A DNA stretch of 64,000 nt from Streptococcus sp. 29887 (GTDB taxonomy: Bacteria > Bacillota > Bacilli > Lactobacillales > Streptococcaceae): NCBI RefSeq assembly GCF_032595075.1, contig NZ_CP118735.1, positions 1,516,001-1,580,000 of the forward strand, in the 5' to 3' direction. A program made the position numbers and the translations under genes. Positions within the stretch are counted from its first letter, which is position 1. The number at the start of each line of letters is the position of its first letter. The notes below the pieces were generated by a model. It had not been told where the DNA came from. It was given only the letters and a program-made list of their open reading frames with translations, and did no database searches. This document shows positions 1-64,000 of this stretch, piece after piece.

Positions 1-304
1 CAAGCTTTACTTGGCACTGCTAGGTTGCCAGCAACAAGACTACACAGGGGTTCATGACCTGCTCGACAGGAAGGAAGCCTTGATTTCTCGCTATTCTAAC
101 CCGAGAGATAAGGGCATGATTTATTACCTGATGGCAAAATTAAAGAATGAAATGAATGACAACCCATCATTAAAGGAAGAATTTACTCATAAATTAGATA
201 AAGACTTCAGCCACTACTACCACATCGCCAAACAATTTCTGAACCCTTATCGCGACCGTTTGCTTCTGGAAGATTTGGAGAATTTCATGAAAGCAACTAA
301 ATAA
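1..304 (+). CDS. C-terminal part of an unidentified helical protein (5' truncated)
   Basis: The reading frame is open from the window edge (in frame from base 2) to a TAA at 302-304, so the gene begins upstream. About 100 residues are visible. They are rich in Leu, Lys, Tyr and Asp and look all-helical, like the C-terminal repeat half of Rgg/XRE-type streptococcal regulators. No DNA-binding domain is in view, so that identity is a guess. It converges on hutG across a shared terminator. A regulator next to the hut cluster would be plausible, but nothing here shows it. Confidence 0.5.
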   Translation, partial: KLYLALLGCQQQDYTGVHDLLDRKEALISRYSNPRDKGMIYYLMAKLKNEMNDNPSLKEEFTHKLDKDFSHYYHIAKQFLNPYRDRLLLEDLENFMKATK

Positions 305-326
305 GCTCAACTACAATCATACAACC

Positions 327-365
327 AAAAAGGAAGGACCTATTCACTGATAGTCCTTCCTTTTT
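327..365. terminator. Bidirectional rho-independent terminator
   Basis: A 13-bp perfect stem (AAAAAGGAAGGAC with GTCCTTCCTTTTT) around a 13-nt loop is flanked by A and T runs on both sides. It therefore ends both the plus-strand gene at 304 and the minus-strand hutG at 387. Confidence 0.9.
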
Positions 366-386
366 CTAGTTATCGTAGGAAAAGTT

Positions 387-1382
387 TTATTTTCTGTCGT
401 GTGTTTGCACCAAAATCCGTGTCAGATAGAAGATAAGCGTTGCAGCTAAGTTAGCCGTATGGTTGTCTATATCGTGGGGCGGTGAGGTTTCCACAATATC
501 AATACCAACAATTTTATCACTAGCCGCCAGATATTGTAAGAGTAGGACGGCTAGGTTTGGATCGATCCCAAGAGATTGAATGGCACTAACACCTGGTGCA
601 GCTCCAACTGCAAAACAATCCATATCAATGGTCAGGTGGATAGACTGCTGACCTTGGATAAATTCATCTAAGTAAGCGCATATTTTTTCATAGCCCATTA
701 CATAGAGATTTTGTCCTGTTAAAAAGGAAATAGCTTCTGATTTGGCAACAAAGTCAAAGAGAAAAAGATTGGTATTATGTTCTTGGATCCCTAAGGCTAA
801 GTAAGGAAATTCATAGCCCCTCGCCTTACAGTCATCGTAAATCTGCCGAAAACCAGTACCAGAATTTGGACCAGTCTGGTCATAAGGGCGAAGATCAAAA
901 TGTGCATCGAAGTTGATAACAGCGACAGGTTCTTCCTGTTCCAAGCCAGCCTGTAATCCCTTGTAGTGCCCATAGGCTGTTTCGTGGCCTCCACCCAGGA
1001 CAATCGGAAAGAGATTTAACTCCAGCATGCGCTGAACCGCTGCAGCCAAACTGTCCTGCAATTGAGCCAAGCTACAATTGGGACCATCTATATCCCCTAC
1101 ATCGTAAATCTTGACTTCTTTGCCCAGATGCCAGGGAAGTTTAGCCAATTGGGTTCGGATACTGCTAGCCCCCTCTACTGCTCCAACACGTCCATGATTG
1201 ATATAGACACCCTTGTCGCTCTTAAAACCAATAATCCCAAAATGCTTTCCATCAAAGCGTTTCAGCGTCTGGTCATTAAGATCGATAAATTCCATCACCA
1301 TGCCCCATTTGGCAGTATAGAGATCATCATCAAACCCTCTTTGATAATAGGGATAGGTCATTGGATAATAGTTACTTAGCAT
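387..1382 (-). CDS. hutG: Formimidoylglutamase HutG
   Basis: Hydrolyses N-formimidoyl-L-glutamate to glutamate and formamide, a late step of histidine degradation in the cytoplasm. It is a 331-aa member of the arginase/agmatinase (ureohydrolase) family. The manganese-binding motifs are visible: GGGHE near residue 133, NFDAHFD near 159-163 and DMDCF near 253. The ATG at 1382 has a good site, AGGAGAAAACATG. It is the last gene of the minus-strand hut cluster and follows a hairpin after hutH. The cluster also encodes the alternative folate route (FtcD/FchA), so formimidoylglutamate has two possible fates here. That overlap is known in other streptococci; which route dominates cannot be read from sequence. 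Confidence 0.93.
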
Positions 1383-1423
1383 GTTTTCTCCTAGTTATCG
1401 TCTTCATCATCAAACTCTGACAG

Positions 1424-1459
1424 AATAGGAGGTCTTGTTCCTTGATAAGACCTCCTATT
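1424..1459. other. Perfect 13-bp inverted repeat between hutH and hutG
   Basis: AATAGGAGGTCTT and AAGACCTCCTATT flank a 10-nt loop. No clear T-run follows on the minus strand, so as a terminator it would be weak. It may be an mRNA processing or stability hairpin that separates hutH from hutG. Confidence 0.6.
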
Positions 1460-1506
1460 TAGTATATCTATCTAACTGCTTCCTGTCAAATTCTGTTCAG
1501 GCAGGC

Positions 1507-3051
1507 TTATTCATACTGGATCGTCAGCGAAACCACTTCTTCTACGGCAGCCAAGAATTCTGGACTTTCAATCACAAGCGAGGCTTTATTGAGCTCGTCG
1601 TAGATTTCAATGTCTTTGTCATTTTCGATGAAATCAACCTGCTGTCTAAAGACTGTATAGGCTGGTTTGGTTCCCTTACCAAGTTTGGCACTATTTTCTT
1701 TCAAATCCAGAGCTTGACAAGCAGCCATGATTTCTGTTGCAAGGACACGGCGTGCATTTTTCAGTATTTCTCCTGCCTTACGAGCTGCAATTGTTCCCAT
1801 GCTGACAAAGTCTTCTTGGTTTTCACAAGATGGAATGGAATCCACACTAGCTGGATGAGAGAGGACCTTGTTCTCGGATACTAGGGCTGCACAGGCATAT
1901 TGGGTAATCATAAAGCCTGAATTGCAACCAGGGTGTTTAACCAAGAAGGACGGCAATTTGCTGAGCTGACTATTGACCAGACGTTCAACACGGCGTTCAG
2001 ACACATTGCCGATTTCTGCAATCGCGATACCCAACAAATCAAATGGCTGAGCCATGGGTTCTCCGTGGAAATTCCCTCCTGAAATAACGTGGCCATTCTT
2101 ACAAATGATTGGATTGTCCGTAACAGAGTTGATTTCGATTTCTACTTTTTCTTTGACATAGGCTATCGAATCCTTGCTCGCTCCATGAATTTGCGGGATA
2201 CAACGTAAAGTATATGGATCTTGTACGCGCTGGATAGTAGCCACTGTTGTATTGCCACTGTCTTCTAAGAGATGACGAATATTTCTTGCCGTTGCAAGTT
2301 GGCCACTTTGAGGACGGATAAGATGCAATTCTTCTTCAAATGGACTGGTAATACCATTATGAACTTCCAGTGACAATGCTCCAGCAATATCTGACAATTT
2401 CAAAAGCTGGATGGCATCGTAGGTCACTAGAGCACCGATAGCCGTCAAGACCGTTGTGCCGTTAATTAGGGCCAAGCCCTCTTTTGCTGCTAGGTGAATA
2501 ATATCAATACCTGCTTGCTCCATCGCTTCCTTACCTGAAAGCAATTGCCCCTTGTAATAGGCTTTCCCCAAACCTAACATAGGTAAAACCATATGAGAAA
2601 GCGGAGCAAGGTCACCTGATGCACCCAAGGAGCCTTTTTCAGGAATAAATGGATGAACCCCCTTATTCAACATCTCCAGCAATTTTTCAACGGTTTCAAG
2701 GCGAATACCTGAATACCCTTTGACCAGAGAATTGATCCGAATTAACATAATAGCCCGAACCACATCCTCTGGTAAGGGATTGCCAAAACCGCTAGAATGG
2801 GTGCGAATCAAATTTTCTTGCAACTGAATAGTATCTTCAGTAGGGATACTAACATTACAAAGGGAACCAAAACCAGTGGTCACCCCATAGACAACCCGCT
2901 TTTCCCTGACAATATCATCTACAATTTTACGCGAAGCCAAGACATCTTCCTTAGCCTCTTCTGAAATCAAGCACTGCTGACCATCTCTAGCAACAGCTAC
3001 AACATCTTCTAAAGTCAAACTTTTTCCATCTAATACAAGTGGTTTTGTCAT
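1507..3051 (-). CDS. hutH: Histidine ammonia-lyase HutH
   Basis: First enzyme of histidine degradation: removes ammonia from L-histidine to give urocanate. With the ATG at 3051 the protein is 514 aa, the usual size. The Ala-Ser-Gly triplet that forms the MIO cofactor is at residues 144-146 (GSLGASGDLAP). The start was chosen because AAGGA lies 8 nt upstream. An ATG three codons further up would sit directly on the purine stretch, and longer in-frame extensions have no ribosome site and run toward the permease gene. It lies 34 nt after the permease gene and is followed by a hairpin and hutG. Confidence 0.95.
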   Translation of the reverse strand: MTKPLVLDGKSLTLEDVVAVARDGQQCLISEEAKEDVLASRKIVDDIVREKRVVYGVTTGFGSLCNVSIPTEDTIQLQENLIRTHSSGFGNPLPEDVVRAIMLIRINSLVKGYSGIRLETVEKLLEMLNKGVHPFIPEKGSLGASGDLAPLSHMVLPMLGLGKAYYKGQLLSGKEAMEQAGIDIIHLAAKEGLALINGTTVLTAIGALVTYDAIQLLKLSDIAGALSLEVHNGITSPFEEELHLIRPQSGQLATARNIRHLLEDSGNTTVATIQRVQDPYTLRCIPQIHGASKDSIAYVKEKVEIEINSVTDNPIICKNGHVISGGNFHGEPMAQPFDLLGIAIAEIGNVSERRVERLVNSQLSKLPSFLVKHPGCNSGFMITQYACAALVSENKVLSHPASVDSIPSCENQEDFVSMGTIAARKAGEILKNARRVLATEIMAACQALDLKENSAKLGKGTKPAYTVFRQQVDFIENDKDIEIYDELNKASLVIESPEFLAAVEEVVSLTIQYE

Positions 3052-3085
3052 AACTTTCATCCTTTCGTTTTTCAGGAGTGTTCCA

Positions 3086-4399
3086 TTACACTTTCTTTCG
3101 TCCATGCATGAAGAAATATATCGCACTAGAAATCAGTAAACCGATAGCTCCATATACAAAGTTCATTGGGTTATCTCCCCAAATCATAATCAAACTAATA
3201 ACTACTGCAATAGTTGGAATGACTGGTCCAAATGGCAGACGGAAAACTACCTGTGCATTCGGCTCATCTTTGCGTAATTTATTGACAGCCAGTGCTGTTG
3301 GGATGTATTGGAAGAAACGGAAGACTACACTGAGGGTAGCAAGAATTTCAAATGAACCTGATAATAATAGTATAACAGCAATGACACAAGAAATAATAAT
3401 GGCTACAACTGGCGCATCCTTACTATTTTTACGAGCAATGACTGCTGGTAAGAGTCCTTCTTCTGCAATGGCAGCACCAAAACGTGGCACCATGATGGAT
3501 TCACCCATGTTCAGACCAGTGATGGAAATGAGAGCCCCAATAGATACCAACCAGTAGCCAGCAGGACCAATCATCTTCACAAGAGCATCTTGTACAGGAG
3601 CCTTTGTATCCATTATACCAGAACCTAGCATGGCAATGGTACCCCCAATAATAAGCATATACAAAATAGAAACAATACTAATAGAACCTAATATAGCTCG
3701 AGGAACATTTTTTTCTGGATTTCGCATCTCACCAGCAACGATAGAGAGGGTTTCAAAACCGATAAAGCCATAGAAAATATAGATGGCTGTACCAGAAATT
3801 GCTCCCAGCAAGGTTTGTCCTTCAGATAATTGTACAAAAGGACTAAAGTTTGATAGACCTTTAGGAATAAAGATGATGGCACAAAGGGAGAAGAGAATAA
3901 TCGGAATTAACTTGGCAATGGTTGCCGTAATGGTAAAGACTTTGGAGGTTCTCAAACCGGCAATGTTCATCAAGGACAAGAGAATGACCAAGCCGATACT
4001 AAGTGGAATGTTCATTCCCTCAAAGGCTGGGAAGGTGATGATGAACATCTTAGCAAAACCTGCTGCCATCGCAGCCCAGGCGAACATGGTTACCATCCAG
4101 CCTAAGATGCCGACATTAAAACCAATAAAATCACCGAAAGCACGTTTAGAATATTGGAAGGCACCGCCATTTTTTCCAAAGTAACCTGCCACCTCAGCAA
4201 AACAGACCGCCAACATGATAGTCAGGATAGCTGTTCCTAGCATAACAGCGATGGAAGCTGGACCAAGGTCCCTATAAATATTTTGCGGTAAGAGAAAGAT
4301 ACCAGACCCAATAACAGCGTTGATACCGTATAAGGTCGCTCCTGTCAGGGAGAATTTTGCACTCTCCTGCGTCGATAACTGTGTCTGTTTGTTTTCCAT
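3086..4399 (-). CDS. APC-family amino acid permease, probably histidine/urocanate uptake
   Basis: A 437-aa polytopic membrane protein with about 12 hydrophobic segments. It carries the APC-superfamily N-terminal signature near residues 23-35 (YGINAVIGSGIFLLP). It belongs to the same minus-strand run as hutD and hutH, with gaps of a few tens of bases, so import of histidine or a related intermediate is the natural role. Substrate is inferred from context only. Similar APC permeases carry other amino acids. Confidence 0.85.
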   Translation of the reverse strand: MENKQTQLSTQESAKFSLTGATLYGINAVIGSGIFLLPQNIYRDLGPASIAVMLGTAILTIMLAVCFAEVAGYFGKNGGAFQYSKRAFGDFIGFNVGILGWMVTMFAWAAMAAGFAKMFIITFPAFEGMNIPLSIGLVILLSLMNIAGLRTSKVFTITATIAKLIPIILFSLCAIIFIPKGLSNFSPFVQLSEGQTLLGAISGTAIYIFYGFIGFETLSIVAGEMRNPEKNVPRAILGSISIVSILYMLIIGGTIAMLGSGIMDTKAPVQDALVKMIGPAGYWLVSIGALISITGLNMGESIMVPRFGAAIAEEGLLPAVIARKNSKDAPVVAIIISCVIAVILLLSGSFEILATLSVVFRFFQYIPTALAVNKLRKDEPNAQVVFRLPFGPVIPTIAVVISLIMIWGDNPMNFVYGAIGLLISSAIYFFMHGRKKV

Positions 4400-4422
4400 G
4401 ATATGATCTCCTAAATCTTCTT

Positions 4423-5034
4423 CTAGATCATGTTTCTACTTAGGTCAGTTGACCTAAGTCTAGCAATAAGCGCCTTAGGCTTTTGGCAAGCTTGACAAGC
4501 AGTTAGATGAAGGTGCAGAGGAGGCAACTCATTGGTCTCAACCACCAGCAATTCCTTTGCTGCTAGATGACCACTTCCCCACCCTTCTATATGGAAATCC
4601 AAATTGACTAAGGCATAAATAAATTGAAAATCATCCCCACACTCTACTCCCCACTTGTTCTCATCCATCACCTGTAAATCAGCTTGAATACTATCGTCAA
4701 ATATAATATTAAAATCCTGTGCTTTTCCTACGCATTGGATGGATTGTTCCCCCTCAAACCGATGGATGTGATAAGGAGCCAGAGTTACTTGTTCACCACT
4801 ATTCATATCCTGCAAGACAATGGTTTGGTCTAAACTTAATAGAATACGGTGATAAGAAGCTAGCGAGGTAAAGGTAGATTGTTCCGTGTCCATACTTGCT
4901 GTGGACAATCGAAATTGAAAATTTCTTTCATCATAGGAAGACTGCGTAGGAAAAAGATAGAGTTGAGTGGTTCGTCCACCTGACCAAGTTGTTTCTTGGT
5001 AATCACTTGTTTTATACTGTTCAACTCTAATCAT
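4423..5034 (-). CDS. hutD: HutD family protein
   Basis: A 203-aa cupin-like protein of the HutD/Ves family. The hallmark WSGG with following R-T-T-Q is at residues 13-20, and the family is known from hut operons. Its biochemical role is not settled; binding of formylglutamate or regulation of histidine use has been proposed. The ATG at 5034 follows GAGAGGTGG by 7 nt. A longer frame back to 5097 would overlap fhs by 50 nt and is not needed. The gene sits between fhs (13-nt gap) and the permease. Confidence 0.85.
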   Translation of the reverse strand: MIRVEQYKTSDYQETTWSGGRTTQLYLFPTQSSYDERNFQFRLSTASMDTEQSTFTSLASYHRILLSLDQTIVLQDMNSGEQVTLAPYHIHRFEGEQSIQCVGKAQDFNIIFDDSIQADLQVMDENKWGVECGDDFQFIYALVNLDFHIEGWGSGHLAAKELLVVETNELPPLHLHLTACQACQKPKALIARLRSTDLSRNMI

Positions 5035-5047
5035 CCTTCCACCTCTC

Positions 5048-6721
5048 TTAGAAAAGACCTGTGATATTGCCCTGGTTGTCAATATCAATTTTTTCACTAG
5101 CAGGGACCTTTGGCAAACCTGGCATGGTCATAATATTGCCCGTCAAGGCGACGATAAAGCCAGCACCTGCTGAAACTTTGACATTGCTAATAGTCACTGT
5201 AAAGTCTGTCGGAGCTCCTAGTAGATTAGGGTTATCTGAGAAGGAATACTGAGTCTTGGCCATACAGATTGGATAGGAACCAAAACCTAGTCTTTCTAGT
5301 TCCGCTATTTCTTTTTTAGCAACTGCTGAAAGTTTTACCCCTTGACCACCATAAACTTTTGTCACAATTTTATGTAATTTGGTTTCAATACTGTCTTCTA
5401 CATCATAGACAAATTGGAAATGATTTTCTTCTTGAGCAAGTTGGACAACTTTCTCTGCAAGTTGACGACCTCCTTGACCTCCATGCGCCCAAACATCAGA
5501 CAGTACTACATCAACACCACGTTTGGCACAAGCAGTCGAAACTGCCTCTAATTCTGCCTCTGTATCTAGTGGGAATTTATTGATGGCAACAACCGCAGGT
5601 AAACCATAGACTTCCTGTATATTCTCCAGATGTTTTTCAAGGTTTGGTAAACCTGCAAGCACTGCTTCTACATTTTCTTGAGCCAGATCAGACTTGGCAA
5701 CTCCACCATGCATTTTAAGGGCTCGGATGGTCGCTACGAGTACGACTGCAGAAGGTCGTAAACCGCTTAGACGACACTTGATGTCAATGAATTTTTCAGC
5801 CCCTAAATCCGCCCCAAAACCAGCTTCTGTCACCACATAATCTGCATATTTCAAGGCAAGTTTGGTCGCTAGGACACTGTTACAGCCATGAGCAATATTG
5901 GCAAATGGACCTCCGTGAATAAGGGCTGGAGAGTGTTCAAGGGTTTGAACAAGGTTCGGATGAATGGCATCTTTCAAGAGTGCTGCCATTGCCCCAGCTG
6001 CCTTAAGGTCCCCAGCTGTAACTGGTTGCCCTTGGAAATTATATCCGATAATGATTTTTTCCAGTCGTGCCTTCAAATCAGCTATATTTTCAGAGAGGCA
6101 TAAAATGGCCATAATCTCTGATGCAACGGTAATATCGTAGCCATCTTCCCTAGGTACTCCATTTACCTTTCCATGAAGACCGTCAACAATATGGCGAAGC
6201 TGGCGGTCATTCATATCAACTACTCGCTTCCAGGTAATTCGACGGCTATCAATTCCCAAGGTATTCCCGTGGTGAATATGATTATCAATCAAGGCTGCGA
6301 GTAGGTTATTGGCTACACCGATGGCATGAAAATCTCCAGTAAAATGCAAGTTAATATCTTCCATTGGAACAACTTGGGCATAGCCACCACCTGCTGCACC
6401 ACCTTTAACCCCAAAGACAGGTCCCAGAGAAGGTTCACGTAGGGCGATAATAGCCTTTTTACCAATAGCAGTCAAGGCATCGACCAAACCGACGGAAGTT
6501 GTTGTTTTTCCTTCCCCTGCTGGAGTTGGGGAAATAGCTGTTACCAAAATCAATTTCCCATCTGGTTGATCTTTCAAGGCTTCTAACTGACGACTGTCAA
6601 TTTTGGCCTTGTATCTACCATATAAGGATAAACTTTCTTCTGGAATACCTAAACGGTCTGCTACCTGTCCAATGGGTTCCATTTGGACGGAATTCGCAAT
6701 GTCAATATCTGATAAAACCAT
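5048..6721 (-). CDS. fhs: Formate-tetrahydrofolate ligase
   Basis: Interconverts formate + THF + ATP with 10-formyl-THF + ADP + Pi. At 557 aa it is full length, and the P-loop [10 protein letters not shown] is at residues 66-75. Inside a hut cluster the enzyme probably runs in reverse. The formimino carbon enters as 5-formimino-THF (FtcD), becomes 5,10-methenyl-THF (FchA), then 10-formyl-THF, and Fhs can release formate with ATP synthesis. That direction is inference from the neighbours. The ATG at 6721 has an AAAGGAGGT site. It lies 11 nt after fchA. Confidence 0.95.
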
Positions 6722-6732
6722 AGCTACCTCCT

Positions 6733-7359
6733 TTAAACTATGCGGAGAATGTCTTCATATACCTGGTCTGCTAGGCTAGAACCAGCTTCCAAAATAGTCT
6801 GGCCTTGTTGGCGATAGGTTGCAACAAATTCCTCATCCTTGATACCAGATAGATTGATGAGAACATTGAGCCAGGCCCCCTGCAAACCTGCCTTGAGCGA
6901 GAGGGCTGCCACCCCCAAATCACTTGCTGCATTGGTATTGGACTTGCCGACTGCCTCTGCTGTTACCTGAAGTGCCTGCAACATCGTTTCCATCATGCCA
7001 AACGGAGAGAGCGTTGCTGCCTTCAAGGCTGCCTGCATAGCCCGCCTGCGCGCTTCTTTATCTTCCTCTGTTTCCTTAGGCATATCAAAGACAGCTGAAA
7101 CTTGATTAAATGCCTCTGTGTCTTCGTCTATTGCCCGCAATAAACGCTCTTGCAAGTCACCAGCTACGTTATGAATGTCTTCAATAGCAGCCTGATAGTC
7201 AGCATACTTTTTCTTCCCAAGAGTCAACTCGCACACCATTTTTGTCAATGAAATACCATTGACAGCCGAGAGAGCTGCTGCTGAGCCTCCACCTGGTGCT
7301 GGGGCATCTGAACCCAGTAATTGAGCAAATTCTGTAAGGGTTAAATCAACTAATGCCAT
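6733..7359 (-). CDS. fchA: Formimidoyltetrahydrofolate cyclodeaminase
   Basis: Converts 5-formimidoyl-THF to 5,10-methenyl-THF and ammonia. It is a 208-aa all-helical protein with the family's N-terminal glycine-rich signature [11 protein letters not shown] at residues 20-30. In animals this activity is fused to the formiminotransferase; here the two are separate adjacent genes, 12 nt apart (ftcD first). The gene is part of the one-carbon branch of the hut cluster. Confidence 0.93.
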
Positions 7360-7371
7360 CGGTCATACTCC

Positions 7372-8271
7372 TTATCCCAACAAATGATTTTCTAGTACCT
7401 GCTTGCTGTAATCAAACTCTTCCAATTGCAAGTAGTATTCTGCCACATCAACCAAGGCTTTTGCAGGTGCCAATCCAACAATTTCAGAACCAATAATCGA
7501 CACACCATATCTCTTAGCCTCAAAACGAATGGTTTCAAAGGTACGATAAAGTGAGCATTTTTCCAAGTTCACCATGTTCATTGAAACCTGGGCGATATTT
7601 CTTCCTTCCAACATGACACCGATAGCTTTACAATACTTGTAGCCACCACCAGAACCACGGATAATTTTGGCAATCTTATTGGCAATTTCTAGATTGTCTG
7701 TATCCAAATTGACATTATAGGCAACTAGAGGCATCCGAGCACCTACTGCCGTAACACCTGCTGTTGGATGAATTTTTCTTTCACCGAAATCAGGCGCCCA
7801 GTCTTCTTCCAATAATTTCTCAGGCATTCCTTCAAACTGACCCTTACGGACCTTAGCTAGATTTTGTCTTTCTGGTCTACTTGCTGCTTCTTCATAGAGG
7901 AAGACTGGGATAGCCAATTCTTTATTGATACGCTCAGCCACTTTTTTAGCTAGTTGGACGCACTCCTCCATGCTGATATCTTTTACAGGGACAAATGGAA
8001 GTACATCCGTCGCTCCCATCCTTGGATGTTCACCTGTATGCTTGGTCATATCAATTTTCTCACTAGCATATTTGACCAGTTGAAAAGCTCCTTCCTGAAT
8101 ACTTTCCTCATCCCCCACCAAAGTAAACACACTGCGGTTATGGCTTTGGTCCGAAGAATAATCTAGCAGGGTCACACCAGGGACACTCTTAGCAGTTGCT
8201 ACCAAGCCATCGATGATTTCCTGGTTACGTCCCTCTGAAAAATTTGGAATACATTCTACAAGTTTTGCCAT
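7372..8271 (-). CDS. ftcD: Glutamate formimidoyltransferase
   Basis: Moves the formimino group from N-formimidoylglutamate to tetrahydrofolate, giving glutamate. At 299 aa it matches the stand-alone bacterial enzyme. It begins with the family's MAKLVECIPNFSEGRN and carries HPRMGATDVLPFVP near residues 82-95. It lies between hutU and fchA in the same direction and supplies the substrate for FchA. Confidence 0.94.
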   Translation of the reverse strand: MAKLVECIPNFSEGRNQEIIDGLVATAKSVPGVTLLDYSSDQSHNRSVFTLVGDEESIQEGAFQLVKYASEKIDMTKHTGEHPRMGATDVLPFVPVKDISMEECVQLAKKVAERINKELAIPVFLYEEAASRPERQNLAKVRKGQFEGMPEKLLEEDWAPDFGERKIHPTAGVTAVGARMPLVAYNVNLDTDNLEIANKIAKIIRGSGGGYKYCKAIGVMLEGRNIAQVSMNMVNLEKCSLYRTFETIRFEAKRYGVSIIGSEIVGLAPAKALVDVAEYYLQLEEFDYSKQVLENHLLG

Positions 8272-8311
8272 TTGAAAACCTCTTTCTTATTATGATTGTT
8301 TAGCCGATTAC

Positions 8312-10345
8312 TTATTTTTCAAACAATTTAGCAACAGAAGACTGAATTAAGTCCTCATCTGCCAAATAAGGAATGGTGATATGGTCTGTACCTTGACGCA
8401 TTTGGTTGTACTCAATAGCCGTTTCAATCGCATGGTCATTACGAGCCCAGTTCCGACGCGCTACACCACCCATGGTATCCCAAGCAATAGCTGATTTGAT
8501 AATCTCATCCACGCGCTCGCTTCCATCCAATACCAGACCAAAACCACCATTGATAGACTTACCAATACCAGTACCGCCACCATTATGGAGGGCCACAAGA
8601 CTCATACCACGCGCCGCATTACCAGCGTAGCACTGAACAGCCATATCGCAAGTCACATTTGAACCATCCTTGATATTGGATGTTTCACGGAATGGGGAAT
8701 CAGTACCTGATACATCGTGATGGTCGCGGCCTAGCATAACAGGCCCAATTTTCCCTTGACGAATGAGCTCATTGAACTTCAGCGCAATATTGACACGACC
8801 CATGCAATCTTGGTACAAAATCCGTGCCTGAGTTCCTACGACCAACTGATTTTTCTCTGCGTCGCGGATCCAGTTGTAATTATCACGATCTTGGTAACGG
8901 CGAGTTGGATCAATCACATCCATAGCAGCCTTGTCTGTAGTAATCAAGTCCTCATGCTTGCCACTCAAACAAACCCAACGGAATGGACCGTAACCATAGT
9001 CAAAGAGCATAGGTCCCATGATATCTTCTACATAAGAAGGCCAGATAAAGCCATCTTTATCATCCAGACCATTCTTAGAAATTTCTTTGATACCTGAGTC
9101 ATAAACTGACTTCATAAAGGCATTACCATAATCGAAGAAATAGGTTCCTCGGTCAGTCAGGGTCTTAATAGCTTGATAATGACGTTCCAGGGTTTTATCC
9201 ACTAGACCAACAAAGCTTTCCTTATCCTCTGCGAGTAAACGAGTACGCTCCTCAAAGCTAATACCGACTGGACAGTAACCTCCATCATAGACATTGTGAC
9301 ATGAGGTTTGGTCAGAGAGAAGATCAACTGGAATATTCTTTTCAACCACATATTCCAGCAAATCTACAATATTTCCATGATAGGCGATTGAGGTAGATTG
9401 GCCTTTCTCTTTCGCAGCCAAGGCCAAGGTCAGAGCTTCTTCTGGACTTTCTGCCAACTGACTAATCCAACCTTGTGAATGGCGGGTTTCAATCCGTGAC
9501 TGGTCTACCTCGGCTACAATAGCAACTGCCTTAGCAATTTCAGCAGCCTTGCCCTGAGCTCCACTCATTCCACCTAAACCAGATGAAATAAAGAGTTTAC
9601 CTGTCAAATCCCCATCATCAGCTACACCCAATTTCAAGCGACCAGCATTGAGAAGTGTATTGAAGGTACCGTGAACAATTCCCTGTGGTCCAATATACAT
9701 CCAGCCACCAGCTGTCATCTGACCATAATTGGTCACTCCCATTTCCTCAGCGATTTCCCAGTCCTTCATGTTGTCGTATTCACCAACCAACAAACCATTG
9801 GTAATAATGACACGCGGTGCCTCTGGTTTGGATTTAAATAGACCTAATGGATGACCTGATTCTACTACCAAGGTCTGTTCTTCTGTCATGACCTCCAGGT
9901 ATTTTTTGATCAAACAATACTGCATCCAGTTGGCACAGACCGAACCTGTTTCCCCATAAGTGACTAACTCGTAAGGATACAAGGCAATTTCAAAACTGAG
10001 GTTGTTATCAATCATGACCTGCATGGCCTTGGCAGCCGTACAATTTCCCTTGTAGTCATCAATCGGCTTGCCATAAATTCTTTCTTTTGGACGCCAGCGA
10101 TAGCCATAAATCCGCCCACGAGTTTTCAATTCTTCCAAGAACTCTGGTATGACTTCCTCATGGTATTTTTTTGGAATATACCGCAGGGCATTTTTTAAGG
10201 CAATCTCCGTCTGAGCCTGTGTTAACCGAAAGCCCCGGTCTGGTGCTCGTCTAATGCCTTCCTCAAAGACTGTCTTTTCAGGCAAGACATCATCTAGCTT
10301 AATGGTCATTGCTGCCGCAATATCTTTTTCTTCAAAATGTGACAT
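8312..10345 (-). CDS. hutU: Urocanate hydratase HutU
   Basis: Converts urocanate to imidazolonepropionate using tightly bound NAD. At 677 aa it is longer than the roughly 555-aa enzyme of Pseudomonas and Bacillus. It belongs to the long form also seen in other streptococci (established from family knowledge). The glycine-rich SSGLGGMSGAQGKA and the Cys-containing SDQTSCHNVYDGGYCPVG are visible. It is the first gene of the minus-strand hut operon, with AAAGGAGGATGACCT before the ATG at 10345. It is divergent from hutI. Confidence 0.95.
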   Translation of the reverse strand: MSHFEEKDIAAAMTIKLDDVLPEKTVFEEGIRRAPDRGFRLTQAQTEIALKNALRYIPKKYHEEVIPEFLEELKTRGRIYGYRWRPKERIYGKPIDDYKGNCTAAKAMQVMIDNNLSFEIALYPYELVTYGETGSVCANWMQYCLIKKYLEVMTEEQTLVVESGHPLGLFKSKPEAPRVIITNGLLVGEYDNMKDWEIAEEMGVTNYGQMTAGGWMYIGPQGIVHGTFNTLLNAGRLKLGVADDGDLTGKLFISSGLGGMSGAQGKAAEIAKAVAIVAEVDQSRIETRHSQGWISQLAESPEEALTLALAAKEKGQSTSIAYHGNIVDLLEYVVEKNIPVDLLSDQTSCHNVYDGGYCPVGISFEERTRLLAEDKESFVGLVDKTLERHYQAIKTLTDRGTYFFDYGNAFMKSVYDSGIKEISKNGLDDKDGFIWPSYVEDIMGPMLFDYGYGPFRWVCLSGKHEDLITTDKAAMDVIDPTRRYQDRDNYNWIRDAEKNQLVVGTQARILYQDCMGRVNIALKFNELIRQGKIGPVMLGRDHHDVSGTDSPFRETSNIKDGSNVTCDMAVQCYAGNAARGMSLVALHNGGGTGIGKSINGGFGLVLDGSERVDEIIKSAIAWDTMGGVARRNWARNDHAIETAIEYNQMRQGTDHITIPYLADEDLIQSSVAKLFEK

Positions 10346-10578
10346 AGGTCATCCTCCTTTTGAATCTAGTGCTTGTTTCCTTCCCCAGAAATAGTTCCAT
10401 CTCCGAGCAAGAACTTTTTATACATTCCTAGTTTACCTTTTATCCGTCTATATAAAGTCTGTTAATATGTTATTTTAACAACTTTTTATTTTTTGAGAAA
10501 AACGATTTATTTTTGACAAAAATTTGACGGTTTTGTATTATCCTAGAACTAAGAACATCATACAAGGGAGGACGCACT
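10346..10578. promoter_or_regulatory. Divergent hutU-hutI control region
   Basis: A 233-bp AT-rich gap separates the two divergent hut transcripts. It holds a clear hutI promoter (listed separately) and the palindrome TGTTAA-N9-TTAACA at 10460-10480, a candidate regulator site. No equally clear promoter for hutU could be fixed; a weak TTAAAA-18-TATATA arrangement exists on the minus strand around the palindrome. No gene is seen here. Confidence 0.6.
10513..10541 (+). promoter_or_regulatory. hutI promoter
   Basis: TTGACA at 10513-10518, a 17-bp spacer, and TATTAT at 10536-10541. This is an almost perfect sigma-A promoter 37 bp before the hutI start. Confidence 0.85.
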
Positions 10579-11829
10579 ATGTTCGCAGACAAAATATTGA
10601 CCCATTTCAATCAGGTATTTTGCCCCAATGACCCCGGTCATCCTCTAGCTGGTAAGGAAATGGCTGCAGCCACTATCTTAGAGGATGGCTACATAGCCAT
10701 CAAGGATGGAAAAATTCTTGCAACTGGGACTGGAGAGCCTCAAGCAGACTTAGTTGGCCCTGAAACGATTCTTCTTTCATGTCAAGGAAAGGTGGCTACC
10801 CCTGGACTAATCGATTGCCATACCCATCTGGTCTATGGAGGAAGCCGAGAACATGAATTTGCTCAGAAACTAGCTGGCGTTTCTTATCTGGATATTCTAG
10901 CAAATGGTGGAGGTATTTTATCCACAGTTCGAGCGACCAGAAAGGCTGATTTTGATACCCTCTATCAGAAATCCTATAAACTACTGGACTATATGCTGGA
11001 CCATGGAGTGACTACCGTAGAGGCTAAAAGTGGCTACGGACTGGACTGGGAAACTGAAAAAAGGCAGTTAGAAGTGGTGCAAAAACTTCATGAGGACCAC
11101 CCTATTGATTTGATTTCTACCTTTATGGCAGCCCATGCCATTCCAGAAGAATATAAGGGAAATAACCAAGCCTACTTGGACCTCATTATAGAAAGCATGT
11201 TGCCACGAGTTAAAGAAGAAAACTTGGCAGAATTCTGTGATATCTTCTGTGAGCAAGGAGTTTTTACCGCTGAAGAAGCCCGTAGCCTGCTCACAAAAGC
11301 CAAGGACATGGGCTTTAAACTCCGTATCCATGCTGATGAAATTAAAAGCATTGGTGGGGTTGACCTAGCTGCCGAACTGGGTACAGTCAGTGCCGAGCAC
11401 CTGATGGTCATTACCGACCAAGGCATTGACAAACTAAGTCATGCTAAGGTGATTGGCAACCTCCTTCCAGCTACCACCTTTAGCCTGATGGAGGATACCT
11501 ATGCACCCGCTCGGAAAATGCTGGATAAGGGGATGGCGATCACCCTGTCAACCGATAGCAATCCAGGCAGTTGCCCAACTGCCAACCTCCAATTTGTCAT
11601 GCAACTAGGTAGCTTCATGATGCGTTTAACACCAGTTGAAATCTTGAATGCTGTGACCATCAACGCTGCCTATTCCGTAGACAGACAGACCCATATTGGT
11701 AGTTTCCACCCTGGAAAAGATGCCGACATTAGCATTTTTGATGCACCCAATATCGACTTCCTCTTCTACTTCTTCGCAACCAATTTAACAGACCAAGTCT
11801 ATAAAAAAGGCCTCTGTGTCAGAGGTTAA
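10579..11829 (+). CDS. hutI: Imidazolonepropionase HutI
   Basis: Hydrolyses 4-imidazolone-5-propanoate to N-formimidoyl-L-glutamate, linking HutU to HutG/FtcD. It is a 416-aa amidohydrolase-fold enzyme. The metal-binding HTH is at residues 81-83 ([12 protein letters not shown]), with later metal or catalytic segments [17 protein letters not shown] and [12 protein letters not shown]. The ATG at 10579 follows AGGGAGGACGCACT. It is the only plus-strand hut gene and has its own strong promoter and terminator. Confidence 0.96.
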
Positions 11830-11836
11830 GACAATA

Positions 11837-11869
11837 AAGGAAGCCTCCTCATTTGGAAGCTTCCTTTTT
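11837..11869 (+). terminator. hutI terminator
   Basis: Stem AAGGAAGC-c-TCC / GGA-a-GCTTCCTT with loop TCATTT, followed by TTTTT. It lies in the 48-bp gap between convergent hutI and metG and probably helps stop metG transcripts as well. Confidence 0.85.
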
Positions 11870-11877
11870 AAATTTTC

Positions 11878-13881
11878 TTACCCAATCTGACTGCCGTTTG
11901 GCACAGATGGATCGACTGTTAAGAGTGTTAAATTGTCACCATGTTCGGCTGATAGGATCATGCCCTGGCTGAGCAAGCCCATCATCTTACGTGGCTTGAG
12001 GTTGGCAACGATTTGGACTTTCTTGCCGACCAACTCTTGCTCATTTGGATAGTACTTGGCGATACCAGACAAGATTTGGCGGTCTTGTCCATCACCAGCG
12101 TCCAAACGGAACTTGAGCAACTTGTCAGAACCCTCTACTTTGGCCACTTCTTTGACTTCGGCCACGCGGATTTCCACCTTGTCAAAGTCCTCGAACTTGA
12201 TCGCGGCTTTTTCGTTTTTGAGTTCCACGTCAGCTGGGTTCCACTCTTTTTCTTCCTCTTGGGAAATAGCAGAGCTACCACCCATTTGGGCTTGGATATA
12301 GGCAATTTCCTCTTCCATATCCAGACGTGGGAAGATAGGCGTGCCTTTTGCGACCACTGTCAAACCTGCTGGAAGACCTGCAAAGTCAAGATTTTCAAGG
12401 TCAAATGCTGTTCCTAAACCAAGTTGTTCCATAATAGCATTTGAAGTGGCCATCATAAATGGCTGAATGAGGTGAGCCACCACACGAAGACCTGCCGTCA
12501 AGTGGGCCATCACCGCTGCCAACTTATCACGGTCGGCTTCTTCTTTTGCCAAGACCCACGGAGCTGTTTCATCGATGTACTTGTTGGTACGGGAAATGAT
12601 GTTCCATACCGCTTCCAAGGCGCGTGGATAGTCAACAGCTTCCATATACTTGTGGTAGCTTGCTAAGTTTTCAGCCACTACTGCCGCCAAGTCCGCATCA
12701 AAATCAGTCACGTTGGCAACAAAAGTTGGCACCTGACCACCAAAGTACTTGTTAATCATAGCAACCGTACGGTTGAGCAAGTTTCCAAGGTCGTTGGCTA
12801 GTTCATAGTTAATACGACCTACATAGTCTTCTGGCGTGAAGGTTCCATCAGAACCAACTGGCAGACTACGCATGAGGTAGTAACGCAGTGGATCCAAGCC
12901 GAATCGCTCGACCAACATTTCTGGGTAGACTACATTGCCCTTAGACTTAGACATCTTGCCGTCTTTCATGACAAACCAGCCATGAGCGACCAAGCGGTCT
13001 GGCAACTTCATGTCCAACATCATGAGCATGATTGGCCAGTAAATGGAGTGGAAACGAAGAATGTCCTTGCCAACCATGTGGTAAACCGTCCCATTCCAGA
13101 ATGTGTCGTAGTTGGCTGTTTCTTCCTGACCATAACCCAAGGCAGTTGCGTAGTTGAGCAGCGCATCTATCCAAACATAAACAACGTGTTTAGGATTTGA
13201 CGGTACAGGTACACCCCATGTAAATGAAGTACGTGATACTGCCAAATCTTCCAAGCCTGGCTCGATGAAGTTTTTCATGATTTCATTGAGGCGACCATCT
13301 GGCTGGATAAAGTCTGGGTGAGCATTGAAGAACTCAACCAATTTATCCTGATACTTGCTGAGGCGAAGGAAGTAGGATTCTTCTGAAACCCAGGCAACCT
13401 CGTGACCGCTCGGAGCGATACCTCCTGTTACCTTGCCGTTTTCATCTCGGAAGACCTCTTCTAATTGGCTCTCAGTGAAGAATTCTTCGTCTGAAACAGA
13501 GTACCAACCAGAATACTCTCCCAAGTAAATGTCGTCCTGCGCCAGCAATTTTTCAAAAACAGCCGCCACCACTTCCTCGTGGTAATCGTCGGTCGTGCGG
13601 ATGAACTTGTCGTAAGAGATGTCTAGCAAGTTCCAGAGCTCTTTAACGCCAACCGCCATGCCATCAACGTAGGCTTGAGGTGTCAAACCAGCTTCTTTTG
13701 CCTTCTCTTCAATCTTCTGACCATGCTCATCAAGCCCTGTCAGATAGAAGACCTCGTGGCCCATCAGACGCTTGTAGCGAGCCAAGACATCGCAGGCAAT
13801 GGTCGTGTAGGCTGAACCGATGTGAAGTTTTCCAGACGGATAATAAATCGGTGTGGTAATGTAAAACGGTGTTTTTGTCAT
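11878..13881 (-). CDS. metG: Methionyl-tRNA synthetase
   Basis: Charges tRNA-Met in the cytoplasm. It is a 667-aa class I synthetase with HIG at residues 20-22 (KLHIGSAY) and KMSKS at 309-313. A C-terminal EMAP/Trbp-like tRNA-binding domain lies in the last 110 residues ([11 protein letters not shown] ... NLKPRKMMG). The connective peptide has [10 protein letters not shown] where zinc-type enzymes have Cys pairs, so this is the zinc-free type. The ATG at 13881 follows GAAAGGAAA. The gene is single and has its own promoter. Confidence 0.97.
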
Positions 13882-13934
13882 GTTTTTTTCCTTTCAACTC
13901 AGGGCAAATGAAACCCTGTTCTTGATAACACCCC

Positions 13935-13962
13935 ATTTTATCATATTTTTGTGCAAAAACAA
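13935..13962 (-). promoter_or_regulatory. Putative metG promoter
   Basis: On the minus strand TTGTTT at 13962-13957, a 16-bp spacer, and an extended -10 TGATAAAAT ending at 13935. It lies about 54 bp before the metG start. Confidence 0.6.
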
Positions 13963-14035
13963 AGCGACTTCCCATCCACAATCCTTCTAAGATATGTTAT
14001 ACTAGAAGAAGTTATGAAAAAGAATGGGGTTGTCT

Positions 14036-14629
14036 ATGTTTTCACCTAAAAATCTCTTAATCCATCTATTTTTTGTTATTATTTGTGTCGGAATGCTCTT
14101 AAATGACGTTCAAAATACCGGCCTGATGTGGAATATGCTCTGGGCCTTATTGGCCTTGGACTTTGCTATTTTGGTCCGCCAAAATAATCATACTGCCAGC
14201 AAGCTCTTGATCACACCATTTTGGCTCTTCTTCTATCCTAATACCTTCTACATTTTGACCGAACTGGTCAATCTCCAATTTACCAGCACAGCCCTCTGGG
14301 AAAGCAACAGCTTGCTCCTCTTTATGCTCTATGTCCCAGCTATTCTCTTTGGAATTATGGCTGGCGTGGAAAGTTTAGAAGCTATTTTCAAAAGCTACAA
14401 TGTCAAATTCTATGGCTTGCGTTTGCTGATTATTGGTAGTCTATCCCTCTTTGCTAGCTATGCTATTTATATCGGTCGCTATGCCAATATTCGCTCTTGG
14501 GATATTTTCACGCGCCCCCTTGCTGTTCTTAATAATATGGTCGCAGCAATGTCCTGGGAAACCTTCCCTTTTATCTTTGGCTTCACCCTCATACAAATCA
14601 TGGTCCTGGTCTTTGCCGTTGATGAATAA
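14036..14629 (+). CDS. DUF1361 membrane protein, copy 1
   Basis: A 197-aa integral membrane protein with about six hydrophobic segments and the DUF1361 signatures FWLFFYPNTFY and IGRYANIRSWDIFTRP. Function is unknown. The ATG at 14036 (MFSPKN) was preferred over one at 14024 because GGGGT lies at a better distance and the tandem copy starts at the matching residue. An extended -10 (TGTTATACT) lies about 35 bp upstream. It is the first of two paralogues. Confidence 0.8.
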   Translation: MFSPKNLLIHLFFVIICVGMLLNDVQNTGLMWNMLWALLALDFAILVRQNNHTASKLLITPFWLFFYPNTFYILTELVNLQFTSTALWESNSLLLFMLYVPAILFGIMAGVESLEAIFKSYNVKFYGLRLLIIGSLSLFASYAIYIGRYANIRSWDIFTRPLAVLNNMVAAMSWETFPFIFGFTLIQIMVLVFAVDE

Positions 14630-14778
14630 ATAAGTTGAAAGAAACAGGTCAGCTGTTTCTTTTTGTTTTCTAATACTTAATCCAAGCTTAAACAAGTCCT
14701 AACAATTTGATGACAAGTCCCCATTTTCTGCCTGAATGTGATATACTAGCATTTATATTCTACAGAAAGAGGTTTGTC

Positions 14779-15372
14779 ATGTTTACAAAGAAAAATGTTT
14801 TTATCCATATTTTTTTCCTCATCATCGCTGCCGGTCTAAAGCGTTACGGTGTCACTGCACCTGACTTGACTTGGAATATGTTTTTGGCTTTAGTAGCACT
14901 TGATTTTGCTATCCTCACCAACCACAGTAAGTCCAAGGTCATTAAGATTATTGCTGGGCTCCTCTGGCTCTTTTTCTACCCCAACACCTTTTACATGGTG
15001 ACGGACATTGTCCATATGCATTTTGCAAACACAGTCCTCTGGCAACGGGAAAGCATGATCCTTTTCATGCTCTATGTCCCAAGTATTTTCTATGGGGTCA
15101 TGACTGGCGTGGAAAGCCTGCGGCTGATTTTCTCTGCCTTCTCTATCAAGTCCTACTGGTTCAGGCTGTTTCTGATTGGTGGTCTTTCCCTTCTATCCAG
15201 CTTTGCCATTCACATCGGACGCTATGCACGGCTCAATTCATGGGACATCTTTACCAGACCAAGCCTGGTTGTCAGTGAAATGATTGAAGTCGTTTCCTGG
15301 GCTGCCTTGCCCTTCATCCTGGGCTTTACTTTTATTCAAATCATGGTCCTGGTCTTCTCCATTGACGAATAA
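14779..15372 (+). CDS. DUF1361 membrane protein, copy 2
   Basis: A 197-aa protein, the same length as its upstream neighbour and clearly homologous to it. Shared blocks include WLFFYPNTFY, LFMLYVP, GVESL, SWDIFTRP and GFTxIQIMVLVF. A weakly positioned in-frame ATG lies farther up, but AAGAGGTTTGTC directly before the ATG at 14779 decides the start. It has its own extended -10 (TGATATACT, TATACT at 14743-14748), so the pair is not necessarily one transcript. Function is unknown. Confidence 0.8.
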   Translation: MFTKKNVFIHIFFLIIAAGLKRYGVTAPDLTWNMFLALVALDFAILTNHSKSKVIKIIAGLLWLFFYPNTFYMVTDIVHMHFANTVLWQRESMILFMLYVPSIFYGVMTGVESLRLIFSAFSIKSYWFRLFLIGGLSLLSSFAIHIGRYARLNSWDIFTRPSLVVSEMIEVVSWAALPFILGFTFIQIMVLVFSIDE

Positions 15373-15373
15373 C

Positions 15374-15409
15374 AAAACCGGCAACAGCCTTGTACTGTTA
15401 CCGGTTTTT
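15374..15409. terminator. Terminator shared by DUF1361 copy 2 and the 248-aa gene
   Basis: Stem AAACCGG-c-AACAG / CTGTT-a-CCGGTTTTT with a 7-nt loop. A and T runs flank it, so it can act in both directions between convergent genes. Confidence 0.88.
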
Positions 15410-15410
15410 C

Positions 15411-16157
15411 TTATCCAAAATGGAGTTGTTCAAATAGATCTTCCAAGTCGGCAATGATCTCTTGATGAAAATCCTTATAATAGGTTTTCTGGTCAGAATC
15501 TGGCAGTTTTTCAATATCTGCTAAAATGGCCTGATAGCGTCGTAGAAGGTTCTTACCAGCCACTTTATCTATCTCATCCATTTCACCGATACCTGCTGCA
15601 ATGTCATCTAAACTGTCATATTTTGTCAGCATAGCCTCAGTCCACTCCCGCTTGTCCTTGTTGAGAGTGACAATCTTTTCTGTCAGCCATTCTTCATAAC
15701 TTTCCTCTTCTGTCAAAGACTGGCTCGCAGTAGCCTTAGGCACTCGGTCGGATTTACTAGAACGAAGGTAATTCCGATAAAACCAAACGGCAAAAAGAAT
15801 GACTAGAATGATATTGACTGGAAAAACAAAGCTAAGGGTGAACAGTACGGTCAGCCACAAGATCAACTTGACATTTCTTGCCGCCTGCTCTGCACGTCTG
15901 TTCTTCTCCTCCCACTCGTCCAATATAGCCTGGGCTTGTGCAGTATAGGTTTCAACCAATTTTGCCAGTCGGACCTTTTTCTCTGGGTCATCTTCCAACT
16001 CCATAGCCAAATAGGCTTGATTGGCTCGAGCCTTGGCTGCTTCATAGGTCTGAACTGTCGCCAAATAGGCCGCATTGCTATTCATCTGATTCAGCAAGCG
16101 GTCCGTCTGCCCTTTGATAAAAGTCCGATCTCTTGATGTTAATTTACGGTAAGGCAT
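15411..16157 (-). CDS. Uncharacterised membrane protein with coiled-coil flanks (248 aa)
   Basis: Not recognised as a named family. Residues 1-95 are charged and helical (likely coiled coil). Residues 97-133 hold a pair of hydrophobic segments (LILWLTVLFTLSF, IILVILFAVWFY), and residues 145-248 are again acidic and helical. This suggests two cytoplasmic arms on a hairpin anchor. The ATG at 16157 follows GGGAGGGG. Two tiny membrane-protein genes lie just upstream on the same strand, making a likely three-gene unit that ends at the 15374-15409 terminator. Confidence 0.7.
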   Translation of the reverse strand: MPYRKLTSRDRTFIKGQTDRLLNQMNSNAAYLATVQTYEAAKARANQAYLAMELEDDPEKKVRLAKLVETYTAQAQAILDEWEEKNRRAEQAARNVKLILWLTVLFTLSFVFPVNIILVILFAVWFYRNYLRSSKSDRVPKATASQSLTEEESYEEWLTEKIVTLNKDKREWTEAMLTKYDSLDDIAAGIGEMDEIDKVAGKNLLRRYQAILADIEKLPDSDQKTYYKDFHQEIIADLEDLFEQLHFG

Positions 16158-16233
16158 GGCAACCCCTCCCTGTATATCTGAAATATACTAGCATTTTGCG
16201 CTAGCCTGTGTTCTTTTGCAATGCTCGTAACTA

Positions 16234-16359
16234 TTATTTTCTTCTGCCAAACAATAGGCATAAAATGACCCAAGCACCTGCCAATGCGACAATGATTACA
16301 GGTGAGGCCCAGAGTAAGATAAAAAACCAAATAAAGAGTTTCATAAAGAGTTCTTCCAT
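16234..16359 (-). CDS. Small membrane protein, 41 aa
   Basis: A 41-codon frame opens at an ATG (16359) with a near-perfect ribosome site, AGGAGGAAAGACAA. It encodes a short acidic N-terminus (MEELF), one long hydrophobic stretch of about 32 residues and a basic tail ending GRRK. That is the layout of a single-span small protein. It is 12 nt after the stop of the 28-aa frame and 76 nt before the 248-aa gene. No family is recognised. Confidence 0.6.
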   Translation of the reverse strand: MEELFMKLFIWFFILLWASPVIIVALAGAWVILCLLFGRRK

Positions 16360-16371
16360 TTGTCTTTCCTC

Positions 16372-16458
16372 CTACTTCCTACGTCTGAGACCAATCGTTA
16401 TAGCGATAATGCCTACCAGATAACAAATCGCAAATGTAAAAAATAGAAATGCTCCCAT
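16372..16458 (-). CDS. Small membrane protein, 28 aa
   Basis: A 28-codon frame opens at an ATG (16458) preceded by AAAGGAGAAATAT. The product begins MGAFLFFTFAICY, is hydrophobic for about 23 residues and ends LRRRK, the same design as the 41-aa protein. The good ribosome site, the positive-inside tail and the neighbouring matching small gene argue it is real. Toxin, regulator of the adjacent membrane protein, or chance frame all remain possible. Confidence 0.5.
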   Translation of the reverse strand: MGAFLFFTFAICYLVGIIAITIGLRRRK

Positions 16459-16531
16459 ATATTTCTCCTTTGATCTACAAATAATTAAAATTGTGCATGT
16501 AGTCAAACATCTAAAATATCTGTCTCTAGAA

Positions 16532-17713
16532 TTATTCCAAAAGATCTCTGTACTCAAATTCACTCATCTTAGTGTCAAGTAACCTACGAGCAATTTGATA
16601 TTCTCTAACTTCATCTTTGTTTAAATGTTTGATAGCCTTTTGTTGAAACCTCTGATAAGTATGAATAAAATCAATAATCTCCTGCCTTTCAACAAGTTCA
16701 TGGTCAAATAATTCTGGATTGAAATGAATCTTGGCTAATTTTTCCAAGGTTTCTTCGTATAAGTTATAGTGTGCCATATGCTCTGCCAATAACTCTTGAT
16801 GACAAGTCTTGGACTGAATCATGCTAACAATTTGATTGGTATATTTCACTACTTGTATATGTGAAGAAATCAAATCTGGGTCATGATCCAAAAGATGAAC
16901 TAACTTAGACTTCTCTGGATCTCTAAGTTCTACTTCGTTCGTAAAATTTTCTATACAAGCTTCAAGTCCTGAAAGAAATTCAAGGCTCTCAATATCCCTC
17001 ATCTCTGCAACCAAAACACTACTAAATTCCTCCTTCAACTCATTAAGCCTGGTGATAATCGCATAAGCATAATTTAGTTTCGTTCGCGGTTGCAACTCAT
17101 AAGAAAATGGATTTTCTAAATCCTCCATCCAAGCATCGACTCTTTCTACTAGATTCGTTACTTCTTCACGGAAGTCTTCCGAATCGATAGTTGCATACAT
17201 CATTTTACTCTCAGCCAAGTAATTTATTGGTTGCTCTTGAAAATTTAATTTTGACATAGTAAGTACAAACTCTTTTTGTTCAGGATCCCTCATTTTCACC
17301 TCATAAGTAAATTCAGACAAAATACTTATAAAACCTACATAACGGCTCATCAATGGCACATATCCCGTTGCGTAATACAACTCATCCTTAAAATGCTCCA
17401 TTTCATTTAAAATGAAATAGCCCTGTTCTAGCACATCCCTAGTTTGATATTCATAAGGACTCTTTTCTTTCAGGTTAATGATCCAATTTCTAGACTTTAA
17501 AATTAGCTGGTTATGTAATGTTAGATAATAAGATAAATTTTGAATAGGGTAGATTTTCTGCTCATCCTCCTGATTTTCAAATTCATCTTTTGCTTTTGAC
17601 TGCATATTTAAAGAGGATTCATTCTCCCCTTTATAATACAGGCTGAGTAATATAAACAATAGCGGAAAAGTGATATACCAATATTTAAAAAAGAGTATTA
17701 TTGGATGATTCAT
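16532..17713 (-). CDS. Membrane-anchored protein of unknown function coupled to type III Res (393 aa)
   Basis: No family recognised. One N-terminal membrane segment (about residues 8-24, FFKYWYITFPLLFILLSL) is followed by a long acidic, helical cytoplasmic part. The phrase EVxxRDPEx occurs twice, near residues 140 and 255, each preceded by a similar helix (LSEFTYE, IENFTNE), suggesting an internal duplication. The ATG at 17713 comes 1 nt after the res stop, and its ribosome site (GAGGGGA) lies inside the end of res. It is therefore translationally coupled and likely part of the restriction system. Base composition is AT-rich compared with res. Confidence 0.65.
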   Translation of the reverse strand: MNHPIILFFKYWYITFPLLFILLSLYYKGENESSLNMQSKAKDEFENQEDEQKIYPIQNLSYYLTLHNQLILKSRNWIINLKEKSPYEYQTRDVLEQGYFILNEMEHFKDELYYATGYVPLMSRYVGFISILSEFTYEVKMRDPEQKEFVLTMSKLNFQEQPINYLAESKMMYATIDSEDFREEVTNLVERVDAWMEDLENPFSYELQPRTKLNYAYAIITRLNELKEEFSSVLVAEMRDIESLEFLSGLEACIENFTNEVELRDPEKSKLVHLLDHDPDLISSHIQVVKYTNQIVSMIQSKTCHQELLAEHMAHYNLYEETLEKLAKIHFNPELFDHELVERQEIIDFIHTYQRFQQKAIKHLNKDEVREYQIARRLLDTKMSEFEYRDLLE

Positions 17714-17714
17714 C

Positions 17715-20700
17715 CTATCCCCTCACGATTTCTAATAATTTTTCATAGGAATCCACCACATCGTACATGTGGTCGTCCGCAATCAAACCTTTTTCTTTCA
17801 AGGCTTTGAAGTGGGCCTTGGCACACTCAATTTTTGCAAGCTCTGCCCCTTTCAGTTGCAAACTAGACATGGAACCCTTGGTTTCGGCTACAAAGTAGAC
17901 ATGCTTAACCGAACCATCTCGAAAGGCAATTGCCCAGTCAGGGTTGTAAGCACCCAGAGGGGTGGAAATCTTAAAATTGCTAGGTAATTTGGTGTAGACC
18001 ATGACATCTTCAAATTGATCCAGCTCTTCTTTGAACTTCCGCTCCGTATCCGAATCAACCTTAACATAATTATACACGCCTTTTTGCGATTCCAGTATCC
18101 GTTTGTCCGACAATTTTCCGCTTTCTGGGTTATCCGTAAAAACAGAAGTGTCAAAGGTTTCTTCCAAGATATTGTAGCGGATATGCTCAATCACCTGACT
18201 GGCCTTTTGGTCATCGATAAGTCTGCTAGCTTGTTGGATAAATGCCTCAGGGTTATAGGCGAACATGTCAAATTTGCTTGGTGAGATTTGTTTCAGAATA
18301 TGAGCAACTGTTTTTCGTTTCAACTCCGTGCGACTGGCGATTTCACCCAACAAATCATAGCGGAGTTGAATAGAAGACTTGTCCAATTCAGCCTGACGCT
18401 TACCGTCTTTATTGACCTTGAAATCCAAACCTTGCTCAGCCTTCATTTCCCTAGCCTCAGCCTCTGTAATCATATAGCTTGGCTTTTTGACAAACAGAGA
18501 CTCATTCAAGGCCTTGACAGATTTTTCAATCAACTCCTCGTCGTCAAACTCGACATAGTAGGTGGACTTGTGATGAATGCTTTCCCACAAACGTTTAAAC
18601 TCTTGACGGTTGTAGTTGTCAGGATTGATCTCTCTTGCAAAAACAACTTCCGAATCATTTTCACGCTCAATCTGGTAACGATTGGCATCGTAAATAGATT
18701 CCAAGATGTCTTTTACAGCCACTTCATAGCCAGCCAGATTTTCAGATAAAGTAAACTGACTTGTTTCTTTTTGTTCAAAGTAAGTGGTGGTCAGATTTCC
18801 CTTGCTGTCAATATAATCTTGCTTAATCAACTGGCGTTCAATCTCTTTAGCCACTTCCTTGGTGACAGTCAGTTTTTGACCAGTTTCATTTTCCAAGACC
18901 TTATTGACAAAGAGGTCCACTTCCACCTTGCTTGGTCGATCAGCCAAGATTTCCTTGAGTTCTCTTTGCAAGTTCTTTGCAAAATCCTCATAGCTTTCAT
19001 TGGCAATGACGGTCAGCTTGTTAATATTATGAACATCAGCTCCTAAGAGTTCCTCATCCTGACGGACACCTTTTTGGTCAACAGCAAGACGCATCCCACG
19101 ACCAATCTTTTGCCGTTTTTCTGTCTCCGTACCCGTATTTTTCAGAGTACAAATCTGGAAGACATTAGGATTGTCCCAGCCTTCTTTGAGGGCTGAGTGG
19201 GAGAAGATAAAGCGTACTGGCTCATCAAAGGACAGCAGACGCTCCTTGTCCTTCATAATCAAATCAAAGGCATCCTTGTCGTTGGACTGGTTGTTTTTCT
19301 TCTCAGTTGCCGATTTGTAATCCACAAACTTGACCTTGTCCGATTTTTTCACCTTATCAACGGAGAAATAACCTGCGTGAACAGGATTGCCTTCCTGATG
19401 ATTATTTAGATAATGCCAAAAGTTGCTGCCATGGAGGTTGGGATCTGCCAACAAGGCCTTGACCTGGGCTTCATATTCCTCTTCAAACATCTGGGCATAG
19501 GTGCCATTGTAGGCATCATTTTGCTCGTCGTAGCACTTGTACTTAGCTACCTCATCAATGAAGAAAAGGGATAGCACCTTGATACCTCGTTTGTAAAGGC
19601 CTTCTTCTTTTTGCAGGTGACTGGCAATGGTTTCCCGAATCTGGATACGACGGATGTCATCTTCGTTGGTTTCCCCAATCACTTCGCCCACATGGAGTTT
19701 GCGATTGGCACCGATTTGAATGGAATTTTCACCCTCACGCGCATCAAAATGACTCAAGGTCCAACCATCTTGATAGGCTGGGAGATTACCAGACTCTTCA
19801 TAGAGAGCAAAAGGCTCTTCCACCAATTTGGTTACACGCTTGACATCACCTGACTTAGTCCGCATTTCAAACTCAATTCGAGCCTTGGGTGCTCCTGATT
19901 TTTGCGGAACCAGTTCTTGCAGATAAAGGTAGCCTTGTGTACCTGTGGTAGAAGTCTGCTCCACGGTCTTAACGGCAATCTTCTTGACCAGCTTTTTATT
20001 ATAGGCGTCCAAGGCATCCAGACGATAAATCATATCGTGCTTGTCCTTATGGGTGGCTGAATAGCGGAGGGTAAATAGAGGCTTGAAGTCCTCCAAGCGT
20101 TCTTTAGTCTTTTTCCCCTCAACCGACTGAGGCTCATCGATGATCAAAATGGGATTGGTCGCTGCGATAACATCGATGGGCTTTCTCCAGCGGAAACTTT
20201 CCTGCTCGGTGTGAATGCGACGGGCATCCGCTCCAGTGGCATTAAAGGCCTGGGAGTTGATAATCATGACCTGAATATCCGAGGAATTGGCGAACTTGTC
20301 CAGCTCTCCCAAACGGCTAGAATCATAGACAAAGTAACGTGGTTTCTTGCCGTACTCCATCTGAAAATGGTCTGCCATGATCTCAAAGGACTTGAGCACC
20401 CCCTCACGAATGGCGATACTCGGCACCACAATGATAAACTTGAGCCAGCCATACTGCTTATTGAGCTCCATCAGGGTGCGGATGTAGGTATAGGTCTTCC
20501 CTGTCCCTGTCTCCATCTCAATGGTCAAATTGTAAGACGGACGACCATCCACTTTTTGGATGGATAGGTTTTCAGAAGGTTTAAGTCCATAGCGGAGCTG
20601 CTGATTTCGTACCTGCTGGCTGACAATGTCCTGCGAAAGCTGGATGGGAGCATTGCGGAAACCGATAAAATTCATATCCAGTTCCGCATCCATTCCCTGA

Positions 20701-20813
20701 CCTTTGTCCATGTGGTAGTCAAAACCGCTATGTTTGCCCTGACCAGCAAAAACATCCACAACAGAGGCCACCGCATCTAACTGAAATTGCTGCTGTTTAA
20801 ATTGAAGTTTCAT
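17715..20813 (-). CDS. res: Type III restriction enzyme, Res subunit
   Basis: ATP-dependent helicase-like restriction subunit that cuts unmodified phage or foreign DNA together with Mod. The protein is 1032 aa. Walker A is ETGTGKT at residues 101-107 and the DEPQ box at 226-229. A helicase motif VI-like segment RQKIGRGMRLAV follows, and a C-terminal PD-(D/E)xK nuclease has PD at 958-959 and ETK at 977-979. All key residues are present. The ATG at 20813 follows CGGAGGCAACCA; the frame extends further up without a better start. It overlaps the end of the SLATT-like gene by 17 nt. Confidence 0.92.
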   Translation of the reverse strand: MKLQFKQQQFQLDAVASVVDVFAGQGKHSGFDYHMDKGQGMDAELDMNFIGFRNAPIQLSQDIVSQQVRNQQLRYGLKPSENLSIQKVDGRPSYNLTIEMETGTGKTYTYIRTLMELNKQYGWLKFIIVVPSIAIREGVLKSFEIMADHFQMEYGKKPRYFVYDSSRLGELDKFANSSDIQVMIINSQAFNATGADARRIHTEQESFRWRKPIDVIAATNPILIIDEPQSVEGKKTKERLEDFKPLFTLRYSATHKDKHDMIYRLDALDAYNKKLVKKIAVKTVEQTSTTGTQGYLYLQELVPQKSGAPKARIEFEMRTKSGDVKRVTKLVEEPFALYEESGNLPAYQDGWTLSHFDAREGENSIQIGANRKLHVGEVIGETNEDDIRRIQIRETIASHLQKEEGLYKRGIKVLSLFFIDEVAKYKCYDEQNDAYNGTYAQMFEEEYEAQVKALLADPNLHGSNFWHYLNNHQEGNPVHAGYFSVDKVKKSDKVKFVDYKSATEKKNNQSNDKDAFDLIMKDKERLLSFDEPVRFIFSHSALKEGWDNPNVFQICTLKNTGTETEKRQKIGRGMRLAVDQKGVRQDEELLGADVHNINKLTVIANESYEDFAKNLQRELKEILADRPSKVEVDLFVNKVLENETGQKLTVTKEVAKEIERQLIKQDYIDSKGNLTTTYFEQKETSQFTLSENLAGYEVAVKDILESIYDANRYQIERENDSEVVFAREINPDNYNRQEFKRLWESIHHKSTYYVEFDDEELIEKSVKALNESLFVKKPSYMITEAEAREMKAEQGLDFKVNKDGKRQAELDKSSIQLRYDLLGEIASRTELKRKTVAHILKQISPSKFDMFAYNPEAFIQQASRLIDDQKASQVIEHIRYNILEETFDTSVFTDNPESGKLSDKRILESQKGVYNYVKVDSDTERKFKEELDQFEDVMVYTKLPSNFKISTPLGAYNPDWAIAFRDGSVKHVYFVAETKGSMSSLQLKGAELAKIECAKAHFKALKEKGLIADDHMYDVVDSYEKLLEIVRG

Positions 20814-21423
20814 TGGTTGCCTCCGATCCTGCATAAAAATATAACACAATAAAAATAATAATTATGAGGAACTGGGAATACATAACCACTGTATCTATAT
20901 TTATATAGTGATAAAACTTGTTTTCCCTAAAGTTCTTTGACTCTATATACTTTTTATTATCTTCACAAAATCTATCAACTGATGAATGATTTTCTTCCCC
21001 TTGCAAGCAAACGTGATAACTATTCATAATCTCTTCATATCTTCTAAGTTTCTCAGCATGACTTACACGAAATAGAAACAACTTTTGTAACTCAGTAATA
21101 AATCTCTCAAGTTGAATTTGATGATAATGAAATTTAATCGCTCTTTCTTTATAGTTTTGTGTTGAACAATAATATTGAATGATTAGTGAATATAGTGAAA
21201 AAGTTGCTGATATAACCAATCTTGTTTCAGTTTCATTTTGTATCAACGAATAAATGAGCATTGTCGCAGAAATGATATTCATAATCAAGAATAGTACGTC
21301 CCACAAAGCTGCATATCCTGCCAATCTTTTTCCAGCAGCAATTCGAGCATTTCGGACAATATTGAGTGAATTTAACTTTTTATTTATTCTCTCTGATATT
21401 GAAATTTGTAAATAATTGTTCAT
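20797..21423 (-). CDS. SLATT-domain-like membrane protein between mod and res
   Basis: A 208-aa protein. An N-terminal amphipathic helix with basic residues (NARIAAGKRLAGY) leads into two membrane segments at about 40-62 and 70-88. After these comes NYKERAIKFHYHQIQLERF, a pattern matching SLATT domains. A third membrane segment lies near the C-terminus (FLIIIIFIVLYFY). SLATT proteins are predicted pore-forming effectors in prokaryotic conflict systems (established family prediction). It starts 4 nt after the mod stop and overlaps the res start by 17 nt, so it belongs to the restriction operon. It is more AT-rich than mod or res. The family call is by eye only. Confidence 0.65.
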   Translation of the reverse strand: MNNYLQISISERINKKLNSLNIVRNARIAAGKRLAGYAALWDVLFLIMNIISATMLIYSLIQNETETRLVISATFSLYSLIIQYYCSTQNYKERAIKFHYHQIQLERFITELQKLFLFRVSHAEKLRRYEEIMNSYHVCLQGEENHSSVDRFCEDNKKYIESKNFRENKFYHYINIDTVVMYSQFLIIIIFIVLYFYAGSEATNETSI

Positions 21424-21427
21424 ACCC

Positions 21428-23458
21428 CTACACCACCTTCACTTTGGTATTTGGGGCTTCTTCTTTGAAGATTTGACCGAGGTTGATTTTGGCTGCGGAG
21501 TTGGCGAAGGATTCATCCTTGAAGACCGCACGAAGTGGCTCTTCTTTAGCGATTTGGCGGAGGACGCTTTCTGAAATTTCATCGGCAAAGCAGGCTATCA
21601 AGGCACCGTCTGCTACATTGTAAATGTCTGTGCCGTCAATTTGAGTTTTAACGATTGGAAGGGATAGCTCCATCCCCCAGGTCAGCATAATCTGGAAGAG
21701 GAGGTCAAGGTCTGTCCGACCGTCTTTGATATTGGAAACACTGTCAAAAAGACTTTCTTGGCTAAAGCTGTCTGGTGTTTGGCTGACATCCTTGAAGTTT
21801 GAACTGTCTAGCTTATAAGCTCTAAAACCAAAGTCTTGCTTGCCGACGGTTTCAGGATGTTCTTCCTGAATCTTTTTAGCAGCCCGACGAATCCGCTCAC
21901 GAGAAATCTGGTCAATGGTTTGATAGCCAGCCTCCTTGGCAGCTGACTTGTCTGCCACTTGTTCATCCAACGTACAAAGAATGTACTTACGATTACCACC
22001 GTCTTCAGCATTCAACTGCATGACTGCATCAGCTGTGGTTGCAGAGCCAGCGAAGAAGTCGAGGATAACTGAATCTGTCCCTAATTTTATGTCACAAAGC
22101 ATTTTTATCAACTTAATTGTTTTTGGGAAATCAAAATAAGTTTTATTATCGAATAGACGATTTAATTCAATTTTCCCATTAGAAGTATCAATATCTATAT
22201 AATTAGTGAACTGCTGATTTTTGGTTCCCTCATCATCTATACGTTCTTTTTGATAAAAATAATATCCTTGATCCTCCTGTACAAATATTAATTCACTCTT
22301 ATACTCTTTTAGAAATTTTTCTGCGCTCCATCTCCATACACGTTGATTATCATATTTTGAGTTATACTTAGGTACCACTCGTACAAAACCTCTAGTTAGT
22401 AGATTTTGACCTTCTTTACTCAAAACGATCTCATAGCCAGAATCACCTAGAACTTTCTCATCAAGGATCTTCACATTTGCTGAAAATGGGTTGTAATAAA
22501 TTGAATATGCCAGATTTGGTCGATTATCAATATGGAACGAAGCAGTACCGTTATGCAATGGATAACCCTTTTTATACCTTGAAATCGAATCAACTTGATC
22601 ATATTTTTTCAAATCAACTTGAACCTTTTTTGAATTAATCTCAAGTTCATTAATATTTTTAGAGTATAGTAATATGTTTTCAAATGAATTTTTTACAAAT
22701 TTATCCATTTGCCGCCCTTTTTTATTATTATGCCAGCAAAAATTTGTAACAAAATTCTCTTCCCCAAATATCTCATCACAGATAGCTTTGAGGTTGGCTT
22801 GTTCGTTATCGTCAATGGAGATAAAGATAACGCCACTGTCTTTGAGGAGGTTGCGGGCAAGGACTAGGCGAGGGTACATCATATTGAGCCAGTCAGAGTG
22901 ATAGCGGGCGGAGGATTTTTCATTCTTGGTCAAGCCCACCCGTTGCAAACCGTCCTCATCTCGCAGATCCATTTCATCTGCCAGTTCTTCCTCGCTCATC
23001 TGGAATTTATCTGAATATACAAAGTCCTTGCCTGTATTGTATGGCGGATCGATGTAAATCATATCAATCTTGCCCAGATAAGACTCCTGCAAGACCTTGA
23101 GGACTTCCAAGTTGTCCCCTGTTATAAAGACATTTTCAGACTTGTCAAAGTCAACACTTTCCTCAAGATCTGGGCGAAGGGTCTGGCTGGTCGGTTTACC
23201 TGCCTCCGCAATCGCTCCGCGTTTGCCGACCCAGGTAAACTCATAAGACTCCCGCCCCTCAACAATCTCTCTTGAAAGGAATTGGCGTAGCTTGTCAAAG
23301 TCAATAGCTGGACGCAACCTGCCATTTTCATCACTACTTTCTGTTAGAACCTCAGGAAAAAGCTGACCAATCTTTGCAATATTGTCTGATAAAATATCTT
23401 TTGAAGTCAGGTCTAGCTTTTCAACTTGAGTGTATTCTCCAAACTTTGCTGTGCTCAT
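21428..23458 (-). CDS. mod: Type III DNA adenine methyltransferase, Mod subunit
   Basis: Site-specific N6-adenine methyltransferase that recognises the target for both modification and restriction. The protein is 676 aa. Catalytic DPPY is at residues 137-140 and the SAM-binding FAGS (FxGxx) at 469-472, the beta-class order usual for type III Mod. The central target-recognition part (roughly 240-440) is AT-rich compared with the ends, as expected for a variable, exchanged domain. No simple sequence repeat suggesting phase variation was seen. The ATG at 23458 follows AAGGAGATTACC. It is the first gene of the mod-SLATT-res-393aa operon. Confidence 0.93.
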   Translation of the reverse strand: MSTAKFGEYTQVEKLDLTSKDILSDNIAKIGQLFPEVLTESSDENGRLRPAIDFDKLRQFLSREIVEGRESYEFTWVGKRGAIAEAGKPTSQTLRPDLEESVDFDKSENVFITGDNLEVLKVLQESYLGKIDMIYIDPPYNTGKDFVYSDKFQMSEEELADEMDLRDEDGLQRVGLTKNEKSSARYHSDWLNMMYPRLVLARNLLKDSGVIFISIDDNEQANLKAICDEIFGEENFVTNFCWHNNKKGRQMDKFVKNSFENILLYSKNINELEINSKKVQVDLKKYDQVDSISRYKKGYPLHNGTASFHIDNRPNLAYSIYYNPFSANVKILDEKVLGDSGYEIVLSKEGQNLLTRGFVRVVPKYNSKYDNQRVWRWSAEKFLKEYKSELIFVQEDQGYYFYQKERIDDEGTKNQQFTNYIDIDTSNGKIELNRLFDNKTYFDFPKTIKLIKMLCDIKLGTDSVILDFFAGSATTADAVMQLNAEDGGNRKYILCTLDEQVADKSAAKEAGYQTIDQISRERIRRAAKKIQEEHPETVGKQDFGFRAYKLDSSNFKDVSQTPDSFSQESLFDSVSNIKDGRTDLDLLFQIMLTWGMELSLPIVKTQIDGTDIYNVADGALIACFADEISESVLRQIAKEEPLRAVFKDESFANSAAKINLGQIFKEEAPNTKVKVV

Positions 23459-23512
23459 GGTAATCTCCTTTTCTTAGGCTGTCAAGCCTTTTTTGATGAT
23501 GTAGATAAAAAA

Positions 23513-23542
23513 TTGTCAAACGATTTTAGTTTGTGATATAAT
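23513..23542 (+). promoter_or_regulatory. Promoter of antisense RNA 1
   Basis: TTGTCA at 23513-23518, an 18-bp spacer and TATAAT at 23537-23542, with an upstream TG. The same 30-bp block recurs at 23958-23987 with one change (GATATAAT to GGTATAAT). Confidence 0.85.
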
Positions 23543-23548
23543 AGTTTC

Positions 23549-23664
23549 GAAAAAAGGATTGAGCGCCAACTCAATCCCAGTAGAACCGCTTTAAAGACGG
23601 TGGCTCATTTTTAACTATTCAGAAATAGCCGTTACTAGCCAAAGTATTGACGGCTATTTCTTTT
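23549..23664 (+). ncRNA. Putative antisense antitoxin RNA 1
   Basis: Predicted about 116-nt RNA from the promoter at 23513-23542 to a terminator with an 11-bp stem (GAAATAGCCGT / ACGGCTATTTC) followed by TTTT. It is complementary to the 3' end of the toxin mRNA, covering the last codons of the 35-aa toxin frame and its terminator. That resembles the TxpA/RatA arrangement of Bacillus. It is inferred from promoter and terminator positions only. Confidence 0.65.
23550..23578 (-). terminator. Terminator of toxin mRNA 1
   Basis: On the minus strand GGATTGAG-loop-CTCAATCC is followed by TTTTTT. It overlaps the first bases of antisense RNA 1, so both RNAs share this hairpin in complementary form. 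Confidence 0.8.
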
Positions 23665-23761
23665 GGTCATCATCTTTGAAGATTTTATAGCACAACCCTA
23701 TCAAGGCGATGGTAAAACCACCAAAACTCAATAAAGTTTGTACCACTTCAAACGCTGTCAA
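23654..23761 (-). CDS. Putative type I holin-like toxin 1 (35 aa)
   Basis: A 35-codon frame begins at TTG (23761), 10 nt after a strong site (AAAGGGGG). The product has the TAFEVVQTLLSFGGF N-terminus, one membrane span (about 10-26) and a charged tail (KIFKDDDQKK). This resembles the small 'putative holin-like toxin' family common in Firmicutes. Its promoter has -10 TATAAT at 23898-23893. An antisense RNA overlaps its 3' end. It is likely a type I toxin-antitoxin module; activity is inferred. Confidence 0.65.
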   Translation of the reverse strand: MTAFEVVQTLLSFGGFTIALIGLCYKIFKDDDQKK

Positions 23762-23892
23762 AAGATTGTTACCCCCTTTCCGTCAGATTTTGATGAGTTG
23801 CTCATAGGCATCACCGTCCTCTCACTTAGAAAGTAACCACCGTCTTTCTCCTACATCCATTCATGGATACAGGAGCACTTTTCTACTGTTCT

Positions 23893-23898
23893 ATTATA
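23893..23898 (-). promoter_or_regulatory. -10 box of toxin 1 promoter
   Basis: Extended -10 TGGTATAAT on the minus strand, inside a block (TATAATAGAACAGTAGAAAAG-like, 20 bp) that is repeated before toxin 2 at 24350. The leader to the toxin start is about 130 nt. Confidence 0.65.
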
Positions 23899-23957
23899 CC
23901 ATGTTTTTTTACAGAATTCACCTGGATTTTAATGCTTACTAAAATTTCATGTAGCAT

Positions 23958-23987
23958 TTGTCAAACGATTTTAGTTTGTGGTATAAT
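23958..23987 (+). promoter_or_regulatory. Promoter of antisense RNA 2
   Basis: TTGTCA at 23958-23963, an 18-bp spacer and TATAAT at 23982-23987 with TGG before it. It is nearly identical to the promoter of antisense RNA 1. Confidence 0.85.
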
Positions 23988-23993
23988 GGTTTT

Positions 23994-24170
23994 GAAAAAG
24001 GGATTGAGCGTCAACTCAATCCCAGTATCGTTTCCTTCCGTTTTCGAGAAACGACCTCAAACAGTCTCCCAGACTGTTTGAGCATTTTAAAGACGGGACG
24101 AATGAAGATTACAGTCAACCTGCTAGTTCACTCGGTCAAAGTTTCGTAGCGGTTGGCTGTCTTTTATTTT
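23994..24170 (+). ncRNA. Putative antisense antitoxin RNA 2
   Basis: Predicted about 175-nt RNA ending at a stem ACAGTCAACC / GGTTGGCTGT (24111-24160) followed by CTTTTATTTTTT. It carries an extra perfect 12-bp hairpin at 24056-24082 (CTCAAACAGTCT / AGACTGTTTGAG) that module 1 lacks. Its 3' end overlaps the last codons of the 30-aa toxin frame by a few bases. Inferred from signals only. Confidence 0.6.
23995..24023 (-). terminator. Terminator of toxin mRNA 2
   Basis: Minus-strand stem GGGATTGAG / CTCAATCCC followed by TTTTT. It is the counterpart of the module 1 terminator with one loop base changed. Confidence 0.8.
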
Positions 24171-24256
24171 TTACGATTGTTAAAAATAAATGTCAGTAGC
24201 ACGATTAGTAACGTGCCAAACTGAAACATCAGCCCAAGGGCCTCTGCGACAGACAT
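24164..24256 (-). CDS. Putative type I holin-like toxin 2 (30 aa)
   Basis: A 30-codon frame opens at an ATG (24256) with AAAGG 8 nt upstream. The sequence begins MSVAEALGLMFQFGTL, spans the membrane once and ends FNNRKK, typical of the small holin-like toxin family. It lies in the same promoter / antisense / terminator frame as toxin 1. Sequence similarity between the two peptides is limited to the pattern A-E-x-hydrophobic plus F-G, so they are related modules with different toxins. Confidence 0.7.
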   Translation of the reverse strand: MSVAEALGLMFQFGTLLIVLLTFIFNNRKK

Positions 24257-24344
24257 TGCGGCAAACCTTTCTAGTTCGGTACTGCATAGGCACCACCTCC
24301 CAAAATAGATTTCCACCCCGCTTTTGGAACTTTTCTACTGTTCT

Positions 24345-24350
24345 ATTATA
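24345..24350 (-). promoter_or_regulatory. -10 box of toxin 2 promoter
   Basis: Extended -10 TGGTATAAT on the minus strand. The following AGAACAGTAGAAAAG is identical to that before toxin 1. Confidence 0.65.
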
Positions 24351-24386
24351 CCATATTCTCCACAGAATTTACTGTGGATTTTTTTT

Positions 24387-24525
24387 GAACCTGTATTCAC
24401 TTGTGAAGTGCTTTCATATAAGTAATAGTTTTTTGAAGAAATACTGGCTATATTTTGAAAAAACTAACGATGAGTAGCTTAAAAACTAGCCTTAGATGAA
24501 GGTGCTGAACTGTGAATGCTGGTTC
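24387..24525. repeat. MITE-like dispersed repeat, copy 1
   Basis: A 139-bp element that begins GAACCTGTATTCAC and ends with a decayed inverted copy (GTGAATGCTGGTTC). It closely matches the element at 37418-37578, including the internal ACTAACGATGAGTAGCT and CTAGCCTTAGATG. No open frame of its own is seen. Its right end forms the C-terminus and stop codon of the DUF4391 gene. Confidence 0.8.
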
Positions 24526-25189
24526 TCAACTGTTGGATTTCTTCTTCTAGGGCTTTGTAGGCCTTTCGAAGCTCCATTTGTTTGCGCATGGCTTTTTCGG
24601 CAAACATCTTTTTCTTGAGCTGGGCTGCTTGCTTTTCCATTGCTGCTAAGCGTTCCGTCTGCTCAATCTGTTCTTTGATAGAAGCTTCGCCTCCGACCAG
24701 TTCTTCTTCCCCCGCTTGTTTGACCAAGTTTTCATAAAACTGGTCCAAGTCTCTTTCTTGGTAGGTCAATGCCAGAGGTTTATCTGTTTGAAAGTGACGA
24801 ACAATCTTAAAATTCCGACCCTCTCTCGATTGCGCCAGCTTTTCCTTAAAATGAATCAAATACTGGCTTGTCCCATCTGGAAATACCAGATGAAAGAGGG
24901 TGTAAAATCCCAGATAAGTGTCCAGCTCTGCTAGTAAGTGCGGGTCTAGTTGCTGACTCAAGAGATCAATCCGAAGGACGATGATTTGCTGAATGGTCTT
25001 ACCCGCTGGAATGGGGAGGGTCTTGGCATCTAGTTGATGGGTAGCGGTAATCTGACCGATTTGTTGCCGGAGGAGCTGCTTATCAGCTGTAGACAGGCCA
25101 AAATTATCTAGAAAGTCCTTGTTGCCTTTTTGATAAGGCTTGTAGAGGACTTTGGGTCTTGGAATTAGAGTAGATGGTAAAAATGGCAT
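24479..25189 (-). CDS. DUF4391 domain protein beside SNF2-type helicase
   Basis: A 236-aa protein of the DUF4391 type, function unknown; the family is repeatedly found beside helicases and methyltransferases. The N-terminal two thirds are globular (LPSTLIPRPKVLYKPY, DLDQFYENLV). Residues about 160-222 form a charged coiled coil (LAAMEKQAAQLKKKM). The ATG at 25189 is 1 nt after the helicase stop with GGAG 9 nt upstream, so the two are coupled. The last 15 residues are encoded by the inserted repeat (24479-24525), so the native C-terminus has been replaced. Confidence 0.75.
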   Translation of the reverse strand: MPFLPSTLIPRPKVLYKPYQKGNKDFLDNFGLSTADKQLLRQQIGQITATHQLDAKTLPIPAGKTIQQIIVLRIDLLSQQLDPHLLAELDTYLGFYTLFHLVFPDGTSQYLIHFKEKLAQSREGRNFKIVRHFQTDKPLALTYQERDLDQFYENLVKQAGEEELVGGEASIKEQIEQTERLAAMEKQAAQLKKKMFAEKAMRKQMELRKAYKALEEEIQQLRTSIHSSAPSSKASF

Positions 25190-25190
25190 C

Positions 25191-28100
25191 TTAGTCTTCT
25201 CCTTTCAAAACGGCAAAGAAGGCCATTAGTTCAAAATCATCACTTCCGTCCACCCCGCTATCCATAAAGTCAATGGTATCTGACGTGAAGAGGGACTCAT
25301 TGAAGGTCTCCTCATCACTCTCCACGAGATTTTCAAGACTTCTTTGCAAGAGGTCGGAGTAATGCTCCATTTTGGCACCATCATCAGTGGCACGATTGTA
25401 GGTTGCCACCAAATCTTTCTCAGGCTGATTTTTGCCCTTGGTAATCATGCGTAGGTGCTCCAGCAATGCCTTGGTATCTGCAATGGAGTAGACCGTTTCT
25501 CCCTGGTCACTGATATAGACCAGATAGTAGGGATGAAGACGATTTTTCTTACTGAGATGGGTCTGGTGGGCAATATTCTTCAAGAGGAAGATGGCTCCAG
25601 CTGGTTGACCTTGCCCTGCCTGCACCACTGCTTGAAGACCTTTAGGCATCGCTTCTAACTCTGGATGTTTGGCTAAATAGCTGAGCAGGTCCATACGGTA
25701 GTCTTCCAAACCTAGATCCATAATGGAAATCCCCTCATTCATATCTTCCAAATCAACGACCTCTGTCTGGAGGCGTTCGAGCTGTTTCTTCCGATAATTA
25801 TTGTCCTCGATTTCCTCGTTGGTCAAGACATTGTCATCAGCCGTTGAAGTCAGAACTGAGATTTTCATTCTGGATTCCACACGCGCCTTGAGATCGATAT
25901 AAGTGTCCAAAGCAATGTTTGGCCAAAAATTGACCAGCTGGATGTATTTGTTCTGACTACCGATACGATCTACCCGTCCAAAGCGCTGGACAATACGGAC
26001 AGGATTCCAGTGAATGTCATAGTTAATCATGGTATCAGCATCCTGCAGGTTTTGACCTTCTGAGATAACATCTGTCGCAATCAAGACATCAATTTCTCGA
26101 TGATCATCAGGATAAAGCAAGTCCTTCTGCTTGGATCTCGGTGAAAAATAGGTCAGAAGGGTGTTCAAGTCCTTATTTTTGAGTGGCAAAGTGGTCGAAA
26201 AGCCTTTTGTCCCTGAAATCTGGGCTGTGTGAAGTCCATACTTATCCAAGAGATAATGGCTAATATTTTTATAAAGATAGTCTGTTGTCGTCGCAAAGGC
26301 TGAGAAGATAATCACTTTCTTGTTATCTGGATTGATTGGCTGTGCCAATTTGTCATCAATCAAGTTAAACAAGGTCTGTAATTTCTGATCTTCCTGTGGT
26401 GTGATTAAATTGACCAGATTTTCTAATTCTCTCAACACTGTTTGGTCAGCCTGTAAATCCCTCTTCCAAGATAGGTAGTCCATATCTGCCAGCTTGATAG
26501 GGAATTTCTTTCCAACAAAGAAATCCGTGTTGCTATCTTCGACATCAAAATCATCTTCAGCCAACTCTTGCAACTGAACATTCCCTTCACCACCTGCAAC
26601 TTCAAACTCTTCTATGCTCAGAATTGTTTTGTCTACATAAGCCTTGACCACCTCAATCAAGGTATAGCGAAAGGCCTCGATAGAACTTTCCAAGCGTTTC
26701 AAGAGGTTGATCATCATCAGTTTCTTAATTCCCGTTTCCCGTCCAAGCTGGGTCAAACCTTGCCCTTCCGCTTTTTCATAGCGGGAACGTTTTGAGGGAT
26801 GAATGAAAAGACTTGGCTGATAGATTGTTAATTGAAGTTGGTCTAACAGAGCATAAATCCGTTCATAAGTAATATCTCTTCGATTGACCGTCAAGTCTGG
26901 ATAGAAGTTTTTAGGGGCCAGTCGTTCTGGAAAATCACCAATCGCATTTCTATCATAAAATTGTCGGATATGCTTACGGCTTCGTGCAATGGTCACGCTA
27001 TCAAGGACTTTAAAGAAATCAAAATCAAGTCTATCTAGTAAAGCTGCTGTCGTCCGTGATTCTGCTGGTAGCTCTGCCCATTGATTATAAGCAGCCTGTG
27101 CCATACGGAAGATATCATTGATGGAGGATTTGGTATCTAATTTGGCATCAAATTGTGTCGCATCGCCCTCATAGGCTAGGGCAATTTGATTTTTCAAATC
27201 ATTAAAGCGATTATTGACAGGTGTAGCAGACAACATAAGAACCTTTGTCGGCACACCGCTTTTGATAATCCGATTCATCAAGCGGGAATAGCGGTTTTCA
27301 CGACCTTCTTCAATCTCGGCATCAGATGATCCACCGTTTCTAAAATTGTGTGATTCATCAATAACCACCAAATCATAGGTATCCCAACGATTAAGTGCTA
27401 AATCAATTCCATTTGATATTCCCTTGTCACGGCTGAGGTCTGTATGGTAGAGAACATCATACTGGAGATAGCGGTCGTAAATGGGATTGTTGACATAGTC
27501 GTGACGGTACATGTTCCAGTTATGCTCCAACTTTTTGGGACAAAGAACCAAGATCCGTTTGCCTCGATAGGCATAGTAGGTCATGACAGCAAGAGCTGTA
27601 AAGGTTTTTCCTAGACCGACCGAATCCGCCAAGATACAGCCGTTGTATCGTTCCAATTTTGAAATCAGCGACTTGACCGCATCCTTTTGAAAATCATACA
27701 AGAGATTCCAAATCTTGGTTTCCTTATACTGAACATGTTCATTTGGCAGTTGGTCTTGATTGACATCTTCTAAAAATTCACTAAAGATATTATAAAGCAT
27801 GACATAGTAGAGAAACTCTGGCGAATGTTCCTTATGGGCCAGGGTCAGATTTTCTAAAACTTCCTCGGTCACATCACGGAAATATTCATCATTTTCCCAG
27901 TAGTCTTCAAAGTTTCGTAGATAGGTCAAACTTTGTGGCTCTGTGTAGAGATTGCGACTGGACTTAAAAAGTGAATTTTCATAACCCAGTTCCTTACGGT
28001 CAAAGTTTTTCAGCTTGTCTACTGCGATGATTTGACCGTTGTCAATCCGAATGCCGTTGTCAATTTCTTCATGGACATTGACAGACTTAAACTGAGCCTT

Positions 28101-28427
28101 TCGACGTACCCAGTCGGCACATTCTCTAGCAAGAGATTTTTGGGTCAGCTCATTCATCAATTTGAGCTCGTACTCAGCTCCAAATATAGATGATTCTCGC
28201 TGTTTCTTTGGTATGGTGTATTCGCGGTACTCTTTCGCAACTTCATTGGTCGTGAAGGTTGGACTTGTAAAAATAAATTGCAGCTCTTCAATTTGCTCGA
28301 GCTCTTCTTTTAAAGACTGATAAGCAAACATGGAAAAAGTTGCTGCAGCCATTTTTACTTTACTGCCTTTTCCTAAATGTTCTTTTAACTGATCTCCTAA
28401 GAGAACCAGTCGGTTATCAATTTCCAT
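25191..28427 (-). CDS. Large SNF2/DEAH-type helicase, PLD-helicase family
   Basis: A 1078-aa superfamily 2 helicase. Walker A DSVGLGKT is at residues 268-275 and DESH at 357-360. Motif III LMLSATPVNNR and motif VI QRFGRVDRIGSQN follow; the core is complete. The first 150 residues resemble the phospholipase D-like part of this family, but no HxK(x4)D catalytic motif is visible, so nuclease activity there is doubtful. The ATG at 28427 follows AAGGAGATTTT; an in-frame ATG farther up lies in the promoter region. With DUF4391 it forms a two-gene unit that looks like a defence or DNA-repair module. Function is inferred. Confidence 0.8.
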   Translation of the reverse strand: MEIDNRLVLLGDQLKEHLGKGSKVKMAAATFSMFAYQSLKEELEQIEELQFIFTSPTFTTNEVAKEYREYTIPKKQRESSIFGAEYELKLMNELTQKSLARECADWVRRKAQFKSVNVHEEIDNGIRIDNGQIIAVDKLKNFDRKELGYENSLFKSSRNLYTEPQSLTYLRNFEDYWENDEYFRDVTEEVLENLTLAHKEHSPEFLYYVMLYNIFSEFLEDVNQDQLPNEHVQYKETKIWNLLYDFQKDAVKSLISKLERYNGCILADSVGLGKTFTALAVMTYYAYRGKRILVLCPKKLEHNWNMYRHDYVNNPIYDRYLQYDVLYHTDLSRDKGISNGIDLALNRWDTYDLVVIDESHNFRNGGSSDAEIEEGRENRYSRLMNRIIKSGVPTKVLMLSATPVNNRFNDLKNQIALAYEGDATQFDAKLDTKSSINDIFRMAQAAYNQWAELPAESRTTAALLDRLDFDFFKVLDSVTIARSRKHIRQFYDRNAIGDFPERLAPKNFYPDLTVNRRDITYERIYALLDQLQLTIYQPSLFIHPSKRSRYEKAEGQGLTQLGRETGIKKLMMINLLKRLESSIEAFRYTLIEVVKAYVDKTILSIEEFEVAGGEGNVQLQELAEDDFDVEDSNTDFFVGKKFPIKLADMDYLSWKRDLQADQTVLRELENLVNLITPQEDQKLQTLFNLIDDKLAQPINPDNKKVIIFSAFATTTDYLYKNISHYLLDKYGLHTAQISGTKGFSTTLPLKNKDLNTLLTYFSPRSKQKDLLYPDDHREIDVLIATDVISEGQNLQDADTMINYDIHWNPVRIVQRFGRVDRIGSQNKYIQLVNFWPNIALDTYIDLKARVESRMKISVLTSTADDNVLTNEEIEDNNYRKKQLERLQTEVVDLEDMNEGISIMDLGLEDYRMDLLSYLAKHPELEAMPKGLQAVVQAGQGQPAGAIFLLKNIAHQTHLSKKNRLHPYYLVYISDQGETVYSIADTKALLEHLRMITKGKNQPEKDLVATYNRATDDGAKMEHYSDLLQRSLENLVESDEETFNESLFTSDTIDFMDSGVDGSDDFELMAFFAVLKGED

Positions 28428-28458
28428 AAAATCTCCTTCAAATGTTGATTCCAGATGT

Positions 28459-28464
28459 AGTATA
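28459..28464 (-). promoter_or_regulatory. -10 box of the helicase-DUF4391 unit
   Basis: Minus-strand extended -10 TGGTATACT about 32 bp before the helicase start. No good -35 is visible. Confidence 0.5.
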
Positions 28465-28484
28465 CCATCTTTAGACAAGGATTT

Positions 28485-29096
28485 CTAGCTCTCCATCCTC
28501 CTCACCATCTCCTCCATATCATAGTCAAAAAGCAGGTTATGGCAGTCCGTAAAAAGCTGGCGACGCTTGTCATCATCCACCACCGCAACATCCACTCCCC
28601 TATCGTCATAGCAATGATAAATGACCTTTTCCTTACTGGATAGGAAGAATACAGAAGATGAAAGGTAGTGAAAACCACCATGGTCGGCCTTGATGATCTC
28701 CCACAAAAGAGCTTTCAAATCTTGGTCAGCGACTGGGAAAAGATAGCGTTCAAAGACCAGCACTTCTCCCGTCCAGTCCTCCACTTCTATCAGCTCAGGC
28801 TCAGGACACTTGTTAAAGTTAAATTTCGATGTAAAATGCCAGAGGTAGCTGGCTATATCCCTTTCTTCCTCTTGAAGAAGAGAGAGAACCACATAGTCGT
28901 ATCCTGAACTAGCCCGCTCCAAAAGCTCAACCGCACGCGCATAAGCTCGGTCCAGATAAACTTTCTTAGGAAGGGTTTCAGCCTCCTCTGCAGGACCAAC
29001 TTCAAATTTCAAAGCGAGCGGGGTTGCATAGAAAAATGGACCTACCAATTGGTGTTCGCCAAATTGAAAATCTCTTAGCCAATCCATTAGTTTCAT
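28485..29096 (-). CDS. DUF3885 domain protein
   Basis: A 203-aa soluble acidic protein that resembles DUF3885 proteins: DRAYARAVELLERA in the middle and ending with a short-message segment VIYHCYDDRGVDVAV. Function is unknown; immunity-like roles have been suggested for similar small families but nothing here supports that directly. The ATG at 29096 follows AAAGGAGAATATCT. It is 57 nt upstream of the helicase start and may belong to the same transcription unit or stand alone. Confidence 0.65.
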   Translation of the reverse strand: MKLMDWLRDFQFGEHQLVGPFFYATPLALKFEVGPAEEAETLPKKVYLDRAYARAVELLERASSGYDYVVLSLLQEEERDIASYLWHFTSKFNFNKCPEPELIEVEDWTGEVLVFERYLFPVADQDLKALLWEIIKADHGGFHYLSSSVFFLSSKEKVIYHCYDDRGVDVAVVDDDKRRQLFTDCHNLLFDYDMEEMVRRMES

Positions 29097-29209
29097 AGAT
29101 ATTCTCCTTTTATACTTTTGTATCATTATATCACGCTTAACAAAATTCTGTCTAGTTTTCCATAGGAAAATATGATAGACTAGTACTAAACACAAACTAG
29201 GAGAAAAAT

Positions 29210-30085
29210 ATGAAAACAGCATTCATTTCAGAAAAAGCCAAATCACGCTTTAACCTCAATTTTATCCTATCGCCTATCGTGGGCATTATCTTGATGATTC
29301 TAGCGGAAATTATCGGCTATATAGTCATAATGACCTTATTTTTCAACTACATCTACGATCCATTTATATCACTAAGTTTGGAATTATTTTCCTTTGCCTT
29401 TATCAGCCTCGCTGTTATCCTCTGGGCTAGATTTGTTGAAAAGAGCTCCTGGTCTGGACTGGGCATGATAAAAAAAGGAGCCTTCAAAGACTTCATACTT
29501 GGTTGGGGAATTGGTGCAGCCATGTTAACAGCCTGCGTTTTGCTCATGTGGGCCTTTGGTGTCGTGCAGTTTACTAGCTTCCATGTTTCGCCCGCCTTTC
29601 TGGGGGAATTTCTCATTCTGGTCTTGGCCTGGTCCGTTCAGGGAACGACCGAAGAATTACTCACTCGGGGCTGGATGTTTTCTTCCCTAGCTACCAAGCA
29701 CAATATCCCTGTCGGTATCCTTATTTCTTCCCTCTTCTTCACCTTTCTCCACTTGGGAAATAATGCTATCTCCCTCATTCCTATCCTAGACCTGACCCTC
29801 TTTGCCATTCTGGCCTGTCTGGTCATGTTGAAAACAGGCAATCTCTGGGTGATTGGTGGTATCCATGCCGCATGGAATTGTTTCCAAGGAAATGTCTTCG
29901 CCTTTCCAGTGAGCGGTAACCAGGCTGGTCAAGCCTTTATTGCAGTAGAAACCTCTGGCCCAGACTGGTTGTCAGGCGGTGCTTTCGGTGTGGAAGGATC
30001 CGTTATCAGCCTCATCGTCCAAGGTCTTGTCATCGCCTGGTTGGTTTACGACCTCTACTTTAAAAATAAAAATACAGCTCAATAA
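29210..30085 (+). CDS. CPBP family intramembrane protease
   Basis: A 291-aa integral membrane protein of the CPBP/CAAX-protease type. The conserved motifs are present: EELLTRG (EExxxR) near residue 148 and FFTFLH (FxxxH) near 182. A third conserved part, HAAWN, lies near 220. Such proteins cleave membrane substrates or give bacteriocin self-immunity; the role here is unknown. The ATG at 29210 follows CTAGGAGAAAAAT. It is monocistronic, between divergent DUF3885 and convergent DUF975 genes. Confidence 0.85.
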   Translation: MKTAFISEKAKSRFNLNFILSPIVGIILMILAEIIGYIVIMTLFFNYIYDPFISLSLELFSFAFISLAVILWARFVEKSSWSGLGMIKKGAFKDFILGWGIGAAMLTACVLLMWAFGVVQFTSFHVSPAFLGEFLILVLAWSVQGTTEELLTRGWMFSSLATKHNIPVGILISSLFFTFLHLGNNAISLIPILDLTLFAILACLVMLKTGNLWVIGGIHAAWNCFQGNVFAFPVSGNQAGQAFIAVETSGPDWLSGGAFGVEGSVISLIVQGLVIAWLVYDLYFKNKNTAQ

Positions 30086-30088
30086 TGA

Positions 30089-30130
30089 AGAAAGACTGTC
30101 GGCTATTCACTAGCTGACAGTCTTTCTTTT
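30089..30130. terminator. Bidirectional terminator between CPBP and DUF975 genes
   Basis: AGAAAGACTGTC / GACAGTCTTTCT stem followed by TTTT. The stop codon of the minus-strand gene lies in the loop. Confidence 0.85.
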
Positions 30131-30936
30131 AAATCCTGATAAAAAATAGCTCTGCTGATTTGATAGTAAGGTCTGACATAAAAAGATAGAAGGTTGAGGG
30201 TCAGGCATTCACTGATAAACCAGACAAAAAATGCCAAGTCCAAACAGAAAGCTTTCCAATAAGCTCCCTTCATCAATAGCTGACTTTCTTGAAAAACAGC
30301 TCTAGGCTGATGGTAGCGGTCCTCTGCTAGTTGATCATATAAAACAAATACGGTCTGGGAGAAGCGATAATGGATAAAGAAATAGATTAGACTTCCAAGG
30401 ACCAGAAGAATGAAGCCTGTCTGTAAGAATTGGCTTGGATGATAAAGTGCCAGCTCTGCCATTGCCCCAGGTGATAAAATCATCAAACTATGTAAAACCA
30501 AGCCGACGATGAGATGGCCAATACCTATGCCCAGCGGTAACCCCGCTAGAAAATCAATCGAGTAATGGAAAATCAGGGTGATTAAAACTGGTTTTGTCCA
30601 CTCCTTTCTAGAAAGGGACAGGCTCCCCTTTAAACTGAGCTTGTCCACTTGCCCTTTGAGAAAGTCTATTAGCTGAAAGCTTGCTAGACCAAAGAGAATG
30701 TGTATGATAGCATTCAATATCGAGCTAGTGACCAGGGCCAGAGAGAGATGGGCTACCAAGCGTTCTACAACCAGACTGCTATCCTGCCTAAGCAGAAGAA
30801 AGCCTCTTAGAGCAGCAAGTAAGCCCACTACAAGATGACAAATAGACAATACAACTACAGGCGAAAAGGCGGCCGTCATGCCCTGGGTTGCCTCACGGAT
30901 CAGGGTAGCTTCTGCCATCTTCTCCTTCATCCACAT
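30103..30936 (-). CDS. DUF975 membrane protein, copy 1
   Basis: A 277-aa integral membrane protein with about six hydrophobic segments. The DUF975 C-terminal pattern is visible: LLMKGAYWKAFCLDLAFF, then YVRPYYQISRAIFYQDL. Function is unknown. Several ATGs follow the ribosome site (GAGGAGGG ATG ATG ATG); the third was chosen for spacing, and any of the three is possible. It follows a homologous gene on the same strand. Confidence 0.75.
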   Translation of the reverse strand: MWMKEKMAEATLIREATQGMTAAFSPVVVLSICHLVVGLLAALRGFLLLRQDSSLVVERLVAHLSLALVTSSILNAIIHILFGLASFQLIDFLKGQVDKLSLKGSLSLSRKEWTKPVLITLIFHYSIDFLAGLPLGIGIGHLIVGLVLHSLMILSPGAMAELALYHPSQFLQTGFILLVLGSLIYFFIHYRFSQTVFVLYDQLAEDRYHQPRAVFQESQLLMKGAYWKAFCLDLAFFVWFISECLTLNLLSFYVRPYYQISRAIFYQDLKERLSASE

Positions 30937-30998
30937 CATCATCCCTCCTCTCAACTCTCTACTTGTTAACTCAACTATTCACTCTACTAAAGTAAAAG

Positions 30999-31892
30999 CT
31001 AAACTACCGACGATGACATAAACCGATTGCTTTCTGAGAAAAGACTTTTAAAGACAAGAGGATTTTTTGCCTTCAAGTCCTCATAAAACAAGACCCTACA
31101 GGTCCAATAATATGGATAAACATGGAAAGCTAGCAATCCCAAAGTCATGAAAATACCGATAAACCAGCCCAGGAAAGACAGGTCTAGCAAAAACAAACGC
31201 CATCTATTTCCTTTCATCAATTGCCAACTCTGTCTGAATAAGACCAAAGGTGAGGAGTAGGTCCCAATTTCCACATGGTCATAGAGTAGAAATTCGACCA
31301 GACTAAAACTATAGCCAATAAAACTGGTCACTAAGCCACCTATGATGAGCAAGGCTAGCCCTAATTGCATACTACTAGAATGAAACAAAGCACCGATGTC
31401 TGGTAGTAGTCCAAAATAGATAGCTCCTAAAGCTCCCTCATCTAACAGCGCCCAAGTAATCAAGCTGGTTCCAATCAAAATCGGTAGACTGCACACAAAG
31501 AGCAAGGCTCTTCGAATGACAACCGTTAAAACCAGCGGGAAGATATTCTTCTCATCCAGTCGGTTAAAACAATCCATGAAAGTCAAACGGCAACCTTCTT
31601 TTCGAACAACTCGTATGAGCTGAAAACAAGCGGTGATTATCAGACATTCTATAGCCAGATTTAAAAATATGCTTGGTGGAGATAGGTGGATTTGAAAGCT
31701 ACGAACACTTCCAAATTCCTCAACCGTTTTGTTAAAAATAGGGATACCAGCCCAACCATAAGCAACCTTCAAGTAAGATGTAACCAGAGTAGAGAGGAAA
31801 GAAATCAAAATGGGGGGCATAAACAAGAAAATCATCCCATCTGTTGTACTTCTAATATCTCTTGCTTTCGCACGAATATCACTATTTAGCAT
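30999..31892 (-). CDS. DUF975 membrane protein, copy 2
   Basis: A 297-aa multi-span membrane protein homologous to the gene that follows it. Shared signatures are LMKGNRWRLFLLDLSFLGWF and YPYYWTCRVLFYEDL. It starts at the ATG at 31892 after GAAAGGGG. The two copies are 62 nt apart and probably cotranscribed. No function is assigned to the family. Confidence 0.8.
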   Translation of the reverse strand: MLNSDIRAKARDIRSTTDGMIFLFMPPILISFLSTLVTSYLKVAYGWAGIPIFNKTVEEFGSVRSFQIHLSPPSIFLNLAIECLIITACFQLIRVVRKEGCRLTFMDCFNRLDEKNIFPLVLTVVIRRALLFVCSLPILIGTSLITWALLDEGALGAIYFGLLPDIGALFHSSSMQLGLALLIIGGLVTSFIGYSFSLVEFLLYDHVEIGTYSSPLVLFRQSWQLMKGNRWRLFLLDLSFLGWFIGIFMTLGLLAFHVYPYYWTCRVLFYEDLKAKNPLVFKSLFSESNRFMSSSVV

Positions 31893-32044
31893 AGATTACC
31901 CCTTTCGTTTAGCCTTCGGGTCTAAGACCATCAAGGAAAAATCTCCTTGAGTTGATACCTACTATTGATAAACTAGCTCTCAATTGTATATATTATACTA
32001 TTTTGTACAAGAAATTTCTATAAATTCTATAAAAAAATTGCAAA

Positions 32045-32070
32045 AAATCCTAGTCTGAAAACTAGGATTT
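32045..32070 (-). terminator. Terminator of the DUF2087 gene
   Basis: Minus-strand stem AAATCCTAGT / ACTAGGATTT followed by TTTTTT. A sister hairpin lies on the other side of the gene at 32390-32415. Confidence 0.8.
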
Positions 32071-32109
32071 GATAAAATCAGATTACCAGCCTTTCTCTAC
32101 TCGATGACA

Positions 32110-32376
32110 TCAGTTCTCTTCTTCTATTCTGTATTCCAAACCATACTGGTCACGCGATAGGTAGCCATAATCTACCAAGTAACGTCTTAAAATAGCATAA
32201 TCATCATAGATCTCAGCTAGAAAGGCATTGACATCTTTTTCTGTAAATGTCGAGCCCTTCTTAGCCAATTCCTCCTGCAAGTAGGCAAACAAGACCTGCT
32301 TACTTTTTAATTTCTTCGGAATGACAAGCAACTTCCCATCTCGGAAAAATTTTTCTTGAATACCTTGAGTGTTCAT
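32110..32376 (-). CDS. DUF2087 domain protein
   Basis: An 88-aa protein covering one DUF2087 domain. The signature is FTEKDVNAFLAEIYDDYAI followed by LRRYLVDYGYLSRD. In other bacteria this small helical domain is often fused to HTH regulators; here it stands alone, so a regulatory role is a guess. The ATG at 32376 follows GGGAGGGAAGT. The ribosome site begins right after a terminator-like hairpin. Confidence 0.8.
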   Translation of the reverse strand: MNTQGIQEKFFRDGKLLVIPKKLKSKQVLFAYLQEELAKKGSTFTEKDVNAFLAEIYDDYAILRRYLVDYGYLSRDQYGLEYRIEEEN

Positions 32377-32389
32377 ACTTCCCTCCCAA

Positions 32390-32415
32390 AAATCCTAGCC
32401 CGCAGACTAGGATTT
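32390..32415 (-). terminator. Terminator-like hairpin before the DUF2087 gene
   Basis: Minus-strand stem AAATCCTAG / CTAGGATTT followed by TTTTT, then directly GGGAGGG of the next gene. It probably ends pheT transcripts. A TATACT at 32423-32418 just upstream could start a transcript within or before the hairpin. Confidence 0.65.
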
Positions 32416-32421
32416 GTAGTA

Positions 32422-32691
32422 TAGTCTTTCAGTTTGCTTTTGTACTAGCTCCAAAGGTTTGGGAAACCTTTGGAGGTCGGAAATAGAGCGAATAAAGTTC
32501 GCATCACAAGCTGCAGATAGCTTGCACAGACCAACCGTCTGTGTAAGGCTAGAAATATTACTTGCGATAGCAAGTCACAGCTGTCGAGTACGGCAAAGCG
32601 AGTTCAAATAATCTGAAATTATTTGAAGTTGGAGATAAGGAAACGGAGTTTCCTCATACGTCGAAGTAATAAAAGATAAAATGAAAGACTA
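32422..32691. repeat. 270-bp hairpin-array element with terminal inverted repeats
   Basis: This fills the pheT 3' gap. Its ends are a perfect 10-bp inverted pair (TAGTCTTTCA ... TGAAAGACTA). Inside are at least seven short palindromes in a row, for example CCAAAGGTTT-ggg-AAACCTTTGG, GCGAA-taaa-TTCGC, ACTTGC-gata-GCAAGT, TCAAATAAT-ctga-ATTATTTGA and GGAAAC-gga-GTTTCC. No coding frame is seen. It looks like a non-autonomous repeat of the streptococcal intergenic kind. Confidence 0.75.
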
Positions 32692-32695
32692 AAGT

Positions 32696-35095
32696 TTAAC
32701 GAATTTCAGCTCCAAGTGTTTCGAGCGACTTACTGATTTTCTCCATGTACTTAGCCACTTCCTCATCCGTCAGGCTGTCCGCAGGATTTTGGAAGGTCAG
32801 GTTATAAGCCATAGACTTCTTGCCAGCCTCAATATTGCTGCCAGCATAGACGTCAAAGAGGGTCACCTTGGTCAAGCGTTTCACGCCAGCACCAGCAATC
32901 GCATCCAGGACATCCTGATGTTTGACATCACTGCTCAAGAGCAGGGCAATATCACGGCTAACTGCTGGGAATTTAGAGATTTCGGTAAATGGCTGAGCAG
33001 GCTGGAGGGCTTCTTCAATCGCATTCAGATTGATTTCAGCCACATAGGTCTCAGGAATACCGTAGTCCTTAGCCGTTTGAGGATGTACCTGACCGACAAA
33101 GCCGATTACCTCCCCATTCAAATGAATTTCAGCTGTACGACCTGGGTGCAAGGCAGCAATCTCACTAGTCGCTACAAAGTCAACTGCCAACTTGTAATGA
33201 GCAAAGATAGCTTCCAAAATCCCTTTGGCATGGAAGAAATCAACAGGCACAGCTGGTGTCTGGAAGTCTTTCTCAGCTACCAAGCCAGTCAAGACAAGGG
33301 CAAATTTATTGATTTCTTGTGGCAAGTCTTCTTTTGGATTGCCAGACTGTTCAAAGATTTTACCGATTTCGTAGAGGGCCAAGTTCTTATTCTTACGAGC
33401 CACGTTGTAGGCTACTGTTTCCAGCATACCAGACACCATGTTCTGACGGAGGGCAGAGCGGTCAACAGTCATTGGCCACATTAGTTCAGTGACTGTGGTT
33501 GGACGAGCCGCAAACTCCACAGCCTTTTCAGGCTTTGTCAAAGCATAGGAAATGATTTCTGTCAGACCTGCACCTTCTGCCAGGCTACGAACTTGGCGAC
33601 GGATGCTCTGGGTCAGGGTCAACTCACCTGCTGTTCCGTCCTCTTTCGGAAGAGTGGTCGGTAGATTATTGTAACCATAAATACGAGCGATTTCCTCTAC
33701 CAAGTCCGCTGGAATGCGAATGTCCCAACGGCGACGCGGTACTGCGACTGTAAACTGACTTGCATCGCCAGTTGTTTCCATACCTAAACGACGGAAAATG
33801 TCTGCGATTTGAGCATAGTCGAGGTTGGTCCCGAGCGAGCGGTTAACGTAATCAATGGTTGCTGTGACTGGGACGTCCGAAGTGTCCACGCTGCCCGCAG
33901 AAACGATACCAGACAAGACCTGACCGCCAGCCAGCTCTGCAATCATAGCAGCCGCTGTGTCCATAGCCTCCGTCAAGGTCGCTACGTTGATGCCTTTTTC
34001 AAAGCGAGAAGAGGACTCAGACCGAAGGTTGAGGCGACCTGAGGTCTTGCGGATAGACTTGCCGTCAAAAAGGGCAGCTTCCAGCACGACGGTCTTAGAG
34101 CTATTGTCGATTTCTGTATTGGCACCACCCATAACACCACCGAGGGCAACTGCCTTGTCCGCAACGGAAATGACAATGTCATCAGCAATCAAGTCACGTT
34201 CTTCGCCGTCAAGAGTTACCAAGTTCTCACCCTCTTTTGCCTGACGAGCCACGATTTTCTTGCCGTCAAACTTGTCAAAGTCAAAGGCGTGCATTGGCTG
34301 ACCGAAGTAAAGCAAGATGTAGTTGGTAATGTCCACCACGTTATTAAGCGGACGGATACCTGCGTTCATGAGCAGATTTTGCAACCACTGTGGACTTGGT
34401 GCGATAGTCACATTTTCAATAACACGGGCCGTGTAGGCAGTCACCTTGTCCGACTCGATAGCCACTTCAATCACATCGCTGGCTTTTTTATCGCTTTCTT
34501 CCAAGACAACAGGCTTGAAGTTGACCTTGCTGTCATAGATAGCTGCCACTTCGTGAGCCACGCCACGCATAGAAAGGGCGTCAGCACGGTTTGGCGTGAT
34601 GGACAGCTCGATAATCTCGTCGTCCAGGTCCAGGTATGAAAAGATTGGCTCACCCACGACTGCATCTTCTGGCAGGTGGTAGATACCGTCCGCATAGACC
34701 TTTGGCACCACAGAGTCGGACACGCCGATTTCGCTCAATGAGCAGAGCATACCCAAAGACTCAACGCCGCGAATTTTGCCTTTCTTGATCTTGTAGTTTC
34801 CAGCGATACGAGCTCCTGGCAGAGCGACGATCACCTTGATGCCAGGCTTGACATTCGGAGCACCGCAAACGATTTGCGTGATTTCCTCACCCACATTGAC
34901 CTGACAGATATTGAGGTGGGTATCTGGAATTGGCTCAGCAGACACAACCTGACCGACAACCAACTTAGAAAGGCCAGCACTCTTTTGCTCAACACCTTCT
35001 ACTTCAATTCCTGTTGTTGACATTTTTTCAGACAAGTCATGACTTGTCGCATCAAAGTCAACTAGTTCTTTTAACCATTTGTAACTTACTAACAT
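32696..35095 (-). CDS. pheT: Phenylalanyl-tRNA synthetase beta subunit
   Basis: Large subunit of the tetrameric (alpha2beta2) enzyme that charges tRNA-Phe; it carries the editing site and tRNA contacts. It is 799 aa, normal for the long bacterial form. Visible parts are an N-terminal tRNA-binding fold ([20 protein letters not shown]), the B3/B4 editing region, and a C-terminal anticodon-binding FDX domain ([12 protein letters not shown] near 710). It starts 1 nt after the acetyltransferase gene and is separated from pheS by that gene and a repeat array. Confidence 0.97.
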
Positions 35096-35096
35096 A

Positions 35097-35633
35097 TTAT
35101 CCTTTCTGGTGCAAAGGCCGTTTCAGTAGCCAATCCACATCTATCTTATCACCGACCGCAAATTCATGCTGGCCAAATTTTTCAAATCCATATTTTGTAT
35201 AGAATTGCTGAGCCTTGTAATTGTGTTCCCAAACTCCCAGCCAGACCCAGTCACAACTAGACTGCTCTGCTTTTTCCAAAGCAAATTCAAACAAGACCTT
35301 CCCAAGACCGCGACCTTGAAAAGCCTGCAAGAGATAGATACGCTGAATTTCAAAGGCATTGTCCAACTCCTGCTCCGTCTGGGCAGGACCTTGGTTGAGC
35401 TTGAGATAACCAGCCACCTGATCACCAATCCTCAGAAAATAATGCTGGCAATTTGGGTCCGACAACTCACGGGTCAAAACCTCCACGGAATAAGCCTCCT
35501 CGAAGAATGCTTCCAACTCCTCTGGATCATTGTCATGAGCAAAGGTTTCAGCAAAGGTCTGCTTGGCCAACTCCTGCAAAACGGAAACCTCTTCTAAACG
35601 TATAGGATCAATCTGAATCTCATTGCCTCTCAT
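35097..35633 (-). CDS. GNAT family N-acetyltransferase
   Basis: A 178-aa GNAT-fold enzyme with the acetyl-CoA motif [17 protein letters not shown] (Q-x-x-G-x-G) near residues 106-122 and [10 protein letters not shown] near the end. Substrate is unknown. Many streptococci carry such a gene between pheS and pheT. The ATG at 35633 was taken; a TTG at 35687 would extend the frame into the repeat array and was judged an artefact of it. No strong ribosome site is seen at either, so the true start is uncertain. It is coupled to pheT (1-nt gap). Confidence 0.8.
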
Positions 35634-35666
35634 TCTAACTGGGTTAAGTAAGCTGCTAGAGCGACT

Positions 35667-36240
35667 ACCTTTTCTCTCAATCAACAATCTACTAACTTTA
35701 TCGGATTACTAGTATTTCAAGCAAAACGATATTTTTTGCTTGAAAGCCTAGTAAGGTAGCTAGGAAAGTCGCAGAGCAGCGATTCCCACACCTTAAATAG
35801 TGCGAGATTACGACGCTCTAAGGTTAAAAACGACATTTTTTTCAACCTTGAACCTAGTAAAGGGAGTAGGCAGACCGCCATAGCGGCCACCTTTTCTCTC
35901 AATCAACAATCTACTAACTTTATCGGATTACGACGACTTTCAAGCAAAACGATATTTTTTGCTTGAAAGCCTAGTAAGGTAGCTAGGAAAGTCGCTTAAT
36001 GGCGATTTCCGTTCACCTACTCCAGCGGTGTTACGACGGTTCAAGGTTGAAAACAACATTTTTTTCAACCTTGAACCTAGTGAGGGGAGTAGGTAGACCG
36101 CCATAGCGGCTACCATTTCTCTCAACCAACAATCTACTAACCTTTATCAGATTACGACGGCTTTCAAGCAAAACGATATTTTTTGCTTGAAAGCCTAGTA
36201 AGGTAGCTAGGAAAGTCGCTTAATGGCGATTTCCGTCTAC
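35667..36240. repeat. 223-bp tandem repeat array between pheS and the acetyltransferase
   Basis: Two full units begin at 35715 and 35938, and a partial third begins at 36162 (spacing 223 and 224 bp). The tail of a further unit lies at 35667-35714. Each unit carries several hairpins: TTTCAAGCAAAA / TTTTGCTTGAAA (12 bp), CCTAG / CTAGG, GGAAAGTCGC / GGCGATTTCC, AAGGTTGAAAA / TTTCAACCTT and CCGC / GCGG. No real gene is seen; the short frames of 61 codons in it are repeat-derived. It takes up most of the 644-bp gap. Confidence 0.85.
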
Positions 36241-36277
36241 TTAAGAGCTGGCTTTGTCAGCCTTAAGTAGTGCTACG

Positions 36278-37321
36278 TTAGAATTGCTCCGAGAATCGTA
36301 CATCACCTTGGTAGAAACCACGAATGTCGTTGATACCGTAGCGAAGCATGGCAATACGTTCTTGACCAAGACCGAAGGCAAATCCAGAGTACTTGGTTGA
36401 GTCAATGCCACTCATTTCCAATACTTGCGGGTGGACCATGCCGGCACCGAGGATTTCAATCCAGCCTGTTTTCTTACATACATTACAGCCGTCACCACCA
36501 CACTTGAAGCAAGAAACATCCACCTCAACAGAAGGCTCAGTGAATGGGAAGTAAGACGGACGCAGACGAATCTGACGCTCTTCACCGAACATCTTTTTGA
36601 TAATCATTTCAAGCGTACCTTTGAGATCGCCCATGGATACATTTTCACCGACAACCAAGCCTTCAATCTGGTGGAACTGGTGGCTGTGGGTCGCATCATC
36701 CGTATCACGACGGAAAACACGTCCAGGCGAAATCATCTTCAAGGCACCTTTTGAGAAATCATGTTGGTCCATGGTACGCGCCTGAACAGGCGACGTATGG
36801 GTCCGCATAAGGATTTCTTCTGTGATGTAGAAGGTATCCTGCATATCACGTGCTGGGTGGTCTTTTGGCAAATTCATGCGCTCAAAGTTGTAGTAATCTT
36901 TTTCCACTTCAAATCCGTCAACGATTTGGAAGCCCATGCCCAAGAAAATATCTTCGATTTCTTCAGAAGTCTGAGTCAAGACATGGCGTTTTCCGACCTT
37001 GACATGACGACCTGGCAAGGTCACATCAATGGTTTCTGAAGCTAATTGCTGCTGAATTTTCGCTGCTGCAACCTTCTGAGCTGTTTCTTCAAAAGCAGCC
37101 GTCAGCACATCACGCACTTCATTGACCTGTTTACCAACGATTGGTTTCATTTCGTTCGAAAGGTCTTTCAAGCCTTTCAACAAGTCCGTCAAAGACCCTT
37201 TTTTACCCAAAACCGCAACACGCAGGTCTTGTAGTTCTTTTTCTCCTTGGTGCTGGATTTCTTTTAACTTTTCAAGTGTAGTTTGGCTTAATTCAGCCAA
37301 CTGTTGTTCAATGTTTGACAT
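36278..37321 (-). CDS. pheS: Phenylalanyl-tRNA synthetase alpha subunit
   Basis: Catalytic subunit of the enzyme that charges tRNA-Phe; forms the complex with PheT. It is 347 aa with the class II motifs: motif 2 region [25 protein letters not shown] segment near 200-220 and motif 3 [17 protein letters not shown] near 310-326. The ATG at 37321 follows TTGGAGGAATT. It is controlled by a T-box leader. The array after it separates it from pheT, which is unusual. Confidence 0.97.
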
Positions 37322-37332
37322 AATTCCTCCAA

Positions 37333-37690
37333 TAAAAAAACGCATGACACCACTCGTATCGGAGCGTTGTCACGCGGTACCATCCGTTTTCATCTGCAAG
37401 GCAGACCTTAGTTCTATGAACCTGTATTCACAAGTAAAGTGCTTGCACATAAGAGATAGTTTTTTCGCTAATCAAGGCAGTTTTTTGAGGGAATACTGAC
37501 TGTATTTTGAAAAAAACTAACGATGAGTAGCTGAAAAACTAGCCTTAGATGGAAGTGCTGAACTGTGAATACAGGTTCTAAGTCCTTGTGTGAGTGAATT
37601 CGACCAACTTTCACTGATTGAGCTTACAGTCACGGCTCAACTCCCTGGACAGTTTCCATAGGTGTACTAGTCTCACAGACTTCTATTCAA
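37333..37690 (-). promoter_or_regulatory. T-box leader of pheS (tRNA-Phe-sensing riboswitch), interrupted by a repeat
   Basis: The conserved T-box core TGGTACCGCG is at 37382-37373 on the minus strand. It is followed by a terminator, a GTGACAaCgCTC / GAGtGgTGTCAT stem and seven T residues, just before the pheS ribosome site. A stem I-like upstream part runs from about 37680 and contains TTC in GAATTCAC as a candidate Phe specifier. A 161-bp repeat lies between the two parts; without it the leader would be about 180-200 nt, a normal T-box length. Confidence 0.8.
37418..37578. repeat. MITE-like dispersed repeat, copy 2, inside the pheS T-box
   Basis: A 161-bp element with 14-bp perfect terminal inverted repeats GAACCTGTATTCAC / GTGAATACAGGTTC. 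The 6-bp GTTCTA occurs at both flanks (37411-37416 and 37575-37580) and may be a target duplication. It matches copy 1 at 24387-24525 but has about 22 extra bases in the middle (CGCTAATCAAGGCAG). Confidence 0.85.
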
Positions 37691-37698
37691 TTAAGAAT

Positions 37699-37727
37699 AT
37701 TCTATCAAAAATAAGAAAGTTTGGCAA
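37699..37727 (-). promoter_or_regulatory. pheS promoter
   Basis: Minus strand TTGCCA (37727-37722), a 17-bp spacer and TAGAAT (37704-37699), just before the T-box leader. Confidence 0.8.
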
Positions 37728-37740
37728 TAAATATCCCTAG

Positions 37741-37774
37741 AAAAACTCCCTCTATCTAGGATAGAAAGGAGTTT
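37741..37774 (-). terminator. Terminator of the uronate/GH3 operon
   Basis: Minus-strand stem AAACTCC-t-TTCTATC / GATAGA-g-GGAGTTT, followed by TTC. It lies right after the last GH3 gene. Confidence 0.8.
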
Positions 37775-37778
37775 AGTT

Positions 37779-39503
37779 TTATAGTTTTGCCTGCCATTTA
37801 TTGGCCCAAACATTCTCATTTGGCACACCATAGAAGTCATCTTTTCCTTCTAATTTATCAAGGAGGGATTCAATCGTGTTTTTATTATGATGGTAGGCAT
37901 TGACAGCAGTTTTGACCATGGTAACATCGTGAAGGTGAGTTGTATAGTTTAGTGAAACGAAAATGGTTGGAACTTCATGTACATACCAAGGAACTTCATT
38001 GGACATGGCCGTTTTCCACTGGATGCGGTAATTATTCTGCGCTCCATATCCAATGACATTGGCAACAGTCAAGGCTAAATCAACTTCTTCTCGGTATTGC
38101 AGCGTTTTACCTTTGATTCGAGTCGTACCATCATTGACAGTCACTTCATAACCACGCGCTTCCAAGGCAGCTTTAAGGTTATCAACCACTTCTGTACTTG
38201 CCGCCATAATGCCTTCTTTTTCACCTTCTAAGTAATACAAACGGATTCTGCGATGGGTTTCTGGACTAATTGGAAGATTTTTCTGGGTATCCTTCAACAA
38301 CGTAATTGCTTTATCTGCTGCTTCACGTTGCCAAGCCAAGTGTTCTTCACAGCCGATAATAGCCAATTCATCAGCTGATTTTAGCAAGGTTCCTTCCGCT
38401 TGCTTGATATGCAGATTGAGTTTGGCTTTCAGACCTAAAATGCGACGGAGAGCATCATGAAGGCGTTCCTCAGTAATCACTCCCTTGCGGTAGCCATTGA
38501 GCATGAATTCAAAATCTTCTTCTAAGTTATTGAAGAATAAGAACATATCACAACCCGCAGCAATAGCTGCTGGGACATAGTCTTCACGACGCATGGCTGC
38601 TGTCATACCCAACATGTGGCTGGCATCTGTTATGACCAAGCCATTGAATTCCAGTTTTTCTTTCAATAAATCTTGGATCAATTCGGGAGCCAGGGTTGCA
38701 GGCAAAATGTCTTCGTCCATCAAACTTGGATTCAGTTCTTTCTGGTAATATGGCAAGGCTATATGACCCGCCATAATCATCTCAACACCAGCTTCAATAT
38801 GATGACGATAGACACGACCAAAACTCTTGTCCCATTCTTCTGGAGAGAGTTCATTGACACCGAGGACTAGGTGCTGATCACGTTCTTCTGTACCATCTCC
38901 TGGGAAATGCTTGATACATTGAATAACATCTCTTTCAGCAGTCAATCCTTCTAGATAGGCACTGGTATAAGCAATAACATCATCCGCATTTGTGCCGTAG
39001 GCTCTGGTATTGACAATGGTATTGCGCCAGTTCTGAACAATATCCACGCAAGGATCAAAGTTGACATTTACACCTAATGCAGTCTCCTCGCGCGCAGATA
39101 CGAGACCTGCTAGGTAGGGAATACGAGGATCCCGACTGGCTTCAGATTGAGCGCCTGAAGAAATATAGGTCCCTCCTTTCACAGCTCCATCTCCACCTGA
39201 GTCACAGTTCGCCGCAACCAAGAGAGGTACTTTTGAATAGCTTTGCAACTCGTTAATCAGTCCTTGTACCTGTTCTGGACTGCCATTCATATAACGGGCG
39301 CCACCTATGTGGTATCGTTTTATCAATTCCTGATTACTCAGATTATTTCCACTAAAGGCATCCCCTCCGAAGAAGAATAGATTGACAAACAGTTGACCGA
39401 TTTTTTCCTCATCTGTCAGATGAGCCAAGGTGTTTTCTACCCAAGCAATCTGCTCTTCATTCAAACAATAGGGTTTCTTCCGCAAATCAACCAATCTAGG
39501 CAT
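37779..39503 (-). CDS. Glycoside hydrolase family 3 (beta-N-acetylhexosaminidase-like), copy 1
   Basis: A 574-aa cytoplasmic (no signal peptide) GH3 enzyme. KHFPGDG with D-x-H a few residues on (EERDQH) matches the Asp-His dyad loop of NagZ-type GH3 enzymes. VITDASHMLGM carries the probable nucleophile Asp. NagZ-type enzymes remove terminal beta-N-acetylglucosamine. It is the last gene of the uronate operon and 10 nt after a homologous GH3 gene. With UidA upstream, joint breakdown of imported glucuronate/hexosamine oligosaccharides is plausible but not proven. Confidence 0.85.
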   Translation of the reverse strand: MPRLVDLRKKPYCLNEEQIAWVENTLAHLTDEEKIGQLFVNLFFFGGDAFSGNNLSNQELIKRYHIGGARYMNGSPEQVQGLINELQSYSKVPLLVAANCDSGGDGAVKGGTYISSGAQSEASRDPRIPYLAGLVSAREETALGVNVNFDPCVDIVQNWRNTIVNTRAYGTNADDVIAYTSAYLEGLTAERDVIQCIKHFPGDGTEERDQHLVLGVNELSPEEWDKSFGRVYRHHIEAGVEMIMAGHIALPYYQKELNPSLMDEDILPATLAPELIQDLLKEKLEFNGLVITDASHMLGMTAAMRREDYVPAAIAAGCDMFLFFNNLEEDFEFMLNGYRKGVITEERLHDALRRILGLKAKLNLHIKQAEGTLLKSADELAIIGCEEHLAWQREAADKAITLLKDTQKNLPISPETHRRIRLYYLEGEKEGIMAASTEVVDNLKAALEARGYEVTVNDGTTRIKGKTLQYREEVDLALTVANVIGYGAQNNYRIQWKTAMSNEVPWYVHEVPTIFVSLNYTTHLHDVTMVKTAVNAYHHNKNTIESLLDKLEGKDDFYGVPNENVWANKWQAKL

Positions 39504-39513
39504 TATTTCCTCC

Positions 39514-41304
39514 TTATTTTCCGCGCCAAATACGTGTATCTAGCAAACCACAGTAGGCATCAACAGGCGATACTCCTGTAAAGGCTGACTCTCCTGCTAG
39601 TTTAGCAACCAAGGCTTCTAAAGTGACAGGCAAGCCATCGTAGGCATTGATATAGGTTGCAACCTGTGGCATATCTGCAAGTGCAAATGGGTGCTGAACT
39701 GAAACAACAATGGTTGGAATTTCGTGAACATAGAAAGGCTGGTCTGGTGTTCCCTTGGCAGCTGGCCAAATAATCCGCTGAGTTGTTCCTCCTGAGTTGA
39801 CATCGACTAAATTGATAATCAAATCATAGTTATCTGTGATTTCGGCAATTGGACGCTTGGAAGCATAGACATTTGCAATCGCTGCCGGTCTTTCTTCTTC
39901 TGGCAATTTGGCAATCCGTGCTTCTGTGTTTTCCCAGATGGATACTTGGTGTCCCCGAGCTTCTAATAGTTCTTTCAGCGTATCGGCTGCTCTCTTCTTG
40001 CCAGCATTGATCATGGCGCCAAAACCACCCTTATAGCCATCCACTTCGACCAATAAAATCCGTTTGTAGCGTTCTGAATTGACTGGGAAAATTCCTTCTT
40101 GTTTGGCTTTTACCAAGGTAATCGCCTTGTCAGCTATTTCTTTTGCAAGCTGTTTTGCCTCATCTCTACCAATCAAAGCCAGTGCTTCTTCTTTTGGCAA
40201 CATGATTTCCTGACGACGACCTTCAAACAAGTGAAGACCAAGTTTAGCTTTCAAGCCCAAGGTACGACGAAGGGCATCATGGAGGCGTTCCTCAGAAAGC
40301 AGACCATTTTCCAATCCTTCTTTCATCCATTGCAAATCTTCTTCTGGATCGTTGAAGAAAAGGAAAAGATCACAACCTGCCTCAATAGCTGTAGGCAATA
40401 GCTCACGACGGGACATAGAAGCAGTCATACCGATCATGTGACTGGCATCCGTGACGATGGCTCCATTGTAACCTAACTCTCCACGAAGCAATTCATCCAA
40501 GAGGGTTTTATTCAGCGAAGCTGGTAACATGTCATCCAATTCACGTTCTGGGTGCATTTCTTTCTCAACATTTGGCAAATGAATATGTCCAGCCATGATA
40601 CCTGGAAGACCTGCGTCAGCCATCTCACCGTAAATCCGTCCAAATGTTTCCATCCATTCAGACTTGGTCATGGGATTCGAAGCAAAAGAGAGATGATGGT
40701 CACGTTCATCTATACCATCTCCAGGAAAATGCTTAGCAAACGGTACAATGCCATGTTCCATAATGCCTCGCATGTATTCTTTGGATAATTCAATGACTTG
40801 GTCTACATTAGCTCCCCAAGTTCGGTTTGCAATGATTGGATTTCGCCAATTACGGCTGAGGTCCATAATCGGTGCAAAGGAGGCATTGCAGCCTACCGCA
40901 GCTGCTTCAAGTCCTGCAACTTTCCCCATTTCATAAGCATAGCGAGGTTCGGCTGTCGCAGCAATCTTGATTTCATCCCCAATTTTCGTTCCGTCCGTAA
41001 CAGCGCCATTCCCACCAGATTCGGTATTGGCTGCAATCAAAAGGGGAATCTTAGACTTGGTCTGCAAAATATAGTTTTGCTCCCAAATATCTGCAGCAGG
41101 TCCAGGATTATAACGAACAGCAGCAATCTTATAATCATTTAATACTCCAGTCAGATATTCTTCCGTCCGCTGGCTCCCCATGTTGACAAAGAGGTGACCG
41201 ATTTTTTCATCCAAAGTCATCTGAGCAATGGTTTCTTCAATCCAAGAAATAGCCTCTTCGTCAAGATTGTAAGGATTCTTCTGTAAATCTACTAAATGTG
41301 TCAT
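39514..41304 (-). CDS. Glycoside hydrolase family 3 (beta-N-acetylhexosaminidase-like), copy 2
   Basis: A 596-aa paralogue of the next gene. It has KHFPGDGIDERDHH (dyad loop) and IVTDASHMIGM (nucleophile loop), plus a C-terminal GH3_C-like half. There is no signal peptide, so it acts on imported sugars. The ATG at 41304 follows TTGGAGGCAAAC. It is in the same operon as kdgA-uxaC-uxuA. The two copies differ enough that distinct linkage specificities are likely. Confidence 0.85.
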   Translation of the reverse strand: MTHLVDLQKNPYNLDEEAISWIEETIAQMTLDEKIGHLFVNMGSQRTEEYLTGVLNDYKIAAVRYNPGPAADIWEQNYILQTKSKIPLLIAANTESGGNGAVTDGTKIGDEIKIAATAEPRYAYEMGKVAGLEAAAVGCNASFAPIMDLSRNWRNPIIANRTWGANVDQVIELSKEYMRGIMEHGIVPFAKHFPGDGIDERDHHLSFASNPMTKSEWMETFGRIYGEMADAGLPGIMAGHIHLPNVEKEMHPERELDDMLPASLNKTLLDELLRGELGYNGAIVTDASHMIGMTASMSRRELLPTAIEAGCDLFLFFNDPEEDLQWMKEGLENGLLSEERLHDALRRTLGLKAKLGLHLFEGRRQEIMLPKEEALALIGRDEAKQLAKEIADKAITLVKAKQEGIFPVNSERYKRILLVEVDGYKGGFGAMINAGKKRAADTLKELLEARGHQVSIWENTEARIAKLPEEERPAAIANVYASKRPIAEITDNYDLIINLVDVNSGGTTQRIIWPAAKGTPDQPFYVHEIPTIVVSVQHPFALADMPQVATYINAYDGLPVTLEALVAKLAGESAFTGVSPVDAYCGLLDTRIWRGK

Positions 41305-41352
41305 GTTTGCCTCCAAAAAAGCTAGAGGGCATAGCGCCTCTAGCCCTTCTCT

Positions 41353-42153
41353 CTAGTCGTCTAAATTATTCCAAAATTTCTGTGTCAATTCTGTTTCTTT
41401 CTCACCTGTGAATGCTTGATGAACAAAGTCATCTGCAATCGTTTCTGTCAAATCTGCCCAAGATTGCATCTCTTGTCCTACTAAAATAGGATAGAAGTGG
41501 ACATTATTGAGTTCCGCCGCCTTCAAATCACCTGGCGAGTCACCAATCATCATAATCTTATCAGGACAATACCCTTCCTCTATTAACAGTTTGATGACAT
41601 CTTCTTTCTTGCCACGGTCTTGACAGTACAATTCTGTAACAAAGTCCATCAACCTCTGGTCTGTCCACTCTTCTTCTACCGCTTCCTTATTAGCAGAAGA
41701 AACCACGTAGACTTTTCCTAACTGGCTCAATTTTTCCAAGCCCTTGTGAACGCCGATGAAGGCTAAAACAGGACCGCTATAATGCTTAATGGCTTGATTG
41801 ACTTGATTGGACCATTCTAAAGCTAATTCCAAGTCTTTTGACGGCTGCTCCTCTATCAATCTTTCCAGAGAAGCATTTGACAAAGAAAATGTTGTAGCAA
41901 CCCAATTTTTCAAGTTGTCTATACCAGTCACACCTGCAAATTCTAGGCCTTTTACTAAGCCAACAAAACGGTTAATGCCACGTTCTCGTGAGTAGAGATT
42001 GACTCGGTTCCATTCAGTTAAAAATGGTTCTTTATCTTCAACACCAAAAACTTCCGCAGCCAAGGGGCCGAAAAAGAGTTTATGTTTGTAGGTCATGGTG
42101 TCCATGGCGCAGCCATCAGAGTCCACACAAAATACGTAATCCGTTTTCATCAT
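41353..42153 (-). CDS. HAD family hydrolase
   Basis: A 266-aa HAD-superfamily protein, probably a sugar-phosphate phosphatase or phosphatase-like enzyme. Motif I VDSDGCAMDT is near residue 10, motif II VVSSAN near 155 and motif IV GDSPGDLKAA near 200. The ATG at 42153 overlaps the upstream stop (TGATG); the next codon is also ATG. The substrate is unknown; the position in the uronate operon suggests an intermediate of that pathway. Confidence 0.8.
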   Translation of the reverse strand: MMKTDYVFCVDSDGCAMDTMTYKHKLFFGPLAAEVFGVEDKEPFLTEWNRVNLYSRERGINRFVGLVKGLEFAGVTGIDNLKNWVATTFSLSNASLERLIEEQPSKDLELALEWSNQVNQAIKHYSGPVLAFIGVHKGLEKLSQLGKVYVVSSANKEAVEEEWTDQRLMDFVTELYCQDRGKKEDVIKLLIEEGYCPDKIMMIGDSPGDLKAAELNNVHFYPILVGQEMQSWADLTETIADDFVHQAFTGEKETELTQKFWNNLDD

Positions 42154-42992
42154 CAAACTCCTGAATAGGCTGAGAAGCCACCGTCAATCGGTAAAACAAC
42201 ACCGTTGACAAAGCTTGCCAAATTCTCGTCTGCCAAGAAGAAGACTCCGCCGACTAGCTCTTCCGCTTCACCAAACCGCCCCATTGGTGTATTGGTCAAA
42301 ATCTTGTTGGCACGTGCGGTCGGTTGACCCGACTCGTCAAACAGCAAACCACGGTTTTGGTTGGTAACCAAGAATCCAGGCGCAATCGCATTACAACGGA
42401 TGCCAACTTTTGAAAAATGGACTGCTAACCATTGGGTAAAATTACTAATAGCAGCCTTGGCACCTGAATAGGCTGGAATTTTTGTCAAAGGAGTAAAGGC
42501 ATTCATGCTGGAAATATTGATAATATTTGCTCCCGAGCGACCGATCATATCCTGTGCAAAGACCTGTGTTGGCAATAAGGTTCCAAGATAATTCAAATTG
42601 AATACAAAGTTGATACCTGCCTCATCCAAGTCGAAGAAAGTCTTGGTCTCAGCTGGCAGACCAATCTCATGGAATTCATTGTCCGTTGTCGCTTTTGGAT
42701 TATTGCCTCCAGCACCATTGATTAAAATATCTACAGGGCCAAAATCTGCTAGGACTTGCTGGCGAACATCTTCCAAATTTTCCTTAGAAAGAACGTTAGA
42801 TTTGTAAGCTTTTGCAACACCACCTACTGCTTCAATCTCATCAACGAATACCTGAGCCGCAGCCTCATTCAAGTCTAAAAGCGCAACCTTTGCACCTGCC
42901 TTGGCAAATTCTTTTGCCAAATAGCCACAGAGAATGCCACCTGCTCCTGTAATAACAACAACCTTATCCTTAAATTCAATAACACGTGACAT
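42153..42992 (-). CDS. SDR family D-mannonate oxidoreductase (fructuronate reductase)
   Basis: A 279-aa short-chain dehydrogenase with the NAD(P)-binding VVITGAGGILCGYLAKEF at residues 11-28 and the catalytic Ser in NISSMNAF followed by YSGAKAA (YxxxK). Between UxaC and UxuA a fructuronate-to-mannonate reductase is needed; this SDR fills that gap in place of the unrelated UxuB. The ATG at 42992 follows AAGGAGAGCTAAT. A longer frame would overlap uxuA and was rejected. Confidence 0.85.
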   Translation of the reverse strand: MSRVIEFKDKVVVITGAGGILCGYLAKEFAKAGAKVALLDLNEAAAQVFVDEIEAVGGVAKAYKSNVLSKENLEDVRQQVLADFGPVDILINGAGGNNPKATTDNEFHEIGLPAETKTFFDLDEAGINFVFNLNYLGTLLPTQVFAQDMIGRSGANIINISSMNAFTPLTKIPAYSGAKAAISNFTQWLAVHFSKVGIRCNAIAPGFLVTNQNRGLLFDESGQPTARANKILTNTPMGRFGEAEELVGGVFFLADENLASFVNGVVLPIDGGFSAYSGV

Positions 42993-42993
42993 A

Positions 42994-44094
42994 TTAGCTC
43001 TCCTTATTTCCAACTGTTTTGACTGTAATTCCAAAATCTGGTGTCTTGCCTGCTGCTCGCATATTGGCTTCATAGAGACCGTTAAAGTAGGTTGCCCCAA
43101 GGGCTCGGTCATACAGACCATAACCAGGTGTCTTGGTTTGATCTCCCCAGATACGGCGGCCGTGGTCTGGACGTAAGGCTCCAGCCCAGTCATAGTCCAC
43201 CAATAATTTAACAACAGCATTCATATCAATGTCACCAGCTTGTGACAAATGTGCAGTTTCTTGGAAGCCCCAAGCACCTGCCGTCACATTGCGCGTATGC
43301 ATAAAATTGATACGATTGCGTTTGAGAGCATATTCCATCATGGCAAGGACATCATTTTTCGGATCAGAAGCATAGGATCCTACACACATGGTAATTCCAT
43401 TGTGTTCTGAATCATAGAGATTCAAAAATCGTTCAACGGCTTCTTGACCAGTAATAATACGTGGCAATCCAAAAATTCCATACGGAGGGTCATCAGGGTG
43501 AATGGCCATTTTGACTCCAGCTTCCTCAGCCGTTGGTAGAATCGCTTTGATAAAATACTCCAAATTCGCCCATAAATCTTCTTCAGAGATATTCTGACGA
43601 TAATTTTCAATAATCGCCTTCATTTCTTCCTTGGAATAGGACGAATCCCAACCTGGTAAGTTCAAATCATCCGCCACAGGATCAACACCTGCTAAATCAG
43701 ATTTTAGGAAAGCTAAAGAGGTTGAACCATCTGGAAGTGGGTGGTGCAAGTCTGAACGGGTCCAGTCAAACACAGGCATGAAATTGTAGCATACAACTGG
43801 AATACCTGCAGCCCCTACATTACGGATGGAAGTTTTATAGTTTTCAATTAACTCATCACGATTTGGCTTCCCTTGTTTGATGTCTTCATGGACAGGAATG
43901 GATTCAATAACCGTAATTTCAAGTCCTGCCTCTTCTACCATTTTTTTCAGCTCTAGAATGTTTTCAAGGGGCCAAGCTTGACCAACTGGTACATCGTAGA
44001 CTGCTGTTACGATTCCCTGCATACCAGGGATTGCTTTAATCTCTTCCAGTGTCACAGGATCTTTTTTCCCGTACCATCGAAATGACATTTTCAT
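42994..44094 (-). CDS. uxuA: Mannonate dehydratase UxuA
   Basis: Dehydrates D-mannonate to 2-keto-3-deoxygluconate. The protein is 366 aa and begins MKMSFRWYGKKDPVTL, typical of UxuA; HPDDPP and HTRNVT blocks hold metal or substrate residues. The ATG at 44094 follows AAAGGAGAGTAAATC. It lies between uxaC and the mannonate oxidoreductase. Confidence 0.95.
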   Translation of the reverse strand: MKMSFRWYGKKDPVTLEEIKAIPGMQGIVTAVYDVPVGQAWPLENILELKKMVEEAGLEITVIESIPVHEDIKQGKPNRDELIENYKTSIRNVGAAGIPVVCYNFMPVFDWTRSDLHHPLPDGSTSLAFLKSDLAGVDPVADDLNLPGWDSSYSKEEMKAIIENYRQNISEEDLWANLEYFIKAILPTAEEAGVKMAIHPDDPPYGIFGLPRIITGQEAVERFLNLYDSEHNGITMCVGSYASDPKNDVLAMMEYALKRNRINFMHTRNVTAGAWGFQETAHLSQAGDIDMNAVVKLLVDYDWAGALRPDHGRRIWGDQTKTPGYGLYDRALGATYFNGLYEANMRAAGKTPDFGITVKTVGNKES

Positions 44095-44107
44095 GATTTA
44101 CTCTCCT

Positions 44108-45508
44108 TTATTGTTCAAAAAATTCTTTGGCATTGTAATAGGATATGGCTTCTACAAACTGGCCTAAACGATTGTAATCTTCTGGCACTTCCTCATCAAC
44201 TATCCATTGACCAACATAGGTCGCTAAAATGCGTCTGAAATAATCATGCCGTTGATAAGATAAAAAGCTACGCGAATCTGTCAACATACCAACGAAATTG
44301 GCAAGCATGCCCTGTTCTGCATAGGCATTCATCTGGTCAATCATGCCCAACTTGGTATCATTGAACCACCAACCAGCACCAAATTGTAGCTGACTACGGC
44401 GCCCTTCCTCATTGGACTGGAAATTCGCCAAAGTATTGGCCAGAGCAATGTTGTAACTTGGATTGAGATTGTACCAAATCATTTTTGGAAGGGCATTTTC
44501 CTTGACCAAGTTATCTAACAAACGATTCAAATTCACAGTCAGACATGTCTGGTCTCCAATCGAATCCACACCTACATCTGCTCCAAGTTTTTCAAACAGT
44601 CCGGTATGGTTGTTCCGTAAGGCACCAAAGTGAACTTGTGTCACAAAGCCATGTTTCTTGTACAATCGGCACAATTCTCTAAAGATAGCAGTCTGCCATT
44701 TATTGATACTGGATTGACCAGCTTCTTTACCTGCAAGTCGTGCTAGTAAAATTTCATCCAACTCTTCAAGGCTTGCTTCTTCATATGAAATAGCCGTAAA
44801 ACTAATGTCACTTGCTCGGCAACCGTGTTGAGCAAAATAGGAAACACGCTGACCTAGTGCCTCTACAAAACTTGCAAAGTCTCTTACTGCTACCCCTGTT
44901 ACTTCCTCCAAGCGTTTCATAAATGGATTGAAATTTCGATGCTCGATAAAGGCTTCATCTGGGCGGAAAGTCGGTGCCACTACAGTATCTATGGTCGAGT
45001 CCTCAGCCAGACGCTTATGCCATTCCAAGCTATCTAGTGGATGGTCAGTTGTCCCAATAAAGGTCACCCTAGCATCCGCAATCAACTTACGTGGACTAAC
45101 TTGATGTTCTTGCAAATAAGCATTGAGCTGATAATAGAGTCGCTCGGCATTTTCTTCGGTCAACAATTCCTCAACACCGAAAACCTGTCGCAATTCCAAA
45201 TGACTCCAATGATAGAGAGGGTTTCCGAAAGCCCGTTCCAAGGTCCTTGCCCAGGCTTTAAACTTATCTAGTTTACTTGCTGAACCTGTGATTTCTTCTT
45301 CTGAGATACCATTAGCCCGCATCAAGCGCCACTTATAATGGTCACCCCCCAGCCACAGATCAACAATATCTTCATAAACCTTATCTTCAAAAATTTCCTT
45401 AGGATCCAAGTGACAATGGAAATCATAGATAGGAAGCTCTGCTATTTTTCCGTAAAGCTCCTTAGCAGGCTCGTTTTTTAGCATAAAGTTTTTGTCATTA
45501 AAACTCAT
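44108..45508 (-). CDS. uxaC: Glucuronate isomerase UxaC
   Basis: Converts D-glucuronate to D-fructuronate (and galacturonate to tagaturonate). It is 466 aa of the amidohydrolase fold; DFHCHLDP near residue 28 provides the metal-binding HxH and [10 protein letters not shown] is typical of the family. The ATG at 45508 follows TGGAGGGATGAA. It starts 1 nt after the kdgA stop, so it is coupled. Confidence 0.95.
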
Positions 45509-45509
45509 T

Positions 45510-46130
45510 TCATCCCTCCAAAGCTGCAACAAAACTGCGAGCAATTGTCGTTACACTTTCATAGCCTTCAGCCTGCACTCGACTTGCCAGAGCCGAACCG
45601 ACTCCAACAGCACAAGCACCGGCTTTTTTCCAATCTGCAACATTATCAACTGATACGCCACCTGAAGGCATCAAATCCACTTGAGGCACCGGGCCGTGAA
45701 TATCCTTGATAAATCCAGGCCCCAACACGCCACCAGGGAAAAGCTTGATAATAGGACATCCCGCTTGACTGGCTGTGACAATCTCTGTTGCAGTTGCACA
45801 GCCTGGGAAATAGAGCACCTCAGCCTCTTGTGCCAAGTCTTGAATTTCCCTATCAAAATGGGGACTAACCAGGAAACTAGCACCAGCATCAATGGCCTCT
45901 TGTGCGAGAGATACATTCATTACAGTTCCTGCACCAATGACTACGGAAGAATCGTCTGAGAACTCTTCCTGTAATTCTTTGATAACTGTCGCTGCATTTG
46001 GAGTCGAAAATGTAATCTCAATATTTCGAATACCTCCCAAAATCGCATGGCGAGCGATTTCTTTCGCATCGTTTTCATCTTTTCCGCGAATCACTGCAAA
46101 AAAATAATTTTCTTTTAATTGTCTTAACAT
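45510..46130 (-). CDS. kdgA: KDPG aldolase (2-dehydro-3-deoxyphosphogluconate aldolase)
   Basis: Splits 2-keto-3-deoxy-6-phosphogluconate to pyruvate and glyceraldehyde-3-phosphate, the last pathway step. It is 206 aa, a TIM barrel. FFAVIRG near residue 12, EITFSTP near 38 and the Schiff-base Lys region IIKLFPGG near 130 are visible. The ATG at 46130 follows TTGGAGGTCAAG. It is the first gene of the operon, behind an operator-containing promoter. Confidence 0.93.
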
Positions 46131-46144
46131 CTTGACCTCCAATT

Positions 46145-46158
46145 AGAAAGCGTTGTCA
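46145..46158 (-). promoter_or_regulatory. cre-like site in the kdgA leader
   Basis: AGAAAGCGTTGTCA (plus-strand reading) fits the CcpA consensus TGWAANCGNTNWCA at 13 of 14 positions. It lies downstream of the -10, where CcpA binding would block elongation. Confidence 0.6.
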
Positions 46159-46169
46159 TTTATAGATAT

Positions 46170-46198
46170 AGTATATAATTCATCAGATGATTTGTCAA
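46170..46198 (-). promoter_or_regulatory. kdgA operon promoter with operator in the spacer
   Basis: Minus strand TTGACA (46198-46193), a 17-bp spacer and TATACT (46175-46170). The spacer is mostly the palindrome ATCATCTGATGAAT. The same block is in the transporter promoter at 51536-51552. It is probably bound by the GntR regulator encoded just upstream. Confidence 0.8.
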
Positions 46199-46204
46199 GG
46201 AAAA

Positions 46205-46234
46205 TGCAAAAAATACCCAGAAAATTATTCTGGG
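46205..46234 (-). terminator. Terminator of the gntR gene
   Basis: Minus-strand stem CCCAGAA / TTCTGGG followed by a T-rich run (ATTTTTT). It sits just before the kdgA promoter and so separates the two operons. Confidence 0.8.
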
Positions 46235-46251
46235 CAGTATATTTTTTATTT

Positions 46252-46968
46252 CTATTTATGATCATTGAGACCATGCATGGTCATATCTTTATCGAACCAT
46301 TCACTTAACACAACCTGTCTTACTGCTATAATATGTGCTAGCATGCTATCATAGGCCGCAACAGGATGGCGTTGTTTGATAGCCATTAAGATATTCCTAT
46401 GGGCCTGTAAACTATCCGATTTCATCTGACGATTTGAATAATTTTCATTGATCAGATGAATAGATTGATTAATGACAGGCATGAGACTTGTCATAGCCAG
46501 ATTCCCACTCATCTCAGCTAACATACAGTGGAATTCTACATCCAATTCCAGATGCTTCGAATCTCCAGCAGCTACCGCCTCTTCAATAGCAAGGACAATT
46601 TCTTCTAGTCGAGCAATATCTTCATCTGAAGCAAACTGAGCGACACGCTCCGCAATTCTCGGTTCAAGCAAATACCGCACTTCAAACAAATCTGTCGTCA
46701 ACTTCACACGGTCTCTGACCAAAGAAAAACCTAAAGGATCCTCTGATACTCCCTTTTTAGAGCTGATATAGGTTCCCGACCCTTGGCGCACTTCCAGAAT
46801 ATTTCGAGTAGCCAAACTCCGAACAGCTTCACGAACAGTCGAACGGCCAACTTCTAAATCTTGGGCCAATTCATACTCATTTGGAAGCTTGTCACCAACT
46901 TCATATCCTCTTTCCAAAATCAATTCCAATAAGCGTTCTGATGCTTTTTCTACCAAGGGTTTCGCCAT
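46252..46968 (-). CDS. GntR family (FadR subfamily) regulator of uronate genes
   Basis: A 238-aa DNA-binding protein. The N-terminal winged helix (about 8-70) has DKLPNEYELAQDLEVGRSTVREAVRSL; the C-terminal helical FCD ligand domain has residues such as RYLLEPRIAE and EFHCMLAEMSGN. FadR-type GntR proteins commonly repress uronate genes until a hexuronate intermediate binds (family knowledge, like UxuR/KdgR). The likely operator is ATCATCWGATGAAT in the kdgA and transporter promoters. The ATG at 46968 follows TGGAGGACCAAGCAC. It lies between uidA and kdgA on the same strand. Confidence 0.85.
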   Translation of the reverse strand: MAKPLVEKASERLLELILERGYEVGDKLPNEYELAQDLEVGRSTVREAVRSLATRNILEVRQGSGTYISSKKGVSEDPLGFSLVRDRVKLTTDLFEVRYLLEPRIAERVAQFASDEDIARLEEIVLAIEEAVAAGDSKHLELDVEFHCMLAEMSGNLAMTSLMPVINQSIHLINENYSNRQMKSDSLQAHRNILMAIKQRHPVAAYDSMLAHIIAVRQVVLSEWFDKDMTMHGLNDHK

Positions 46969-47013
46969 GTGCTTGGTCCTCCATTACAACTTTCTATTTG
47001 CTACTATTATAGC

Positions 47014-48813
47014 TCATTTCCTCTTATAATGGTAGTTCGGAATGGCAGTCCAACGTTTCTTAATTTCTCTTACAATTTGCTTGGGTTGTCGATTTCTCGA
47101 GAACAATCCTTTGTGATTTCCTTGAATGCGAATGATACCAACTGTAGTTTCAAAATCTGCAAAATTCCAGACTTGTTCACCCACTAAATTCGGAATAGAG
47201 TCAAAAACGCGATGGTTCATATCGTAGTAATCCACCTGAAATTCCTCAGTATAAGGAATATCCCACATCGAATGTAGGCCCGGCAAGGTGTCTGCACCAT
47301 ATTCTGTAATCAAAATCGGCTTGTCTGGATAAAGCTCTTGCCAGGTCTCTAATTCCTTACGAAGTCCCTTCTCTGCGGTCTTCAAGTCACCATGAGCAAC
47401 ATACCAGCCATAATAACGATTGAGACAGACAACATCGACCAAATCCATAACCTCATCCTTATCAGGCGTTGCTGTCATAATATTGACCAAGGTCACAGGA
47501 CGCTTAGAAGGATCTCTGTCCCTCATGCGCTGAATCAGAGGTTCAAAGTAAGCACGTGCTCCCTTTTCATGCCCTGCTGGCTCATTGGCGACAACCCACA
47601 TCACTACAGATGGGTGGTTCTTATCACGCGCTATCAATTCATCAATCACCAGCTCATGAGCCTCCTTGGTTTGCATAACTTCCCAGGTGCTTTTTACCTC
47701 TTCAGAATCCCCTGTCAAATTCAAGGCAGCATTAAACTGTTGGAACAGACCAACTGCTGGCACTTCATCAAGGACGACAATTCCCAAACGATCAGCCAAA
47801 CGCATCATTTCCTCAGAATAGGGATAATGGGATGTCCTAAAGGAATTTGCTCCAATATCTTTAAGCAAATTCAAATCCATCAGATTGGCTGCTTCATTGA
47901 AACCACGACCATTAATAAAGGTATCTTCATGTTTACCAAATCCCTTGAAATAGAAAGGTTTTCCGTTGATGAAAAATTGCCCATTTTCAACTGCTACACT
48001 ACGAATACCAAATTGTTCTGAGTAGGTATCGAGCAAGTTTTCTCCGTCAACTAATTCAACTTTAGCAGTATAGAGATAGGCATCCAAGACCTCCCAAAGG
48101 CGTGGATGTTCAATGACCATTTGTCCATTTTCAAGAAGACCTACTTCCTGTCCCTCTTGATCTAAAATAGACATACGGATGGAATCGTACTGCCCAACTG
48201 TCTTCACATCAACATTCACTTCCGCCTGAGTCAAATCTTGATTTAGCTCCGTCCGAATAACAATATCTTCAATCCTATTTTGGGGACGTTTATAGAGATG
48301 TACGGTTCTCTGAATACCAGCATAGTTGAAAAAGTCAAAATTTTCCTTGACTGTCTTCACAACTTGACCATTCTCATCCACTTCTTCACTATAATTCCCT
48401 ACTGGAAGGGTTGTGTAATTCAACTCATTATTGGCACAGACTGTCAAACGGAATTGGTCAGCATCGTATAAGTTTGAGGGAATCAAGCATTCAAAAGGTG
48501 TGAAACCACCCTTGTGCTCCCCGATTAGCTGACCATCTGCATAGACTTTTGCCTGATGCGTCACCGAACCAAAACGCACAACCAACTCTTCATCAGCTGA
48601 TACGACAGGAAGAGCCACCGTGAGTTCATACCAATTATCACCGACAAAACGACGCTTTGCTTTATCGACAACAAGATCATTGAAAGAACTCGGTACAACC
48701 ATTACTTCATCTGTATCTAACAGAGTATGAACATCATTGTTCCCTTGCTTAAATTTCCATATTCCATTTAAAGAATAGACTGAGCGTGTTTTTGTTTGTA
48801 TCGGATACAACAT
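47014..48813 (-). CDS. uidA: Beta-glucuronidase
   Basis: Cleaves beta-D-glucuronides to free glucuronate. At 599 aa it matches GH2 glucuronidases. WVVANEPAGH carries the acid/base Glu and ITEYGADTLPGLHS the nucleophile region. There is no signal peptide, so it works on imported glucuronides. The ATG at 48813 follows GAAGGAAAAAGT. It lies between kdgK and gntR in the transporter operon. Confidence 0.93.
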   Translation of the reverse strand: MLYPIQTKTRSVYSLNGIWKFKQGNNDVHTLLDTDEVMVVPSSFNDLVVDKAKRRFVGDNWYELTVALPVVSADEELVVRFGSVTHQAKVYADGQLIGEHKGGFTPFECLIPSNLYDADQFRLTVCANNELNYTTLPVGNYSEEVDENGQVVKTVKENFDFFNYAGIQRTVHLYKRPQNRIEDIVIRTELNQDLTQAEVNVDVKTVGQYDSIRMSILDQEGQEVGLLENGQMVIEHPRLWEVLDAYLYTAKVELVDGENLLDTYSEQFGIRSVAVENGQFFINGKPFYFKGFGKHEDTFINGRGFNEAANLMDLNLLKDIGANSFRTSHYPYSEEMMRLADRLGIVVLDEVPAVGLFQQFNAALNLTGDSEEVKSTWEVMQTKEAHELVIDELIARDKNHPSVVMWVVANEPAGHEKGARAYFEPLIQRMRDRDPSKRPVTLVNIMTATPDKDEVMDLVDVVCLNRYYGWYVAHGDLKTAEKGLRKELETWQELYPDKPILITEYGADTLPGLHSMWDIPYTEEFQVDYYDMNHRVFDSIPNLVGEQVWNFADFETTVGIIRIQGNHKGLFSRNRQPKQIVREIKKRWTAIPNYHYKRK

Positions 48814-48828
48814 ACTTTTTCCTTCTTT

Positions 48829-49857
48829 CTATCGTTTTATTTCACGTGACCCTTTTTTCAATAGCAAATCAATATCTGATTGACTGATGACATTAATGTC
48901 CCCTTCAATGGTATGTTTGAATTGAAAACTAGCCATCCCTAAGTCGACTATTTCCTGTGGCGTTTTTTCCTGCAAATAGCCCAAAATAATTCCTGCTGTA
49001 AAGGCATCCCCTGTACCAACACGGTCCAAAACTTGAATGGATTCTTTTTCCGTTTCATATAGAATACCATCTTGATACAAGTATGCCTTCAACAAATATT
49101 CATTATTGTAGGTCATTTCCCTCTGGGTAAAAGCAAGACCCTGCAAAGAATAGTTCTCTGCTAAACCTTTAACAACCTTCAGCAAGGTATCCTTATATTC
49201 ATAAGGACGTTCTAGCCCCAATTCATCCTTCAGATCTTTTCCAGATTCATTTAAAAGTTGAATAGGCTCTAGGCCAAAGCAGACATCCGCCAATTGCACA
49301 AAGGGAGATAGTTTTTCCCTCGCTTCTTCAAAAGAAGACCACAAACTTTCGCGATAATTCAAGTCAAAGGAAACCTTAACACCCTGCCCCTTTGCCATTT
49401 CCATCAAACGAAAGGCCAGACGATAAATATCTGGATTCAGTGCAACTGTAATTCCACTGACATGAAACCAATCTACACCGTCAAACATACCTTCCAAATC
49501 ATACTCTTCTTCCTTGGATAAGCTAAAGGCAGAATAATCACGGTCGTAGGTCACCTGACTAGGCCTGAGAGAGAAGCCCTTTTGATAATAATAAAGCCCC
49601 AGCCTTCCTTTTTTTCGAATCAGATGCTTCTGTCCAATCTGCCGTGCAAAGAGAAAGTGTTCTGCCATTTTTCCCACTTCATTCTTAGGCAGTGCCGTCA
49701 CCAACTCAACTAAATGCCCCAACTGGGCTAAACTAGCCAAGACATTCAACTCTGAGCCACCAAATTGACATTCTAAACTAGATGCCTGTGTTAAGGTCTG
49801 ATAATGAGGAGGAGATAGTCGCAATAAAACTTCCCCAAAAGCCAAAATTTTCTTCAT
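48829..49857 (-). CDS. kdgK: 2-keto-3-deoxygluconate kinase
   Basis: Phosphorylates 2-keto-3-deoxygluconate, making the substrate for KdgA. It is a 342-aa PfkB/ribokinase-fold enzyme with the C-terminal motif DRVGTGDAFTAG near residue 275 and the N-terminal FGEVLLRLSPP. The ATG at 49857 follows CTAGGAGGCGGT; a longer frame to 49896 runs into the site and is unlikely. Confidence 0.92.
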   Translation of the reverse strand: MKKILAFGEVLLRLSPPHYQTLTQASSLECQFGGSELNVLASLAQLGHLVELVTALPKNEVGKMAEHFLFARQIGQKHLIRKKGRLGLYYYQKGFSLRPSQVTYDRDYSAFSLSKEEEYDLEGMFDGVDWFHVSGITVALNPDIYRLAFRLMEMAKGQGVKVSFDLNYRESLWSSFEEAREKLSPFVQLADVCFGLEPIQLLNESGKDLKDELGLERPYEYKDTLLKVVKGLAENYSLQGLAFTQREMTYNNEYLLKAYLYQDGILYETEKESIQVLDRVGTGDAFTAGIILGYLQEKTPQEIVDLGMASFQFKHTIEGDINVISQSDIDLLLKKGSREIKR

Positions 49858-49919
49858 ACCGCCTCCTAGATGAAAGACCCAGCTGGAATCCTCCAACTAG
49901 GTCAGTTATTTGTTACTTA

Positions 49920-51473
49920 TTACTTACCATCGTACTGGTCTACTTTGTACTTAGTTACATCAACATAATCCATATCAGATAATGGAACGTTTTTCGCAAT
50001 CGCACGCACACGTTCTTCATCTTTAGCCGCTTTCATAACATGGATTTTCTCTTGAATACGAGCCATTTCTTCACGGTCTAGTTTGTAGAATTTCATCAAG
50101 AACAAGGATAGGCTCAAAACCGCTACTGGAATCACTGTCAACAGGACAATCAAGGCCATTCTCAAATCTGTAGAGAAGGCAGTTTCAACAGTTGGGTATT
50201 CTTTGCCAAATCCAATCGCCGCTAATACAAAACCAACCACCATCGGAGCAAATGAAGAAGCAATTGAGTCCGTCAATGAGAAGATAGTCCCAATCATACC
50301 TGACAAGTAACGACCAGATACTGAAGTTTCATAGTCTGTAATATCTGCACCCATGGTCAATACTAAGCCAGATGGAGCACTAGATGCATAGCGTGCAACA
50401 ATGTAGACAACAAAGAATCCGATTGTATAGAGATTCCAATTCGTTAAATCTAACATTCCAGGTTCAGCAGAAAGAAGCATAACAGCAAGAATAATCAAGC
50501 CTGTAATTCCCAGTTGAAGGGCCGTTACATATGCAAAACGCAAACCTTTCCGACGAGCCAATTGCGCTGCACCAACTGTTACAAGAATACCTGGCAAAAT
50601 CAAGAGCATAGACATTTTTCCAGAAAGAGCATAGTCACCGAAGATAATACCATACAGCATAACCCCGATAACGGAATCTCCAAACAGTTGAGCAACAAAT
50701 TTTACAAAAGCTGCAGAGATTGAAAGAACCTGCAAAGGTTTGTTTCCTTTGATAACTTTCCAGTAGTCTTTCAACTTAGTTTCTTGTGTCTTCTCACCAA
50801 GACCAAAGTATTTCTTATTGTCTTTCTCCCAAATACCGATAATAGCAAGAATACCCAGAACAGCTGAAATAATGACTACACCAAGGAATAACTCTTGGAA
50901 GAATCCCGGGGTAAACCCACCATGTTTTGGAACCAAGGTTCCTGACACGACCACTTGGCTACCAGTCATTAACACAGTTGTAGCGATACCATCAACAATG
51001 TTAAAAATCGGACGTTGTTTTGGATCATTGGTAAGCGCAACTTGCCCTGCTTTGGTAATCGTTTGTTGCAATGAATAACCAATTTTATGAATAATTAAAA
51101 CAACTAGGAACAATGGTAGACGCAAATTTTCGCTAACTCCACTTAAGCCTAACATCATAAAGAGTGAGGAAGCTGTAATAATATTCCCTAAAACTAAGAT
51201 TGGACGGTACTTACCAAACTTAGTATCAGTCTTGTCAATGAGAACACCAATTGATGGATCAATAAATCCATCGAAGATACGAATATATCCCATGAGCTGA
51301 CTAACAAATAGCGCTGCTAAACCAAGTACCCCTGTCGATAAATATGTCACAAAAGTGAAGGCAACTAGGTAGATATTGGTCGACGAATTATTCATTGCAA
51401 ACAATATAATCTGCCATAATTTAGCCTTGTTATAAGTAACGTCTTCGACACGTTGCTCAACATGTTTTTCCAT
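49920..51473 (-). CDS. GPH-type sugar transporter, probably glucuronide uptake
   Basis: A 517-aa 12-span permease of the MFS/GPH (glycoside-pentoside-hexuronide) family. DGFIDPSIGVLIDKTDTKFGKYR near residue 70 is the family's loop 2-3 pattern. It heads the operon with kdgK and uidA, so it probably brings in glucuronides or related hexuronides (inference). The ATG at 51473 follows TAGGAGGACTTTCCG. Confidence 0.9.
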   Translation of the reverse strand: MEKHVEQRVEDVTYNKAKLWQIILFAMNNSSTNIYLVAFTFVTYLSTGVLGLAALFVSQLMGYIRIFDGFIDPSIGVLIDKTDTKFGKYRPILVLGNIITASSLFMMLGLSGVSENLRLPLFLVVLIIHKIGYSLQQTITKAGQVALTNDPKQRPIFNIVDGIATTVLMTGSQVVVSGTLVPKHGGFTPGFFQELFLGVVIISAVLGILAIIGIWEKDNKKYFGLGEKTQETKLKDYWKVIKGNKPLQVLSISAAFVKFVAQLFGDSVIGVMLYGIIFGDYALSGKMSMLLILPGILVTVGAAQLARRKGLRFAYVTALQLGITGLIILAVMLLSAEPGMLDLTNWNLYTIGFFVVYIVARYASSAPSGLVLTMGADITDYETSVSGRYLSGMIGTIFSLTDSIASSFAPMVVGFVLAAIGFGKEYPTVETAFSTDLRMALIVLLTVIPVAVLSLSLFLMKFYKLDREEMARIQEKIHVMKAAKDEERVRAIAKNVPLSDMDYVDVTKYKVDQYDGK

Positions 51474-51507
51474 CGGAAAGTCCTCCTAAATTTTTCTACG
51501 ATAAAAT

Positions 51508-51521
51508 CGTAAGCGTTTTCT
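51508..51521 (-). promoter_or_regulatory. cre-like site in the transporter leader
   Basis: CGTAAGCGTTTTCT matches TGWAANCGNTNWCA at 12 of 14 positions and lies just downstream of the -10, as in the kdgA leader. Confidence 0.5.
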
Positions 51522-51529
51522 TTAAGTAT

Positions 51530-51558
51530 ATTCTAATATTCATCTGATGATTTGTCAA
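51530..51558 (-). promoter_or_regulatory. Transporter-kdgK-uidA promoter with operator in the spacer
   Basis: Minus strand TTGACA (51558-51553), a 17-bp spacer and TAGAAT (51535-51530). The spacer begins AATCATCAGATGAAT, a palindrome that matches the kdgA spacer at all but the central base. Confidence 0.8.
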
Positions 51559-51587
51559 TAGTTTTTGCAAATTTTTTTAATAATAGA

Positions 51588-51620
51588 CAAAAAAAGACGA
51601 TTATTTGTAAAAAATCGTCT
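51588..51620 (-). terminator. Terminator of the nuclease gene
   Basis: Minus-strand stem AGACGATT / AATCGTCT followed by TTTTTTT. It separates endA from the transporter promoter. Confidence 0.8.
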
Positions 51621-51666
51621 GATATATTCCAATTTAAAAATATTAAATCATCTGAGAACTTCTCGC

Positions 51667-52503
51667 CTAGTTAGCATGGATTTCCCCACTATGGTAGTTT
51701 ATACTCAAGCCACTCTGCACATTTGGGACAAATACATTGAACTCTAAGCTACCGTCGGATGATTTTGCTTCTAGATGGCTTCCTACTGGAATTAGGTCGT
51801 CTTTTTCTGCATAGATTAGGGTAACACGGTAGCGGACACGCTTGTTCTTGTCCAAGGCTTTTCGTACCAAGGTTTCAAAATAATTCTGACCTGTTGAGGT
51901 AGAATCATTGGCTTGATTAGACCAGGCTGTTTGAACCGCTATGTTTTTTGGATTGCTTGTTGAGGCATCGAATCCAGCTAGACCACCAATCAAGGCATAG
52001 CCAAGCAGATGTCCACGATCAACTGCATGATCATATTCCCCTGGCAAATCATGAATTTGGTGCCAACCAGCAGGAGTCCATGATGTACGCCCATTACCAG
52101 TTGCTTCACGATCCTTATACTGACGTGTTGACTTAGCCAATAGGGCATTGGCTACGGTTGGAACCGTTTCTCCCTGCACAGTCTTAGTCTTATTATCCCC
52201 ATAAGGTGCACTAGCGACCGAAGCATCTAAATCAGTCTTATTGCCGTTGATCAGAAAAGCTCCAGCTCCATTCCATTCAATGGAATTCCCAAGTTGTTTC
52301 CTTACTTTCTCCGTCAATACCGAACTAGCCAGCTCCTGGCTAGGTGTAAACTCGCTTGCTTGCGACTGATTGACATAATAAGAATAGTTTGCAGCATTGT
52401 CGCTGCTCGTATTATTTAAAAAGTAGCCACCACCAACTACAACAATAGTAGCTAACAAACTTAGTAGGCTCATAGCCTGTTTCTTTACATTTTTCTTCGC
52501 CAT
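51667..52503 (-). CDS. endA: DNA/RNA non-specific endonuclease, EndA type
   Basis: A 278-aa membrane-bound or secreted nuclease with a signal-anchor at residues 9-27 ([17 protein letters not shown]). The catalytic DRGH is at 162-165 ([11 protein letters not shown]), and a metal-site Asn-rich part [11 protein letters not shown] follows. In the pneumococcus EndA degrades extracellular DNA and one strand during DNA uptake. The ATG at 52503 follows TGGGAGATTTT. It is downstream of epuA, the order known from other streptococci. Confidence 0.9.
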
Positions 52504-52532
52504 AAAATCTCCCATCAAAAAAGTAGGTTGCC

Positions 52533-52724
52533 CTACTTTCCTGTAAATTTATTGATTAAATCCTGCCATTTTGCAGGGGATAGGACTGCAAATAAATTAT
52601 CCCCATCACCAATGACACCATAGCCTACCATAAGTCCTAGAGCAAAAACAAGTAGGGCTAAAAGTGCTACGATAGCAACCAAAAGCAGATTTTTTCCAAC
52701 ATAGTTCAGATTTTCCTTAAACAT
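52533..52724 (-). CDS. epuA: EpuA small membrane protein
   Basis: A 63-aa protein with one long hydrophobic segment ([21 protein letters not shown], in two parts) and the hallmark ending [19 protein letters not shown]. It is often mis-annotated as an RNA polymerase subunit. The ATG at 52724 follows GTGGAGAAAGTGAAA. It overlaps the end of murA by 8 bp. Confidence 0.8.
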
Positions 52725-54000
52725 TTTCACTTTCTCCACTTACACGTCTGATGTCAGAGCCAAGTCCTGCCAATTTCTCATGGAACCGATAATAACCTCG
52801 GTCCAAGTGGGACAATTTACCAACAATCGTTTCACCTTCAGCGACCAAACCTGCCAAAATCAAGGCTGCACTTGCCCGCAAATCCGTTGACATCACCTGG
52901 GCACCCTGCAAGGTCTGACCACCTGTAATGATAGCTGTATCACGCAAAATTTCTGAATGCAAGTCCATCCGACGCATCTCTTCTAGATGCTGGAAACGAT
53001 TTTCAAATACTGTTTCAATCATGGTTGATTCCCCCTTGGCAACTGCCATGAGAGCCGTAAACTGAGCCTGCATATCTGTTGGGAAACCTGGATGAGGCAA
53101 GGTTTTTACAGTTACGGGTTTAAGTTTATCCACTTGCGAACGAACTCGGATGCCCCCTTCTTCTTCTGTCACTTCAACACCCATTTCTAGCATCTTAGAT
53201 ATGAGAGGACGGTTGTGTTCCCAGACAGCATCCTTGACCAAGACATCTCCGCCTGTCATTGCTGCAGCCACCATAAAGGTCCCTGCTTCAATTCGGTCTT
53301 GTACTACTTGGTGTTCAGCTCCATGCAGTTGGTCAACACCTGTGATGGTAATGGTTTCTGTACCAGCACCCTTGACCTTGGCACCCATTTTATTGAGGAG
53401 AATAGCCAAGTCAACGATTTCTGGTTCCCGCGCAGCATTTTCCAAAACAGTCGTACCTTGAGCAAGCGTTGCAGCCATCATTAAGTTTTGCGTAGCCCCA
53501 ACACTTGGGAAATCAAGATAGATATGAGCCCCCTGCAATTTCTCTGCACTCGCCTCAATATAACCCGCACGTTGCTTTATCTTGGCACCAAGTGCCTGCA
53601 AGCCCTTCAAATGCAAATCAATTGGACGACTACCAATGGTACACCCACCCGGCATGGATACCTTAGCATAACCATTTCGAGCCAAAATTGGCCCCAGAAT
53701 GACAATAGAAGCCCGCATCTGGCTTACATACTTATAAGGTGTTTCGCTACCAAGTTTACCTGTTGCATCAATAGCTATAGTCTTTGTTTCCTCGTCAAAT
53801 TTCACACGAACTCCTAAACCACGAACGACGTTGTTCATGGTATAGACATCTGACAAAATAGGCACTTGAGTTAATTTGGTCTGTCCTTGACTAGCTAATA
53901 CCGTCGCTGCCAATAAAGGCAGAACAGCATTCTTTGCACCTTCGATTTCTACCTGACCCTTCAAGCCAGTTTTACTACCTTTAACAATAATTGTGTCCAT
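52717..54000 (-). CDS. murA: UDP-N-acetylglucosamine 1-carboxyvinyltransferase
   Basis: Adds enolpyruvate to UDP-GlcNAc, the first committed step of peptidoglycan synthesis. It is 427 aa with the catalytic Cys at residue 120 in [11 protein letters not shown] (the fosfomycin target in other bacteria). It has two EPSP-synthase-like halves. Downstream genes are epuA and endA. Streptococci usually carry two MurA copies; this is the one beside epuA. Confidence 0.95.
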
Positions 54001-54023
54001 TTACTATCCTTTTCTTACTTAAA

Positions 54024-54248
54024 TCATATACTTGCAAATGAGCGCCCCACCACCAACAATTCCAAGAAAAAGTTGGATACCAGGTAGCCCAGAGCAATGG
54101 CTAGAAAGAGAATGAGCAGGTTGATTTTCTGCTGGTTTTCTCCAGTAACCTTTAACCACCGTGACCAGTCAACTGTTGTCACCAAAAGATGATGGGCCAG
54201 ATAGATAAACAGTATGTGACTAAAAAATTGTAAAATTGAAATAATCAT
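54024..54248 (-). CDS. DUF1146 small membrane protein
   Basis: A 74-aa protein with two membrane segments and the DUF1146 pattern (LFIYLAHHLLVTTVDWSRW, VSNFFLELL). Function is unknown. A -10 TATAAT at 54260-54255 lies only 6 nt before the ATG, so transcription may start at or next to the start codon. Longer upstream frames run through the atpC terminator and were rejected. It lies between atpC and murA. Confidence 0.8.
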   Translation of the reverse strand: MIISILQFFSHILFIYLAHHLLVTTVDWSRWLKVTGENQQKINLLILFLAIALGYLVSNFFLELLVVGRSFASI

Positions 54249-54254
54249 GCTTCC

Positions 54255-54260
54255 ATTATA
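54255..54260 (-). promoter_or_regulatory. -10 box of the DUF1146 gene
   Basis: Extended -10 TGGTATAAT on the minus strand, 6 nt before the start codon. No good -35 is visible. Confidence 0.55.
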
Positions 54261-54271
54261 CCATGAAAACG

Positions 54272-54302
54272 AAAAATGGGACTGAACCAAGTCCAATCCC
54301 AT
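54272..54302 (-). terminator. Terminator of the atp operon
   Basis: Minus-strand stem ATGGGATTG-g-ACT / CAGTCCCAT followed by TTTTT. Confidence 0.8.
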
Positions 54303-54315
54303 CTCTTTTAGTGTG

Positions 54316-54732
54316 TTAATGTTTACCAACTCGAATACGGTTAATGGCCCTTTGAAGTGCAACTGTAGCACGTTTTTCCAAATCAGCATTGTGGGCCTTA
54401 TAAGCTTCTTCAAGCTCTCTTTCAGCTCGCAACTTAGCCCGCTCTGCACGACTGATATCAATATCGCGCTCACGCTCTGCTGAGTCCGAAATTACCGTAA
54501 TCATATTTTTATTGATTTCAATAATCCCACCATTGACGGCAATCCAGTCCACGTGATTTTCATCATCAACACGGCGGACTTTCATTTCATCGATTTCCAA
54601 AACGGCAATCAGTTCCTCATGCCCGGGATAAATTCCCATCTCACCTTCGACAGTCTTTACCAAAACAAAGGCTGCATGGTGGTCATATTTCATTCCATCT
54701 GGTGTCACAATTTGAACAGTCATTTGTTCCAT
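54316..54732 (-). CDS. atpC: ATP synthase epsilon subunit
   Basis: A 138-aa F1 subunit in the central stalk; regulates activity. The beta-sandwich N-terminus ([12 protein letters not shown]) and two-helix C-terminus are present. The ATG at 54732 follows AGAGGTGGCCT, and a second in-frame ATG lies three codons on. It is the last gene of the operon. Confidence 0.95.
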
Positions 54733-54742
54733 AGGCCACCTC

Positions 54743-57047
<2,305 letters not shown>

Positions 57048-57058
57048 CATTCACTCCT

Positions 57059-58561
57059 TTACTTAAAGACAGACTGGTCTTTGAAGGCTTGAATAGCAGC
57101 ATTCAACTCATCTGTATCGGGAAGGTCTTTCGTCGTACGAATGACATCCAAAAGACTATCATAGTGCAAATCAAAATATGCGTATAGCTCTTCTTCAAAT
57201 GCCAAAATATCATCAATTGGCACTGAATCCAAGAAGCCATTTGTCAAAGCATACAAAATCAAAACCTGTTTTTCAACTGGAAGTGGCTTATGCAAGGGCT
57301 GTTTCAAAACTTCGACAGTACGACGACCTCGGTTGAGTTTGGCCTGAGTTGCTGCATCCAAATCGGAACCAAATTGCGTAAACGCCTCTAATTCACGGTA
57401 AGAAGCCAAGTCGATACGAAGGGTACCAGCAACCTTTTTCATGGCCTTGATTTGAGCCGAACCACCTACACGAGATACGGAAGAACCCGCATCAATGGCT
57501 GGACGGATACCAGAGTTGAACAAATCGTCCTTCAAGAAAATTTGTCCATCCGTGATTGAAATCACGTTAGTCGCTATATAAGCTGAAATATCACCTGCCT
57601 GGGTTTCGATAAATGGCAGAGCTGTAATGGAGCCACCACCTAACTCATCTGAAACCTTGGCTGAACGCTCAAGCAAGCGGCTGTGCAAGTAGAATACATC
57701 ACCTGGGTAAGCTTCACGACCTGGAGGACGACGAAGCAAGAGGGACAATTCACGGTAAGCAACCGCCTGTTTTGACAAATCATCATAGACAATCAAAACG
57801 TGCTTGCCTTCATACATAAACTCTTCTGCCATGGCAACACCGGCATAAGGAGCCAAGAATAGCAATGGAGAAGGTTGAGAAGCAGATGCTGTTACTACGA
57901 TTGTGTAATCCAAGGCACCATATTGGCGAAGGGTTTCAACTTGCGTACGAACTGTTGATTCTTTCTGACCAATGGCAACGTAGATACAAATCATATCCTT
58001 GCCTTTTTGGTTGAGAATAGCATCAATGGCTACAGATGTCTTCCCTGTCTGACGGTCACCGATAATCAATTCACGCTGACCTCGACCAATTGGAACCAAA
58101 GCATCAATAGCCTTAAGACCAGTTTGCAACGGCTCATTTACTGATTTCCGTTGCATAACACCTGGCGCTGGGTACTCGATTGGACGGGTTTTAGTCGTAC
58201 GAATGTCACCAAGACCATCCACTGGTTGCCCAAGTGGATTGATGACACGACCAATCAAGGCTGAGCCAACTGGCACTTCCATGATTTTACCAGTCCGACG
58301 AACAACAGACCCCTCACGGATATCTGTAAATTCACCAAGAATGATGATACCAACATCGTTGGTTTCTAAGTTTTGGGCCATACCAATGGTGCCATTTTCA
58401 AATACCAAAAGCTCTCCACTCATGGCATTGTCAAGACCTTGCGCACGGGCGATACCGTCACCAATGTAGGTTACGACACCAGTTTCTGTATAGTCAAAGT
58501 CAGGCTGAAAGCCTTCAATTTGTTGTTTTAGTAAAGCGCTAATTTCTTGTGCATTTATCAA
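57059..58561 (-). CDS. atpA: ATP synthase alpha subunit
   Basis: Regulatory F1 subunit, 500 aa. The Walker A GDRQTGKT is at residues 168-175. The start seems to be TTG at 58561 after AAAGTGGTG; no in-frame ATG or GTG is near, and the sequence [14 protein letters not shown] is conserved from there. Confidence 0.96.
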
Positions 58562-58582
58562 AAGAACACCACTTTCTATTTT

Positions 58583-59116
58583 CTAAAGTTTTTTTCTAAC
58601 ATCCTTCAATTGTGTCCGAACACTTGCATCGATGACCTTGTGGTTAACACTCACAATGAAACCACCAAGTAGACTTTGGTCTAATTCTTCGATGATAGTT
58701 CGTACACGCAAGGAGAATCGTTCTTCCACTAACTGACGTAGTCGATCTTTTTGCACCTCAGTCAAGGGATAAACGGAAACCACATGGGCTTCAAATTCAT
58801 TTTTAAATTTACTGATTTGTAAACGGACACGCTCTAGTGTTTCCAGTAGCAAGTCTGCATGCCCATCACGAATAATATCCTCAATCAAATCATTGATTTG
58901 CCAGAAACTTGATTGGCGAACGGTTCGTACGAATGCAGCTTTTTCCTCTCTTGATACCGTAGCAGACAACAAAAGACGATTAAGCTTGCTATCATGGATA
59001 ATCGTAATCAATTCAGAAAGCTGGTCATACATTTCCCAAATTTCTGCATGATCACTGACTTTTTCAACAAATGATAGAGCGTATTTTTGCACAAGGGCAT
59101 TTTCTCTAGCGTTCAT
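58583..59116 (-). CDS. atpH: ATP synthase delta subunit
   Basis: Peripheral-stalk subunit of 177 aa. It starts directly after the atpF stop (TAGATG) with translational coupling. Confidence 0.93.
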
Positions 59117-59623
59117 CTACTTTTCTCCCAGCTTATCCAAATAACGATCAATCAAATTGCTGTGGGCTGCCTGGTCTAGGTCTTCTAAAATGATTTTACC
59201 TGCCAAATCAACAGCTAATTCAGCGACTTGAACACGCAAGTTTTCTTGGGCTTCACGCTTCTCAGCTTCGATTTCCATCTGCGCTTTTTGTTTCAAGCCT
59301 TGGATTTCAACTTCTGCCTGTTCAAGAAGACGTTTTTTCTCTAGTTTCGCTCGCTCAATAGCGTCTTGAATGATTTTTTGTCCTTCAACACGACCTTGAA
59401 CCAATTCCTGTTCCCGTTGTTGAACCAGGTTTGAAGCAGCAGTTAATTTTTCTTCTGCCGCATCAATATCATTGGCAATCTTATTGGCACGTTCTTCAAA
59501 AATACCTGTAATTCGGTCCCAAGCGAATACACGAATAAGGATAATCAATATCGCAAAAGAAGCCGTTACGAGAATAAAGTTTCCAAGAACAGTGCTAGAT
59601 TGCATTGCTAAAATTGTTGCCAT
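59117..59623 (-). CDS. atpF: ATP synthase b subunit
   Basis: A 168-aa peripheral-stalk subunit: one N-terminal membrane span (ASFAILIILIRVF) and a long charged coiled coil that binds F1. Confidence 0.95.
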   Translation of the reverse strand: MATILAMQSSTVLGNFILVTASFAILIILIRVFAWDRITGIFEERANKIANDIDAAEEKLTAASNLVQQREQELVQGRVEGQKIIQDAIERAKLEKKRLLEQAEVEIQGLKQKAQMEIEAEKREAQENLRVQVAELAVDLAGKIILEDLDQAAHSNLIDRYLDKLGEK

Positions 59624-59640
59624 ATTTTTCTTTCCCTTTC

Positions 59641-60357
59641 TTACTCACCATGACCGTGGATTTTTTTGTTCAAGTACATGGATACCAGCATGACAAATAC
59701 ATAGCCTTGCAAACATGAAATGAAGACAGAGAAGCCTGTCCAGACAATGTTTAGTGCAAATGCAACTGGATAAGCTACTGCACTTTGTTGTGATAGCTGT
59801 AAAAGAAGTGAAACCAAAACCTCACCTGCGTAAATATTACCGTACAAGCGCAAGGCAAGTGAAGCAAGGTTGGTAATTTCTTCTAAAATGTTCATCGGAG
59901 TCATTGCCAAAGGGGTCACAAAATCTTTCAGATATTGCTTAACCCCTCTACGGCGCATACCCTCGACATGACAAAAAACAGTTGCAATGGCTGCTAGTCC
60001 AAAATCGTAGGCCATGTTGGCTGTCGGAGATGTCCACAAATTATGACCTTCTGCTGTTTCCAACTTGGTCATCAAACCCAAGTTATTTGCTACCAAAAGA
60101 AAGGTGAAGACCGTGAAGAAGAACAAGGCGTACCTTTTAGCATCTTCATCTCCAAGATTTCCCTTAGTGAAATTGATGGTCAATTCGTACACGTACTCCA
60201 AAACATTCTGTTTACCTTTTGGCTTCAGTTCCATTCGGCGACTAGCCCAAAAAACAAGTAAGAAAATAACGGAAATGGTTATGATAGAAACCAATACCAT
60301 GGTCAGGTCAAAGGTTACGGGACCAAGGGTAAGGGTTGGACTTAAATGTTCTTCCAA
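59641..60357 (-). CDS. atpB: ATP synthase a subunit
   Basis: A 238-aa membrane stator subunit with the half-channels. [13 protein letters not shown] carries the essential Arg near residue 174. It follows atpE by 36 nt. Confidence 0.96.
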
Positions 60358-60393
60358 TGGAGGTTCCCCCCTTTTCTATTTCTCTATTTTCTA

Positions 60394-60594
60394 CTATTTC
60401 AAGACAAACATCATAGCCAAGGTTACGAAGAACGTTCCCTCGATAAAGGCAACACCCAAGAATACACCAGCCATTAACTTGCTTTGCATTTCTGGTTGAC
60501 GTGCAGTCGAACTAAGGTAAGAAGCTACCAACAGTCCTTCACCAATACTTACACCAAGACAGGCCAAACCTAAAGCCAACGCGCCTAAATTCAT
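60394..60594 (-). CDS. atpE: ATP synthase c subunit
   Basis: A 66-aa hairpin of the rotor ring with the proton-carrying Glu at residue 52 (VAFIEGTFF) and the polar loop ARQPE. It is the first gene of the operon; the ATG at 60594 follows AAAGGAGAATTCGTT. Shorter than the 79-aa E. coli c subunit, as usual in streptococci. Confidence 0.96.
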   Translation of the reverse strand: MNLGALALGLACLGVSIGEGLLVASYLSSTARQPEMQSKLMAGVFLGVAFIEGTFFVTLAMMFVLK

Positions 60595-60628
60595 AACGAA
60601 TTCTCCTTTTAAAATTTAATACCATGTA

Positions 60629-60657
60629 AGGATACTCCTAAAACATCTATTTGTCAA
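60629..60657 (-). promoter_or_regulatory. atp operon promoter
   Basis: Minus strand TTGACA (60657-60652), a 17-bp spacer and TATCCT (60634-60629), about 35 bp before atpE. A cre-like TGAAAGCGTTTAAT (12 of 14 positions) lies upstream at 60672-60685. Confidence 0.75.
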
Positions 60658-60700
60658 GAAAATACCGCCTTTGAAAGCGTTTAATTCGCCATTGAAATAG

Positions 60701-60726
60701 AAAAAGAAAAGACCTGCTGTCTTTTC
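60701..60726 (-). terminator. Terminator of the lipid kinase gene
   Basis: Minus-strand stem GAAAAGAC / GTCTTTTC with a 5-nt loop, followed by TTTTTC. Confidence 0.75.
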
Positions 60727-60733
60727 TTCCTAT

Positions 60734-61774
60734 TTATATAGCAGAATCTATATGACTACTTTCTTCAATGAAACGTTTGGTCATATTTTCTCGATCAACC
60801 TGCTCCGTATCCAAAGTGATAGCCTCATCAGAAACCAGGTCCGTATCCGCAAAAAATTCAATATGATTTTGAAGATTGTGCAATTCAACTGGCGCATCTC
60901 CACCAAACTCTCCATCAAGATTGAGAAGAAGGCGGCTGTCGGAACTAAGGTTTTCGATAGATAAAGACCTTGTCTTGATATACTCAATTAAATCACTCTC
61001 AATATGCTTCCCACCATCTAAAACTTGACCAATTAACTGAAGGATTTCAAAGAGATTGCCTGTTTTTACCATTATCAGGGTAAAATTCCCATCATCCAAC
61101 TTGGCATCTGGAACAATTTGCTCAAAACCACCAATAGAATTAGTTAAGGCGACAAATATCATGGAAATGGATCCTTCAAATCTTCCCCCATCGTGCGTCA
61201 CTCGTACAGGTGTAAATTGGACTTGTGGCAAAAGCTCCGCCCCCTTGACCACATAAGCCAAATAGCCAAACATTGTTTTGAGCTGACTTGGCACACTGTA
61301 AGTCAATTCTGTCAGAGTTCCTGCGGCAGCGATGTTAATGAAGTAATGTTCTTGATAAAGTCCATTTTTTTCATTCTTTGCCAAGCCAATATCCATCAAA
61401 ATCGTTTGTTTTTTCCCAATCAGCTTGGCTGCTTCGATCGGGTTGCCACGAGGTACCTTGAGTGCACGCGCATAGTCATTGGTCGTTCCTGTTGGAATAA
61501 TAGCCATCTTTGGTCTATTTTCAAGGGGAGCAATTCCGTTGACCACTTCATTGATGGTGCCATCTCCTCCTGCTGCGATGACTAGGTCAAAGCCCGCCTC
61601 TGCTGCTCTTTTCGCCTCATTTTTTGCTGAATCTTTTGCGGCCGTTGTCTGAAAAGCAGAGGTTTCATAACCGAAACCTTCTAAAATTTCTAGTACGTCT
61701 GCCACATTTTTTTTCATGATTTCCTGACCTGAGGTAGGATTGTAAATCAATCTTGCTCGCTTGCGTTCTTCCAT
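60734..61774 (-). CDS. Diacylglycerol kinase family lipid kinase
   Basis: A 346-aa soluble or peripheral lipid kinase. GGDGTINEVVNGI near residue 70 is the nucleotide-binding signature and PTGTTNDYARAL follows near 95. In Gram-positive bacteria DgkB recycles diacylglycerol from lipoteichoic acid synthesis; the substrate here is inferred. It lies 10 nt after ligA. Confidence 0.88.
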   Translation of the reverse strand: MEERKRARLIYNPTSGQEIMKKNVADVLEILEGFGYETSAFQTTAAKDSAKNEAKRAAEAGFDLVIAAGGDGTINEVVNGIAPLENRPKMAIIPTGTTNDYARALKVPRGNPIEAAKLIGKKQTILMDIGLAKNEKNGLYQEHYFINIAAAGTLTELTYSVPSQLKTMFGYLAYVVKGAELLPQVQFTPVRVTHDGGRFEGSISMIFVALTNSIGGFEQIVPDAKLDDGNFTLIMVKTGNLFEILQLIGQVLDGGKHIESDLIEYIKTRSLSIENLSSDSRLLLNLDGEFGGDAPVELHNLQNHIEFFADTDLVSDEAITLDTEQVDRENMTKRFIEESSHIDSAI

Positions 61775-61784
61775 ATCCTATACC

Positions 61785-63794
<2,010 letters not shown>

Positions 63795-63868
63795 TTAGGT
63801 TAGGAAATTTTAGATACATTTGAGCAAAAAAGAGTATAATAGATATATAAAATTTTGGGAGGTGCCTC

Positions 63869-64000
63869 GTGGCTATCACATATAAACGACAAGACGATTT
63901 GGAAAAAATGCTGGAAGAATTTGCATCCTTTGACAAACTCGAGGAAGTTGAATTTCCAGACCCAACAAGCACTGAAAAAAATAAGCAGAAAGTTGACGAT
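63869..64000 (+). CDS. N-terminal part of an unidentified plus-strand gene
   Basis: A frame opens at GTG (63869) with a strong site GGGAGGTGCCTC and runs off the window after 44 codons. The product starts MAITYKRQDDLEKMLEEF and is highly acidic with two predicted helices. A TATAAT lies at 63835-63840. Too little is visible to name it; a carbohydrate-active enzyme gene lies next to ligA in several streptococci, but that is only a hint. Confidence 0.6.
   Translation, partial: MAITYKRQDDLEKMLEEFASFDKLEEVEFPDPTSTEKNKQKVDD

Follow-up and report, generated by a model that had tools for sequence, protein, structure and literature searches.

SLATT proteins constitute a membrane protein family suspected of a role in cell suicide. 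The defence system DRT10 consists of a UG17 reverse transcriptase (RT), a non-coding RNA (ncRNA) and a SLATT protein, for which a role as membrane effector was proposed by the authors and whose deletion abolishes DRT10 defence (PMC12632851). A precedent for an effector guarded by a restriction-modification (R-M) system is PrrC, associated with the type I system EcoprrI (PMC3710099, PMC12707154). The presence of defence genes within R-M operons is already known: such genes have been described as embedded within other defence operons (Payne 2024 preprint), and DarTG2 has been located between hsdS and hsdR (PMC12255303). Furthermore, the type III systems Eco86II and BspHIV possess a helicase-like ATPase 5' of mod (PMC8259958).

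The locus analysed here is located within a window of 64,000 nt, i.e. the whole stretch of Streptococcus sp. 29887 DNA under study (contig NZ_CP118735.1, positions 1,516,001 to 1,580,000). Based on its predicted gene content, it represents a type III R-M operon of the order helicase-DUF4391-mod-res, in which a SLATT_5-encoding gene is situated between mod and res. The features, in window positions, are as follows:

25191..28478, minus strand, Snf2-type helicase, 1095 aa, located at the start of the operon (PADLOC C3a139 'HKD+Snf2')
24479..25189, minus strand, DUF4391 protein, 236 aa, 1 nt 3' of the helicase gene (PF14335, 2.2e-20)
24164..24256, minus strand, Hol_Tox-like type I toxin candidate, 30 aa (PF16935, 2.9e-12; placed by tblastn)
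23654..23761, minus strand, Hol_Tox-like type I toxin candidate, 35 aa, TTG start (PF16935, 1e-11; placed by tblastn)
21428..23458, minus strand, mod, type III methyltransferase, 676 aa (PF01555, 1.4e-31; PADLOC MTase_III, 1e-218)
20797..21423, minus strand, SLATT_5 membrane protein, 208 aa, slot occupant (Pfam, NCBIfam and PADLOC profiles)
17715..20813, minus strand, res, restriction subunit of the type III system, 1032 aa when started at the conserved ATG (PF04851, PF19778; PADLOC REase_III, 1.9e-295)
16532..17713, minus strand, 393-aa protein with an N-terminal anchor, an optional gene at this chromosomal site

The type III R-M domain set is present in this single operon, with N6_N4_Mtase in Mod, and ResIII and RE_endonuc in Res, and profile comparison matched the res product to EcoP15I Res (4zcf; 1.5e-76). 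The tight packing of four minus-strand genes described in an earlier, sequence-only reading of this DNA was reproduced in full, including all coordinates: mod is followed after 4 nt by the SLATT gene, which overlaps res by 17 nt, and res is followed after 1 nt by the 393-aa gene. The 17-nt overlap results from placement of the res start at ATG 20813 and not at TTG 20849, where the listed ORF begins; homologues and DNA conservation begin at most 12 nt from this ATG. The upstream operon genes (Snf2 helicase and DUF4391) and the two Hol_Tox-like peptide genes, located between DUF4391 and mod, were overlooked in that reading. Among the 29 Res loci of the genus, the helicase gene is present in 22, in all of which it is accompanied by DUF4391. 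Phase variation of the window mod by repeats was rejected, no repeat array having been detected in mod.

The proposed SLATT-like nature of the 208-aa protein was borne out by profile searches, in which it scored above the curated cut-offs of both Pfam SLATT_5 (PF18160; 80.7 bits, cut-off 29.5) and NCBIfam NF033631 (124.5 bits, cut-off 60). Its PADLOC matches were confined to RTasSLATT models (2.3e-46); none of the PDC models in PADLOC-DB, which presumably originate from the work of Payne, was matched. Hydropathy analysis revealed hydrophobic segments at residues 34-52 and 178-196. The structure model, which is weak (pLDDT 68), is all-helical with helices at residues 9-62 and 67-117, and Foldseek returned no fold match for it at E < 0.001. 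No match was obtained in a PDB sequence search, and a search with another SLATT model, PF18183, was without any match, also among the controls.

When compared across the genus, the mod-res junction is an exchangeable slot, with SLATT as one of several alternative occupants. An insert is present at this junction in 25 of the 29 Res loci, the remaining four being empty, and the inserts represent eight unrelated sequence clusters. Eight loci carry SLATT and eight a one-helix membrane family (with an Abi_alpha-like match below cut-off), the others containing a TIR protein together with a 2TM protein, FRG, DUF6261 and further families. Known or candidate defence families among these occupants include the ThsB-like TIR with its 2TM partner, FRG/PDC-S15 and PDC-S32, and the PADLOC matches of non-SLATT occupants comprised PDC-S15, PDC-S32 and PDC-M50, a pattern reminiscent of a socket into which alternative back-up weapons, some of known defence types, can be plugged. 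At least one insert with a predicted membrane segment was observed at 17 of the 25 occupied slots. In the 21 loci of the genus that have the full set of four genes and one mod only, inserts of at least 80 aa were found at the mod-res junction in 20 cases and at the DUF4391-mod junction in none (0/21), and an ORF of this size was likewise absent from the helicase-DUF4391 junction in 21/21. As the last insert stops at least 64 nt before the listed res start in 9 of the 25 occupied slots, translational coupling to res is not a general property.

Comparison of near-identical backbones revealed divergence in two sharp blocks, corresponding to the middle of mod and to the slot:

22066..22748, minus strand, exchanged block 1 within mod, without DNA homology between near-identical loci
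20814..21427, minus strand, exchanged block 2, corresponding to the slot and bounded by the mod stop and the res start codon

From its location and variability, we infer that block 1 is the target-recognition region of Mod. The slot difference fills precisely the interval between the two genes, mod stop to res start. In three empty loci, 3 nt lie between the stop of mod and the ATG of res, and the mod end ahead of inserts is nearly the same as that in empty loci, with a ribosome-binding-like sequence in the mod 3' end which may be used by any following gene. The slot is exchanged independently of the mod middle block, with slot families differing in 8 of the 10 pairs in which this block is similar. 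Moreover, on the Res tree, clustering is absent for SLATT and for most of the remaining occupants (for SLATT, 7 changes for 8 rows, a value as low being obtained in 317 of 500 label shuffles).

SLATT_5 was identified in 9 of 284 genus genomes, eight times between mod and res, a concentration exceeding chance, and once beside an AbiA-like RT. Recurrence of SLATT alongside mod-res in unrelated genomes, to which the sequence-only reading had looked for support, was confirmed within the genus, where the genes flanking these loci differ. It did not extend beyond it, since SLATT was detected by profile in the slot at 0 of 160 loci outside the genus (the best 80 of at least 578 relatives on genome contigs and the best 80 of 85 on viral contigs), and recurrence is therefore limited to one genus. 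These counts rest on samples of 284 genus genomes (197 of which were covered by the two earliest genus searches), 398 genomes at class level, and 80 contigs each of genome and viral origin. An order-level PF18160 search matched 17 of 395, of which only three scored above the cut-off, two being from the genus of the window. No SLATT match was obtained in phages, three pattern stretches in viral contigs included no relative, and the operon DNA had no match among plasmids. In the wider sample (best 80 of at least 578 and best 80 of 85), inserts were present in 25/70 genome loci and 21/74 viral-contig loci, 8 of these 46 insert-bearing loci having an insert with a membrane segment; inserts are as frequent there at DUF4391-mod as at mod-res, and some occupants match PDC-S02, PDC-S05 and PDC-S23.

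With regard to RTs, an RT gene adjoins SLATT in 8 of the 10 relatives examined outside the slot (five AbiA-like, two UG17 and one UG13a, the latter on the opposite strand), as compared with 0 of 8 slot copies. Full-length AbiA RTs were not found in the window genome or the seven other slot-SLATT genomes, four of the eight yielding weaker RT matches in the AbiA search. The UG17 model likewise gave no match above 154 bits (versus 380 in control genome G378); its weaker matches lay in the same four genomes, those of the window genome approximately 0.5 Mb away. Directly upstream of SLATT, the gap to mod is only 4 nt, and no Rfam match was obtained in the window at gathering score. A DRT system with its RT still nearby was rejected, the neighbours being mod and res, and no full-length AbiA or UG17 RT having been detected in the eight genomes. 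Alignment showed that slot and RT-linked copies have intact frames and invariant residues in common. Six other distinct slot copies, which are 34-42% identical to the window SLATT, are intact at the same mod-res position; a seventh copy, L224, is identical to L225. On the SLATT tree, two changes are required between slot and RT-linked placement, and the slot copies group together as a single clade in 30% of the bootstrap replicates. No description of SLATT in a type III operon was found in the literature searched (titles, abstracts and partial text), within which SLATT_5 without an RT in a type III slot is apparently undescribed.

The 393-aa protein had been suggested to act as a partner of SLATT, a proposal that was discarded: its gene is present in only 3 of the 29 genus Res loci, beside the same flanking gene in all three, and two of these encode a non-SLATT slot protein, so that there is no association with SLATT. 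Its single N-terminal membrane anchor was corroborated by a hydrophobic segment at residues 5-23 in the hydropathy profile. No Pfam match was obtained, including to PF10112 (Halogen_Hydrol, XpaC-like); a distant relative in locus L011 scores 29.6 against the PF10112 cut-off of 29.8. The C-terminus shares motifs with PF10112-type proteins adjoining TelA elsewhere in the genus and appears distantly XpaC-like. The gene is probably not part of the system.

Given this anatomy, the exact slot borders, the alternative occupants and the recurrence of SLATT there without its usual RT, we tentatively favour, at slightly below an even chance, a type III R-M operon with a plug-in mod-res slot, the SLATT_5 occupant of which would be a dormant, R-M-linked abortive effector. 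Mod would mark self DNA and Mod-Res would cleave unmarked incoming DNA as a first line, while co-translated SLATT would remain dormant in the membrane, as an effector of the pore type. Failure of the Mod-Res step, blockage of Mod-Res by a phage or a build-up of DNA products would then trigger SLATT, with death or arrest of the cell as the outcome, in the manner of PrrC within EcoprrI. We hypothesise, as did the sequence-only reading, that sensing by Mod-Res triggers membrane damage. The rapid exchange of the slot, independent of DNA specificity, would be driven by phage escape from individual effectors.

That slot genes move freely among different Mod and Res backbones nevertheless argues against tight Mod-Res co-evolution, and an independent passenger gene would account for it at least as well. 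The slot may represent a convenient, well-expressed landing site, in which self-sufficient defence genes, without contact to Mod or Res, profit from the operon promoter and from horizontal transfer; we regard this as a substantial possibility, if short of probable. It accords with the scatter of occupants on the Res tree, their independence from the mod middle block, the ribosome-binding-like sequence offered by mod to any next gene, and the matches of some occupants to single-gene PADLOC candidates (PDC-S15 and PDC-S32, and in the wider sample PDC-S02, S05 and S23). Self-sufficiency is, however, difficult to reconcile with SLATT requiring an RT and an ncRNA in its studied setting (PMC12632851), neither of which fits the window locus, and a mere landing site with genus inserts keeping to one of three junctions (20/21 versus 0 and 0) despite the wide DUF4391-mod gap.

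Membrane occupants might instead be non-killing helpers that tether or tune Mod-Res at the membrane for DNA entry, or restrain Res in new hosts. The membrane segments predicted at 17/25 occupied slots are consistent with this, and short overlaps with res at part of the loci would permit co-translational assembly, but the occupants are unrelated, several belong to enzyme or candidate-toxin families (TIR, FRG) as opposed to tethers, and loci without an insert exist, making such a role quite improbable. It is more improbable still that SLATT is a functionless leftover of a DRT-type system that has lost its RT: the RT beside 8/10 relatives outside the slot, its absence next to the window SLATT and the lack of full-length AbiA/UG17 RTs in the eight genomes would suit a remnant, but not the invariant residues shared with RT-linked copies, nor the persistence of six diverged, intact copies in the same place. 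An extension of the effector reading, which we consider unlikely as a whole, would regard SLATT_5 as a DNA-responsive membrane effector for various DNA machines, and the mod-res junction as a general effector socket with Mod-Res as the common sensor. SLATT_5 would respond to repeat cDNA in RT systems and, in the window locus, to DNA ends, restriction fragments or a stalled Mod-Res complex, and Mod-Res (with helicase and DUF4391) would drive interchangeable killers such as SLATT, one-helix membrane proteins, TIR with 2TM, and FRG.

Should the occupants depend on Mod-Res, classical type III restriction enzymes would be immune sensors of modular design whose effectors can be swapped, and the slot could be mined for new effectors; without such dependence, it is still a site at which defence genes are captured naturally and precisely. 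In either case, the slot separates SLATT_5 from RTs, providing a second, simpler setting for the question of the SLATT trigger.

In comparison with the described systems, the window locus shares with DRT10 and AbiA-like RT loci the PF18160 family, common conserved residues and the placement of a short gene for a membrane protein immediately 5' of a large partner gene. It differs in that SLATT is adjoined by mod and res, without an adjacent RT, the 4-nt gap leaving no room for an ncRNA. The resemblance to Eco86II and BspHIV is one of position, a helicase-like gene lying ahead of mod and res in many genomes; the description found of those systems includes neither DUF4391 nor a mod-res insert. 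In the socket reading it would resemble CBASS, with Mod-Res as the sensor in place of the nucleotide signals that drive interchangeable effectors there. As with PrrC in EcoprrI, the SLATT gene is embedded in an R-M operon and may provide a second line, but the effector of EcoprrI, a type I system, is a tRNA anticodon nuclease, whereas the window encodes a membrane protein in a type III system. Finally, as in the embedded cases of Payne (2024) and DarTG2, defence genes are found between R-M subunit genes; in contrast to Payne's candidates, the window SLATT matches no PDC model, and in contrast to the embedded cases generally, its slot is exchanged with exact borders among near-identical backbones.

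The four minus-strand ORFs named in the sequence-only reading, i.e. mod, a SLATT-like gene, res and a gene encoding a 393-aa protein, were found where that reading had placed them. With the two genes upstream of mod, the genes at the locus are:

28478-25191, minus strand, Snf2-type helicase of 1095 aa, upstream of mod (PADLOC C3a139, 2.6e-121)
25189-24479, minus strand, DUF4391 protein, 1 nt after the helicase gene (PF14335, 2.2e-20)
23458-21428, minus strand, mod, type III methyltransferase
21423-20797, minus strand, 208-aa SLATT_5 gene, between mod and res
res, minus strand, called mechanically from a TTG start at 20849
17713-16532, minus strand, 393-aa gene, directly after res

Mod and Res matched type III families across most of their lengths (PADLOC MTase_III, 1e-218, and REase_III, 1.9e-295, respectively), and the Res profile retrieved the EcoP15I Res structure. 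Res homologues and the conserved DNA start no more than 12 nt from the ATG at 20813; the overlap between the SLATT gene and res is therefore 17 nt, as had been claimed. Hundreds of type III systems are described as having a helicase-like gene 5' of mod (PMC8259958). The SLATT-like call for the 208-aa protein was sharpened to SLATT_5 by profile searches against Pfam PF18160 (80.7 bits, cut-off 29.5), NCBIfam NF033631 (124.5 bits, cut-off 60) and PADLOC RTasSLATT (2.3e-46). Hydropathy predicts membrane segments at residues 34-52 and 178-196, and the predicted structure is all helix (pLDDT 68); SLATT proteins are presented as predicted pores in PMC7159879.

A Res search with a threshold of E 1e-100 matched 29 of the 284 genomes sampled from the genus, and all 29 loci were read. 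Every locus contained mod and res, 22 contained the helicase and DUF4391 genes, and 25 carried an insert of at least 80 aa between mod and res. Inserts were grouped into eight blast clusters, with one member per cluster scanned for family.

Occupants of the mod-res slot (loci among the 25 occupied genus loci)
SLATT_5: 8
One-helix membrane family alone: 6
One-helix family plus Abi_alpha-like gene: 1
One-helix family plus DUF6261: 1
Abi_alpha-like alone: 3 (weak Pfam match, E 0.015, under cut-off)
FRG/PDC-S15: 2
ThsB-like TIR plus 2TM protein (PDC-M50A/B): 2 (L227, L228)
DUF6261 alone: 1
PDC-S32: 1

At least one insert had a predicted membrane segment in 17 of the 25 occupied slots. The remaining four loci had an empty slot, two of them being broken (mod in L219, res in L234).

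Two tandem Hol_Tox (PF16935) peptides are also encoded inside the window operon (23513-24384, minus strand), in units ~450 nt apart. Each unit has a terminator-like stem and, on the opposite strand, a strong promoter-like site (TTGTCA-18-TATAAT at 23513 and 23958), making the pair a candidate doubled type I toxin-antitoxin. At least one such peptide occurs in 10/29 genus loci; a single copy is left in L214, L216 and L219, where the loss seems to have occurred at 70-nt repeats.

Comparison of the window operon DNA with 10 loci revealed that slot contents are exchanged exactly. Homology stops at the mod stop codon (21418-21429) and restarts at 20813-20825 in nine of the ten, and only at 20549 in the diverged L018. 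A further gap lies inside mod, from 22695-22751 to 22065-22078; across eight loci (L017, L213-L218 and L220), Mod protein identity is 95-99% in the flanks and 21-26% in the middle block. The homologous parts of mod and res share 89-96% of their DNA sequence with the window in the eight nearest loci; the figure is 76% for the L220 res stretch and 72-79% for L018. Slot genes are preceded by a nearly identical mod end, usually with GGTGGTG, and in the no-insert loci L218, L219 and L235 the res ATG follows the mod stop by 3 nt. At the same chromosomal site as in the window, the slot encodes a one-helix protein in G124 and an FRG protein in G218. The helicase and DUF4391 genes (window 28460-24382) are absent as a pair from L213, L217 and L219, with a seamless junction in L219; the mod and res DNA of these loci still matches the window at about 89-96% identity.

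On a quick-method tree of 27 full-length Res proteins, SLATT required 7 changes for 8 rows, a value as low in 317/500 shuffles. All 12 slot labels, a count which splits the one-helix family, required 17 changes (shuffled mean 18.3; as low in 30/200), and the two FRG loci were clustered (1 change; 3/500). Among 10 pairs with mod middle blocks at least 50% identical, the slot family differed in eight and was one-helix in both members for two; slot family and mod middle block are thus not tied.

Beyond the genus, Res relatives were sampled from 80 genome contigs (the best 80 of 578) and 80 viral contigs (80 of 85). In this sample, 25/70 genome and 21/74 viral loci with a mod had a mod-res insert. 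Family scans covered 52 of the 55 inserts, leaving aside a 95-aa one and two encoded on the opposite strand. The commonest families among these best 80 and 80 contigs were AlbA_2 (7), RhuM (6), YhcG/DUF1016 (6) and Abi_C (4), with Fic, TIR, AbiV and others represented by one or two members each; SLATT was detected by profile in 0/160 of these loci. Junction counts were restricted to complete four-gene loci holding a single mod and to inserts of at least 80 aa, which excludes Hol_Tox peptides. Inserts at helicase-DUF4391, DUF4391-mod and mod-res numbered 0, 0 and 20 in the genus (n=21), 3, 13 and 12 in genome contigs (n=33; best 80 of 578) and 0, 10 and 8 in viral contigs (n=25; 80 of 85), indicating that the helicase-DUF4391 junction is nearly closed. 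The other two junctions both accept inserts outside the genus. Some loci of this type III family have two consecutive mod genes (e.g. L028, L053, L056, L079, L122 and L136).

A SLATT alignment search (E 1e-8) matched SLATT_5 in 9/284 genus genomes, eight times between mod and res (the window, G111, G026, G095, G069, G233, G255 and G206). The ninth, in G189, lies directly 5' of an AbiA-like reverse transcriptase (RT) gene (PDLC03742, 2.1e-144), and a histidyl-tRNA-synthetase-like gene precedes it (L020, 9611-11649). In a class sample, 7/398 genomes matched, two of them slot genomes of this genus. An RT gene adjoins SLATT_5 in 8 of 10 non-slot relatives (five other class genomes, G189, G378 and three plasmids), a count in which L266, read over 1.5 kb, gives no neighbour call. 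The RT is AbiA-like in L020, L252, L253, L254 and L263 and UG17 in L236 and L264, SLATT_5 being a described neighbour of UG17 RTs (PMC8934634). In L262 (G845), a UG13a-type RT gene faces SLATT_5 from the opposite strand, the usual order being tandem; no RT was seen adjacent in L265, where the upstream neighbour matches PDC-S33. A Streptococcus suis phage also gave a match of 161 nt. Searches of the eight slot-SLATT genomes yielded no AbiA or UG17 RT of full length; four contain weaker RT matches away from the operon, ~0.5 Mb away in the window genome. Within the sampled genomes, SLATT in the slot with no RT is thus a trait of this genus.

The 393-aa protein, proposed earlier as a partner in the system, was not upheld as such and was left out of it. 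Its gene occurs in 3/29 genus loci (the window, G124 and G252), with SLATT in the slot once and the one-helix family twice, and is cleanly missing from L213, L214 and L216. Searches of Pfam, NCBIfam and PADLOC placed the protein in no family. Genus proteins adjoining TelA align with its C-terminal part, and one of them scored 29.6 bits against PF10112 (cut-off 29.8). In all three loci, the gene is followed by a homologue of the 248-aa gene at window 15411-16157, whose product has no strong family and which lies after the operon in several of the loci sharing this chromosomal site. In L018 (2187-6560; G111), res is followed by a gene for a helicase-like protein of 1457 aa that has an MTES_1575 nuclease domain; the operon end thus also accepts optional genes.

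We infer that the slot protein is an effector, and SLATT may be triggered by the status or products of Mod-Res. A close second reading is that SLATT is a passenger gene, consistent with the free exchange of slot genes and with the lack of translational coupling in 9/25 occupied loci. However, genus inserts keep to a single junction, and the SLATT of DRT10 is described as functional only with its RT and ncRNA, control by cDNA being proposed by its authors (PMC12632851). On these two grounds, triggering by Mod-Res appears slightly preferable to a passenger role.

R-M operons with embedded defence genes have already been described (PMC12255303, citing a Payne 2024 preprint); in the literature searched, mostly at the level of titles and abstracts and with few subscription papers covered, no paper was found that describes a mod-res slot or places SLATT within a type III operon. 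The proposed triggering of SLATT would follow the manner in which EcoprrI is described to guard PrrC (PMC3710099, PMC12707154).
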